NCBI GenBank assembly: GCA_947172415.1
Contig: OX359192.1
Coordinates: forward strand, 8,838,901 to 8,902,900
DNA: 64,000 nt
Direction: 5' to 3'
From: Chondrosia reniformis
Lineage: Eukaryota; Porifera; Demospongiae; Chondrillida; Chondrillidae
The translations under genes were made by a program, and so were the position numbers. How positions within the stretch are numbered: position 1 is the first letter of the stretch; each line of letters opens with the position of its first letter. Shown here in pieces: positions 1-64,000 of the stretch. Under the pieces are notes generated by a model. That model made no database searches. It was not told the origin of the DNA and was given only the letters and a program-made list of their open reading frames with translations.

Positions 1-97
1 GACATTCCTTGAATACTTTACTGCCATATAAGGGAAAGATTGGTGTCTTACATTAAAGGCAGTTTGGATACTGTCATTACTAAAAGGTGTGTCTCAC

Positions 98-2038
98 CAC
101 AATATGGTACTCTTCATGTCCAAGTATAGGCTCAGAAGTGACACTCCTGATTGATGTCATGGGGACTTTGAGAGTTCTTTCTGCAACCAAATAAGGAAGA
201 CAACAGATTGCCTTTTAGTACACTTGCTACTAACAACAGGGGTCATTGCACACAATTCAGATTCAACACCACTCATTGGTCCCCTGACACTGATCTGAGA
301 TGCTCTCCAACTACCGCCTACCCACCTCTAGTTTGTATCCACACCTCATCTGCCTCCATCTTGAACGTCAGCCTCACCTTGTCGAGGTGCTTGTTTAGCA
401 TGCCAGAGAGGTGTGCCCCGGATGGCAGACTCTTCTGTGAGAGGCAGCATGGTGTGTCAAGCACTCACAACAACAGACACAGTTCATCGTCTCACCTGAG
501 TGCTCTTCTCTCCTGGCATGGCATCTTCTGGAATGCCTCTTTCTATTACTTTCTTGTGTTCCTTAAAATAAAATAAAATGGAGAGTTAAACTACTTCCAA
601 ATACTCAACTACCAACTTACCTTTTGATCACACCACAACTCCTTCTTGGGAGCTAAAAAGTGCAATAGAATGTCACAGGCTTAATCAGTAAACTAAATCA
701 GTTGCCATGGTTACCATCTAGTCTCTTAGAGATCTTCTCTGATCCCGGTGACGGAGGCTGAACAGTTAAAACATCACTTAAAGTGGATCCAACCAGCATC
801 ATCTTACATCCCTCAGTCACTTTACACTCTCGAAGGGTCTTATCGTCCTTCATCAAACCTACAAGTCATGTCAAGATGACAGAGGTGCTCTAGCAGAGGC
901 ACTCCAGCAGAGGTGCTCTAACAGAGGTGCTCCAGCAGAGGTGCTCCAGCAGAGGCGCTCTAGCAGAGGCGCTCCAGCAGAGGTGCTCTAGCAGAGGCAC
1001 TCCAGCAGAGGTACTCTAGCAGAGGCACTCCAGCAGAGGTACTCCAGCAGAGGCACTCCAGCAGAGGTGCTCTAGCAGAGGTGCTCTAACAGAGGCACTC
1101 CAGCAGAGGTGCTCCAGCAGAGGCACTCCAGCAGAGGTGCTCTAGCAGAGGTGCTCTAACAGAGGCACTCCAGCAGAGGTGCTCCAGCAGAGGCGCTCTA
1201 ACAGAGGCGCTCCAGCAGAGGTGCTCTAACAGAGGTACTCCAGCAGAGGTGCTCTAACAGAGGCGCTCCAGCAGAGGCACTCCAGCAGAGGTGCTCCAGC
1301 AGAGGTGCTCCACCAGAGGCGCTCCAGCAGAGGTACTCCAGCAGAGGCGCTCTAACAGAGGCGCTCCAGCAGAGGTACTCCAGCAGAGGCGCTCTAACAG
1401 AGGCGCTCCAGCAGAGGCGCTCCAGCAGAGGCGCTCTAACAGAGGCGCTCCAGCAGAGGTACTCCAGCAGAGGCGCTCTAACAGAGGCGCTCCAGCAGAG
1501 GCGCTCCAGCAGAGGTGCTCCAGCAGAGGTGCTCCACCAGAGGCGCTCCAGCAGAGGTGCTCTAGCAGAGGTGCTCCAGCAGAGGCGCTCCTTGTTAGTG
1601 TAGTGATGCAAGACTGTTAACATTACCACTTACCCCCTTACCTTTGTGCATCAGCTTCATCATGGCAGGAGGAACAGCTGCAGTGGAGCAATGACAGCGC
1701 ATAGCTACTGACGGAGCATCATACAAGTGGATCGCGTTCTCACATGTCTTGTCTTGAATGTGTCGCTTGAGTTTTCCAACCGTGTCATCCAAACTAAATG
1801 ATATGTTAATTATTTCCTTCTTATAGACAACTCTAAATGAAACAATATCGTCTTTCGAAGATTCTGCTATCGGCTGCTCCTCTTCAGCTGTAAGAGCGAA
1901 ATGAAAGTGACCACGTTAGCAGGGAGGGAGTATTGACATACACAACGAAGCTAGGAGGCGCTAAGTAATGCACTTCACGAATTTCAGATCTACTATACAT
2001 GTACTCTATATAGATCCGGACTCACTCCCTTCAGCCAT
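98..2038 (-). CDS. UBFD1: UBFD1-like ubiquitin-domain protein, 3' end outside window
   Basis: Spliced minus-strand gene. Exons seen: 2026-2038 (start, MAEG), 1744-1887, 1642-1677, 715-858, 621-652, 496-561, 326-434 and 98-180. All junctions are GT/AG and keep frame. The first half is a ubiquitin-like fold ending PPAMMKLMHKG, then LMKDDKTLRECKVTEGCKMM and VGSTLSDVL, which closely match vertebrate UBFD1 (PPAMQKVMYKG, VGSTINDVL). The second half (LSGML, KVRLTFKMEADEVWI, then ERTLKVP and SEPILGHEEYH) matches the UBFD1 C-terminal domain. The last exon expected in the family (YWVYWVP region) is not found before base 1, so the gene is partial. UBFD1 is known as a polyubiquitin-binding protein linked to NF-kB regulation; that role is from the family, not from this DNA. 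The intron 859-1641 is almost all minisatellite. Confidence 0.92.
870..1595. repeat. 14-bp minisatellite in UBFD1 intron
   Basis: About 50 imperfect copies of a 14-bp unit (AGAGGYRCTCYARC type) fill the intron between the third and fourth UBFD1 exons. Variation is concentrated at a few positions (gcg/gca/gtg/gta; cca/cta). Three units make 42 nt, so open frames run through on both strands, but they are simple repeats and not genes. Confidence 0.95.
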
Positions 2039-2269
2039 TTTTATGAATACCCTCAAACCCCTAAGGGAGGACTTGCACAATTCAAAGGATTACAATTTAG
2101 TTGTCGTTTCATGAAGTACAGTTTGAAGCCATCACCAAAAATTACAGTAATAATATTGAGCATGCAATGTATTTGTTAATTTGATAAATATTAATTGAAC
2201 CATTAATAGTACAGATATAGGATACTAATACATACTGTGTGCATAATACATAATTTACATGTTAAACTT

Positions 2270-4357
2270 CTAAAAAACTGTCTCAAATCCGGATAAAGTG
2301 CCAACAATGAGAGCCTGTTTAGTGTGACTGCAGAGGTTGTCCACAAAGTCAATACTAACAATGCAATGGGACTGAAGTGTATTCAAGAATATCACATTGA
2401 GTTGTCTGCCGGAAAATACTGACCAAATTACTACATTCGTCTCCCTTTCATCAACTAGTGAGGAGAGGAGGTACTGGAATTTGAAGAAAGTGAACCTTTG
2501 ATACAAGGAGACCTACTTGCAGCCAGTACCATTCCCTCTGAGGAGAGTGCTGAGAGGCCTCTGTCTTGATACCCTCTCACAGAGGCCCAGTTCTCCCTGG
2601 CTCTCACATAACACCAGATCTCCCTTCTCTGCGTTACACTCCAGAGGGACAACTACACTCAGTTCATACAAGAGGACATGTCACATTCAGTGAGGATCAG
2701 AGGGGTTAGGTGGACCCACATACCTGGCCATTCATTGAGTGTGTTACCACGGAGCTGCCATCTTGCGGGGCCATCAGGTTTACCACTGCAGACCCTGACC
2801 CAGGAATCTGCAGCTCTGCAGCCGGGAGAAGAGAGCCCCTTTGGTACAGCTGCTGCCTTGTCCACTTCAGAACCACTCCATTCCTTAGGCCACACAGCAA
2901 GTCACCACTCTATATACATACATACATACATACATTGTCACCTCAATTAGCCTGCACCTCTCTAATCCACCTAACAGTCCAACAGTCCATAAACAGATTC
3001 AATTAGTATACTCTGCCACCTCACAATTTCACATCTGCCAGGCATTTTGGTGATGTAATACTTAATGAGGACTGACCTTTGTGAAGCACAGAGAGAGAGG
3101 ACTGCTGGCAGTGAGGTCAAGCTTAGTTCCAATTGGATAAATGGCAATTTTACTGTGTCGTCCTGCAGCAAACACACAAAGAGGCTCTTGTGTGAGTAGT
3201 GTGCACGTGCGAGAGTACCTGGATATGCCAGTGCCAGGAGATATTCTGGATGCTTCCATGAACTGTAAGCTATAGCTTTGGCTGGAAGGACTTGAGTACC
3301 AAACTTGTGAATGACTCGAACTACAGAAAAGGCAATGTCTGTAAAACATATTTATCTTTGAAAAATCTACCGGCAGAGAAGTTCCTACCGGCAGAGAAGT
3401 TCCTACCGGCAGAGAAGTTCCTACCGGCAGAGAAGTTCCTACCGGCAGAGAAGTTCCTACCGGCAGAGAAGTTCCTACCGGCAGAGAAGTTCCTACCGGC
3501 AGAGAAGTTCCTACCAGTAGAGAAGAGCTGATCTGATTCAACAACATCGAGAGACACTTCAATATTGAGTATCCGATTGTCACATTCTGTATATCTGTGA
3601 ACTGATGGTTAAGTCTCGTATACTGATTGTGTACTAACTGATATTTGTTACACAAACACCTCTCAAGGATACAAACAAGACACCATTGACTGGTCAAGGT
3701 GAAATGAAACATAGAGCTGTCCCAAAAGAGGCTTTAGCCGAAATGTCTTCAGTAACAGCACATCTAGCTGTCCCTGGTCCCTCGCAGTCACTCTGTACGC
3801 TTCCAAATTACTTTGAGCAGAAGAGGAGATTAAATTAAATGTCATGTGGTCGGGTGGTTGACTTACTCAAATGCTTGTGCTCTCCCTGCACATTTCTCAC
3901 TAGTACAGGCAAAAAGCACACCACCAGATCGAGAGAGCTGTACAGGTGGAGATCACGTGATAGTCACATGATCAGGGCTACTGACTGGTTGTTAAAAGTC
4001 GCAAAGTGAGGTACCTTAATGTCCTTTATAAATAAGTCTTTACTAATCTCATTTGAAAACCTCTTCTTTCCAAATCTCCAATACTCAAAATAATCATTTC
4101 TACAGAAAGTAGGGTTGGTTGCTGTCGCGTCACGTGCCACTGTTATAACACATGCGTTACCTAAGAAGGGCCACATCGTACTCCCTATCTCGTAAATAGG
4201 ACCACAAGCTTGGGGAAGTTGAACTATCAGATGATTCGTTGATGTACGTTTCCAAAGATGACTTGCAAGGAGCAGTTCCAAATGACTGACTTGCATCTCG
4301 TCCCACTCTAAAGTAGCGGTTCTTAGATCCGTCGTATACGTATCCAGGAATGTCCAT
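2270..4357 (-). CDS. DCAF4: DCAF4/WDR21-like WD40 protein
   Basis: Nine exons can be joined in frame: 4161-4357 (start, MDIPGYVYDGSKNRYFRVG), 4015-4099, 3867-3895, 3691-3810, 3515-3594, 3219-3338, 3077-3162, 2724-2909, 2530-2652 and the terminal exon 2270-2473 with the stop. The N-terminal PGYVYDGSKNRYFRV matches the PGFYFDPEKKRYFKI motif of vertebrate DCAF4. Later exons give WD-repeat strands such as SGDLLCGLRNGVVLKW, GQLSLWSV and NVVIWSVFSG. DCAF4 proteins are known substrate receptors for the DDB1-CUL4 ubiquitin ligase. The intron between 3515 and 3338 carries nine 18-bp repeats, each with a possible splice donor. The 29-nt exon at 3867-3895 is the least certain. The gene is divergent from TRAPPC10, with 135 bp between start codons. 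Confidence 0.85.
3366..3531. repeat. 18-bp minisatellite with donor-like units in DCAF4 intron
   Basis: Nine near-perfect 18-bp copies (CTACCGGCAGAGAAGTTC on +). On the coding (minus) strand every unit begins GTAGGAAC directly after a G, so each is a plausible 5' splice site. Being 18 bp, use of a distal donor would add six residues per unit (GRNFSA) without shifting frame. The first donor (3514/3513) gives the normal protein. Confidence 0.95.
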
Positions 4358-4492
4358 TCCTCACATGCAGAACAAGGAGACTACATATAGCCGGCTCCCA
4401 GCTTAGGGGATGTCCCGTTCAGTTTAATTATTTAAATGGCTTCCTTTGTCAATTAGACACTAACACGCTAATAGTCGGTTGGGCCTCTCGTT
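4358..4492. promoter_or_regulatory. Divergent promoter region DCAF4 / TRAPPC10
   Basis: Only 135 bp separate the two start codons, which point away from each other. No TATA box was recognised. A shared bidirectional promoter is inferred from spacing alone. Confidence 0.5.
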
Positions 4493-7400
4493 ATGAGTTT
4501 TATACCTGCACCTGTTATTTCTGGTATGTTGTGACAATTATTGAATTCTCTTTCCAATCGTGAGGAGTATCTTTCTATATAGTCAATGGGAACGTGGAAT
4601 TGTTTAGAAACCTTATCGAAGAAGATTTATCCAGAAAGGTCTTGGCCAGGCGACCTACCAAAAATGACCAGTAAAGTTTACACATATAGTCTATAATTAT
4701 TAGTTCATTTAAGAACCTTTCATGTTTTTAGAAGTGGCTTTGGACAAGTGTTCTCCTCTTTTCACTTTCAACTCAACGAGTTTGTCAGGACCAGTTTGCC
4801 AGTATCGGGAAACCAGAAGCCATTTTATATGAGTCCCTGTCTCTACACGTACTGGACTGACTGCAATGTTTGTACAAGTTGTGTAGCTAGATGTACATGT
4901 ACCCATGTGATGATCATGTGATGATCATGTGACAGTGATGTTCCTGTTGTTAGGATGCGGAACAGTATCGCACAAAGGTGAAACCAGAGATAGTTGCCTG
5001 GACCAAGTACATTGAGAAGATTGAGCGCACCTCTGATGTGGAGTGGATCGTTGTGCTCTGTCACCAGGAGTTCAGAAACCCAAAGCCCAAGCAGGTCTAC
5101 ATTGTCCCTGAGAAAATGAAGAATGACTTTGACACCAAAGCAGGGAAGTATGTTTGTATGATTACATGAGAGTGTGAGTGAGTGTGTGAGTGTGTGTGTG
5201 AGTGAGTGTGTGTGTGTGTGTGAGTGTGTGTGTGAGAGTGTGAGTGAGTGTGTGAGTGTGTGTGTGAGTGTGTGTGTTAATGTGTGAGTGTGTGTGTTAA
5301 TGTGTGAGTGTGTGTGTGTGAGAGAGAGAGAGTATGAGTGTGTGAGTGAATGTATGTGTGTGTGTGTGTGTACAAGTGTTAATTGTGTGCCTGTAGCTTC
5401 CTTGTCCTCAAGTTGTTGGCGAATGATCATAGTAAAGTGTCTGAGAGCTGGTCGACACTGACTAGCAAGGTGTACAGTGCTGCTGAATCTGGTTTTAAAT
5501 ATCTGGTTAACAAACTCTTGAAGGGTTTGGGGAAAATGAATAGTATGAACGCATTTGAAGAATTCCTTATAAAGAAGGTAATGCAATACTAGTACTATCA
5601 TTGTCATGTGATGGTCATGTGATTGTTGTCATGCTGCAGATGAACATAGCTGTGGGATATGAGCTACTTAATGAGCAGTCAAAGGCTCTCGAGGCATATC
5701 GTGATACTCTGTGGCACCTTCAAAGAGCTCTTCTCCAAGCCACTTCACTAGGCCAGTGTAAGGTATACCTATTCTGATATTGAGATCTGTGCTCACAATG
5801 ACCTTCTCCTCCTCAGGTCCTACATGGTGCAGCCGACTTCTGGATGGGTCCTCTGTATCCCTTTCCTACCCCACCACAGACCCACCTGATAGTGCGTGGA
5901 AGGTAATTACATTACTATACCACCGCCACCTCTCCTCCCTCCTCCCTTCCCTCCTCCCTTTCCTCCTCCCTCTCTCCCTCCTCCTCCCTCCCCTCCTCCT
6001 CCCTCTCTCCCTCCTCCTCCCTCCCCTCCTCCTCCCTCTCCCTCCTCCCTTACCATGTCTGTCTCTCTTTCAGATTCTCTCAGCGATACAGTCCTGGAAA
6101 GTAACACTGTTAGATGTGAAGCTGTTCCTTTTCCTCAGGATCTCTTGCATTATGTACTCTTTGAGGAAGGCCTGGCTGGTGGAGGAGGTTTGCACAGACA
6201 TTTTGCACTCAACTGCTAAAGAAATGAAATTGTTTAAGGTAACGGTAGCTACCTCTCCATACCTCCATATCTCCCTCTCCATACCTACCTCTCCATACCC
6301 CCATACCTACCTCTCCATACACCCATACCTACCTCTCCATACACCCATACCTACCTCTCCATACCCCCATGCCTACCTCTCCATACACCCATGCCTACCT
6401 CTCCATACACCCATACCTACCTCTCCATACACCCATACCTACCTCTCCATACCCCCATACCTACCTCTCCATACACCCATGCCTACCTCTCCATACACCC
6501 ATGCCTACCTCTCCATACACCCATGCCTACCTCTCCATACCTCCATACCTACCTCTCCATACACCCATACCTACCTCTCCATACCCCCATGCCTACCTCT
6601 CCATACCCCCATGCCTACCTCTCCATACCCCCATGCCTACCTCTCCATACCCCCATGCCTACCTCTCCATACCCCCATGCCTACCTCTCCATACCCCCCA
6701 CAGGTGAACTTCCTTAGCTGTGGGTTTGAGTGTTGGGCCTATGCAATAGCTAGAATGACTGTGTTGAACATTATGTTGCAGTTAACAGCGGACGTGGTCA
6801 ACAATGCCTACCTCGCCAACTCTCCCATTCTCATTCGAGTCAGACTGTGGAGCTATGCCTTTGATAAAGTATGTCACATAGCTGTCACTCTGTTATCATG
6901 ACCAAACCACAAGTCTTTCTCTGTGACTGCTACAGCTACATATAATAGGAGAACAGTGTGGCCTCTTGACATACAGCACAGCCGTGAAGAAGGAGCTCAC
7001 TGCTGCCTTGCTGGAGGGACTGAAAGGACAGCTTCCAGCTGGTGAGTTGAACCTTTTTGTGCTCAGTTGTGTATACTGATACAAGTGTGTGTCTGTATGC
7101 AGTTGAAGAAGAAACTCAACTGGTTGCTGCTTTGAAGAGCAAAGAAAGGTTTAGTGAAGTGTACTTTGTGAGTCTGTGATACTCCACTCTGGCTGCTGTT
7201 ACATGTAGCACACTACATACTCCACTCTGGCTGCTGTTACATGTAGCACACTACATACTCCACTCTGGCTGCTGTGACATGTAGCACACTACATACTCCA
7301 CTCTGGCTGCTGTTGCATGTAGCACACTACATACTCCACTCTGGCTGCTGTGACATGTAGCACACTACATACTCCACTCTGGCTGCTGTGACATGTAGCA

Positions 7401-10400
7401 CACTACATACTCCACTCTGGCTGCTGTTGCATGTAGCACACTACATACTCCACTCTGGCTGCTGTTGCATGTAGCACACTACATACTCCACTCTGGCTGC
7501 TGTGACATGTAGCACACTACATACTCCACTCTGGCTGCTGTTGCATGTAGCACACTACATACTCCACTCTGGCTGCTGTTGCATGTAGCACACTACATAC
7601 TCCACTCTGGCTGCTGTTGCATGTAGCACACTACATACTCCACTCTGGCTGCTGTGACATGTAGCACACTACATACTCCTCTCTGGCTGCTGTGACATGT
7701 AGCACACTACATACTCCACTCTGGCTGCTGTTGCATGTAGCACACTACATACTCCACTCTGGCTGCTGTTGCATGTAGCACACTACATACTCCACTCTGG
7801 CTGCTGTTGCATGTAGCACACTACATACTCCACTCTGGCTGCTGTTGCATGTAGCACACTACATACTCCACTCTGGCTGCTGTGACATGTAGCACACTAC
7901 ATACTCCACTCTGGCTGCTGTGACATGTAGCACACTACATACTCCTCTCTGGCTGCTGTGACATGTAGCACACTACATACTCCACTCTGGCTGCTGTGAC
8001 ATGTAGCACACTACATACTCCACTCTGGCTGCTGTTGCATGTAGCACACTACATACTCCTCTCTGGCTGCTGTGACATGTAGCACACTACATACTCCACT
8101 CTGGCTGCTGTGACATGTAGCACACTACATACTCCACTCTGGCTGCTGTGACATGTAGCACACTACATACTCCACTCTGGCTGCTGTGACATGTAGCACA
8201 CTACATACTCCACTCTGGCTGCTGTGACATGTAGCACACTACATACTCCTCTCTGGCTGCTGTGACATGTAGCACACTACATACTCCACTCTGGCTGCTG
8301 TGACATGTAGCACACTACATACTCCACTCTGGCTGCTGTTACATGTAGCACACTACATACTCCTCTCTGGCTGCTGTGACATGTAGCACACTACATACTC
8401 CACTCTGGCTGCTGTGACATGTAGCACACTACATACTCCACTCTGGCTGCTGTGACATGTAGCACACTACATACTCCACTCTGGCTGCTGTGACATGTAG
8501 CACACTACATACTCCACTCTGGCTGCTGTGACATGTAGCACACTACATACTCCACTCTGGCTGCTGTGACATGTAGCACACTACATACTCCACTCTGCAC
8601 ATGTACATTTATAGGACATGGGAATGAGGGTCATTGGAGCACTGAAGCATGCAGGGAGGAGGAGAGCAGCCTTTGGAGTGGCTAAACGAGTTGCTAAATT
8701 CTTAAAGTGAGAGTTGCATGTTACTTGCACTGTGTATACCTTTGAAGTCACATGACATGAGATGTGGTTGGTCTCCCTTCAGGCATGAAGGAGGAAAGAG
8801 TGCGGCTATAGAGGAGATGTTGACAGACATTTGCAAGTACTGCCCGTGTCAAGGCTGGATGGAGCTGTCCTATGAAGTGTACGAGATGCTCGCAGAGAGC
8901 CAAAGAGAGCTGGGACTGAAGGAGGACTACCTTCAGACTGTTGTGCAACTGCTAGGGCTCTGCGAGGGGAAGCCCCTGCCTGATGGGTTCAGTGCCCAAA
9001 AGTGGATGAACCAGCTGATGGAGCTCTCCAACATGCCCAGAGGAGGTAAGCAGAGCTGGCTGTGGGAGGACTAGTCTGAGAATCTGTTTGACTTTTCCAT
9101 TTAGAAATAGTTTTGCAATCACGCTTGAAGTGGAAACCATTGTTTGAGTTGCAGAGTGTGGACTACCCAGTGTTGCCTAGCAACAGGAATCACAGTGTTA
9201 ATTCAACCATCGAATTAGTTTTAAACGTGTTATACAGAGGTCCACAGGTACTTATCGGTTACCATGGTAACCAAGATGTTTGAATTCTTCCCAATCTCTT
9301 TGCCCTCAGGAGCTGTTGGTAGATTCAGTTGGAATCACTTTGTGTCCTGACCCAAAGGAGCGGACTTCAGGGAGAACCTCTTTGAATGAAGCAGAGAGAT
9401 TCGTAGAGTCTTTGGAGAGTATTGATATTCTGGAGAGCAGTAGCCACCAGGAGCTCCTCTCTCCAACACTGGTCGACAGTGATGAATATGTGGCCAACAT
9501 GGTCCTTGAGAAGTCTCTTCTACAGCAAGGCTCTGGTCTAAAGCCATCACCTAGTGTCAGCAGTTTGGACACCATTTTGGAGGGAAAGGAGTGGGGCCAC
9601 GACCTCTATCTGGTGGCGAGCAGTGTGGTTCTGAAGCCCGGTGCCAACCATGTTCAGGTGTCCGGACTGGTGGGTGCCATAAGCCGTGCATAACCTGTGT
9701 ATTGGTGGGCTGTGTATTGGTGGGCTGTGTATTGGTGGGCTGTGTATTGGTGGGCTGTGTATTGATGGGCTGTGTATTGGTGGGCTGTGTATTGGTGGGC
9801 TGTGTATTGATGGGCTGCATCTATTATGTAGGCTTGTAGCTCTGGGAACTTCACCCTCCGAAAGGCAACTTTAACTCTTGGGAACCTAGCATTTATTGGA
9901 GGCATTCCTCCACTAATTCAAGCCAAGAGGAGTGTATCAGTGTCTGCCGCCAATATCACCGTCACAGCTAGCCTCTCTCCTCAGGCAAAGGGTAGGTTGT
10001 ACCTTTAGTGTTCCAATGTGGTGTGGAGGATGTACAGTGTGTTCTGTAGGGCTGGTGCACGGTCTGTCTGGAGACTGTGTCCTCAGACTGACCACTGGAG
10101 GGGAGACCTACATACCAACAGACGCTGCCGTCAGACTATCTTCTCCAACCGGATTGAGGTTTTTAACAAGTTAGTCCATGGAAACTCTTAGCACAATATA
10201 TAGTGTTACTATAAGGGCCTTATTCCATAATAAGAGCCCCTTTAGCAGTGAAGGGGGGACTAGTATGCCACTTTCATCAGGCCTCTTATTTGTTCCTCAG
10301 GAATGAAGCTTCATTCAGATAAAGACACTGAACATGCACTTGTGTCAGTACCAACTTTAGCAGTGTTCTTACCAGCTGTCTCAGCCAACGAGAGCCACTC

Positions 10401-12589
10401 ACTGGCTGTCACTGTTGACACTCCTAAACACAATCAGGATGACTTTGCCTCCGCCGTGCCAGTGCCGGGACAGAGCCTCCCCAGTGCACTGGTGTGGAAG
10501 CATCAGGTACAGTACTGTACAGTGTAGCACCTGAGGGTTGTGAGAGTGTGTCCATGTGTGTAGGTGATGGTGCAACTGGACTGGCTGTCTCCACCACACG
10601 TGGCTCTGTTTCCTCTCCTGGTGTACAACCCTTTCTGGTTCTATGTGAAACAGCTGCCGAGTCACAACAGGTGGTAAGAGATTCGAACATGAAAGTGAAA
10701 ATTAGAATATTTTAAGCAAACTTAAACGGTTTTATAGTAAACGATCATTATTACCGGATTAATATAACAAAGAGAGATTTGTTTTAAAAAATATCACTCC
10801 TCCCCCTTTCAACACAGCTGTCACTCATTCTACTCCTCCCCTTTCAACAGCTGTCACTCATTCTACTCCTCCCCTTTCAACACAGCTGTCACTCATTCTA
10901 CTCCTCCCCTTTCAACAGCTGTCACTCATTCTACTCCTCCCCTTTCAACACAACTGTCACTCATTCTACTCCTCCCCTTTCAACAGCTGTCACTCATTTT
11001 ACTCCTCCCCTTTCAACACAACTGTCACTCATTCTACTCCTCCCCTTTCAACACAGCTGTCACTCATTCTACTCCTCCCCTTTCAACAGCTGTCACTCAT
11101 TCTACTCCTCCCCTTTCAACACAGCTGTCACTCATTCTACTCCTCCCCTTTCAACACAGCTGTCACTCATTCTACTCCTCCCCTTTCAACACAGCTGTCA
11201 CTCATTCTACTCCTCCCCTTTCAACACAGCTGTCACTCATTCTACTCCTCCCCTTTCAACACAGCTGTCACTCATTCTACTCCTCCCCTTTCAACACAGC
11301 TGTCACTCATTCTACTCCTCCCCTTTCAACACAGCTGTCACTCATTCTACTCCTCCCCTTTCAACACAGCTGTCACTCATTCTACACCTCCCCTTTCAAC
11401 ACAGCTGTCACTCATTCTACTCCTCCCCTTTCAACACAGCTGTCACTCATTCTACTCCTCCCCTTTCAACACAGCTGTCACTCATTCTACTCCTCCCCTT
11501 TCAACACAGCTGTCACTCATTCTACTCCTCCCCTTTCAACACAGCTGTCACTCATTCTACTCCTCCCCTTTCAACACAGCTGTCACTCATTCTACACCTC
11601 CCCTTTCAACACAGCTGTCACTCATTCTACTCCTCCCCTTTCAACACAGCATTGTTGTTCAGTTGCTCATGGAAAACTCGTGTCCAATTCCTTTGAGCAT
11701 TCAAAACTTCCGACTGGACAGTACTCTTACAGCAAGACCACTCCACGAAGCTCCACCCAAGGTCAGCTCCTTCAGACCATGTACTGCCGCAGAGCCTCAC
11801 CTCTGGACCTACTCACTTCATAGGTTCTACTGCCCAAGCAAGACTTCTCATTTCTCTGGCAGATATCCAGTGGTAACTGAACATTTCACATAACCTCGCT
11901 TTATTGAAGGCACTTTTATTTCTATTATTAAATTACAGAAGAGGACAAAGATGTTTCAAAGGAATGCACTTTTTCAATTTCTTGGAGACCACTGTTGGAA
12001 CAGCAGACTGAAAAGGTAAGGTAATACACATGATAAAGCTGTCTCACACTTTTCCGGCTTTGGCCCTCGACTGACTGTTCTCTATATGTACTTATATGAA
12101 TGATCATTTGTACTTTGCACGGCTCAGCTCAGGGAGACATGCTACCCTTTCACCTTCACATCAGTAAAGGTAAGCATTCAGTAAACGTATTCTAGTCTGC
12201 ACTCATTTAAGAGTTATTTAATGTTCCTTACACAGCCAGAGTACACAGTGACAACACAATGCGGAGGTGACCAAGGCTTATGGACCTCCCGACCCAACCC
12301 GCTGGTCTTTCACATCAAGTGCCACCATCAGAAGACTATGGAAAGGACATTGCTCAACTATGCAATCTCTCTGGATGAGCGCTTCTGGAAGCTCCTCAGT
12401 CCTAAGAGAGGACAGCTTTCAATAGCTTCTGAGCTGCAGCTGCCTTGTCAAGTAGTCCCGGTCCAGGCAGGACGACTGCCAGTCCCAACACTGATTCTGA
12501 GTCGAGAAGATCAGATTGTTACTGAAGATAGGAATACACTCGCATACAACGTAAATAGAGCTAATTTTGTGACTGTCAAACACACATAA
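4493..12589 (+). CDS. TRAPPC10: TRAPPC10 (TRAPP II complex subunit)
   Basis: Twenty-three exons, 4493-4523, 4583-4670, 4732-4867, 4954-5147, 5397-5577, 5640-5762, 5817-5902, 6074-6238, 6704-6868, 6936-7041 and so on to the terminal exon 12236-12589. Segments line up in order with human TRAPPC10: [12 protein letters not shown] (human FPFLHIYWTECC), VEWIVVL (VDWLIVI), [12 protein letters not shown] (ATLLDLRSYLFSR), RLWSYAFDK (GLWSYATEK), IIGEQCGLL (SLGYLCGLV), [10 protein letters not shown] (TLEPGANQIT) and a C-terminal beta-rich region with [18 protein letters not shown]10 is a subunit of the TRAPP II tether and Rab-exchange complex at the Golgi. The start [10 protein letters not shown] gives the only frame that continues into exon 2. 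Introns carry six different tandem repeats, one of 1.4 kb. Confidence 0.93.
5168..5373 (+). repeat. GT-rich microsatellite in TRAPPC10 intron
   Basis: A GTGTGAGT/GTGTGTGT tract between exons 4 and 5 of TRAPPC10, broken by GA and TTAA interruptions. Confidence 0.95.
5926..6055 (+). repeat. CCTCCT pyrimidine tract in TRAPPC10 intron
   Basis: Near-pure CT repeat occupying the intron 5903-6073, just upstream of the exon acceptor at 6072-6073. It doubles as a very long polypyrimidine tract. Confidence 0.9.
6245..6700 (+). repeat. 22-bp minisatellite in TRAPPC10 intron
   Basis: About 20 copies of CCTACCTCTCCATACMCCCA plus two bases, filling the intron 6239-6703. All three forward frames stay open across it, which produces long but spurious Pro/Ser/Tyr-rich frames. 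Confidence 0.95.
7178..8595 (+). repeat. 38-bp minisatellite, about 37 copies, in TRAPPC10 intron
   Basis: The largest array in the window, about 1.4 kb. The 38-bp unit runs from ACTCCACTCTGGCTGCTG to ATGTAGCACACTACAT. Units fall into a few variants (tgacatg, ttgcatg, ttacatg; cactctgg or ctctctgg) in an interspersed pattern, as expected of unequal exchange. It lies in the intron between GEVYF-type exon 7102-7168 and exon 8614-8707. Confidence 0.97.
9690..9822 (+). repeat. 15-bp minisatellite in TRAPPC10 intron
   Basis: Nine copies of GGGCTGTGTATTGGT (one or two with TGAT) in the intron that follows the exon ending at 9669. Confidence 0.93.
10795..11650 (+). repeat. 35-bp minisatellite with acceptor-like units in TRAPPC10 intron
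   Basis: About 25 copies of a 35-bp unit (some 32 bp) containing CTCCTCCCCTTTCAACACAG. Each copy is a pyrimidine tract followed by CAG, so each resembles a 3' splice site. The true acceptor lies just beyond the array at about 11661, before [12 protein letters not shown]. Confidence 0.95.
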
Positions 12590-13202
12590 AATGGACATGT
12601 ACAGTGATTCTCCAATGATAATTGAACTGTGGAGTAAGATTTTCGTTTATTTCCGCAAGCGTTTTGTATTTCGTTAACGGAAATAAACGAGTCGTAGACG
12701 GAGTTATACAACATCTGAACACTTGGAAGTGGCCGGTAAGTTGGCAGACCAGACAAATTGTGTTAGCTCTTCCTATAATATAATTCTTTTGCTAGTCGCA
12801 GAAATATTATTATGCACTTTTAATTCACTGCGGTCGACCTTCCTTCGCAACAGTATGTTTTGAACTTTTATATCCCGTCTGTCAATGCGGTAGTCAAACA
12901 CTTGCTTGTCTGTAATAATAAATATCTCGCGATCCGATCAAACGATTACTGATATGCACGTAGCACATTGTGAAAATCTTAAACTTTTGATTCGATAAAT
13001 ATAAACGCTTCACTTTTTATCAAATCTGCGCCGGAATAGCGTGGGCGAGGTGTCGCTATCTAGAGGAATGGGAGGCGTGGTTATTTTGTGGGTGGACCTC
13101 TAGGACATGTAATGCCTGCTCCAGTGACTTCCGTGTCTTGTGCAGTCAAACAACATTCCTGTTTGATGAAACTGTCGTGACCTTTCACAGGTACATCTGA
13201 AA
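12590..13202. other. Spacer between TRAPPC10 and GRB2 copy A
   Basis: No coding sequence seen. It holds the TRAPPC10 3' region with the hairpin at 12644-12689, AT-rich DNA, and presumably the promoter and leader of the first GRB2 gene. A pyrimidine-rich stretch and CAG just before 13200 could be the 3' end of a leader intron. Confidence 0.6.
12644..12689. terminator. Perfect 12-bp inverted repeat in TRAPPC10 3' region
   Basis: CGTTTATTTCCG (12644-12655) is followed 22 nt later by its exact reverse complement CGGAAATAAACG (12678-12689), 55 nt after the TRAPPC10 stop. In RNA this would form a stable stem-loop in the 3' UTR. The right arm also contains AAATAAA on the + strand. A role in 3' end formation is inferred, and it could equally be a relic of a small inverted-repeat element. 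Confidence 0.55.
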
Positions 13203-14077
<875 letters not shown>

Positions 14078-14749
14078 TTTGTATCTTCTGACAACCTGTG
14101 TGCAACACAGCAGTGGATAGTCACATCCGCTCTGGACTCTCTGTGTGACTAGTACTCATTTTCGTATATATGTTTTCAGTTATTTTATAGCATTTTATTG
14201 TCTTGCAAACCGGAGGAACGTGGCCGTGGTTTGCTGGGTATATACATATCTCCACAGTTAATATGATAACGAAATCATGTGCGGCTTCAACGCGTTTCTA
14301 CTATTTTAGGTAATACCGGAGACAAGTGTACACTGTCGACTATCGTTCTCCACTCATTAGCTGAAAAGACTCAGTTGTGAAAAGTAAGTTTGTAGATACC
14401 AATAATCCTAGATACCTGTATCGAGTCGTTGGCGCAAAGGTTCGTTTGGCCCGAGTCGTATGTAGCGTACAATTGATTAATGGCACTTGTGAGGCGTTGT
14501 ACTAGTCTCATGATCACTGGTTAATTCGGCTTTTAGCTGAATTTTGGAAGGAAATTAAGCGCCGGCAGAGAATTTGTCCCTTGTGTGACAATCTAGCCTT
14601 TAACAAGAACGAATGTTTGCGTAAACTAGAGTGGACGGATGTACGTACGGAGGTAGATGTCCTATGGCGATGTGCGATGTGAATGGTGTCATCAGAACTA
14701 GTCGGTCGTGACTACTGTCCAATTCACTATTTCACAGAACTCAAGAATA
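14078..14749. other. Spacer between the two GRB2 copies
   Basis: No coding sequence recognised. It should contain the 3' UTR of copy A and the promoter of copy B. No repeats or clear similarity to the spacer upstream of copy A were seen. Confidence 0.6.
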
Positions 14750-15639
<890 letters not shown>

Positions 15640-15842
15640 CAAGTTGCAAATATAAATCAGTTCTTTTACAGCTTTCCTTGTTATATTTTGACATGATGCA
15701 CTTGTTGTTTATTCACCTTACTTTAGCATGTAGTACAATTACAATTATCAATGTTCTTGGGTGTATATTGAGTGATAGATGGTAATGATTACATCCAGGC
15801 TGTGCTGAGAATAATTACAGGGTTTGACTCCCTGCAGTGAAA

Positions 15843-17595
15843 ATGGCGGAACAGAAGAGCAGTTCGTTGTTGGATTCATTTGTTCAGGCAATTGCGAAAT
15901 CTTCTGGTTCGTATGTAACTGGGCAATGATCCTATGTCGTGTGCCAAACGTTTAATTTTTACACAGATAATGACGATTGCGAGGAAATTTGTAACAATTT
16001 TACTCGGCTTTGCCCAGTAAATGGCTCGGATAAAGGGGAAAGCGACGCCGATAGGACTTTTCGGGCTGGAATAATGGAGCAAGCGTTTAGAGAGTCACTC
16101 AAAGTTCAGGTAGGTCCACCAATGGTTCGTTAACCGGGCTTTGAATGAGATGCCATCTTCTGTCACTACCCAGATACAGAACCAAGCAGGCATAGAAAGG
16201 TACTGCGGACTGATTCTTCTTTCCGCAAAGTGTGCGGAGAGGAAGGTGTGCCCTTTTACTACTCCTTTCGTTGTTCTGAGTGATGTCTGTGAGAGTCTGC
16301 CGCTAGATCGATGTGAAAAGCTGTTCCATTTTGTTGAGGAACACGCAGCAATTTGGACAAATCCACTGTTTTTTAAAGTTGGCAAAAATCAAATGCTTAG
16401 AATGTGCAATGACCTCCTCCGCCGCCTCTCATCTTCCCAGAACACTGTGTATTGTGGCAGAATTCAACTCTTCCTAGCTAGGCTGTTCCCCTTGACAGAA
16501 AAGTCTGCCCTTAACCTCATGAGCCACTTTAATGTGGAGAATGTGACAGTGTATCAGAAGCTGTCTGATATGGAGAGAGATGAAGCAATGGACACAGAGG
16601 CAACGAGATTCTCTGCTGAAGAAGGCCTAATTGATTACAATTTATACTCAAAGTTGTGGTCAATGCAATCGTTCTTTCACAATCCTCTGCTATGCTACGA
16701 AGAACCCAAATGGAGCGAGTTTGTGTCCTCGGTGGAAAGTGCCTTGTCAGCTTTTGAAAGTTGCAAGTTAACAGGGATTTCTCGAAAGAAAAGGAAGTTC
16801 CAAAATGAGGTGCCATCTGCCACAAATGGAGCAATTCAATTAGGTAGCCTTGAGAGCCACTATTATGCCAAGTTCCTTACAAGCATTAAGCTGATGAACC
16901 TACAGTTGAGTGACAGTCACTTCCGACAGCACATTCTTGTTCAAATGCTAATTATGTTTCATTATTTGAGGTCTGATGTAAAGTTCCGCAGTTCCACTTG
17001 CGTCCTCCGCCCCCAGCAAGAGACGTGGATAACTAGCACTGTAGAGGCAATCTACTGCTTGCTGGAGGGAACTCCCCCTGATGGAGCCGCCTTTTCATCG
17101 TACATAAAACATGTCCTTGAAAGAGAAGACAACTGGATTGGTTGGAAGAATGATGGCTGCCCGTCTCTCCTGTCAAACTCAGCTGGAGAGGGGGACTGTC
17201 TGAAGGAGGTGAAGAGAAAGAGGATAGGAGACAGTGTAATGGAAAACTTGCGCAACAAGCGGGTTGATCTTGGCAACACTGAGCTCACAAACCTCTGGAA
17301 CAGCTTCCCTGATAACCTCAAGGAGTGCCAATCTACTGATCGTAAATTTGTACCCCAACTAGACGAGTTTCTAGCCGATGCAATTCTACAGTCTGACCCA
17401 AAGGAACAAGTTGAGGAGGAGTACAAGCTGGTTCGGAGTCCTCTCTTCTCCTTTCGAGCCCTTCACCTCCTGGCACAGAAGAGCCCGCACTTTTTTCAAA
17501 GCAATGCTTCGCAACTAATCAAGTCCCTCCCGGAGTTTTTAGAAGGTGTCATTCTCCAGACCTCCAAAGATCCTAAACCAAACGGGAAACCCTGA
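15843..17595 (+). CDS. THOC1: THOC1 (THO complex subunit 1)
   Basis: Three exons: 15843-15906, 15967-16109 and a large 16174-17595, coding about 542 residues. Diagnostic matches to human THOC1 are MCNDLLRRLSSSQNTVYCGR, IQLFLARLFPLTEKS, IDYNLYSKLWS, YYAKFLTSIKLMNLQLSDS, PPDGAAFS and KSPHFF. THOC1 is a core subunit of the THO/TREX complex that couples transcription to mRNA export. Human THOC1 is 657 residues and ends in a death domain. Here the protein stops soon after SLPEFLEGVIL, and no death-domain-like sequence is visible before the convergent BFAR gene, so the C-terminal domain appears to be absent. Confidence 0.96.
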
Positions 17596-17843
17596 CCTTT
17601 GAACTCTTTGTATACGACACTGTGATTACAGCCAGTGTGTTCCTGTAATTATGTATCTTAATAATTTAATGATCAGTCTAGTTCTAGCTAATGATTTCTG
17701 AACTCGTGACATATAAGATTACTGTTCAAAATGATTAGCAGACAACGTTTCTATCAACAATACATAAATGTGCAACATTAATGATGGTTGTGCTACAAAA
17801 TCAAAAAATTACAGTTGTAGATGAAATAGAGATGAATTTCACT

Positions 17844-20079
17844 TCATCTCCGAGCAGTCCTTATAGCCTTATAGACACCAAAGACAATACTGTAGTAGAC
17901 AATGGACCAGACAAAGGTAGGCAGAACTCTCCAGAGTACGGGAAACATGATCCAAAAGCCAATCAGTTTGATGACGCAAGCCACCACACTATTCCTCCAC
18001 ATGTGTAACAGCTCCTTCCTACAAAACATATGCACATAGGAACATTCATGTAACATTGCCCTGTAAGCAGAGCCTGTAACTCACTGCACTCCACGCTTTG
18101 CCACGTCCCTTAGCCACCAGAGGTGTGAGTACAGCGAGTTGGCGAGGTACACTGTGGCAAAGAGGCTAATGATGGGATGTACAAATATCCAATTCAAAGC
18201 AATGTAGAGACTGAACACATGAGGACTGAGGCAGAGCAGTAGCAGCCAAAAGAAGAAGAGCTGTTTGAAAGAGAGCACTTCAACGTCTCCCTGCTCCCAG
18301 ACATGTTTCCCAGTGAAGCCCTGGTTGTCACCGCCCTGGTTGTCACCGCCCTGGTTGTCACTGCCCTGGTTGTCACTGCCCTGGTTGTCACCGCCCTGGT
18401 TGTCACTGCCCTGGTTGTCACCGCCCTGATTGTCACCGCCCTGGTTGTCCACTTCAGGCGGAGGAGAGGTACTGCCGGAGACCCAGCTGGCCAACCAGGT
18501 AACAAGAGGACACGAGGGATTCAATGCAGCCTTGTAGAATGGCAGGAAGGCGTGCTCATAGTTGGTGAAGTAAGTCATCCAGACTGCCATATTTGGCATC
18601 TCCAATACACGATACATGATTAACACCATCAGAGTGTCCTTGAAGTAGTAGTCCTGTAGAAGCAGACCTTACCATACACACCCAGCCACACCCAGCCACA
18701 CCCAGCCATGTACAATACACACCCAGCCACACCCACCCATGTACAATACACACCCAGCCACACCCACCCATGTACAATACACACCCAGCCACACCCAGCC
18801 ATGTACAATACACACCCAGCCACACCCACCCATGTACAATACACACCCAGCCACACCCACCCATGTACAATACACACCCAGCCACACCCATCCATGTACA
18901 ATACACACCCAGCCACACCCACCCATGTACAATACACACCCAGCCACACCCATCCATGTACAATACACACCCAGCCACTACAGACAATAGATATGTACAA
19001 AGAGCTAACATTGAATTGATCCAAGCTTGCTGGCACCGTAGGACACTTTCCTTCTCGGAGCTCCTCAACAGCTATAAGAAAGCTCTTTCGTCTGAATGCT
19101 GTCTCTACTCCGAGGTACTCCAGATCCCTCTGGGTCAACCGGAGAAGACGCCTCCCGTCCATGCCCTGCGAGATAGACACTTATAGGCTAACAACCTAAC
19201 TACATCTGCATGGACCACACCTCATCACGAATGTGTTGTACCAGTTCAGGACCCCACTTGTCAAACTTGGTAGCAATCCATTCGGCCACCTCATGCTCCG
19301 ACCACTGCTCCACATGGTCATACTCATCTCCGTCCACAATGGCCAAGTAGAACAGAGCTCCCTGCAGCCATAGCAAGACTCCTCAGAGAGGGCAACACAC
19401 ACACTGCAACACACTTACGATGGAAAAGCCAACTATAATGGCCACCAGGCAAGGGAAAGGGGAAATCCCCAGTCTGTGATTTCCTCCAATGTTTACATTA
19501 AAGTGAATGTTAGCTCCTCTTCCTCGGTGACGTAATCCTTCTGTTCGACTTGTCTGAGCCTTTTGTCGATAATCGTTCCGACTAGCCTTCACTGCTTCGA
19601 TGATACTCTTTTCTTCATCGGTCAGTTGAGACCGCCTCGATTCGAGACTCTGCCGCGAGGCGGGGTCACTGTCTAATAAATTTCTAACATGCAAGAATTG
19701 TAGACTCAACATTTGTTAATGACAAAGGCGAATTGGTAACTTACCGCAATGCATAGTTTATTTGAGGGAAGGCTTCGGAGGGAATTCGACAGGAAGGGCA
19801 GAGAATAGAGCTCGGTTGCTCCATCCAGTTCTGGGCTTCGTTTTTCCATACTTTGGCCAAACAGAGCTCACAGAAAGTATGCCCGCAACTTAACGAACAC
19901 GGATCCATCAACAAATCGAAACAGATGGAACAAGAGAGCTCTTGTGAAGGCCGCGACGCCGTGTGCAAAGGAACACCTTCTTCTCGCACATTTGCTTGTA
20001 AAGCTGCTTCGGGCTCGTCAGTACCCTCCTCATCTCGGTCCTCCAGCGAACTAGGCTTCGAAAGGGGAGTATGAATCAT
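17844..20079 (-). CDS. BFAR: BFAR (bifunctional apoptosis regulator)
   Basis: Exons: 19745-20079 (start), 19419-19683, 19221-19361, 19037-19165, 18085-18653, 17844-18018 (stop). The first exon encodes a RING finger (CSICFDLLMDPCSLSCGHTF, CELCLAKVW, LCPSCRIP). Exon 2 ends in a membrane segment (ISPFPCLVAIIVGFSIVS). Exons 3-4 form a SAM domain (EQWSEHEVAEWIATKFDKWG, DGRRLLRLTQRDLEYLG). The last exons hold several hydrophobic segments. This RING-TM-SAM-multi-TM order is that of BFAR, an ER membrane E3 ligase with anti-apoptotic function. The C-terminal exon contains an in-frame 15-bp minisatellite coding GDNQG/SDNQG repeats just before a membrane segment. The donor at 19036 is the weakest junction. 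Confidence 0.92.
18318..18450 (-). repeat. 15-bp coding minisatellite in BFAR
   Basis: Nine copies of a 15-bp unit (ACCGCCCTGGTTGTC on +) encode (G/S)DNQG repeats in frame. The surrounding sequence (SPPPEVDNQ before, GFTGKHVWEQGD after) continues the BFAR frame, so the array is translated unless spliced out. Confidence 0.9.
18672..18978. repeat. 31-bp minisatellite in BFAR intron
   Basis: About ten copies of CCATGTACAATACACACCCA plus GCCACACCCAC in the intron 18654-19036. A 31-bp unit puts an ATG in all three forward frames, which makes apparent frames on both strands. Confidence 0.95.
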
Positions 20080-20272
20080 TATATAGCTCCAAGAAATTAG
20101 GGAAAACCCCTACAGGCTTTTAATACAGTTTTAATGTAAGTATTATGTGGAATTAGTACTATAACCTCAAATATGATGTTTAGTGCTTTTATACTATAAT
20201 CACATTTAGTAACAATATAAAAACCTGCAATATAGAAACCCCTTATGGTACGCAAAAATTCAAATTACCAAG
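20080..20272. promoter_or_regulatory. Divergent promoter region BFAR / NDE1
   Basis: 193 AT-rich base pairs between opposite-facing start codons. A shared promoter is inferred from spacing. Confidence 0.45.
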
Positions 20273-22293
20273 ATGAACGAGGAACATCCTTCTTTCGCCA
20301 AAGTTGAAGACGAATGTCGGTACTGGAAGGAAAAGGCGTCAGAATATCACAGAAAGTAAGAATTGAATTGCGTGGTTCGTATTAGAGAAACCATTGTTTG
20401 TACGTTCATAGAAAAACAATTTGTAGCGTTTTGTACTTAAACTTAATTGAGAAAGTTGTTTGCAAGAATCTGTCTAACGAGGCTATCCCTCCTGGTGTGG
20501 GTGGGGAAGGATTGCCAACTGTACGAGCGTTCGATAGAGATTCATTACAAGAGAAAATAGTATTTAGCTAATGAATGGTGTTTTGTATGTAATATCCGTT
20601 ATATGACTGAAAAGTTTGTGTTTCAGTGACGTTTTGGTTTAAATAGTTGGATTGCTGCAAAGGAAGAATTGGAAGATTTCCAAATTAGTAGTAGAGAGTT
20701 GGAATCGGAATTGGATGCCCAATTAGAACAACTAGAGCTACAGACAAAGGATCTTCAAACATCTCTGGTGAAACTGGAACAAGAAAATGAAATATTACGT
20801 GTGAGTGGGGGCGTGGCCACGGCACATTCCATAGCATTGTACTAGTATCAAGTTATTGTTATACTGGTAGAATCTTCTGTCCCTCTGTTGATGCAGGGTC
20901 GATTGGATGCTCAGCAGAACGAGTCGTATGTGACCATCAACACGCTGCAGGAAGAGCAGGCTGAGTTGAGTCAAATTAAGGAGGAACTTGCACGATATAC
21001 ACGTGATTTGGAGCAAAAGAATGATGACTTGGAGCGACAAATGAGGTAGTACTCCTGAACAAGCATACCTAAAGAGGTCAAAGGTCATATGCCTCCTTTA
21101 GGGTAACGCTAACAACACTGGAGGACTTTGAGGCTCGCATGAACCAGCAGATTGAGAGGAATGTGATCTTGGAGAGTGAGCTGGACGACAAGGAGAACAT
21201 GGCTGTCATGTGTCAGCGTCTCAAGGATGAAGTGAGGGACTTGAGACAAGAAATAAACCGGCACCAGAGGAAGAAGGATGATTTGAATGAGTCGCAACTT
21301 GCCACTACCCCCCTGGCCTCTCCTCAGCAAGGTATTGTGCAACACTCTCCGCTCCTCATTCCTATTGTTATTGTTTTGTTCCTTAAGGAGGAGGAGTTCA
21401 GTCCAAATCTCAAATATCTGTGATGGGGTCCTCAACATCAACGCTGAATGGCCGTCCTCCCATACTGACCCCCTCTACGAGGATCAATGCACTGAACATG
21501 GTTGGAGACCTGTTGAAGAAAGTTGGAGTGAGTCTTTTTGTCCTTATCACATCTGCCTAGTCCATGTCAATGAGTGTTCTCTCGCAGGCTCTGGAATCTC
21601 GCTTGGCCTCCTGTCGATCACACATCATCACAAAAGAGGCTCACAAGGCCATTGAATCTTCTACTCCTCAGAGGTGAGTGCTTGATGTAGTCCTCTATGA
21701 CTGTTGGATCACATGCCACTGGCCCGTGGGATCTGTAGTCTGGCCACTGGCCCGTGGGATCCGTAGTCTAGCCACTGGCCCGTGGGATCCGTAGTCTAGT
21801 CACTGGCCCGTGGGATCCGTAGTCTAGCCACTGGCCCGTGGGATCCGTAGTCTAGCCACTGGCCCATGGGATCCGTAGTCTAGCCACTGGCCCGTGGGAT
21901 CTGTAGTCTAGCCACTGGCCCGTGGGATCCGTAGTCTAGCCACTGGCCCGTGTGATCCGTAGTCTGGCCACTGGCCCGTGGGATCCGTAGTCTGGCCACT
22001 GGCCCGTGGGATCCGTAGTCTGGCCACTGGCCCGTGGGATCTGTAGTCTAGTCACTGGCCCGTGGGATCTGTAGTCTAGCCACTGGCCCGTGGGATCTGT
22101 AGTCTAGCCACTGGCCCGTGGGATCTGTAGTCTAGCCACTGGCCCGTGGCCTATACTGCTCATTGAAGGCTAGATCAAGCTGTAAACTACTGCTGATCTT
22201 CTTTGCAGATCAAGACGTGTTGTCACTGGATCGCGGCTAAATGGTGAGATTCAGAAGCAGACAAGTGGCAACGTAGCTACCATCACTGTCTGA
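20273..22293 (+). CDS. NDEL1: NDE1/NDEL1 (NudE) dynein regulator
   Basis: Seven exons: 20273-20355, 20647-20800, 20897-21045, 21102-21331, 21388-21527, 21588-21673, 22209-22293. The long N-terminal coiled coil ([67 protein letters not shown]) matches NDEL1 closely. It is followed by [15 protein letters not shown] and [10 protein letters not shown], the conserved C-terminal helix. NudE proteins bind LIS1 and dynein and act in nuclear positioning and mitosis. The single gene probably represents the unduplicated ancestor of vertebrate NDE1 and NDEL1. Its C-terminal tail is shorter than in vertebrates. Confidence 0.94.
21712..22150 (+). repeat. 28-bp minisatellite in NDE1 intron
   Basis: About 15 copies of TAGCCACTGGCCCGTGGGAT plus CCGTAGTC in the last intron. 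GGCCCGTGGGATC recurs almost unchanged. Confidence 0.95.
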
Positions 22294-22459
22294 GCAAAGC
22301 TGTCCACTGACATGGGTGAAGTGCTATCTAGTCAAGTGCACTAATTTATTAACAATTTTGATTTTTATAATTTTGGAGGAGAAATCCTGTCATTGTATGT
22401 ATATATTCGTATAAAGAGTCAATTTGTTAGGAAATGAAACGGTGAAGTTCAGTTGTTTT

Positions 22460-24674
22460 ATGGAGGCTCGAGTGACGTCATCGTCCAAGATGAAGGTCCT
22501 CGGCGTTGGAATAGTTTGTTTCGACGTCGTACACACTTGTGCAAGTTATCCCAAGGAGGACGAAAAGGTTCGCGCGCTATCAGAACAGTTTCGTAGAGGT
22601 GGAAACGCATCCACGTTCGCCACTGTGGTATCGCTGCTCGGAGAGCACTCGGTCGAATTCCTCAGCACCGTTTCCTCGGGCTATGAAACAGAGTGAGGGC
22701 GCCTTGAGATGGTAAAGGTCATTTGAGAGAAGTAATTTGCTCTGTCTTTAGGTTTTGTTTAAGCGAAATGAAGTCTTGCGGAGTTGGAGTGCAGTATTGC
22801 GTGGAGCACTGCAGTCACCATTTGCCTACTTCCTACGTAATCATAAGCAAAGAGACCAACTCAAGAACTATTGTACATCACCGGTACAGTGCTAGTCTGA
22901 AGAAATCAGACCTTATCGACTGCGTGATAAGATCTGACGACTCTCGACCGGATTTCTGTTCATAGATACGTTTTGTAATTGCTCAGCAAGGGGAGAAACG
23001 ATTTGTAGGAGGAGGAATCGATTTTGCGCTATCGCAACTTTGTGTTACAATAGAACTAAAGGATAAACAAAGAGAGGCTTTAGTTTTAGCTCTTCAAAAG
23101 AGGGATATCTTTGTTAGTCTTCCAACAACATAATCAAAGGACTATGATGTCCTGACCGTTCAAGCAAACGAAATAACCGACGGCTTTGGAAGACCGCATT
23201 GCATGCTAAAAGCATACTAGAATACAAAGCGTATGAAGTCGTTAGCTCATTTGCTGACTGAGCATACCTTCCTCTAAATATGGAAGGTGATGACCACTAA
23301 TTGACCGCAGAATTTCTCAAGGAATGTCGAGAACTGCAACAGAAAATCGGCCGAGAGTCCTCAGACCCTTACTGAAGCGGTGATTGCGCAATGAAAGGGT
23401 CTGATTTCATCAGACTAGTACAGTGCTGGAAAGGAGCTAGTCACATGACTATCACATGACCACTCATTTATTAGAGATATACCAGAACTAACTTATGAAG
23501 ATTTTCAAAATGTTCCTTGGCGCCAATTTAATTGGATTCACTTTGAGGTTAAAATTGTTATTGCACAAAAATCTTTTCTGCAATTGCAACATGTTTGTTC
23601 CATGCATATTGTTTAGGGTCGTAACTTGTCTGCAGTACAAAGAGTTATAGAAGACATTGCCAGTTTCAACAAAACTGCTTCAGCTGATCAAAGAATAAGA
23701 GTTTCAGTTGAGTTGGAGAAGCCTTTTGTTAGGGATGCTCCACACAAGATTCACCTTCAAGCTGACCTGGTGGGTTCCGTAAGTTGTAGTACTATGTTCT
23801 AGAGTATATTCCACAAATAGGTTCTCATTGGAAAGGATTATGCAATGAGCTCAGGATACCACTCTGCTACTGAGGCTGTGCTTGGAGTTGCCATGGAAAC
23901 AAAGAAAGGGTGGGGCTTGTTATTACCTTGGTAACCCTGATGAGTGTTTCATGTTTGTGCTCACCTCTGTAGAGCAGCCATAACTTGCACTTGGGGGGAT
24001 CAAGGGGCAGCAGGGCTGGACAATGGAGGACATGTGAGTTAATCATCCTCAAACTCCCTGCCCCCATCAGATAGGCTACAGTGGTATCCCCTCCCTGCCC
24101 CCTCAGATAGGCTACAGTGGTATCCCCTCCCTGCCCCCTCAGATAGGCTACGGTGGTGTCCCCTCCCTGCCCCCTCAGATAGGCTACGGTGGTATCCCCT
24201 CCCTGCCCCCTCAGATAGGCTACAGTGGTATCCCCTCCCTGCCCCCTCAGATAGGCTACAGTGGTATCCCCTCCCTGCCCCCTCAGATAGGCTACAGTGG
24301 TGTCCCCTCCCTGCCCCCTCAGATAGGCTACAGTGGTATCCCCTCCCTGCCCCCTCAGATAGGCTACGGTGGTATCCCCTCCCTGCCCCCTCAGATAGGC
24401 TACAGTGGTATCCCCTCCCTGCCCCCTCAGATAGGCTACAGTGGTATCCCCTCCCCCCCCCCCCCCCCCCCAGGCGTTTCTGGTCCCTGCCCACCCCCCA
24501 GCAGAGGTGGTGTCCACACTCGGAGCTGGAGATACCTTTAATGCTGGTGTAGTGAACAAGCTGCTATCAGGCAGTTCGCTGAAGGATGCAGTCACATTTG
24601 CTTGTAAACTAGCCGGTCTCAAGTGTGGTACAACTGACTACAAAGACTTAAAGAAAGCAATATCTGAAACTTGA
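22460..24674 (+). CDS. KHK: Ketohexokinase (fructokinase)
   Basis: Seven exons: 22460-22692, 22752-22883, 23475-23547, 23617-23769, about 23821-23910, about 23975-24030, 24474-24674. Ribokinase/PfkB-family sugar kinase. KVLGVGIVCFDVVHTCASYP and RRGGNASTFATVVSLLG match KHK (LCVGLVVLDVI, QRGGNASNSCTVLSLLG). NSRTIVHHR, NWIHFEGRN, RIRVSVELEKP and TLGAGDTFNAG follow in order. The GAGD aspartate is the catalytic base of the family. KHK phosphorylates fructose to fructose-1-phosphate. A start at 22490 (MKVLGV) is also possible. The second intron contains a 525-bp transposon whose target duplication begins at the splice donor. The sixth intron is a 36-bp minisatellite ending in a poly-C run just before the acceptor. 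Confidence 0.94.
22893..23417. mobile_element. 525-bp non-autonomous DNA transposon with RecQ-like fragment
   Basis: Terminal inverted repeats of 20 bp with one mismatch: TAGTCTGAAGAAATCAGACC at 22893-22912 and the reverse complement of TAGTCTGATGAAATCAGACC at 23398-23417. They are flanked by an exact 9-bp direct repeat, GTACAGTGC (22884-22892 and 23418-23426). A 9-bp target duplication is typical of Mutator-like elements, among others. Inside, KDKQREALVLALQKRDIFVS followed by LPT resembles the N-terminal region of RecQ-type helicases before the Walker A loop, but stop codons follow at once. No transposase frame is present. The element therefore looks non-autonomous, with a captured or decayed helicase scrap. 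Confidence 0.85.
24055..24450 (+). repeat. 36-bp minisatellite in KHK intron
   Basis: Eleven copies of a 36-bp unit containing CCCCTCCCTGCCCCCTCAG. Each copy is a pyrimidine tract plus CAG and so resembles a 3' splice site. The array precedes the true acceptor at 24472-24473. Confidence 0.95.
24451..24472 (+). repeat. Poly-C run before KHK last exon
   Basis: A run of about 18-20 C residues immediately before the AG of the final KHK acceptor. Length may be uncertain because homopolymers are error-prone. Confidence 0.85.
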
Positions 24675-24782
24675 ATTGCTGTATCTGTTTATTATGTTTA
24701 TTTAGAAAGAATATTTATAAAATTGAAAATGTATAGAAAAGTAATTTAAAGTGCTTCTCTTCTCCGGGAGCTTTGTCTCTGC

Positions 24783-27700
24783 TCATGTTGGTGAGGCAGT
24801 CTTGCACTGGTTGCCTTGACTTAATGAAGTGGACTGCCAGGCGTCCTTGTTAACGTAGAGGGGGTCCTCTTCCAACTCTGTGTGTTTGTGGAAGTCTTCA
24901 TAGACAGCCACCCTCCGAAGACCAGGCTCTGCTGTCTCAGGCTTTTCCAGTGCATATTCGCTTTGAGAAGCGTCCAGTGAAGTAGTAGTTTCATTTCTCC
25001 CACTTTTGTGGACAGTTAAGATGGCCGGACTGCTTGCAGAAGGAGAAATTCTTTTTGGTTTTCCCACTTTCTCCTTTTTCAGGTCAGTCAGTGCTTTCAG
25101 TACACTGCCACAATCGGGTCTCTCCTCAGCCCTCTGCCAGCAATCACACATTACAGAGTACCTGAACATGAGGAAAAGAAGTAGAGAGAGATGGGAGGGA
25201 TGCAGAGTGGGGAGAGGGAGTGAGAAGAGAGGGAGGGAGGGAGAGATGGAGTGAGGGAGAGATGGAGTGAGAAGAGAGGGAGGGAGGGAGAGATGGAGAG
25301 AGAAGAGATGGAGTGAGAAGAGAGGGAGGGAGAGATGGAGAGATGGAGAGAGGGAGTGAGGGAGTGATGGAGAGAGGGAGGGAGGGAGAGATGGAGTGAG
25401 AAGAGAGGGAGGGAGGGAGAGATGGAGAGAGGGTAACAATGATTGCTAACATGGTAAAGAGTAAATCTTCCTCATCCACTGTGTTCTCCAACACAGACTG
25501 TGATACTCCTCTTTGTTTCAGTTTTACAACCTCTTCGTTCATCAGGTCTTCGTACGGCCACTGAGCAAAGCTGCACAGCTCCCATAGAGTGACCCCAAGG
25601 GACCTAACGGGAGAGCCAGTGTGAGAGATGGTCTGTGAGAGCTAGTCATGCTTACCAAATGTCCCCAGAGAGGGATGGAGGGTGTGTTAAACTGGCATCA
25701 TTTGAGAGGTCAATGTACTCAGGTGCTATCCATCTAATTGGGATCCCTTGTTCCTCCCCACTGGGGGAGTAGTAGTCCTCCTTCATGTGCACAGGAATGG
25801 TGATTGGATCACAAGACTGTTCACTGCACATCAGCAGCTGAAAGACTCACTTGAAACATGTCCTTGGTGAGACCATACTCGCCTAACTTTACTGTGTAGT
25901 CACCCATAACCAAGCAGTTCCTGCATGCTAGATCACTGGAGTGGTGGAAGGGGGCTAATAAGGACTGTGAATGAGAGCTATTTCAGGTACCTACTTGTGA
26001 GCAATATTTCCTTTGTGCATGTGGTAGAGGCCCTCAGCAATGTCACAGGCCATCCCATGAATCACACCTCTCTCCTTAAACACATTCTGTTCCCAGCGAA
26101 CCTTCACCAGAAATGACTTCAAGTTTCCCTGTGGGAACCAAAGAGACAGTCAGCACTTCAGTGAGGCACATGCACACAGTACAAGCCCACGTTACTGCAA
26201 TGTTCCAGAGCCAGCATGATCTCCGTGCTGTCCTTACACACTGCTAGTACAGCTAAAATATTTCTGTGCTTGAGTGCCCTGCAGAGTGTCAGAGAAGGAA
26301 TACGTTAGACCGCCTCTCACAAGAGGAACAGTCAACTCACTTCATTGACTTTACTGACTCCAAAAACAAATCTCTCTCAGCCCCACTAGCTGATGACTTT
26401 AGCACCTACACAACAGCAAAGCCATGCATGATTTAGCTTCAAGCTAACAAGATCCTTCCTGACCTTTACAACTATAGTTGACTTTTTCATTCCTTTGATA
26501 ATTCTCTGGGCCTCAGCCAAGTAAACCTAATATTGTACAATAAGGTTGAGACTAGTAAATGTGCCAGTTGATGCCCTACTTTTCCAAATGAAGCACTTCC
26601 TAATTCCTTCTTCAGTTTGATTTGCTTTGAGGGAAAATTAATTGTAGTGTTTTGCTCCTGACCTGCAACTGATTTTGATAAAGTTTGATCCAACTGGAGA
26701 GTTGCATCAGATGTCTTTGAGGTGTCTGACAGAAGGGAGGAGGAGAGGTCCACAGCAGGAGCACTAGCCGCAAGGTCCCCTGAGCTCCAGTCAGACTCTG
26801 CTATGGAGCTGATACTGTTGATACTGCGGGGCACACTCTTTTGTCTAGAGGGACCACTTTCATTGGCAGAGTCTTGTTCCATAAGTGGACCAGTGTAGCT
26901 CCATCTTTGTGGTTTGATGGCCCTTGTCCCTTTCACAGGATTGGATTGAGTAGAGCCTGATTTGGGATCAGTGGTGGCATATGTATTAACAATGTGAACA
27001 CCTTCCAACTCAATAAGAGAGTTGCGCAAGTTCTGTTGCCGGGCAGCAGGTAGGAAATCAGACTCAAAAGTAGACCTTCGTTTCAACACTACATTTTCAG
27101 GGCTGTTTGTCTGGTTGGGAACTGAGAAGGAAACTGCTCCACTTAACTGGCTCTGGACTGCAGGCTTAGAGGACTACACACAGTGTCAGAATTTAGAGTA
27201 TGTAGAGATTCTTCAGCAGTCACTAACCTTCATTCTGTTCCCTCTTCCGCAGCACTTGCAGAAGCAGCAAATCAAAAGGGCTAGTGCCAATAATACAACA
27301 GTTCCTGCAAGCACAAATATGGCAATCCACAGCCCGAGGGTGGCCCCCTGGGGAGGCCACACTTGACCAGTCTCCATTACTACTGGCAGTGCTAAAGGAA
27401 GGAGTGATGCTAGCAAATAGGGGTGTGACACTAGCCAAGAGGAGGCGTGGCACTAACTAGAAGTAGGCGTGGCACTAACCACTAAAAGTGCGAGACATAC
27501 ACATTTCCACGTACCTGGATCAGACATTTCACAAGTGTCTACTGAACCAACCATACTACACATTCTGCACAATGCAAGATCGTTAGGCCCCAAACAGCCC
27601 CCAGCTACTGCACAGGAGCTGTGACAGCTTGCGGTACCTGCACAGAAAATGTACTTAATCTTCTCTGACCTCGATACTCAGTACAGACCTACCGCACGAA

Positions 27701-28588
27701 TCTCCGTTGTCCCTTATCACGAGGGAGGGGATGTGCTTCTCCGCCCACGTGTATTCCCAGGACGCGGCGTTGCTGAGCATATTCCTCCAGTCGATCCCCT
27801 TGTCGCCAGCACTATCACTGGACCTGATGATGTACTCCCCGTCGCCCCAGCGCGGATATCCCGCAAAGCAGAGAGCGCTGTTGCCTTCGATATGTACGGC
27901 TCCACTGTCAATGTTCACCAAAGACCTTAGCCACGACAGATCCCTGATGCTAGGATTATACGTAACGACGAGAGCACGACCGAGCGAGAGAGGGTTCCCT
28001 TCGATGACTTCTAACGAAGCCAGTCCACTGATCGTATTTAGGTCGTGGTTTCTGTCGATACTGAGATACCCCCCGATGCGAGTTAGCTTGGTGAAGCTGA
28101 GGGTCCCTTCAACACCACCTAGTTGAGTTTCTGTCAAGATAGGATTTTGTCTAATTATGACACTTCCTCGAACTTCTCTCAGCTCTTCAAACCCAAAAAG
28201 CGACATCATTTTCTGGTTTCCGTCGATAATGAGGGAGCCGTTGATGGTCGTCAGTCGGGACCACCCGCTCAGTGCGTCCAAGCTAGCGCAGCACTTGAAG
28301 ATTAGCGAGCCGAGGACGACGCGGATGCTGTCGGTCGGTCCGGAAAAAGAGGTGACGTAGCAAGGCGCTGTGCAGGACAAGTCTCCAACAATCAAATCAG
28401 AAGTGATAGTTGTGCAGTCGCGGAGCTGGTTCACCTGCGAGTTAATGCTGATGGGAACCTCCACGCTGCAGTCTGGGAGAGACACAGAGCAGTGCCGCAT
28501 GCATGCTGCTACGCACACACAATGACCTACCTTTGCTGGCTGCAAACGGACTGGTCAGTAGTAGCAGTACAGCAAGTTGGCCAGACAT
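24783..28588 (-). CDS. Receptor-L-domain transmembrane kinase with LMTK-like kinase domain
   Basis: Thirteen exons: 28529-28588 (signal peptide MSGQLAVLLLLTSPFAASK), 27693-28472, 27515-27637, 27228-27391, 26580-27110, 26464-26526, 26341-26405, 26191-26278, 25995-26128, 25851-25935, 25656-25837, 25451-25603, 24783-25161. The 780-nt exon encodes a receptor-L-domain ectodomain (LTTINGSLIIDGNQ, LTRIGGYLSIDRNHDL), as in EGF and insulin receptors. A cysteine-rich exon, one membrane segment (LWIAIFVLAGTVVLLALALL) and a Ser-rich juxtamembrane region follow. The kinase (LGSASFGKVYLAEAQ, KALKHRNIL, IAHNDLACRNC, VKLGEYGLTKD, KEDYY, IRWIAPEY, SLGVTLWELC) most resembles LMTK/AATYK kinases. The catalytic-loop Asp is kept, but HRD is HND and DFG is EYG, so activity is doubtful. 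The tail has DPLYVNKD (a YxN motif) and VYEDF. Confidence 0.85.
25185..25440. repeat. GGGAGGGAGAGATGGAG purine tract in receptor-kinase intron
   Basis: A purine-only repeat on + (pyrimidine on the coding strand) built from GAGGGAGGGAGAGATGGAG modules. It fills the intron 25162-25450 between the last two exons. Confidence 0.93.
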
Positions 28589-28739
28589 CGTTGTACTGCT
28601 GGGAAAGGGGCGTCTGCCATTAACGCGGAATAAACGCATAATATCTCGATATTGTTCAAAATGGCCGGCGATATGCAAACGTGACCACGACCCCGATGAC
28701 CTGCAAAGTGCATAGTGGAGTTCAGAACGTGTTCCTGCT
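28589..28739. promoter_or_regulatory. Divergent promoter region receptor kinase / COX10
   Basis: 151 bp between opposite-facing start codons, relatively rich in CpG near the receptor start. A shared promoter is inferred. Confidence 0.45.
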
Positions 28740-30112
28740 ATGTTTTTAGGTGAGCTTGTTTGTGCTGTAATGATCTCCTAGTTCGAAGTGTGAGGTTCTG
28801 TATTCTTCAGTTCGTTGTCTGCAGCTAATTAGCCAGCAAACGTTCAATCGTCAGGTCGCAAGATTAAGTATTGGAATAGTTTGTCTTTCCAATGACAGAA
28901 GAGTGAGTTTGTAAATCACGAGTAGAGCCTGCTTTGTTTGATTATATATCCACGTAGTCCACAGCCATTAACTCCGCCCTCATCCGAGGCCACGCCCACA
29001 GCAAGTCAAACGCTTCAATTAAGGGAACTTTGGATGCTTTAGAAAGTAATTCCTTGAAACCATGGCAACTGCCGGCTTGTTACATGAAGTTATCCAAATG
29101 GAGGTTGAGTGGTCAGTCAGCACTTCCACCCCCCCCCCCCCAGGAGTAGTGTATGATGCCTATTTTCTTATTTTTGTGCAGCACTGGTTGTCCTGACAAC
29201 CATGGGTGGGTATGTGATGGCTCCAGTTGCTATGGACTACCACCTGTTGCTATGGACACTAGCTGGTACAGGACTCTGTTCAGCCTCAGCCAATACCATC
29301 AACCAGGTAGGAGTGGTAGCCTGTAGGACTGCTGAGCTCCATGTGATCTGTCTGCTCCTAAATAGTGGATAGAGGTGCCCTTTGACTCAAGAATGACTCG
29401 TACTAGAAATAGACCTCTGGTACAGAAGGTGATTAGGTAACTCTATATTTCTCTATCCTTGTTCTTGTCTTGAACTTTGACCCCACTCCTCTGCAGCCCA
29501 ACTCACGCTCTTCTCTTTGGAGCTGTCAGTGGGATAGTTGGAGTTGCATCACTGGTTGCCATGGTGAACCCCCTGACAGGGCTCATTGGTGGAGCCAACA
29601 TTCTGCTGTACACAGCCTTGTACACTCCAATGAAGAGATACAGTATAGTCAATACATGGGTGGGGTCAGTAGTGGGGGCACTCCCTCCTGTTATGGGCTG
29701 GACCGCTTGTATGAACACAATTGATCCCGGTGCTCTCGTGATGGCGGCCATCTTGTATGCGTGGCAGTTTCCTCACTTTAATGCTCTCAGTTGGAGTGTC
29801 CGCAAAGACTACAATAGAGGTGGCTACAAGATGATGGCGCTGTCTCATCCAGACCTCTGCAAACGTGTGGCTCTGAGGTACAGTCTGGCGCTCATTCCTA
29901 TCTGCACAGCTGCCCCTTTGTGTGACCTGACGTCATGGTGGTTTGCTGTAGACAGTCTTCCAGTTAACGGCTACCTTTTATTCCTAGCATGGAAGTTTTA
30001 CCAAGATGCCAATTACAAGACTGCAAGAAAACTCTTTCGATTCTCACTATTTCATCTTCCACTAATAATGGCATTTTTATTTATTAACAAAAAATGGACA
30101 GAAAACAATTAA
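28740..30112 (+). CDS. COX10: COX10 (protoheme IX farnesyltransferase)
   Basis: Six exons: 28740-28749, 28811-28854, 28958-29111, 29182-29306, 29366-29436, 29497-30112. The predicted N-terminus MFLVRCLQLISQQTFNRQ is basic and amphipathic, as for a mitochondrial presequence. The UbiA-type prenyltransferase core is clear: NTINQWIEVPFDSRMTRT carries the first N-x3-D-type motif. NRPLVQKVISP, YTPMKRYSIVNTWVG, ALPPVMGWTA and WQFPHFNALSW match human COX10 nearly residue for residue. The enzyme makes heme O for cytochrome c oxidase in the inner mitochondrial membrane. The two tiny 5' exons are less certain than the rest. The gene is convergent with LIG1 with 6 nt between stop codons. ATTAAA overlaps its own stop (30108-30113). 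Confidence 0.93.
30076..30085 (-). promoter_or_regulatory. LIG1 poly(A) signals inside COX10 coding exon
   Basis: Two overlapping AATAAA hexamers on the minus strand (30076-30081 and 30080-30085) lie 34-43 nt past the LIG1 stop, within the last COX10 coding exon. No other AATAAA was noted closer to the LIG1 stop. Confidence 0.55.
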
Positions 30113-30118
30113 AATGTT

Positions 30119-33100
30119 TTAATTTGCTTTTGTTTGATCATCTTCAGCTAACAAGCCAATCAGTTCATCAGCTTCATCAGTAACTACAGCTGTAGCATTG
30201 TTCTGCTGCTTCAGGAATAACTCAGCTACCTACACAAGCACGACACAGATATAGTATTATTAGTAGCATAGTAGGTTAGGGCATCCCGCAGTGAAGTCCA
30301 TGCAGGCGCTGGGAGGAACATACTTGAGAACTGCTAGTAGCTTGATTTGGATTTTTATCTGTTCTGAGACGTATAAAACGGGGGAATCTTAGGGAAATAC
30401 CCTTTTCAGGATCAACCTGCAATAACAGTAGTGGTTAAGTCTATTTACACAAACACTCTCCTCATTTGTACCTTTCCGACTCCAGCTTTGTACACCGGAG
30501 AGATGGAGAGGTCTGCTGCTCGAACCTCCCACACCTGCACTGGTTCAAACCACTGGTCTGGCTGATCACCATCGTCATGACGATAGTAAGTCTTCCGTGC
30601 TTCAATCACATGGTCCTTAAAGAATATAGTATGCTCATTCAAATCTTCATCAGAAAATCCGGTACCAATCTGAGCAGGGTGAGGCAGGGAGATACCGACC
30701 TATGTAAAGGGGTCTAGGGGTAGAGACACTTGGAAAGCTTACTTTACAAATAGTCTGATACTCCTCTGTGTCCTCGTCATAACAGGCGAGCAAGAATCCT
30801 CCGTACTTGCCAGTCCTCTTCCCAGTGCCATGGTAACCGCCCACCACCACCAGATCCAGTGTGTCGCCAACACCCTCCAAGTAATCCTTCTTTAACTATA
30901 AATATTACACAACCAGGGATGTAACATAGACGGCACTTGAGTGGGACCATCTCCTAATATGCAACAAGTTGGCATACCTTTAGCCAATTCCTGGATCGCT
31001 TGGCAATCTCATATGTGGCATCCTTATCCAAAGTCTTGACCATCAAACCTTCGCAGTTACCTAGGTCACCACAGGCGACATCAACAAGTGTGGACTGCAG
31101 CACAGCAAGACATACTTTTGATAGACTCTTCTAGAAACTCTTGTATCTGATCCACATCAGAGAGGTCGGCTGATTTGGCAAATGTACACTCCTAATGTAC
31201 ATAGACACTACATGGAATGGGCTCCAATACTAAAGAGCTTTGTCGTACTTACTCCTTCAACTTCATTGAAATGATCTCTTAAAAGTTCTCTTCTTCTCTG
31301 AAGTGGTTCAGTCACGAGAGACTTTATAGAAGAAGAGCGTCATAAAGCAAGTCACATGACAGTCACATGGTAAGTGTACCTTGCCATTCAGATAGAGAAG
31401 ATCAAAGAGGAAGAGACAGACATTCACTTTTATGTTTGCCAGCTCCGCCCCCTTCCTCTTTCTGGTACTGAGTACTTGGAATGGAAGGATTTGCCCCTTC
31501 TCTCTGTCCCAAGCCACCACCTCGCTATCCAGTATGCACGACCTGGTCCCCTCCCTCATCAGCTGCAGGAGACACACCCACTCACAGCCAGGCACACCCA
31601 CTCAGCCAGGCACACCCACTCACAGCCAGGCACACAAAAGAACAGTGTCACACACCTTGGTCATTCGGCCTCTGATGTCCGGCCACTTTGATGTGTTGTC
31701 TTCCTGGTTGCGACTGTAAATGTTTACTTCTCCACTCTCACAGACGTGAATCTGAGCTCTCTCTCCGTCATACTTGTACTCACAAGTGAACCGTGACCCC
31801 TCAAACCTTCTCAGGACCTCCTGCACCCCCTTGGTCGGGTGGGCCAGCATCGGCTTCAGGGGGATACCTTATAGAGGAACACTTACATAAGCCCCTCCCA
31901 CTCACAAGCCCCTCCCATACTCACACAGCCCCTCCCACTCACACAGCCCCTCCCACACCCACACAACCCCTCCCACACTCACACAGCCCCTCCCACACCC
32001 ACACAGCCCCTCCCACTCACCTGGTGTGAGCTGGCAGTGTTTCCTCACTTCGTGTACACCGTGTTTCAGCAACTTTGGGATCATCTTATCAAAGTTGGGA
32101 TACTCACTGCACGTACAACAGATGACTGCAGTAACTAACTCTGTGTAGCAAACCTATCAATAACCTGTATGTAGTTTTGATGATTAGAGTGGCCTTTTCT
32201 ACATTTTCTTTGAGTTTATCTTTGCCTAAGCCAGCGCCCTTGTCCTCGTTAGCAAGAGAATGAGTTTGGTTCGGAGGGGTTAGCACGACTGCTCTGCCAA
32301 GAGCTTGCAGCACAGACTGTTCGGCCAACCCTATCCGCAGCTTGCCACTCAGAGATCGAATGATGTACTTGGCCTCCCCTGGCTGACACGCCACAAACAT
32401 TCCTCTGATAATGTCAATCTTCTTGGTCTGGGACTACATAAACCAGGCACATCATTGCAGTCCTGGAGGTAACATGGACAACTTACTGATGTACCAGAGA
32501 GCCGTGCAATCTCCTTCATCTTCCCTAACACTCCTTTAACTGTCAGAGGAGAAGCCTTGAACATGGTTTTCTGACTGTTACGGCTACTCTAAAGGTTGAC
32601 AAGAAGCGATCGCATGCTAGAACAGGTCAGTCAGGGCTCATAGTGTACCTCTGCTATGATACCAAGATCTCCCTTCTGCACTAAATCAGATTTAATGTGG
32701 TCTGTGGTCCGTCCAGTGCTCATCGCTATGGCCTTGATGAGCAGGGAGTCACCCACTCCCAGCTCCAGCCCCTCGTACGCAGGACCAACCTGGTTCAGAC
32801 ACAGGTAGATGCAAGGAACCAGGTCCTCCGGAGTCAGTGCTATAACCGAGCGGAAGAGGTTGGCCAGTATCTCTACAATCTTCAGCCTTGCAGAGGTGCT
32901 CTCAATGCACTGCAAGGTACGAGCCAGAGCTCCATAGGGGACCCTGATAGGATACAAGGGTCAGCTGAGGTGACAGGGGAACAAGAGATGACACTCACTT
33001 CTCTCCATTCTTCCAACAAGCATCCCGCAGGGGGCCATAGGGAGACTTTGTGGGATCGTACTCCTGAACACTGACAGCTTCTCTTGAGGATAGTGAGGTA

Positions 33101-33647
33101 TCCATGGCAACCTCTTCTCTTGATGGCTCAATAGTTTCCGTTCCCTCTTGATTGCAATCTGACCCATCCTGTAGCAAAGAGCAATAGATATCTCTTTCAC
33201 TAAGAATCTCACTGAAGTACTCACTTTACCATCAGAGGAAGGTACTTCAGGAGAGACCTTTGACAAAGGAGCGGTTGCATCAACCACTTTGCCGGTATGT
33301 TTCCTGGCCGTACGTCTCCTGGGGGGTGTGTTGAGGGTGGAGGTACCTTTAGTCTTGTCGGCTGATTCAGAATCATTTGGTTTCATTGTTTTTGAAGGCA
33401 GCGCGTCTGTATCCACAATCTTTTCTGCACAGCTGTCACCATCGCTGTCACTCTCCTCAATGCGACTCCTTTTCCGTGTCGCGCTGCTAGAGGACTTGCT
33501 AATTATCGGATCATCCTCATGGCTAAACATGATTGCACACCAGTATCTAGTACAGCGCTACTTTCAGCTGCCATCATACGTTACCTTTCATTTTTCGTAT
33601 GTTTTTCTTGAGAAGCAGGAGGCGTCTTCACTTTGGAAAAGAATGAC
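30119..33647 (-). CDS. LIG1: DNA ligase 1
   Basis: About fifteen exons, from 33585-33647 ([15 protein letters not shown]) and 33225-33522 (N-terminal Lys/Ser-rich region with [10 protein letters not shown]) to the stop at 30119. Family landmarks in order: [83 protein letters not shown] with the adenylated lysine (KYDGER), [30 protein letters not shown] and [10 protein letters not shown]. The protein joins nicks during replication and repair. SFF is the end of a PCNA-binding box, but its first half must come from an upstream exon. The open frame 33707-33912 splices in phase (RG then SFF) but gives no clear PIP box, so the true 5' exon is uncertain. Introns at 31570-31640 and 31880-32020 hold short CACCCACTCA / CAGCCCCTCCCACAC repeats. 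Confidence 0.93.
31884..32025. repeat. CAGCCCCTCCCACAC repeat in LIG1 intron
   Basis: About eight copies of an imperfect 18-20 bp unit between two LIG1 exons. A related CACCCACTCACAGCCAGGCA array lies at 31571-31635. Confidence 0.88.
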
Positions 33648-33912
33648 CTGAGCGACGCAGAGAAAAGTTGGGACAAGTGTAAAGTACCGCGTCAACAAGC
33701 ACTCACCCGCGGTGAACGACTCTACTAGGGCGCAACAACCAACATTTGTAACACTCAATCGCGACTCCACTAAATGGCAGTCTTAGAAGCCGATGTACGT
33801 TTAACCTAACAGTATTAAGGGCTACCAAGCTAGCTATCATTTCGCTTACAGTAGAGACATCTTCTTGATTTGCCCGCGTAATTCGCATGGAAAAACACAG
33901 CTCTTGAATCAC

Positions 33913-34282
33913 GTGATCACTTCCTAATTAGGAATTGGACACAGGTGGAGCTAGATAGCTTTTGGTAATGGGAAAGATAACATATTCAGACTATCTTAAA
34001 GCATCATGAACACATTTTCCAATTGTCCAATTAGTTTTGAAAATCAAAGTTCCACTGAAATCTATTTACTTTTGGTTAGACAACAATAACAACATGTCTT
34101 TAAAAAGGAGTTTTCTCGGCTGTGGCAAGCTCCTGTTTGCTTGTATAGAATCCATCTGCATAGAGAAGGATGCTGATGGCTTTAAAGTACAACTAATTGT
34201 TATTAATTACTCACCAAATACTTTAAATGTGAACATTTGCTTTCCTCTGCTTTAAAGTATTCAAAGTACATTTCCGTCCATT
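33913..34282. other. Spacer upstream of LIG1
   Basis: AT-rich DNA between the LIG1 5' region and the stop of the next minus-strand gene. It presumably holds the LIG1 promoter and the 3' UTR of the large ARM/HEAT-like gene. No coding sequence was seen that I would support. Confidence 0.5.
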
Positions 34283-37200
34283 TCATGTTGAAAAGTTCAG
34301 CAACTTAGAGGGAAGGAGAGGTGAGTCAGATGTGACTTTGTCCAGTAGTGGCCTACCTAAAGTATTGCTGGTTAGTACTGCATAGCGAATGAGTGATTCA
34401 ATGCAGACGATTGCCGAGTCACTGATAATGGGCTGGTCCTGTGAATGAGACATAGTCAAGGCACTCATTATGAGTGGGCTGGTGAGACTTACACTAATGG
34501 AGATGTTTAACAGTATGATGTAAAGAGATTTGACCAAGTTGTGAAAGCTGTTCATTGGAAAGGTTTGGGCACTTTTCAGTGCAAATGGCAGTGGATTTCC
34601 TCTGGCTCCAAACACAGCCGTCCAAACATGTATAGATGACACTGCGCAGACCAAAGGCCACATTGGAATGGAACATTGAGCACATGCATAGTTGCGTACT
34701 TTGAGCCGAGGGACTGCATGTCAACTGCAGTGAGTGTACCAGTCCATCAAGTGATGTCTCCACCGCATTCAGAGAGGTAATCTTCTCCGTTCTGTGTAAA
34801 GCATTAAAGTTGATGAGTAAACTGACTGTTGCCATGGCAACACTGGATTCCCTATAGGTCTGATAAAATATCCATTTTAGAGTGTGACCCATTAAATTAC
34901 TGTCTATAACTCACCGGACCTGCGGGGCCTGGGAGGAGGGAGATGAGTTTGTGGAGAAATGGCTGGTTGCTTGAGAGAAAGGTTCCAACTATCACATGAC
35001 CATCATGTGACTCATCTGAGCTCATTATAGTACAGAGCAGCAGCAGGGCTGTGCTGTAGGCAATGCTGTACTCCTTTAGGAATATGCATGTAACTCTATG
35101 GACTATCCTCAGCCACTCCCTCCTGCCACACCCCTTTGTGTAAACATGCATCAGTAGATCCATTGTAATGTGGAGGACAGCTAATAAGCAAAATAGTGTA
35201 GGTCCTCGTTTTGTAATTAAAGGGTTTTCCTCACCTTCATTTTCTCTGGAGTGATCACATAGGTATGACTCTAGAGTGTCAATTATGTCTTCCTTCAGAG
35301 GAGATTCCCCATCAATGAATCCAATTAACAGCTCTTTTATGGAGGAACGTGGTGAGCACTCATCCTCTTCAAACAGTACTTCCTATGAGTTGATCGGATG
35401 TGTGATGTCATGTGACTTGCATGTGACTTGGATGTGATGCTTACTAGTAGCTGCAAGAGTATAGTAGCACTGTCCAGTGCAAGTGTGGCAATGTAACTCT
35501 TTGGAGATTTGCAGTAAAAGTGAGAACTGTTGGTCTCGCAGAGAATCAGGGTTTGCCTTACCTGAGAAGGTGAGGAGGGGGGAGGTGAGGAGGTGGGGAG
35601 GTGGGGAGGTGGGGAGGTGGGGAGGTGGGGAGGTGGGGAGGTGGGGAGGTGGGGAGGTGGGGAGGTGGGGAGGTGGGGAGGTGGGGAGGTGGGGAGGTGG
35701 GGAGGTGGGGAGGTGGGGAGGTGGGGAGGTGGGGAGGTGGGGAGGTGGGGAGGTGGGGAGGTGGGGAGGTGAGGAAGTGCAGAGAGCCTACCCAAGGTCT
35801 AAGAACATTAAGCACTTCTCTGTTGGTGCTTGCTACGCTATTGATCCACTCCAAAGGTGCTGGGTGGGGTAAAAAGATCACATTTGGGGTGGGTAGAGTG
35901 TTCAGGAGAGCTAGCAGTAGGTGCTCCAAGTTTGTGCTACCCAATTTGGATGGCTTCTGTTGAAGGTCATTCAGACATATCTACAAATATATCCAGTGGG
36001 AGGACATGTTGGGAGTGTGCCTGGAGGAAAGTGGGTGTGCCTGGAGGAAAGTGGGTGTGCCTGGAGGAAAGTGGGTGTGCCTGGAGGAAAATAGGTGTGT
36101 CTGGAGGAAAGTGGGTGTGTCTGGAGGAAAGTGGGTGTGTCTGGAGGAAAGTGGGTGTGTCTGGAGGAAATACTGAGAGGATTTACTGTAGAGAGAAGTA
36201 ATGACTGTTTCAGAGTAGTCGTGTGCAAGGAGTCCACAGAGTGTGAGGTGAGGTAGTGATTGACAGCTCGCTGCAGGTCCACCAGTGGATATATCCTGGA
36301 AGATATTAACAGAAAGTAGGCGTGGCAGTTGGTGCAATAGTGGGTGTGATTTAGGTGACACCTGTTTCCAAGTGAATAGTCTGCATACAACAGGCACAAT
36401 GCACTGTGTTGTACTGCATTGCTGTAGCTGGTGGAACTTGGTCCGATGTACTCCAGAATGGAAGTGGATCCACCTGCATACACAGTAGATATAGAGACCT
36501 GATTATGCATATAACAGTTCCACTTCCCAATGTATCTTATATACGTACTCATGATGCAGGCAAGACCCTTTGTCAGGACTGCTTTGGTAAACGAGACATC
36601 TTCAGCTGTCATGAACAGCTCTGCCAATCTGCAACATACTGTACACATCAGCCTCTCACTGGCACCCCTGTGGAGACACGCCCCCAAAGATAAGTGGGTG
36701 TGGCGGGCATGTAGTCTCATGCACCTACCTCATCTCTGCAAAGTGCCTCATGTCCAGTACAATCTCAAGCAGACCACAGATCACTATGTACACACAGCAA
36801 ACAAACTGTTGCTTGGCAACCATCACTACAGCTGCCTACAGTACCTAATCGCTTGGCAACCATCACTACAGCTGCCTACAGTACCTAATCGCTTGGCAAC
36901 CATCACTACAGCTGCCTACAGTACCTAATCGCTTGGCAACCATCACTACAGCTGCCTACAGTACCTAATCGCTTGGCAACCATCACTACAGCTGCCTACA
37001 GTACCTAATCGCTTGGCAACCATCACTACAGCTGCCTACAGTACCTAATCGCTTGGCAACCATCACTATAGCTGCCTACAGTACCTAATCGTATCACTAC
37101 AGCTGCCTACAGTACCTAATCGCTTGGCAACCATCACTATAGCTGCCTACAGTACCTAATCGTATCACTACAGCTGCCTACAGTACCTAATCGCTTGGCA

Positions 37201-40015
37201 ACCATCACTATAGCTGCCTACAGTACCTAATCGTATCACTACAGCTGCCTACAGTACCTAATCGCTTGGCAAGGAGACCTGAGACCAGTGATTCTTCTGT
37301 TTCTACCAGCAGTTGACTGGCGAGCTCCAAGACACCACAGCCCAACTCCAGTTGGAGATTATCTATGTTAACCTGAGAGAGTAAACAATGACCATGATAT
37401 GGAGTGAACAGTGTATCACATGACATCCACATGACCATGACACACGAGGACTTGCCAAAAAATAGGGCATTACTATTAGTTCAAATGCTTCAAATAGAAA
37501 ACAGTCGATATCTGAGATTTCATTGTATAGCACTTGCAAATTATCCCTGGAGTACCTGGAAAGTAGAAGGATGGATGGATGGATGGGTTGGTGGGCGGAT
37601 GGATGGATGGATGGATGGATGGATGGATGGATGCCAACTTGTGTAAGGCTGTTAACGTTGAGAGGTACTGCTGAAATAAGACTTGAGCTCCTTTACTTTT
37701 TACCATCTGCCAATTGGATGTAGTTACCATGGTGACCTCAGCATAACAAGATATTTTTCTACAACTTTTATCGTCTGCCCAATCTTCTAGTCGACATTGA
37801 ACACTTGCAAGGAGTCCCAAAAATGTTTGAATAACAAACTTGTTTGCATCAATATGATCGTAACTGTAAAGTACATAACAGACAGTGGATGGGGTGGGGA
37901 TTAGGGGCAGGGGGACGGAGTGTGGATCTGGGGCAGGGGGCGGGGATTAAGGGTAGGGGCGGGGTGTGGATCTGGGGCAGGGGGCGGGGATTAAGGGTAG
38001 GGGCGGGGTGTGGATCTGGGGCAGGGGGCGGGGGTGGGGATTAAGGGTAGGGGCGGGGTGTGGATCTGGGGCAGGGGGCGGAGTGTGGATCTGGGGCAGG
38101 GGGCGGAGTTTGGATTAGGGGTAGGGGGCGGGGTGTGGGGATTAGGGGCAGGGGGCGGGGGGCGGGGTGGGTTCCTCTCACATTAGCAGCAGTTCCATAA
38201 TGTGACAGCTTGAGGCGATGACTGTTTCATTTGTAGAGGAAATCATTGACTGTAACATGTGATGAACACTCTCGAGCAAAGAGACATCCGTAAAAAGCGA
38301 AATTTCCCTTGGTTGCCTGAGGAACAAGAAGAAAAGATGGCTGACATGTGGTCTGTCATTGTGTCACTGAACCAGGCACTGACTTCTTTAGAATGGCACT
38401 GATTAATTGCAACCTACAGGTCACAAAAATGTCACATGACTGTCACATGATACACATGGTAGCTAGGGCAACCAACCCAGTGTCAGCAATCTGCCAGTTC
38501 TGTCCCCTGGCTGCTGTGGTCAGTAAAGGAACAAGTGATTCAACACCAAATAAGGAATGACAGTTTGTAAAGAATACATCCTCCTCCGACAAACTTGTAA
38601 CGCACTCCAAAATGTTCCTAAAAGTTCGCAAGGAAGCAAAGTATCATTGAATGGAGGTGCAATACCATTGAGTGGACTATATATACAGTGTTAGATGAGT
38701 GTCGGATGTGGTCTTTAGAGCTTCAAAGAAGACCTCTGCAGTGTCTTCCCTCAGTAGGGCCCCTCGACACTGTGGCCACTGGGTCAACAGCGACTTCAGG
38801 CATGCCACTCCACTCCTTTGCAAGCTCTCTTCTGTGCTCAATACAGCCTGTATTATGAGGTGGAAGGGATTGGAGAAAAAACTGGCAAAGGTCCAGTCCT
38901 AGTGTAGAAATACTGACCTTTTTAAGGGTCCGAATCAAATCTTGCTCTTTTTGCTTAAACTCTTCTTCATTAATGAGCTGATGCATGTTGTGTGTGCTCT
39001 GAAGCAACCCATTCAAAACACCTGCATACAGTGGATGCATGCAGGTCTTCTCTGCAGGCCACGCCCACTCTACCATGCAGGCCACACCCACTCTACCATG
39101 CAGGCCACGCCCACTCCACACCCTCACCAATAAAGCTAGCAGTGTTGCTTCCTGCAGTCCCCAGCTGACTGCTGATGGATTTGCACACCTCTCTGACAAA
39201 GTGCAGCGGAAGAGCGCTCCCATCCTGTTCCTTCAAGAGCAGCGCTACCACAGCAGCCGACATCTCCCTCACCCTGCTGCTCCCTTTGGAGTGAAAGCAG
39301 ACCAAAAGGGACTTCAGAAAGGTTTCTGTAACAAAAAGAAGTGTTCTCTGGTCGCTTGCGGGTAACTAACTTTCGCTAACCACAACCAATGACATCTCTC
39401 GTAAGGCTTCCTTCGCTCTCCAACGCTCGCTCCATCAGTAAAAGGAAGACGGAGACGCCTTCGTTGTTGCACATCTTGTTAACCCTTCCGGCCGCCTGGA
39501 GCAGCAGATCTCGGGCAAGTTGCCGCGTGGGCGCCATATTCATCAAGGACTGCAGTACTGCGAGCATAGGTTAACAGTGCTATAGCAATCTCGCGGTCAC
39601 CACGTGCGGCGCTTACCTTCGATACATCCTCTCTGCTCCTCAATGGAACACCTCTCCAGCAATTCTGCGAGAACCCGTTCAATAGATAAAGTACTTCCGA
39701 TCGACTGTACTTTAATACATGACAGAACTCACCGATTACAATGCTTGATAGATGCTGTTGCGCTCTAGTGTCGCTGCGAAATATGGAATATGCGGCGCTG
39801 TCCGTGCTACTCAATAGAGCAGCTAGTTCCTGTATTATCTTTCTTCGAAGCAGCGCGCTGCTTCCGTGATCTGTCGCTGACGCACTCGACTGGAGTCTGG
39901 TCATAGCGCACGCAAGACAGAGCTTCGGGAAAGCCAGACCAGGAGCGATCCACATGGCGCTGTGTTGAACGTGCTGAGGGGTAGCCAACGGCATAGCGCT
40001 GTTATCCGCCGACAT
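34283..40015 (-). CDS. Large helical-repeat (ARM/HEAT-like) protein, family not identified
   Basis: Many short exons from the start at 40015 ([17 protein letters not shown]) to a stop at 34283. Exons supported by splice sites and frame include [166 protein letters not shown] and [14 protein letters not shown]. The composition is Leu/Ala-rich amphipathic helices throughout, as in armadillo or HEAT solenoids. No catalytic motif was seen. MEI1 (meiosis inhibitor 1, a large ARM-type protein) is a candidate on size and style only. The gene contains five different minisatellites and may code about 1000 residues. Confidence 0.6.
35578..35770. repeat. 9-bp GGTGGGGAG minisatellite
   Basis: About 21 nearly perfect copies of GAGGTGGGG in an intron of the ARM/HEAT-like gene. 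Runs of GGGG at regular spacing could form G-quadruplexes on the + strand, with C-rich RNA in the minus-strand transcript. Confidence 0.95.
36015..36172. repeat. 20-bp minisatellite GTGGGTGTGYCTGGAGGAAA
   Basis: Eight copies. The first four have GTGCC and the last four GTGTC, which shows a clean switch in variant halfway along. Confidence 0.93.
36800..37270. repeat. 40-bp minisatellite with deletion variant
   Basis: About twelve copies of a unit containing CAACCATCACTACAGCTGCC and TACAGTACCTAATCGCTTGG. In the right half, full units alternate with a shortened form lacking the CTTGGCAACC segment, so a higher-order dimer has itself been duplicated three times. Confidence 0.94.
37569..37634. repeat. 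GGAT microsatellite
   Basis: ATGGATGG tetranucleotide tract in an intron of the ARM/HEAT-like gene. Confidence 0.95.
37885..38172. repeat. G-rich minisatellite (GGGGCAGGGGGCGGG)
   Basis: Irregular repeat of GGGGATTAAGGGTAGGGGCG and GTGTGGATCTGGGGCAGGGG modules. It has very strong G-strand bias and many GGG runs, so quadruplex formation is plausible. Confidence 0.92.
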
Positions 40016-40137
40016 GACAGCCGCACGTTTTCATAACACGCAAAATGATTCTTTTTTTACAATTGAAACACGCAAACATGTTATAAATACAGTCTCGTTT
40101 GTAAAGCCCTGGGCGCTTGTCGTCAGGTCGCCTAATG

Positions 40138-42834
40138 TCACTTATTTCTGCGAGCCACTACTTGAAGGAGTGCAATAGACTCCACCTCTTCCATTATCCT
40201 GTCATTCAGCACGGCATTCTGGTGCTGCAGAACAGGGAGAGTCACCATTACGTCTTATCTGCTGAATGGGCTGAGACAGACTTACTCGCAAATCTCTAAC
40301 TTCCTTCAATGCTGATAGGAACTTGCCCTCCAACACTGCCTCGTCTCCCTACAGTGAACACACAATAACCTATCACATACACTGACTGGGGATGCCACAA
40401 CTACCGATTCTTCACTGGAGTCTGTGTCTTGCATCTGATCAATCTGTTCCTTGAGAGTTGCAATGGCTTTCCTCTCCATTTCTACCTCCTCCTTCAGCAC
40501 TTCTCTGATTACTAGCAAACTCTGTGTTGTACAATTGGACACTAACTTGTTACTGCAAGTGAGGTCAGGAAGTAGATATACTTACATCACGCTCATTTAG
40601 CAACGATTCTTCCGTTTTACTGAGAATGTTTTGCAACTCTAAAGTAATACAAGATGCTGTTGCTTAGCAACCTGGTCCCACACGTAACAGTCTACATACC
40701 TGCAGCAAGATGCTCTTCTGCCATTTGAGTTGTCTCTACTTCATTGACCTCTACAGCTGACTGATTCTGATCATCAGGGACTTCCCCCTTTCCTAGGTCC
40801 CTCCTCCCCGAGGGACTACCTGTTTGCTCACAAAGTTTCAGTTTTCTCATCACCTTCAGCTGTAGTAGTAAAACAAACTGATATACTGGTAGCCATCTTA
40901 TTGTGTATCCAATCTATTTATAAAACCTGGAACTCTCAATAACTGGAACTTTCTATGATGTCCCCTGGAGGTTCCAGTTAAGGAGATTCCATTGTATTCC
41001 TAAACCATTACATACTGAATTAAATTAGATTAAAATTGAAAATACTACTATCCATTCATTTAATAAAACAGAATACATGTATATAAAAGGACATAATTGA
41101 GCCATGTGCTATAACTTGTACATGAACTCAGAGAGTGGCCACACCTTTCGTCTCAGCTCTGTGATTGTTCTGGTGATCTCCCATGCCTGTGAATCTGCCT
41201 TCTGCAAACAGACACATGGAATATGCTTAGACAGTTGGTACATCAGACGGCTGGCACTCCTGGTGCATGTCTTACAGAATCAAATGTTTGCTTCAGTTTT
41301 GCATGAATGGAACCCTGCTCATATTCCAGTCGTTGTATTTCAGCCTCTATATCATCTTCTGTCATTTCGCCTCCCTCTCCCACCATCTCAACAGCTGTCA
41401 CTTCTGGTGGGATATACTTTGTTAGTTTAACATCTTCAAATAGTTCCCGTGTGTTGCTGATAAACATGTACAGCACCTGATGGCTTGTTTGCAGTGTTGG
41501 TTGAAACACAACAATCATGTTCTGAATGGACATCAAGTTAACTGATGCCTACAGAGTTCATACTTGGGCTATTATCCGAGTGCATGGGCAGTTATCTTAG
41601 TGCATGGGCTATTATCTTAGTGCATGGGCTATTATCCGAGTGCATGGGCAGTTATCTTAGTGCATGGGCTATTATCTTAGTGCATGGGCTATTATCTGAG
41701 TGCATGGGCTATTATCTGAGTGCATGGGCTATTATCCGAGTACATGGGCTATTATCCCAGTACATGGGCTATTATCCGAGTACATGGGCTATTATCCGAG
41801 TGCATGGGCTATTATCCGAGTGCGTGGGCTAACCTCTGCAATGACGTGTCCGATGTGAATCATGAACCAAGTGATCATTGTGCGATTTGCTAAAGGCAGT
41901 TCGTCAATCAACTCTTTCAACAAAACAATCTGTTCTTCGTCCTTTGATTTGCCTGGTATAAAAACTAACATGATATGTATGTCACATGACTGTCATGTGA
42001 TTTACATACTTGCTACTTCATCAAATTTAGGATTTAAATATGCTGTAAATATGGAGTCTTGAAGCTCTCTCAAGAACTGCTTCAAGAGACTGGCCACAGT
42101 GTGGATTTCACACTGGGACAGGTCCACCAGCTCACCTGCAAACACAACACTCGTCACCCAAGCACTACTAGTGCTGCTCTGCACACTTGCACTCACCTCC
42201 GTCATAAGCATTCTTGAGCTGATCTACTTGAGACTTGACGCCTGGCAACCGATACAGGCCCTGCTCCCGAAGGGCTGCAGGAGGACCCAGGGATGGCCCG
42301 ACATGACTACATAAGAGCTGTAAACAACCTCACCATTCTCCTCCAAAAAGTCAATACACTGTCGAAACACTGTGGGTAACTCAATTCCATCCACCACAAT
42401 GCTCCTCTGAACAGCCACTTCCAAAGGAACTCCGAACACGTGACTGTCCGCAGCAACTGAGATAGGCCAAACAAGTCATATGTAAACATATACACACGTG
42501 ACAGCAACTGAGACCAACTGGACCGCGTTGAATCACCTCTTTCGAATTCCTCCGGTTCTGATTTCTTTTTTCTTGTAAATTTATTTAATTTCCATCCGCC
42601 AAAGTTGAACTTTTTGTTAAATCTCTTCTGTTTGGGGCTCGACTGCTGTTTTCTAGACGAAACGAAGGTTAAACTGACGACGGCACGGTGCGGATGGGAG
42701 CGCGCTTACCCGTGGGGGAGCACTGGACTCCATCGATCTGCTTCGTTGTCAGAGCTGACCTGGGGGTAGCCGTAGGAATAGTCTTGTTCGGGACATTCGT
42801 CCTCTGAACAATCTGAAAAGCTGTCATCCGCCAT
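40138..42834 (-). CDS. RALBP1: RALBP1-like RhoGAP / Ral effector
   Basis: Starts at 42834 (MADDSFSDCSEDECPEQDY). Exons run 42710-42834, then an Lys-rich exon near 42540-42655 (KRFNKKFNFGGWK), the RhoGAP exons, and C-terminal coiled-coil exons to the stop at 40138. The RhoGAP domain is complete: FGVPLEVAVQRS, ELPTVFRQCIDFLEENG, EQGLYRLPG with the arginine finger, TVASLLKQFLRELQDSI, ITWFMIHIGHVIAE and MSIQNMIVVFQPTL. The sequence after it (AWEITRTITELRRK) matches the RALBP1 segment LWEVQRILTALKRK, and the Ral-binding coiled coil should follow. RALBP1 links RalA/B to CDC42/RAC1 and endocytosis. An intron holds a 20-bp minisatellite. Exons near the C-terminus are less certain. Confidence 0.9.
41565..41830. 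repeat. 20-bp minisatellite in RALBP1 intron
   Basis: Thirteen copies of GGGCTATTATCCGAGTGCAT with variants (GGGCAGTTATCTTAG). The first six copies fall into two identical trimers, so a 60-bp block was itself duplicated. Confidence 0.94.
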
Positions 42835-43024
42835 GTTTTTGTTGATACGCATAAGGTCTAGTTGCTCCAGACTTCACCACAAACCAAATGAACGTTCTAA
42901 ATTATAGTGCTTCAATGTATATATTCACAATGATAATTACTAAATTAAATAATGAACTATGTAAAACGCGTTTGCAGGTGTACTGATGTTACATTCAATG
43001 TGATGGCAATGTGTGGTGAGTCAA

Positions 43025-43973
<949 letters not shown>

Positions 43974-44092
43974 CTATCCCCTCTTTTTTTGGTTCAAAAT
44001 ATACACATTCAAACAGGTTAAATTAAAGTGGTAAAAGTCCAATCTGCACGTCAACAATCTCAGCAACAGCCCTCTCAAGCTGAACACAAGTC

Positions 44093-47085
<2,993 letters not shown>

Positions 47086-47204
47086 TGCTTGGAAGCAGAA
47101 GGCTTGAGCCGAACTTCCGAACTTCCTAAAGCACAAATTGATTCTATATGTTCGGCCAGCCGAAAGGAAATCCCCGTAATTAGATTGAGATCACGCCCAC
47201 AAAG
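47086..47204. promoter_or_regulatory. Divergent promoter region PDPK1 / ATP5PD
   Basis: 119 bp between opposite-facing start codons. A shared promoter is inferred. Confidence 0.5.
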
Positions 47205-48008
47205 ATGAGCGCAAGAAGAGCTGGTCAAAAGGTTTTCGACTGGAGCAAGCTGTCTTCTTCCGTACCTCAAGAGGCTAGAGCGGAACTCGCCGCTTTCCGT
47301 GCTCGACACGAAGCGGCGAGAACAGCGTAAGTGACTAGTTGAACAGACATCATTTGGCGTGTGACATCTGTCCCTTTGCCTACAGTTGTATGTCCTTGCC
47401 AGAGACACCCGAACCGATAAATTGGCAATATTATCAAAAGAATATTTCAAAAGCCAATTTTGTAGACTCCTTCAAGAAACAAGTAAGCAATATTTCTACT
47501 CCTAATAAGGAAGTCCCTACATGTACCATCATCCACTGTAGTTTGAGGCGGTGAGCATACCTTATCCGAAGGACACTACAACTGAAGAAGTGAACAAGCA
47601 AGAGAAGGAATTTGTAAGTGCACTGAGGTTTTGTAACCATGGCAACATATTGCCTTTGTGTTTCCAGGAGAGTGAAGCGTTGGATGTCATTAAGAGGTCG
47701 AAATTGCAGGCACAGGAGCTTAGGAAGGAAGTGAGTTCCATGTCACATGACATACATGTGACCAGTCACTCTGTATCCACCCTACTAGCTTGAAGGAATA
47801 CTTGCCCAGAAGTCATATCAGGACATGACGGTGAGTCTGGTCAACCTTACTGCTTCCTACGGGCCTGTTACTGCTTCCTACGGGCCTGTTACTGCTTACT
47901 GAAATGTATGTGACCTTGCTTCCTGTGCAGATTGATGAGTATTTGGAAGACAAGCCGGAGCTTCGCAAGCAGGTTGAAGTGGATATGAAGAACCATCAGT
48001 GGTATTAG
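47205..48008 (+). CDS. ATP5PD: ATP synthase subunit d (mitochondrial F1Fo)
   Basis: Six exons: 47205-47326, 47386-47482, 47542-47613, 47668-47730, 47789-47830, 47931-48008. MSARRAGQKVFDWSKLSSSV matches the start of human ATP5PD (KLALKTIDW). LPETPEPINWQYYQKNISKA matches LPENPPAIDWAYYKANVAKA. DMTIDEYLEDKPEL matches QMTIEDLNEAFPE, and the protein ends HQWY. It is a peripheral stalk subunit of ATP synthase. Length about 157 residues fits the family (161). Exons are small (42-122 nt), and every intron is short. Confidence 0.95.
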
Positions 48009-48364
48009 GACTGTAACTATCTGATAGTAACGTGTTGTGTACACTAACTTTTATTTCTTATCTCCTGACAACGTCTTATGTAGTTAATTTGAAATTTCAT
48101 TATGAGCAATGCAATGCACTGTATATCTTACCTCATGAAAGAGTACTTTAAGCTGATCTTATTACCCCACCCACTCATGTCTCGAGCAGAGTGTGGAACA
48201 ACCAAGTTGTGGTTGATGGGAACCAGTGTGTCCTTTTAGACACTCACAGAGATGGTTGAGCCATAGACAGCTGTTTTATCCTCACTGTACAATTCTACCA
48301 TTCATGGAAGGTAGCTATAAGTTTTAAAATTTACAAATTAGTTGAATAATGTAAATTTGATGAG
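48009..48364. other. Convergent 3' spacer between ATP5PD and TMF1
   Basis: 356 bp with no coding sequence seen. It should carry the 3' UTRs of ATP5PD (+) and TMF1 (-). Confidence 0.6.
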
Positions 48365-51300
48365 TCAGTTTCTTCCTAATTGTTTAAGGAGGTGCTCAAT
48401 TTCCTGTTTATGCATTTCCTTAATGTCATAAAGATCCAATCTCAGCTCCTCTGCTACTTCACTTTTCTCACCATACATTTGTAGCAGAGTGTCATAGCGT
48501 TTAGTTAAGTCCTGGAGCAGAGGGATGGTTCATATAGTACATCCAAGTATAGTCAGCTATCACTTACCGCTAGCTGAGACCGCAGATCTGGTATCATCTC
48601 ATTTTGCTTTTTCAAGAATTCATTAGCTTCTGTCAATTTAGCAATTTCACTTGTCAAAGCTGAGCGTGACCTGTCCAAGGATGACACCAAACTCTGTATG
48701 TTGTAGAGCTCTCCTTCCTTCAGCTTCAGTTGGGTCTGGAACTGCTCCAGGAGGGGGCCGGAGGGGGTGGGGGCAGCCCTGGAGAAAGAGGAATCCCAGA
48801 GAGAGCCCATGTCCCTTGAATGAGACCTGCTGTAGCTCTCAACCTGCAGCCAACACACCGCAAACAGCTGTGAGTGGGTGGGGCAAGAGTGACAGTAGTT
48901 AGGGTTACCTGATCAGAAGATTGACTGGGAATGCGAGATCTCTCTGGCGATTCAGAAGCCATTTTCTGTTGTTGCACAAGTGATTGCCTTTCCTACGTAT
49001 GTTTGTGAAAAAGTAGATCTTATTGAACAAACTGCTCTTCAAGGTACAAGAGAACACACATAGAACTGACTACCTTCTCCTGAGCTTCACTGACTGCACG
49101 CTTCAAGTCTGCCTCCAGCTTGCTCCTTTCGTACTCCAACTTTCTGTGTAAGGTCTCCTGAAGTGCAGATAGCACATGAAGGGAGTGGCAACAGAGGTCA
49201 AAGGTCAAACCTTTTCTTTCTGCAGTTGTTCAACTGTACTGGAATAGCTAGTTTTCAGTGACTCTATCTTCAACAGCAATCTATAAAGGCATCACAGAGG
49301 AGATCTAAGTTGGGACAAGCAAGCCAATAGAGTGGGGCCACAAACATTTCTTCCTTTTCTTCAAGAGCTGATACTTTACTAGTTTCAAGATCTAACGAAG
49401 CTGTTAAAGTGGCCTTTTCTTGTCGAAGTACTTTCACCTGGTTCTCTAATACAGTAACCCGTTTCTGCAAAACCATTTCCTTTTCTGTGAAATCTCTTTC
49501 TCTCTCTTCCACCTCTTGCAGCTGGGACTGGGTTGCAGTCAGCCTCTCAGTGAGGGAGGCCTCGATTCTGTCCCAATTGGCAGCTTGTGTAGAGTGCACT
49601 GACTGCAAGTTCTCCAACTGCCTCAACAAAGGCTTAGTGGCTGTAGATGCAAGAATATCACATGACTTGCATGTGACCTGCATGTGACCTACACCACACA
49701 TAGAGTACCTTGAGAAACACTTGAAGATAGTTCTTCATTCCGAGCCTCAGCTTCTTGCAGCCTCTGGAGGGGGAGAGGTGGCACTAGACAAGAGAAGGTG
49801 ATGGATATGGAGGTGATCCTACCCCTTGCAAGCTGGACACCTCTTGTCTCAATTGATCCTCCTTCCAGGAGTGTTGCTGCTCAGAACGACCAAGTGTCGC
49901 TTGTAAGTCTGCAATCTAACACATGCAACATCAAACTAGCTGGAAACTGTGAATCCATGGGAACAAACCTGTATCCATGGCAACAAACCTGCATCTGCAT
50001 TTGGTCCCTTTGCTCCAGTGCCTCCCGCGACTGTTGTTCAAAGAGGGTCTTCATCTCCTCCTTGGCTGCAATCTCAGCCGAGAGAGCTGCCTCCCTGACC
50101 ACACTCTCAGTAGCAGCACTCGCCTTCTTCAGATCAGCCAACTCTCTAATGACACATTTTACACTCAGTGAACACTAGGACTTGGTCAAGTTGTTGGGAC
50201 TGTACTTGTAGACGCTGTCCAAATTGGACTGAAGGGAGCGCGTCTTGTCCAGCAATTCATCTCTCTCAGCCTACATACATGCACACTCTTCAGTAAGTAC
50301 AGGCACACAATATGGCGGCTCTGTGGACACACCTTTACTGAATTAAAGTCAGCTGTCTGCTGCTCAATATACAAGTTGAGCTTTGCCATGTTATCTGAAA
50401 AAGGGTGAGGGGGCGGGGCTATCTCCACACCCGTCAAGAAAGGACTAACATACGTACGTACCACTTGTTTTCTTTAGTTGCTCATTTTTCCTGAAGAGTT
50501 CCTCCTTCTGCTTGGAAATTGCACTGTCTGCCTCTTCCAGCTTCTTCCTAAAGTAATACACAAGCGGCGGTACACGACTACTTTCACTTGTGTGGTGTTG
50601 TGGTATACAAGTGGAGCACACAAACTTGTAGGAGGAGAGGGACTGCTGGTTCTCCCTGTCCTTGCTCCTCAACCTCTTGATCACATTCGACTGCTGGAGT
50701 TGCTGCTTAGATAACTTTTCTCCTTCCTGTCGCAGCTCAAAGATTTCAACTTCTTTTTCACTTCTAAAGAAAAAATGGAATTAGACACACTATCTCCCAG
50801 AGATTTCCAAAAGACCTACAAGGAAGATTTCTGAAGACCTAAGTCGTTTAACTCTCTCTTCAAATTTTCTTTTTCCTAGCAAATACAATAACATGATAGA
50901 AAATCTGTTGCCATGGTTACAAGCAGCCCATATACTTTCACTGCCAAATGTAGTTTTTTCTCTGCCAAAGAGAGCCTCTGTGTGAACTCCACTCTGAGAG
51001 AGCTGAGGTCAGACTGCTCGTCGCTCTGCTGGTCCTTGACAAAGGCAAGCTGACTATAGGCAGAGACGTACTCACCAAGTTACCTTCAACACAAGCACAC
51101 AGACAATCTCATCTAACCTCCTAAGCAAGTCGTTCTCCTCACTTAAAGTGGCGTTGGCCTTACTGAGTTCCACCAGTTTCTCCTCTCTCACCCCAAGGAC
51201 ATGCAGCACCCTCTCCAGCTCCTACACATAAAGAACAGCTGCAAACTGCTCTCACTGAGAGAAAATTGAACTTACACTTTTAATTTGCTCTACAGGCTCG

Positions 51301-52960
51301 TCATTCGCTACATTGCTGGGAGTAGATCTGTTCACCAGATTTAACTCTGTATTCTCATGAGCTAACTCTGTATTTTCTGGAGCTAATTCTGTATTCTCTG
51401 GAGCTAACTCTGTATTCTCTGGAACTAACTCTGTATTCTCTGGAGCTAACTCTGTATTCTCTGGAACTAACTCTGTATTCACTGGAGCTAACTCTGTATT
51501 CTCTGGAGCTAACTCTGTATTCTCTGGAGCTAATTCTGTATTCTCTGGAGCTAATTCTGTATTCTCTGGAGCTAATTCTGTATTCTCTGGAGCTAACTCT
51601 GTATTCTCTGGAGCTAACTCTGTATTCTCTGGAGCTAATTCTGCATTCTCTGGAGCTAACTCTGTATTCTCTGGAGCTAATTCTGTATTCTCTGGAGCTA
51701 ATTCTGTATTCTCTGGAGCTAACTCTGTATTCTCTGGAGCTAACTCTGTATTCTCAGGAGCTAACTCTGTATTCTCTGGAGCTAATTCTGTATTCTCTGG
51801 AGCTAATTCTGTATTCTCAGGAGCTAACTCTGTATTCTCTGGAGCTAATTCTGTATTCTCTGGAGCTAACTCTGTATTCTCTGGAGCTAATTCTGTATTC
51901 TCTGGAGCTAACTCTGTATTCTCTGAAACCGACTCTGTATTCTCTGGAGCTAACTCAACTAAAGCTCTCTGCTCATTAACATGCATCTGAGATGGCAAAG
52001 GAGATTCTGTTGTCATGGTAACCACATTTTCCCCAGGACCCCACTCAAATGTTGTTATTGGATCTTCTGATATTAGAATTTGAGTGGGTGAGTCCTCAGC
52101 TGCATTGGTGGGTGTGTCCTTAACTACATTGGTGGGTGTGTCCTTAACTACATTGGTGGGTGTGTCCTCAGCTGCATTGGTGGGTGTGTCCTCAGCTGCA
52201 TTGGTGGGTGTGTCCTCAGCTGCATTGGTGGGTGTGTCCTCAGCTGCATTGATGGGTGTGTCCTCAGCTGCATTGGTGGGTGTGTCCTTAACTACATTGG
52301 TGGGTGTGTCCTCAGCTGCATTGGTGGGTGTGTCCTCAGCTGCATTGGTGGGTGTGTCCTTAGCTGCATTGGTGGGTGTGTCCTCAGCTGCATTGGTGGG
52401 TGTGTCCTTAGAAGCCTTTGTGGGTGTGTCCTTAGAAGCCTTTGTGGGTGTGTCCTTAGAAGCCTTTGTGGGTGTGTCCCTAGATTTGTTGGCAGGTGTG
52501 CCCCTTATTGGAGTACTGTGCCTCAACTTTGAGGAAGTTGGCGTTTGAGTCTCAAACGAGCTCCAAAATGCTTCGCCATCCGTCACATCACTGGACCAAT
52601 AGGACTGCTGAGGTGGATCATTGCTAGATGAAGTCTTCGGAGAGGTGGTTTGGGTGGGCGTGGCTTTCCACAAAGAGGAAGCCCAAGTTCCCAGAGTGAC
52701 ATTGTCCTCTGGTTTCTCTGAGTTTGGGACTATACCTTCACCTGAGAGAGTGAGGGACATATATAGAAGAACGCGCCACTAAACAGCCCCGCCTCCCATC
52801 CGGAGATGGTGCAGGCAAATCAGACGCTAGACCTACCCTGACTATATTCAGAAGATCTAGAGTTACCAGTTTCGTTGATGTCCAGGACCTTATCGATTGA
52901 CTTTTGCGCTTGAGTTAGCGCAACCTTTGCGATGCCAATTCCTGACTGGAGCCAGCTCAT
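48365..52960 (-). CDS. TMF1: TMF1 (TATA element modulatory factor, Golgi coiled-coil protein)
   Basis: Exon 1, 52837-52960, starts MSWLQSGIGIAKVALTQAQK and SIDKVLDI, matching human MSWFNASQ and ALSQAQKSIDRVLDI. Exon 2 (51276-52741) is 1466 nt and mostly repeats. About fifteen coiled-coil exons follow, with PLLRQLENLQSVHSTQAANW (human PLLRQIENLQATLGSQTSSW), QFQTQLKLKEGELYNIQSLV and the C-terminal LLQMYGEKSEVAEELRLDLY. That last motif is the TMF1 RAB6-binding end (LQMYGEKAEEAEELRLDLED). TMF1 is a golgin that tethers vesicles at the Golgi. Two in-frame minisatellites occupy exon 2: about 30 ELAPENT repeats and about 17 DTPTNAAE-type repeats, together near 340 residues of low complexity not found in vertebrate TMF1. 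Confidence 0.93.
51336..51965 (-). repeat. 21-bp coding minisatellite in TMF1 (ELAPENT)
   Basis: About 30 copies of the 21-bp unit GAGCTAACTCTGTATTCTCT plus G (on +), in frame, encoding ELAPENT heptads. Variants are ELVPENT, ELAPVNT, ELAPENA and ELAHENT. Silent C/T changes alternate (aactct/aattct), showing that units have diverged mostly at synonymous sites. Confidence 0.97.
52083..52490 (-). repeat. 24-bp coding minisatellite in TMF1 (DTPTNAAE)
   Basis: About 17 copies of a 24-bp unit (GGTGGGTGTGTCCTCAGCTG plus CATT on +), encoding DTPTNAAE, DTPTNVVK and DTPTKASK octapeptides in frame. Three subfamilies are arranged in blocks. Confidence 0.97.
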
Positions 52961-53114
52961 TACTTACAACCTTACTTGATCATCAAGCGAGTCACTGTGT
53001 ACACACTGTATAAATGGAATCCAGCGCCATTTGTAGATTGCATAAGTCATATCACGTGACTTGCTGAAGTCGCTTCCAAGCCCACTTCCAATTGGATGAT
53101 CGATCGTATCAGAA
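52961..53114. promoter_or_regulatory. Divergent promoter region TMF1 / LUC7L
   Basis: 154 bp between opposite-facing start codons. It contains TCACGTGA at about 53051. A shared promoter is inferred. Confidence 0.5.
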
Positions 53115-55218
53115 ATGTCGGCCCAGGCGCAAATGAAGAAGATGCTTGAGCAGTTAATGGGCCCGCAAGGTTAGTGGCGTAGGTTTGTGTCAAGGAACAC
53201 CTCAAGTTCTAGTATGTTAATTTTAGTTTGTCAGCCATTTTCTTTTGGATTTGATTGTGCGACTCCATCTCACTAATTACTCACAGACTGTCACGTGTAA
53301 GACTCTACTACTGACTGTACATGTTAACTTTGTTTAGTGTACAATAATCAAGTGAGTTGTTTCACGTGAGTTGACTAATTTGTATGTTGTAGCTCTCAAT
53401 AGTTAGCAATGGATAATGTAATGTGGTCACACGACAGTCACATGATTATCCAATGACGTCACATTAGAGGAATATTTATTCTCTGCCCTGTAGATGATGA
53501 AGATACAGTTCGCCATTTCACAGATAAAGATGTCTGTTGGCCATTTCTGGTGGACATTTGTATAAATGACCTTTTCATTAATACAGTAAGCATACCTTGT
53601 TTTTGACTTAACTGCTTTAATGGAGTGTGATTTCTGTGTCAGAGAGAAGATATAGGACCATGTGACAAGATCCATTCAGAAACAATGCGGAATGACTTTG
53701 AAAAGGCCTCTTTAGAAAAGGATTTTGGCATTGAACAGGAAGTAAGTGCTTTAGTTTACAGGAAATACATGGGAATGCTACTTTTACAAACTTTCTTTCT
53801 CAGGTTCTGGGATTCATCAAAGATTTTATAAACAAAAACGACAAAAAGGTTGCTGCAAACAAGAAGAGACTTGAGGCAGAGGAGACTCCCGAATTGGAGT
53901 CAAAGGCAAAGGAGATCCACGACTTGGGAGTTCAGATTGGAGAGAAGCTGGCAAAGGCTGAATCATTAGGTTTGAAAGCTTTAGCTGCAGCCAGTGTGTA
54001 TTACTGATGTAGCCTGCTTGTCCCTCAGGATCAGAGGGCGATGTTGACGGGTCACTGGCAATGACTGCTGAGGTAGAGCAGCTGAAGAAGAAGAAGAAGG
54101 AAGCCGAGGTAAGCTGCCTGCCTTCTGAGGAGATGCCAAGGGTGCCCTTGACTCGTAGTCTGACCTCTGACCTGTGGCCTGGCGTGGTGTGACAGTGTTG
54201 TGCTCTCTCTAGGACCTCTATCGGGCCAGTGTCCCCGTGGGCTCCAATCAACATCAGCAGCTTAGGGCCTGTGATGTGTGCGGAGCGCTCCTGAGCCTCT
54301 ATGACAATGACAGGCGGTAGGTACCACCTCTCACTCTCTTCCTTTGATATGCACCATTTAGGAGGCCTACCACGCCTTGAGACCTCAAAGTACACTGCGC
54401 ACAAGTACACAGCGCCTGAGACCATGTGAAATTTGTGGTGCTTTCCTTGGTATGCATGACAAGGACACTGTGTAAGTCACCCTCACCCTCCCTATTGAGG
54501 TAACCATGGTAACACACAGCCATATCTTTAGTGTTAGTTTATCAGCAAATAACATCTTAAGATCTGTTTTCAGTAACCATAGCAACTAGTACCTCTCAGG
54601 CTGCTATGTAGTTCTGTAACCATAGCAACTAGTACCTCTCAGGCAGCTATGTAGTTCTGTATCCATAGCAACTAGTACCTCTCAGGCAACTATGTAGTTC
54701 TGTATCCATAGCAACTAGTACCTCTCAGGCAGTTATGTAGTTCTGTAACCATAGCAACTAGTACCAACTAGACCCTAGTAACTGTAAATTGCTTCTGTAG
54801 GCTGGCAGATCACTTTGGAGGTAAACTTCACTTGGGGTTTGTGGCCATTAGGGAGAAGGTTGTCCAGTTAGAAGTATGTCGCAATCATTGTATTATGTAG
54901 CTATAGTATAACATAGTTGTGTGTGCGTACGTAGAAAAGGATTGAAGACAAGAAGAGAATACGACAAGAAAGGAGGTTTAGAAAGGACTCTGGAAGGGGT
55001 AACTACAAAGAAGAACGCCAGCAGCAGCACAGGAGGAGGAGTAGAAGTAGGTCACGTGACCGAAGGAGGCGGAGCCGGAGCCGATCTAGAGAGCCCAGGA
55101 GGAGAAGTCGGTCCAGAGAGAGGGAGAAGGATCACAAGTTAGCAACAGTTTGCCTGATTGATAGCTGACACTTTACAAGTTGTTATTCAACAGACGTAGG
55201 TCGAGAGAGAGGAGATGA
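53115..55218 (+). CDS. LUC7L: LUC7-like U1 snRNP splicing factor
   Basis: Exons: 53115-53169, 53494-53585, 53643-53741, 53814-53969, 54029-54108, then either 54213-54316 or 54362-54471, then 54801-54873, 54934-55138 and 55194-55218. MSAQAQMKKMLEQLMG matches human LUC7L (MSAQAQMRALLDQLMG). The first zinc finger covers KDVCWPFLVDIC to CDKIHSETM. A helical region with KAEKL-like repeats follows. The second zinc finger (CDVCGALLSLYDNDRR or CEICGAFLGMHDKD, then LADHFGGKLHLGF) comes next. The C-terminus is Arg/Ser-rich (RRRSRSRSRDRRRRSRSRSR). LUC7 proteins are U1 snRNP components that influence 5' splice-site choice. Two phase-matched versions of the exon encoding the first half of zinc finger 2 are present. 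Confidence 0.95.
54213..54316 (+). other. LUC7L alternative exon 6A
   Basis: 104 nt between an AG (54211-54212) and GTAGGT. It encodes DLYRASVPVGSNQHQQLRAC then DVCGALLSLYDNDRR, closer to human LUC7L (LRVCEVCSAYLGLHDNDRR). It begins in phase 0 and ends in phase 2 (CG), joining to GCTGGCAG of exon 7 to give RLADHFGG. Confidence 0.85.
54362..54471 (+). other. LUC7L alternative exon 6B
   Basis: 110 nt between AG (54360-54361) and GTAAGT. It encodes EAYHALRPQSTLRTSTQRLR then PCEICGAFLGMHDKDT. It begins in phase 0 and ends in phase 2 (GT), joining to exon 7 to give VLADHFGG. Including both 6A and 6B would shift frame and reach a stop soon after the junction, so the two should be used one at a time. 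Confidence 0.85.
54556..54775 (+). repeat. About 49-bp tandem repeat in LUC7L intron
   Basis: Four to five copies containing AACCATAGCAACTAGTACCT and CTCAGGCAGCTATGTAGTTC in the intron between exon 6B and exon 7. Confidence 0.92.
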
Positions 55219-55394
55219 AGCGCCCAACCACTGGTGACGCAACACTTCTTTGAGCACTTTGATTATTTTGTAACGTGAATAGACGCACACGCTATCACAT
55301 AAATGGCCGACAAATAACATTTGTGAGTCAGTTTTGAATATTACAAGTCAAAAGCATTTAGCGCGTCCAGTTTACTTGCGCAAGTGCAAAAGGG

Positions 55395-57793
55395 ATGTCC
55401 TTAGCGGACGAGCTGCTGGCGGATCTAGAAGACGATGGACTGGGCGACATTGAAGAGCAGCAAGGAATAGATCAAAATGAAGTGATGGAAGTTGCTGTCG
55501 ACCTGGAATCGGTTAATAGTCGTTCGGTGAGGGACACCGCAAAGTTACTGGACAGTGCAGAGGTACGTGAACGTGCAAGAAGATGAAAATGGTACACCTC
55601 AAAACGTCTCCTTTTTAGCTAAAGGCAATGATTTTGGAGATCGAAAAGTATACGTCGGAAGCGCAAGCGTACAACAGTGAGTTCCATATTAGAAAAGCGA
55701 ATCTGAGAGATACAAATGGATCGCTCTTTTGATATCACGTGCAGTGAAAGGTCCAATTGAGGCTCACCCAGAATACAAACTGATTGTTGATGCGAATAAC
55801 ATGATTGCAAAGATAGATGATGAGATTGGTAAGTCATGTGACACACATGTGATTCTGTAGAAGGCTGATTGGCTGATGTCCTTGAGTGGTACTGTTGTCC
55901 ACTGTCTGTAGATGTTATCCACAAGTATGTACGTGATCTGTACAGCAAGCGATTCCCAGAGATGGAGTCCCTTATTCATCAGCCGTTGGACTACTGTAAA
56001 ACTGTTCAGGTTCGTGCCTTTGCATATTGTCATATTGTACCAAGTGGAGTCGACTAATACTTTAGTTGCTAGGCAACAATTTGGAGGTCACAAGAGTGAA
56101 TCTACAAGAGTTTCTTCCCGCCGCTACGGTGATGGTCGTCTCGGTAACAGCGTCTACCACTCAAGGGTTAGTTCAGTTAGTGGTGATGTGGTTGGTTACT
56201 AAATATAGTAACATGCAGGTCCCCAATATCGCAAGAAGACCTAGACCTCTTGTTAGAAGGTTGTCGGATGGTGGACCAATTGAATGACATGAAGATCAAT
56301 ATCTTGGATTATGTGGAGAGTCGTATGAGCCTAGTGGCTCCGAACCTCTCTGTAATACTGGGGTCCTCCATAGCAGCCAAGATGATGGGTCTGTTTATAC
56401 ACATTGTACAGTATAGGAATGTGTATTAATTGGGAGCTAATACACGTAGGTGTAGCAGGTGGTTTGACAAGTCTTTCAAAGATGCCAGCTTGCAATATTC
56501 TGGTCAGTTACTTCTAAAGATGGCACTTATCTTTGGCTGTGTTGCAACATCGCCTTTCTCTGTTCAGGTCCTGGGCTCCCAGCGGAAGACTCTCACTGGC
56601 TTTTCCACCACCACCTCCCTTCCACACACTGGATTCATATTCTATAGTGATCTTGTACAGTCTTGTAATGAAGTACGTATATGGGTGTATCCCCTTATAT
56701 GGGTGTATCCCCCTATATGGGTGTGTCCCCCTATATGGGTGTATCCCCCTATATGGGTGTGTCCCCCTATATGAGTGTATCCCCCTATGTGGGTGTATCC
56801 CCCTATATGGGTGTGTCCCCCTATGTGGGTGTGTCCCCCTATATGTTCCTAATTGGGTGTGTTCTGCAGGATATACGTAAGAAGGTTGCTCGTTTGGTGG
56901 CTTGTAAATGCACTTTGGCTGCAAGAGTGGACAGTTTTCATGAGCATGTCAACTCTTCTGTTGGACAAAGTAAGATTTTCAGTATATGTGTGTAAGATAC
57001 TTGTTTTAAAATCTCTGATGCCTGAACAAAGATTTGAGAGATGAAATTCAGCAAAAAATTGATAAGTGGCAGGAGCCGCCTCCAGTAAAGTTGGCCAAGC
57101 CACTTCCCAGACCTGACGACACTATCAAGAAGAGGAGAGGCGGAAAGAGGTGTGAGGAATAGTCCCTATCACTGTACTCCACCCTCCACTGTCCACGGTT
57201 GTGTGTTTCTGCAGGGTCCGCAAGCAGAAGGAACGATATCAGCTGACAGAAATGAGAAAACAAGCCAATAGACTCACATTTGGAGAAGTAAGCCAGGCAG
57301 AGGCTTGCCATCTAGATAACCACACATCTTCCAATCTGTAGATTGAGGAAGACGCTTATCAAGATGACCTCGGGCTCTCATTGGGACAGATTGGCAAGTC
57401 CAACTCTGGAAAGATTAGGGGACCCACTGTTGACCAGCGAACACAAGTTAACCTCTCCAAGAAGCTACAGGTATGTCGGAATGCTTTGACCTGACGACCT
57501 CCTCTCTAGTATATAATGTGTTTGTGTGTGCAGAAGCGCCTTCAGACATCGCAAGTGTTTGGTGGCAAGACTTCCATCAAGAGCCACGTCTCAGGTACTG
57601 CCTCCAGTGTGGCCTTCACTCCACTGCAAGGCCTGGAGATTGTCAACCCCCAGGCAGCAGAGAAGAAGCACGAGGTAAGTCACTCAGTCTCAGCCCTACT
57701 CCTTTCTCATTAAAATGGCTTTCTTTCTTCCTGCAGAAGAACGATGGATACTTCTCAACAACTGCCAGTTTTGTCAATTTAGGAAAACATTAA
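55395..57793 (+). CDS. PRPF31: PRPF31 (U4/U6.U5 tri-snRNP factor)
   Basis: About fourteen exons from 55395-55563 to 57738-57793. The N-terminus MSLADELLADLEDD is identical in style to human PRPF31 (MSLADELLADLEEA). PEYKLIVDANNMIAKIDDEI, YSKRFPEMESLIHQPLDY, ATVMVVSVTASTTQG, YVESRMSLVAPNLSVILGSS, GVAGGLTSLSKMPACNI, LGSQRKTLTGF, VARLVACKCTLAARVDSFHE, NRLTFGEIEEDAYQDDLGLS and GTASSVAFTPLQGLEIVNPQ cover the NOSIC/Nop domain and C-terminus. It binds the 15.5K-U4 snRNA complex. It sits directly behind LUC7L, another splicing factor, on the same strand. One intron is an 18-bp minisatellite. Confidence 0.97.
56678..56848 (+). repeat. 18-bp minisatellite in PRPF31 intron
   Basis: About ten copies of ATATGGGTGTATCCCCCT with GTG/GTA and TAT/TGT variants. 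Confidence 0.94.
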
Positions 57794-57926
57794 TTACTTT
57801 TGTCACACAGACATATGTATGCATACAAATATAATGGCAAGCCCTGCAGCATACGTTACGTATGTACTGTATGTAGTCTATATACGGATGTCCGTTGGGA
57901 AAACCCGGATCTGTATATACGTACGT

Positions 57927-60149
57927 ATGAGTATGGCGAAGGTTAGTTTGTTCGTGCTAGTCGCTACTGCGACGACGTATTTCCATTGTTTTTGTAGAGG
58001 ATACTGAAGGCGGGCTACTTGATAAAGTCTCCCGGCTCGAGTGGTCCGCTAAAGGCTTGGAAGAGGAGGTGGTTCGTCGTCTATGACGATGGATTGGTGG
58101 AGTACTATGACTCGGAAAAGGTAATTGAAGACCTCATTTTGTTAAAGACTTTAATAGCGCGTCTGTTTGTCTGTTGCTTCAGAAGAGCAAACTTCTGGGG
58201 AATTTCGACATGATTGAGTGTTCTGGTGTGCACGACGGGCTGACCAAATCGGGTCAGGCCCTATCACTCGCTATTGACACGCCTGGACGAACCTATTTCA
58301 TTAAAACAGAAACTAAGGAACTGTTGGATGAATGGCGAAAGGTATCCTCTTTAATACAAGGACTTTCACTACGTTTAACACAGGTTGTGACACACATATA
58401 ACATAGGTATACGTTTTTGTAGACATTTGATGCATTTGTGGAAGCTCCAAGATCAAAGTCAATATCAAATGACCCAGTCACAAGTGTGAGTGTGCAGTGT
58501 TTAGCTGATGTCATTGGTGCATGAGTGTGTGTGCGATCTCATTGTGAAGGAGACTTCACCAGCTACAAGTGACAGGAGACACAGAAGTGTTGCACAAAGG
58601 AACAGAGATCTGGAAGTCAGCATACAGGTAGTGGTGGGGGCGTAACCATGGTAGTGGTGGGGGGCGTAACCATGGTAGTGATGGGGGGGCGTAACCATGG
58701 TAGTGGTAGGGGGGCGTAAACCAACCATTGACCTTACCTGCCCTTGTAGAGTCAGAATGTGGAGTCCTACACTGATGCAGCCATCGACGAGGAGAGTACC
58801 AAAGACAGTCATGTGATTTTGGAAACAGACGAGGTGGAGCACTTGAGGAAAGAGTGTTCTGGAATGAAAGACAAGTTGAAGGACCTTGAAATAGAACTGA
58901 GTCGAGCAAGATCCAGCAGCACAAGCAGCAATGTGAATGAAAAGGAGTTCTATGAACTAAAAGCTACCTTGACAGAACAAGACCATCTACTTCAGCTAAA
59001 AACAAAAGACTTACTAGAAAAGGAAGCTGAGTTAAAAATTTTAGAAGCCACTTTGTCTACAAGAATCTCGGATCACCAGCAAGAAAAGGAAGGTCTCCTC
59101 AGAGACCTGGATATCAAAGAGACAAAACTCTCTGATGTAAAGGAGGACCTCAAGATCAAAGAGACAAAACTCTTTGATGTAAAGGAGGACCTCAAGATCA
59201 AAGAGAGAGAACTCTCTGATGTAAAGAAAGACCTAGAGATCAAAGAGAGAGAACTCTTTGATGTAAAGAAGGACCTAGAGATCAAAGAGAGAGAACTCTT
59301 TAATGTAAAGGAGGACCTCAAGATCAAAGAGAGAGAACTCTTTGAGATGGAGAAAAACAAAAAGCTTGAGCCTGGCAAGAGTGAAGGAGAGCCTGAGAAG
59401 GAGGTGGGTAGGTTAGAGGATCGTCAGTCACTCTCTCCAGATGATTTGCAGACAAGAACAGACAAAGTTGTACAGTTGGAAGATCAAGTCAAAGAACTTA
59501 AAGGAAAAGTTGATCAGCTTCAAATGGAAAAGGAAAAGGCCTTATTTGATCTGGCAAATGTAAAGAAATCCTTTAAAAGCTTGCCTTCCACAAACAAGAG
59601 TGTAGATGTTACCATTCGGGTCCCTTCTCCTTCTACTGGGGCCGCCTCTTCCCAAAACATCTTGTCTCAAAAGAGAGGAAAATCAGCCGCTCCTACTGCC
59701 CACACAAAGGTTGAGCCCATCCCAGGTAGGCATATCTGCTGTCCAACTACCTGTATACATTGCACGTGTGCATGTGTGTAGATTTTGTTCTGAGTAAAGT
59801 TACTTCTGATAAAAAGTCTGGGAATCTCCTTCAAAGGGAGTCAGAAATGGACAAAAGTATGTATTTGGTGTGTGTGTACTTGTGTATCAAGTATCCGGTC
59901 CTTTGTGGTAGGTAAGCCATTGGGTGGTACAACTTACCTGCTGGAGCCATGGCAACTAGACCACACTGAAGTGCACATAACCCCGCCCTCTCAAGGTACC
60001 TCACAAGCTTACTGCTGTATGCACTCACAAAGCACACGATTTCCTGTTTTCCAGGTTCTGTTCCACTGAAACCACAAAAGCCTTCTCAAGACATACTTGA
60101 CAAAACAATACATTTCTCTCCAGGTAACTTATTTAGAAAGTTTTTCTAA
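57927..60149 (+). CDS. PH-domain coiled-coil protein, family not identified
   Basis: Exons include 57927-57941 (MSMAK), 57998-58120, 58183-58341, 58423-58485, about 58550-58627, 58750-59727, then three small exons to a stop at 60147-60149. Exons 2-4 give a PH domain (KAGYLIKSPGSSGPLKAWKR, RWFVVYDDGLVEYYDS, TPGRTYFIKTETKELLDEWR). The large exon encodes a long Glu/Lys-rich coiled coil, partly built from a 42-bp in-frame repeat (DLKIKERELFDVKK, two heptads). QLEDQVKELKGKVDQLQMEK follows. A PH domain plus coiled coil suggests a membrane-associated scaffold. I do not recognise the exact family. The final exon reads to TAA without needing the GTAACT inside it. It is convergent with TMEM220, with 42 nt between stops. 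Confidence 0.8.
58625..58725 (+). repeat. CCATGGTAGTGGTGGGGGGCG repeat
   Basis: Four copies of a 23-25 bp unit (GTAACCATGGTAGTGGTGGG type) in the intron just before the big coiled-coil exon. Confidence 0.9.
59110..59350 (+). repeat. 42-bp coding repeat in PH/coiled-coil gene
   Basis: Six copies of a 42-bp unit (GACCTCAAGATCAAAGAGAG then AGAACTCTTTGATGTAAAGA and two bases), in frame, each coding 14 residues, i.e. two coiled-coil heptads. Confidence 0.95.
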
Positions 60150-60191
60150 TTTCTCATTCATCATTAAATTGACTCATTGAATTGTACAAAA

Positions 60192-60896
60192 TTAAGAGCA
60201 GAATTGTCCTCCGTTGTCATGGTATCGGGTTAGATAAATGAAGTAACTGCATAGCAAACTGACTGCCACAAAGTTCCACATTAAAAGGGGAAATCCCACG
60301 TACTTGTAAGAATGGAGCAAAAGGCTTGCCATCCACATAATTACCAGGGTTGTCCCCATTAGTTCCCTGCAAAAATAAGATAAATGCAGTCTAATCTGTT
60401 GTGTCCAACTCCATCACTTACCGTCCCTGAACTGTCAAGAGTGTCGGAAGTGACCATCCACTGCTGTTCAGCATCAGACTTGCAAACACTACGCTGAAGA
60501 GAACACCTGCCATACAAAACTTTTGCCAAATTACAGGAACTGCAACAATGGTCAAACAATACCTTGTACATAAATACAGCTGGAGAGTAGTAGTACTAAG
60601 TAGTACCTTTGTCTCTTTGGACAGCATATGTCAGAGACAATGCTGATGGAATTGCATAAAACAACTAAAGACACAAGTTTGGGTTAAATAAACGACTTAA
60701 AGGTCAAAGGTCACTCACCGTCCATTCAACGGGTCGCGGATCATCCAGCTAGAAGTTAAAAAGTTTCATTTTATACATTTGAAGGTGGTATAGTGGGTTG
60801 CATGCACGAGAGCGACCCTAGGCTGACCTGCAAATAAGCTGTGATCCCGTAAAAGACCCCTAAAATGGATATTATAGCTCTGCTGATCAACTGCAT
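60192..60896 (-). CDS. TMEM220: TMEM220-like membrane protein
   Basis: Starts at 60896 (MQLISRAIISILGVFYGITA), ends at 60192-60194. Small exons join GITAYLQ to LDDPRPVEWT and FYAIPSALSLTYAVQRDK, matching human TMEM220 (ALAAAVQVNDPDAELWVVVY then TIPAVLTLLVGL). A hydrophobic exon (VLFSVVFASLMLNSSGW) follows, then QGRELMGTTLVIMWMASLLL, matching EGRELSGLVIITAWIIL, and a last membrane segment (PLLMWNFVAVSLLCSYFIYL). Function of the family is unknown. The exon around 60540-60605 is uncertain. It is divergent from GGA. Confidence 0.8.
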
Positions 60897-60978
60897 GAGT
60901 GTACTGGACAGGAAAGGGGACGGGTCAGGCGGGGGGTAAACCCTTGTGTAATTATGCTAGTAAACGCCTTGAATAAAA
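60897..60978. promoter_or_regulatory. Divergent promoter region TMEM220 / GGA
   Basis: 82 bp between opposite-facing start codons, with a GC-rich centre (GGGGACGGGTCAGGCGGGGG at about 60918). A shared promoter is inferred. Confidence 0.5.
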
Positions 60979-63470
60979 ATGGCTACTTCCATGGAGCGAT
61001 TGCGCGAACTTCTTGGTAAGTTCTGATATTTAGTTTTGTTCACTGCTACCAATGTAGCCTGTAATGCCCAGATAAGGCGACCAATCCAAACAACAAGTTT
61101 GAAGACTGGGAATACGTGGTACAGTTTTGCGACAGGGTCAACGAGGAAGATGACGGGTAGGTACTGCAAAGCTAAAATTACGAACAAAGCTAATATCACT
61201 TCCACTTGACTTGTCCGTGGTACTCCTCACTAGACCTCTGAGATCCCTTACACTGGTTGTGCCAAAGATGCAAAGTACCAACGAAGCAGAAGCTATTCTC
61301 GCTCTGACTGTAAGTAGGGTCGGCCGTCGGTCACGTGAGAGGCACTGCTCCTGTAATGCATTCCGTAGGTATTAGAAGCGTGTGTAAAGAATTGTGGAAA
61401 GCGCTTCCATCAAGAATTGGGAAAGTTTCGCTTTTTAAATGAGATCATTCGAATGGTGTCTCCCAAGGTTGGTGTTACCATGGTAACCACCCAGTAGTTC
61501 CGTCCATCTGTGATGCATGTCCTGCAGTACTTGGGCAATCAGACGCCTGTTTCAGTGAAGGAGAAGGTTCTGCATCTTCTAGGGGGCTGGAAGGACGGCC
61601 TGCCAGAAGAGACTAAAATACAAGAGTGTTATGACATGCTCCGGTCCTGCGGCCTTGTAGCCAATGAGGATGCCTCTACTCCTGAAGTTGGTTCTTTGAG
61701 TGAGTGGGTGTAGCTAGTGCTTTACTCACCCGTGTTTGTATGTGTTTTCAGAAGCCAAAGGTACAATTGAAAATGGAGAAACACAAAGAGGATGTGAGTG
61801 CATCACAGACTGTGGAGTATACTGTGGAGTAGACTGTAGACTGTGGAGTATACTGTGGAGTAGACTGTAGACTGTGGAGTAGACTGTAGACTGTGAAGTA
61901 GACTGTAGACTGTGGAGTAGACTGTAGACTGTGAAGTAGACTGTAGACTGTGGAGGGTATATTATATTGTTTGGTATGGTATTAGCTCTTGGGAAGACTC
62001 TTGCAGAGCACCAATCCCGATGATCTTAGGGCAGCTAATCGGATGATCAGAGAGGCTGTTAGAAAGGTAACTATGACAACCTATGTTAAGAGTTGGTGTC
62101 TATCAACTTGTTGTGAAACAGGATGAGAAAAGAATGGAAAAGCTTCAAAAACGTTTAAATGAACTGGAGGAAGTCAAGGTGAATATAAAAGTACTAAATG
62201 ACATGTTAAGCAGCTACAGTAGTAGCACATCGGAATCAGACAAGCAGTTGATGAGTGAAATTTACCAAAAGTGTGAGGATATGAAGCCAAGGCTATTTAG
62301 AATGGCAGGACAAATCACTGCCACAGACGAAGGCATGTCTGATGTTCTAAAGACAAATGACGATCTCCTTCGAGTGACGGATCTCTATGCTAATGTTGTT
62401 GGTACTGCTCCAAAGGCCAGTACTAATAGCACCACATCAGCCACTCCCCCAACCGTCAGCCACGCCCCCCAGACCATCCCACAGGAGGGGACCCCTGGCA
62501 CCCCTTCGGTTGATGACCTCCTCATAAACCTTGATGACCTCACAATTGGTGGAGGATCTAGTGACCAGTCGGTACCCAGTTCCCAGTCACTTATTTCAGA
62601 TCTTGGCCTTCTTGGTTAGTGTACATCACCATCCTCTCCTCACATCTCTCCATCTCTCCTCCCTTTCCCCTCCCCCACCCCCTAATGTAGATTTTCCCAT
62701 AAGTACAGGAACAGGCTCTACAGGATTGGAACTTGGCAGTGGACACTCCACGCTGCCAACGCTCCCCACCCCCCCACCCTCGGGTGACCTCCTGGCTGAC
62801 CTTGGACTGACCTCTAGCTTTGGAGGGGCCCCCTTGGTAACGCCCTCTCTCCATCAAGAGGGACTTCCTCTTTCCTTGGACAGTGTTAATGTTCCTTTTG
62901 ATACTTTACAGCTCAAAGGTAAATTGTCTCATCATGTCACCGCCCACGGCTTACGTACCTTCCTGTGACATTTGTTGTACACAGAGGACATTCAGCCACT
63001 TCAAGTGTTTAATAAAAATGGATTAACAGTAACTTTTCACTTCACTAAGGTAGTGTCCAAAGTGAGTTGTAATCTGAGAATGTTTGATAAGTTTGAATGT
63101 TTTATTTTAGAATGTTCCAGCACCCCACACACATGCTGTGATAGTGTCCATGTTAAACACTGGACCAGCTCCTTTCTCTGAAGTAGAGTTCCAGGCAGCT
63201 GTTCCAAAGAGTATGAAAGTCAAATTGCAGTCTCCCTCTGGCAAGGAGCTACCTGCCTTCAACCCGATAGCAGCACCCATTCCTATCAGACAAGTTATGT
63301 TGCTGCAGAACACAGCCCAGGTATATTGTACCCTGTGTGCATCAAATTATTGTAGTTTAATCTTATCTCTCCCTTTCTAGACCAAAACTCGTTTAAAGTT
63401 CCGTTTGAAGTACATTCAAAACAATCAGGAAGTTGTAGAAACAGGAGAAGCTTCAGATATACCATTTTAA
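60979..63470 (+). CDS. GGA1: GGA (Golgi-localised gamma-ear ARF-binding adaptor)
   Basis: Twelve exons from 60979-61015 and 61072-61156 to 63381-63470. VHS domain: KATNPNNKFEDWEYVVQFCD, LEACVKNCGKRFHQELGKFR, FLNEIIRMVSPKYLGNQTP and GLPEETKIQECYDML. GAT domain: NPDDLRAANRMIREAVRKDE, KRMEKLQKRLNELEEVKVNI and the Leu-rich helix ending TDLYANVVG. The hinge has DLLINLDDL, which fits a clathrin box (LINLD). Gamma-adaptin ear: VSMLNTGPAPFSEVEFQAAV, MKVKLQSPSGKELPAFNPI and ending SDIPF. GGAs sort cargo from the trans-Golgi to endosomes. The single gene probably represents the ancestor of vertebrate GGA1-3. One intron (61797-61985) has a repeat of ACTGTGGAGTAGACTGTAG. Confidence 0.96.
61812..61958 (+). 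repeat. Short tandem repeat in GGA intron
   Basis: About eight imperfect copies of ACTGTGGAGTAGACTGTAG. Confidence 0.9.
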
Positions 63471-63521
63471 AAGTTTACAGGAAAAAACTAAAAGAAATTG
63501 TTTGTGTTAACTGTTTCTAGC

Positions 63522-64000
63522 TCATGATCTTTGCATTGTATAAGTATTTGGTATAAGATAACTGCTTTGCAGGTTCTTGTAGAGTGTAAGTGATGAGTGG
63601 AGTGTCTCTCCCAGTGTGCACCCCTCGGGCGGAAGCTCAGAAGGATTGTCTGGTAGGAAGGCTAGAAGGGTGCCTTTGGGTTTGTTGAGAATGCTCTGTA
63701 CAATTGGGAAGGTTGGCCGAGATGAACTACGAGGATGCCTGCATAGAAAGCACTGGGATAGGCAGGGTAGTTGTAGAGGTCAAAGTTCAACTCACCAGCA
63801 TGTAACCATAATATTGTACATTGGTTTGGGGCAACCAGGAGGAGGAGAAAGACGCTTGCCAGAGAAGACAAACTCTACTATCTATGTAGTACAGAGCATG
63901 TTGAAATACACAAGTACACACTCCATGTATCACCTCTGACCTCTTGGTTGGAAAGGTCACCATAAGGGATTTTCCCCAATGACCATATCTCGTACAAGAC
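63522..64000 (-). CDS. Tyrosine kinase C-terminal end, 5' part outside window
   Basis: Three exons seen: 63941-64000 and beyond, 63796-63881, 63522-63738 (stop). They give YEIWSLGKIPYGDLSNQE, then VEFVFSGKRLSPPGCPKPMY and NIMVTCW, then HPRSSSRPTFPIVQSIL. This is the last third of a tyrosine kinase domain (subdomains IX-XI: YE(I/V)W, the CP..Y.IM..CW motif, and RPTF). The rest lies to the right of the window. The tail after the kinase has a TLYKNL motif (YxN). Receptor or cytoplasmic type cannot be told from this fragment; the C-terminal tail style is compatible with a receptor. It is convergent with GGA, 51 nt between stops. Confidence 0.88.

What the first reader, a model, noticed from the sequence alone, without database searches (positions are those of the whole stretch)
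54213..54873. LUC7L has two phase-matched, apparently mutually exclusive exons for zinc finger 2
Exons 6A (54213-54316) and 6B (54362-54471) each encode a CxxC half-finger (CDVCGALLSLYDNDRR versus CEICGAFLGMHDKDT), both starting in phase 0 and ending in phase 2. Both join to the same exon 7 carrying the histidines (LADHFGGKLH). Using both shifts frame into an early stop, and using neither removes the cysteines. Only 45 bp separate them, which may itself block splicing of one to the other. LUC7 proteins contact the U1 snRNA/5' splice-site duplex (established for the family), so this would be a splicing factor whose own splice-site-reading domain is switched by splicing. I do not know of this arrangement in vertebrate LUC7 genes.
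Basis: partly seen in the sequence, partly recalled or inferred. Interest (0 to 1): 0.88.

Follow-up and report, generated by a model that had tools for sequence, protein, structure and literature searches.

The report
Swappable RNA-reading finger in sponge LUC7L
In a marine sponge, the gene for a protein that helps cells choose where to cut RNA carries two alternative versions of the exon for half of its RNA-contacting finger, built so that apparently only one or the other can be used.

Summary
The genome is the sponge Chondrosia reniformis. The gene (53115-55218, +) encodes a LUC7 protein; a second LUC7 gene lies on another chromosome. Exons 6A (104 nt) and 6B (110 nt) each encode the CxxC half of zinc finger 2 and end in phase 2. 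Exon 6B alone matches Pfam LUC7 (E 1.4e-4) at the columns 6A matches. Between them, codon positions 1, 2 and 3 are 59%, 71% and 24% identical: an old duplication kept under protein-level selection. A-only and B-only transcripts give 298 and 300 aa; both, or neither, give early stops. The 45-nt spacer is shorter than 27 of 27 curated introns (minimum 52). 6B lacks the Arg shared by 6A, the paralogue and yeast Luc7. Frame-guarded exclusive exons are known in another splicing factor, U2AF1, so this is a new variant of a known kind. No transcript or other-sponge evidence was available; public RNA-seq (ERR10177766) could settle it.

The parts
53115..55218 (+). LUC7 gene (LUC7L/LUC7L2 type by my reading), coding span: exons 1-9 with alternatives 6A and 6B
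   Evidence: Spliced model, 298 aa (A) or 300 aa (B); Pfam LUC7 E 4.4e-73 (A) and 1.8e-70 (B) for the first 245/247 aa
54029..54108 (+). exon 5, constitutive by inference, ends in phase 0 (...KKKKKEAE)
54213..54316 (+). exon 6A: linker plus CxxC half of zinc finger 2, canonical version (CDVCGALLSLYDNDR+R)
   Evidence: Pfam LUC7 alone E 1.7e-5
54317..54361 (+). 45-nt spacer (would-be intron 6A-6B); branch-point-like sites CTCAC (A at position 17) and TTGAT (A at 31); in-frame TAG at once if retained
   Evidence: shorter than 27 of 27 curated introns
54362..54471 (+). exon 6B: alternative linker plus CxxC half of zinc finger 2 (CEICGAFLGMHDKDT+V)
   Evidence: Pfam LUC7 alone E 1.4e-4; genome search hits itself and 6A
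54472..54800 (+). intron before exon 7, holding a 43-bp x 4.6 tandem repeat at 54569-54765
   Evidence: one place in the genome at the tool's sensitivity
54801..54873 (+). exon 7: histidine half of zinc finger 2 (LADHFGGKLHLGF), common to both isoforms
54935..55218 (+). exons 8 (54935-55137) and 9 (55194-55218): basic, RS-rich tail, lost in the both/neither products

Best explanation
Exons 6A and 6B are an old tandem duplication used as mutually exclusive alternatives in a sponge LUC7 gene. Shown from sequence: both encode the cysteine half of zinc finger 2, are phase-matched, have splice sites in the range of the gene's other sites, and join the same histidine exon 7; only 6A-or-6B keeps the frame. 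Inferred: the 45-nt spacer is too short to be spliced efficiently, so 6A is rarely joined to 6B, and stray both/neither products carry premature stops and are probably removed by nonsense-mediated decay. The result is two full-length proteins that differ only in the linker and front half of finger 2. Isoform A carries the canonical finger; isoform B keeps the zinc ligands but has TV where A has RR, so it probably contacts U1 snRNA or the 5' splice-site duplex differently (other selectivity, or weaker). How cells choose between them is unknown.
For: Frame logic: A 298 aa, B 300 aa; both = stop at codon 205, 370 nt before the last junction; neither = stop at codon 172, 255 nt before it. 6B alone is recognised as LUC7 at profile columns 178-203, 6A at 179-204; 6B joined to exons 7-8 matches yeast Luc7 at E 2.1e-11. 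Codon-position identity 0.59/0.71/0.24 over 34 codons, 13 of 34 residues identical; Fisher p 1.2e-4 for positions 1+2 against 3. Neutral decay of 6A to 51% identity kept an open frame, CxxC and at least 13 residues in 0.02% of 20,000 runs. Introns: 27 curated, 52-344 nt (one mis-set row of 28 dropped; 21 of the 27 re-listed). In the window, GT-AG joins of open frames are 3.0 per nt at 45-53 nt, 7.8 at 54-59, 10.3 at 60-65, baseline 3.9. Finger column 17 is Arg in 6A, the paralogue and yeast Luc7 and Val in 6B, the one column of 30 where those three agree against 6B.
Against: No transcript data. Direct 6B-to-6A similarity is weak (E 0.14; 7 of 17 residues in the finger half, 8 of 17 with yeast), so common origin rests on position, phase and profile match. 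No other sponge was compared: the collections scanned are prokaryotic and viral, and found nothing. The decay simulation puts the whole divergence on 6B and allows no indels. The curated introns were picked by my reading. Counts over 264 kb plus L005 show a small bump at 40-44 nt (39, against roughly 30 in longer bins). The steric argument is soft: this genome uses 52-nt introns, so the ~50-nt 5'ss-to-branch threshold proposed for mammals cannot hold here. No RNA pairing that would enforce the choice was found.
Confidence: 0.82

Rival explanations
1. 6B is chiefly a poison exon: 6A is constitutive, and 6B is sometimes added to give 6A-6B joined, prematurely stopped mRNA that lowers LUC7 level.
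For: 6A+6B stops within 6B at codon 205 with three junctions downstream. Poison exons are common in splicing-factor genes (recalled).
Against: A poison exon needs no LUC7 finger: 6B matches the family profile, with constraint on codon positions 1 and 2. The 45-nt spacer makes 6A-6B joining unlikely.
Confidence: 0.1
2. 6B is a dead or dying duplicate exon that is no longer used.
For: No expression evidence; 6B lacks the conserved Arg and scores slightly below 6A on Pfam (22.1 against 25.1 bits). A very recent loss of use would leave little mark.
Against: Third codon positions are saturated yet frame, phase, splice sites, CxxC and 13 of 34 residues persist; neutral decay reproduces frame, CxxC and 13 residues in 0.02% of runs, under the simplification that all change fell on 6B.
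Confidence: 0.06
3. Mutual exclusion is set by competing RNA structures (docking/selector pairing) rather than by spacing and frame, perhaps using the 43-bp tandem repeats after 6B.
For: The repeat array lies in the intron common to both choices.
Against: Four donor/acceptor stretches pair with the downstream intron no better than shuffled ones (P 0.34, 0.27, 0.29, 0.88; 300 mononucleotide shuffles each; for the 6B donor the shuffles faced a target 15 nt longer). The intron folds no better than shuffles (z +1.03).
Confidence: 0.05

Closest known systems
U2AF1 exons 3 and Ab (vertebrate U2AF35a/b)
   Same: A splicing-factor gene with a tandem duplicated exon pair; [quoted passage not shown]
   Different: U2AF1's 67-nt exons change seven residues of the UHM, in a 3' splice-site factor. 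Here half of a zinc finger of a U1-associated family is swapped, only 13 of 34 aligned residues are identical, and the host is a sponge.
OGDH exons 4a/4b (and alpha-tropomyosin, cited there): sterically enforced exclusive exons
   Same: Branch points close to the upstream 5' splice site are held to prevent joining the two exons (passages of PMC7969005).
   Different: OGDH's intervening intron is 118-131 nt in birds and mammals with mapped distant branch points; here the whole spacer is 45 nt and branch points are only predicted.
LUC7 family (yeast Luc7; human LUC7L, LUC7L2, LUC7L3)
   Same: Pfam LUC7 E 4.4e-73 for isoform A; yeast Luc7 matched at E 2.2e-29; basic/RS tail as recalled for LUC7L.
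   Different: Two alternative half-exons for finger 2. I saw no report of this in the listings of searches, several of which show only the top 15-20 papers.

Membership tests
LUC7 family (PF03194) | Profile match over the whole two-finger domain | tested here: met
   246.5 bits (A) and 237.9 bits (B), cut-off 33, profile 2-243 of 246
LUC7 family (PF03194) | Finger 2 ligands C-x2-C ... H-x5-H (motif read from the alignment) | tested here: met
   Cysteines from 6A or 6B, histidines from exon 7, in both isoforms
LUC7 family (PF03194) | Association with U1 snRNP | not testable with these tools
   Needs biochemistry
Tandem duplicated mutually exclusive exons | Adjacent homologous exons with matching phases | tested here: met
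   direct 6A-6B similarity is weak
Tandem duplicated mutually exclusive exons | Both or neither is non-productive (as in U2AF1) | tested here: met
   Stops at codons 205 and 172
Tandem duplicated mutually exclusive exons | Transcripts carry one or the other, not both | not testable with these tools
   No transcript data at hand; run ERR10177766 is listed in PMC12181767
Steric exclusion by a short intron | Spacer below the workable intron length | tested here: inconclusive
   45 nt against a minimum of 52 in 27 curated introns and a 54-65 peak; no splicing test
Docking/selector RNA-structure exclusion | Competing intronic base pairing | tested here: not met
   No pairing beyond shuffles; no relatives to test covariation

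The most novel reading that the evidence does not exclude
The exon pair is a LUC7-driven feedback switch. The 6B 5' splice site is purely intron-side (0 of 3 exon-side matches, 4 of 4 at +3 to +6), unlike 6A (1 of 3, and 3 of 4). Intron-side sites are the class from which human splicing is said to switch away when LUC7L or LUC7L2 is disrupted (passage of a review, PMC11732430). So active isoform A would promote 6B, making isoform B with a changed finger and a different 5' splice-site preference: a splicing factor that retunes its own splice-site reading through its own splice sites.
Probability: 0.15. Interest if true: 0.88.

Novelty: new variant of a known kind. Interest (0 to 1): 0.62.

Why it matters
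A review reports that human LUC7 paralogues affect two different classes of 5' splice sites (passages of PMC11732430); which finger residues set such preferences is, as far as I know, open. A gene that makes two otherwise identical LUC7 proteins differing only in the linker and front half of finger 2 would be a natural domain-swap experiment. It would also be, to my knowledge, the first LUC7 gene with a switchable finger, in an early-branching animal lineage, and RNA-seq that can test it is already public.

Tried and rejected
Vertebrate origin: rejected by matching contig lengths to the Chondrosia reniformis assembly. 6B copied from the paralogue on C5: not favoured, since that gene carries both halves of finger 2 in one exon (L005 4171-4344), and 6B resembles the paralogue no more than it resembles 6A (7 and 7 of 17 in the exon-6 half). 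RNA-structure exclusion: no signal. Recent or long-decaying duplicate: not favoured, third positions saturated. Homologues in genome contigs and viral contigs (prokaryotic and viral collections, so uninformative about sponges): none by tblastn out of 25 and 89 pattern matches. tblastn of the 6A finger against phages: 9 weak matches, best E 3, taken as chance. Intron-length methods were noisy; one search found none of the known LUC7 introns, I think because its codon model was poorly trained; the window-only count with decoy dinucleotides was clearer, though the TG-AG decoy also rises to 6.5 at 60-65 nt. A whole-genome donor-acceptor pattern gave 514+467 matches against 424+455 for the reversed pattern, with many repeats among those listed, and was not used. 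Rfam at gathering scores (53000-55400) and tRNA scan (46000-58000) found nothing. In one search I labelled the ATP-synthase-d gene 'BCAS2-like' in error; Pfam says Mt_ATP-synt_D. One of 28 rows was mis-set (not GT-AG) and is dropped; that call and one search give LUC7 intron 7 as 62 nt, corrected to 61. One search used a wrong end for exon 7; one search is the corrected model. Not every intron of the PRPF31-like gene was set (8 used).

Full report
What it is. The window is C4:8838901-8902900 of a 117.38 Mb, 15-contig genome. Contigs 1-8 are 10409357, 10288994, 9415654, 8954400, 8804818, 8731016, 8459200 and 8125224 bases; chromosomes 1-8 of Chondrosia reniformis are 10.41, 10.29, 9.42, 8.96, 8.8, 8.73, 8.46 and 8.13 Mb, in an assembly of 117.37 Mb with 14 chromosomes and a mitochondrion (passages of PMC12181767). 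Only chromosome 4 differs in the last digit. So this is a demosponge, not a vertebrate.

The gene. I rebuilt the exons from GT-AG borders and frame: 53115-53169, 53494-53585, 53643-53741, 53804-53969, 54029-54108, 6A 54213-54316, 6B 54362-54471, 54801-54873, 54935-55137, 55194-55218. Isoform A is 298 aa and B 300 aa. Pfam LUC7 matches A at 4.4e-73 and B at 1.8e-70 over profile positions 2-243 of 246 (first 245 and 247 residues scanned). Among solved structures two chain sequences match A at E up to 0.1, both yeast Luc7 (best 2.2e-29). A Pfam search of the whole genome gave four LUC7 pieces, two here and two at C5:648417-649843. The C5 protein has the finger CETCGCFLVINDTPQRVQSHLEGKQHLGY; I take it as LUC7L3-type and the window gene as LUC7L/LUC7L2-type from recalled human sequences, not from a tree.

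The pair. Each alternative exon enters at phase 0 and leaves two bases of a split codon. 6A gives DLYRASVPVGSNQHQQLRACDVCGALLSLYDNDR, 6B gives EAYHALRPQSTLRTSTQRLRPCEICGAFLGMHDKDT; the split codon completed by exon 7 is Arg for 6A and Val for 6B. Joining both stops at codon 205, 94 nt before the 6B/7 junction and 370 nt before the last one; joining neither stops at codon 172, 255 nt before the last junction; retaining the 45-nt spacer stops at once after ...DNDRR. That such products would be decayed in sponges is assumed.

Is 6B real coding sequence? Alone, its 36 residues match Pfam LUC7 at E 1.4e-4 in columns 178-203, against 1.7e-5 in 179-204 for 6A; both short pieces fall below the 33-bit whole-domain cut-off, and joined to exons 7-8 they give 68.8 and 77.8 bits. 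Between the exons, 34 aligned codons are 0.59, 0.71 and 0.24 identical at the three positions: third positions are at the random level, the first two are not (Fisher p 1.2e-4). If 6B had been free of constraint for as long as third positions took to saturate, its first two positions should be near random too. In 20,000 neutral-decay runs of 6A to 51% identity, 28.9% kept the frame, 3.3% kept CxxC, 1.1% both, and 0.02% both with at least 13 of 34 residues kept; that model puts all change on 6B and has no indels, so it overstates the contrast somewhat. Against: a protein search of the genome with 6B finds 6A only at E 0.14, so the duplication is inferred from position, phase and profile.

How exclusion could work. 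Frame is the firm part. The spacer is the softer part: 45 nt against 27 introns curated by my reading in this gene (8), the C5 paralogue (6), an ATP-synthase-d gene (5) and a PRPF31-like gene (8), 52-344 nt (one of 28 rows dropped as mis-set; 21 window introns re-listed). Counting in the window strong donor/acceptor pairs whose removal joins open frames gives 4.4 per nt at 40-44, 3.0 at 45-53, 7.8 at 54-59 and 10.3 at 60-65, baseline 3.9; four decoy dinucleotide pairs lack the double peak, though TG-AG reaches 6.5 at 60-65. The wider, noisier count shows a small bump at 40-44 (39, against roughly 30 in longer bins, 90-nt flanks). Branch-like sites in the spacer lie 17 and 31 nt from the 6A donor. 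A paper on OGDH cites a threshold of about 50 nt between 5' splice site and branch point (passages of PMC7969005); a genome that uses 52-nt introns must tolerate less, so I rate this as suggestive. The splice sites of 6A and 6B score within the range of the gene's other sites (donors 4.5 and 4.5 in 3.5-5.5, acceptors 3.45 and 2.91 in 2.36-3.73). I found no RNA-structure signal.

What differs between the proteins. Over 30 columns of finger 2 in 6A, 6B, the C5 paralogue and yeast Luc7, the one column where the other three agree and 6B departs is Arg before the L/V-x-x-H stretch, Val in 6B; the neighbouring Arg of 6A and yeast is Thr in 6B and Gln in the paralogue. For fairness, 6A alone departs at one column too (Glu to Asp). 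In yeast, Luc7's second finger lies at the U1/5' splice-site duplex (passages of PMC9436412).

What is known. U2AF1 exons 3 and Ab are the closest precedent found: tandem, described as mutually exclusive, both/neither downregulated by NMD, in a splicing factor (passages of PMC5224494). 'LUC7' does not occur in the main text of a human survey of mutually exclusive exons (PMC5740500) or of one of tandem duplicated exon substitutions (PMC9741552); their supplements were not seen. The listings of searches (titles and starts of abstracts; of 44, 31, 78 and 109 matching papers only 20, 20, 15 and 15 were listed) showed no report of exclusive LUC7 exons. The library lacks most subscription papers, and three LUC7 papers I asked for by id were not held. 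Hence 'new variant of a known kind'.

Boldest reading. The 6B donor (TGT|GTAAGT) has 0 of 3 exon-side and 4 of 4 intron-side matches, 6A (GCG|GTAGGT) 1 of 3 and 3 of 4. A review reports that disrupting LUC7L or LUC7L2 moves human splicing away from sites with strong U6 ACAGA-box (intron-side) pairing (passage of PMC11732430). If that holds in sponges, LUC7L activity itself would favour 6B, a feedback. This is inference and I give it 15%.

Noticed in passing
window 51252-52778 (-): A 508-aa open frame (stop to stop) upstream of LUC7L consists largely of coding minisatellites: 21-bp x 29.3 (PENTELA repeats) and 24-bp x 16.5 (DTPTNAAE-like). A frame at 48553-48912 (-) matches TMF_TATA_bd (E 9e-10), so both may belong to one TMF1-like golgin gene; the joining exons were not modelled.
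   Followed up: partly
window 54569-54765 (+): 43-bp x 4.6 tandem repeat inside the intron after exon 6B; one place in the genome at the tool's sensitivity. No structural role found.
   Followed up: partly
window 55395 onward (+): Directly downstream of LUC7L, on the same strand, lies a gene with a Nop domain (E 6.8e-38 for the first 227 aa) that I read as PRPF31-like (name recalled), so two splicing genes would be neighbours.
   Followed up: no
window 47205-48010 (+): Mitochondrial ATP synthase subunit d gene with five short introns (Pfam E 1.5e-37).
   Followed up: no
window 56678-56845: 18-bp x 9.3 tandem repeat, apparently inside an intron of the PRPF31-like gene by my reading.
   Followed up: no
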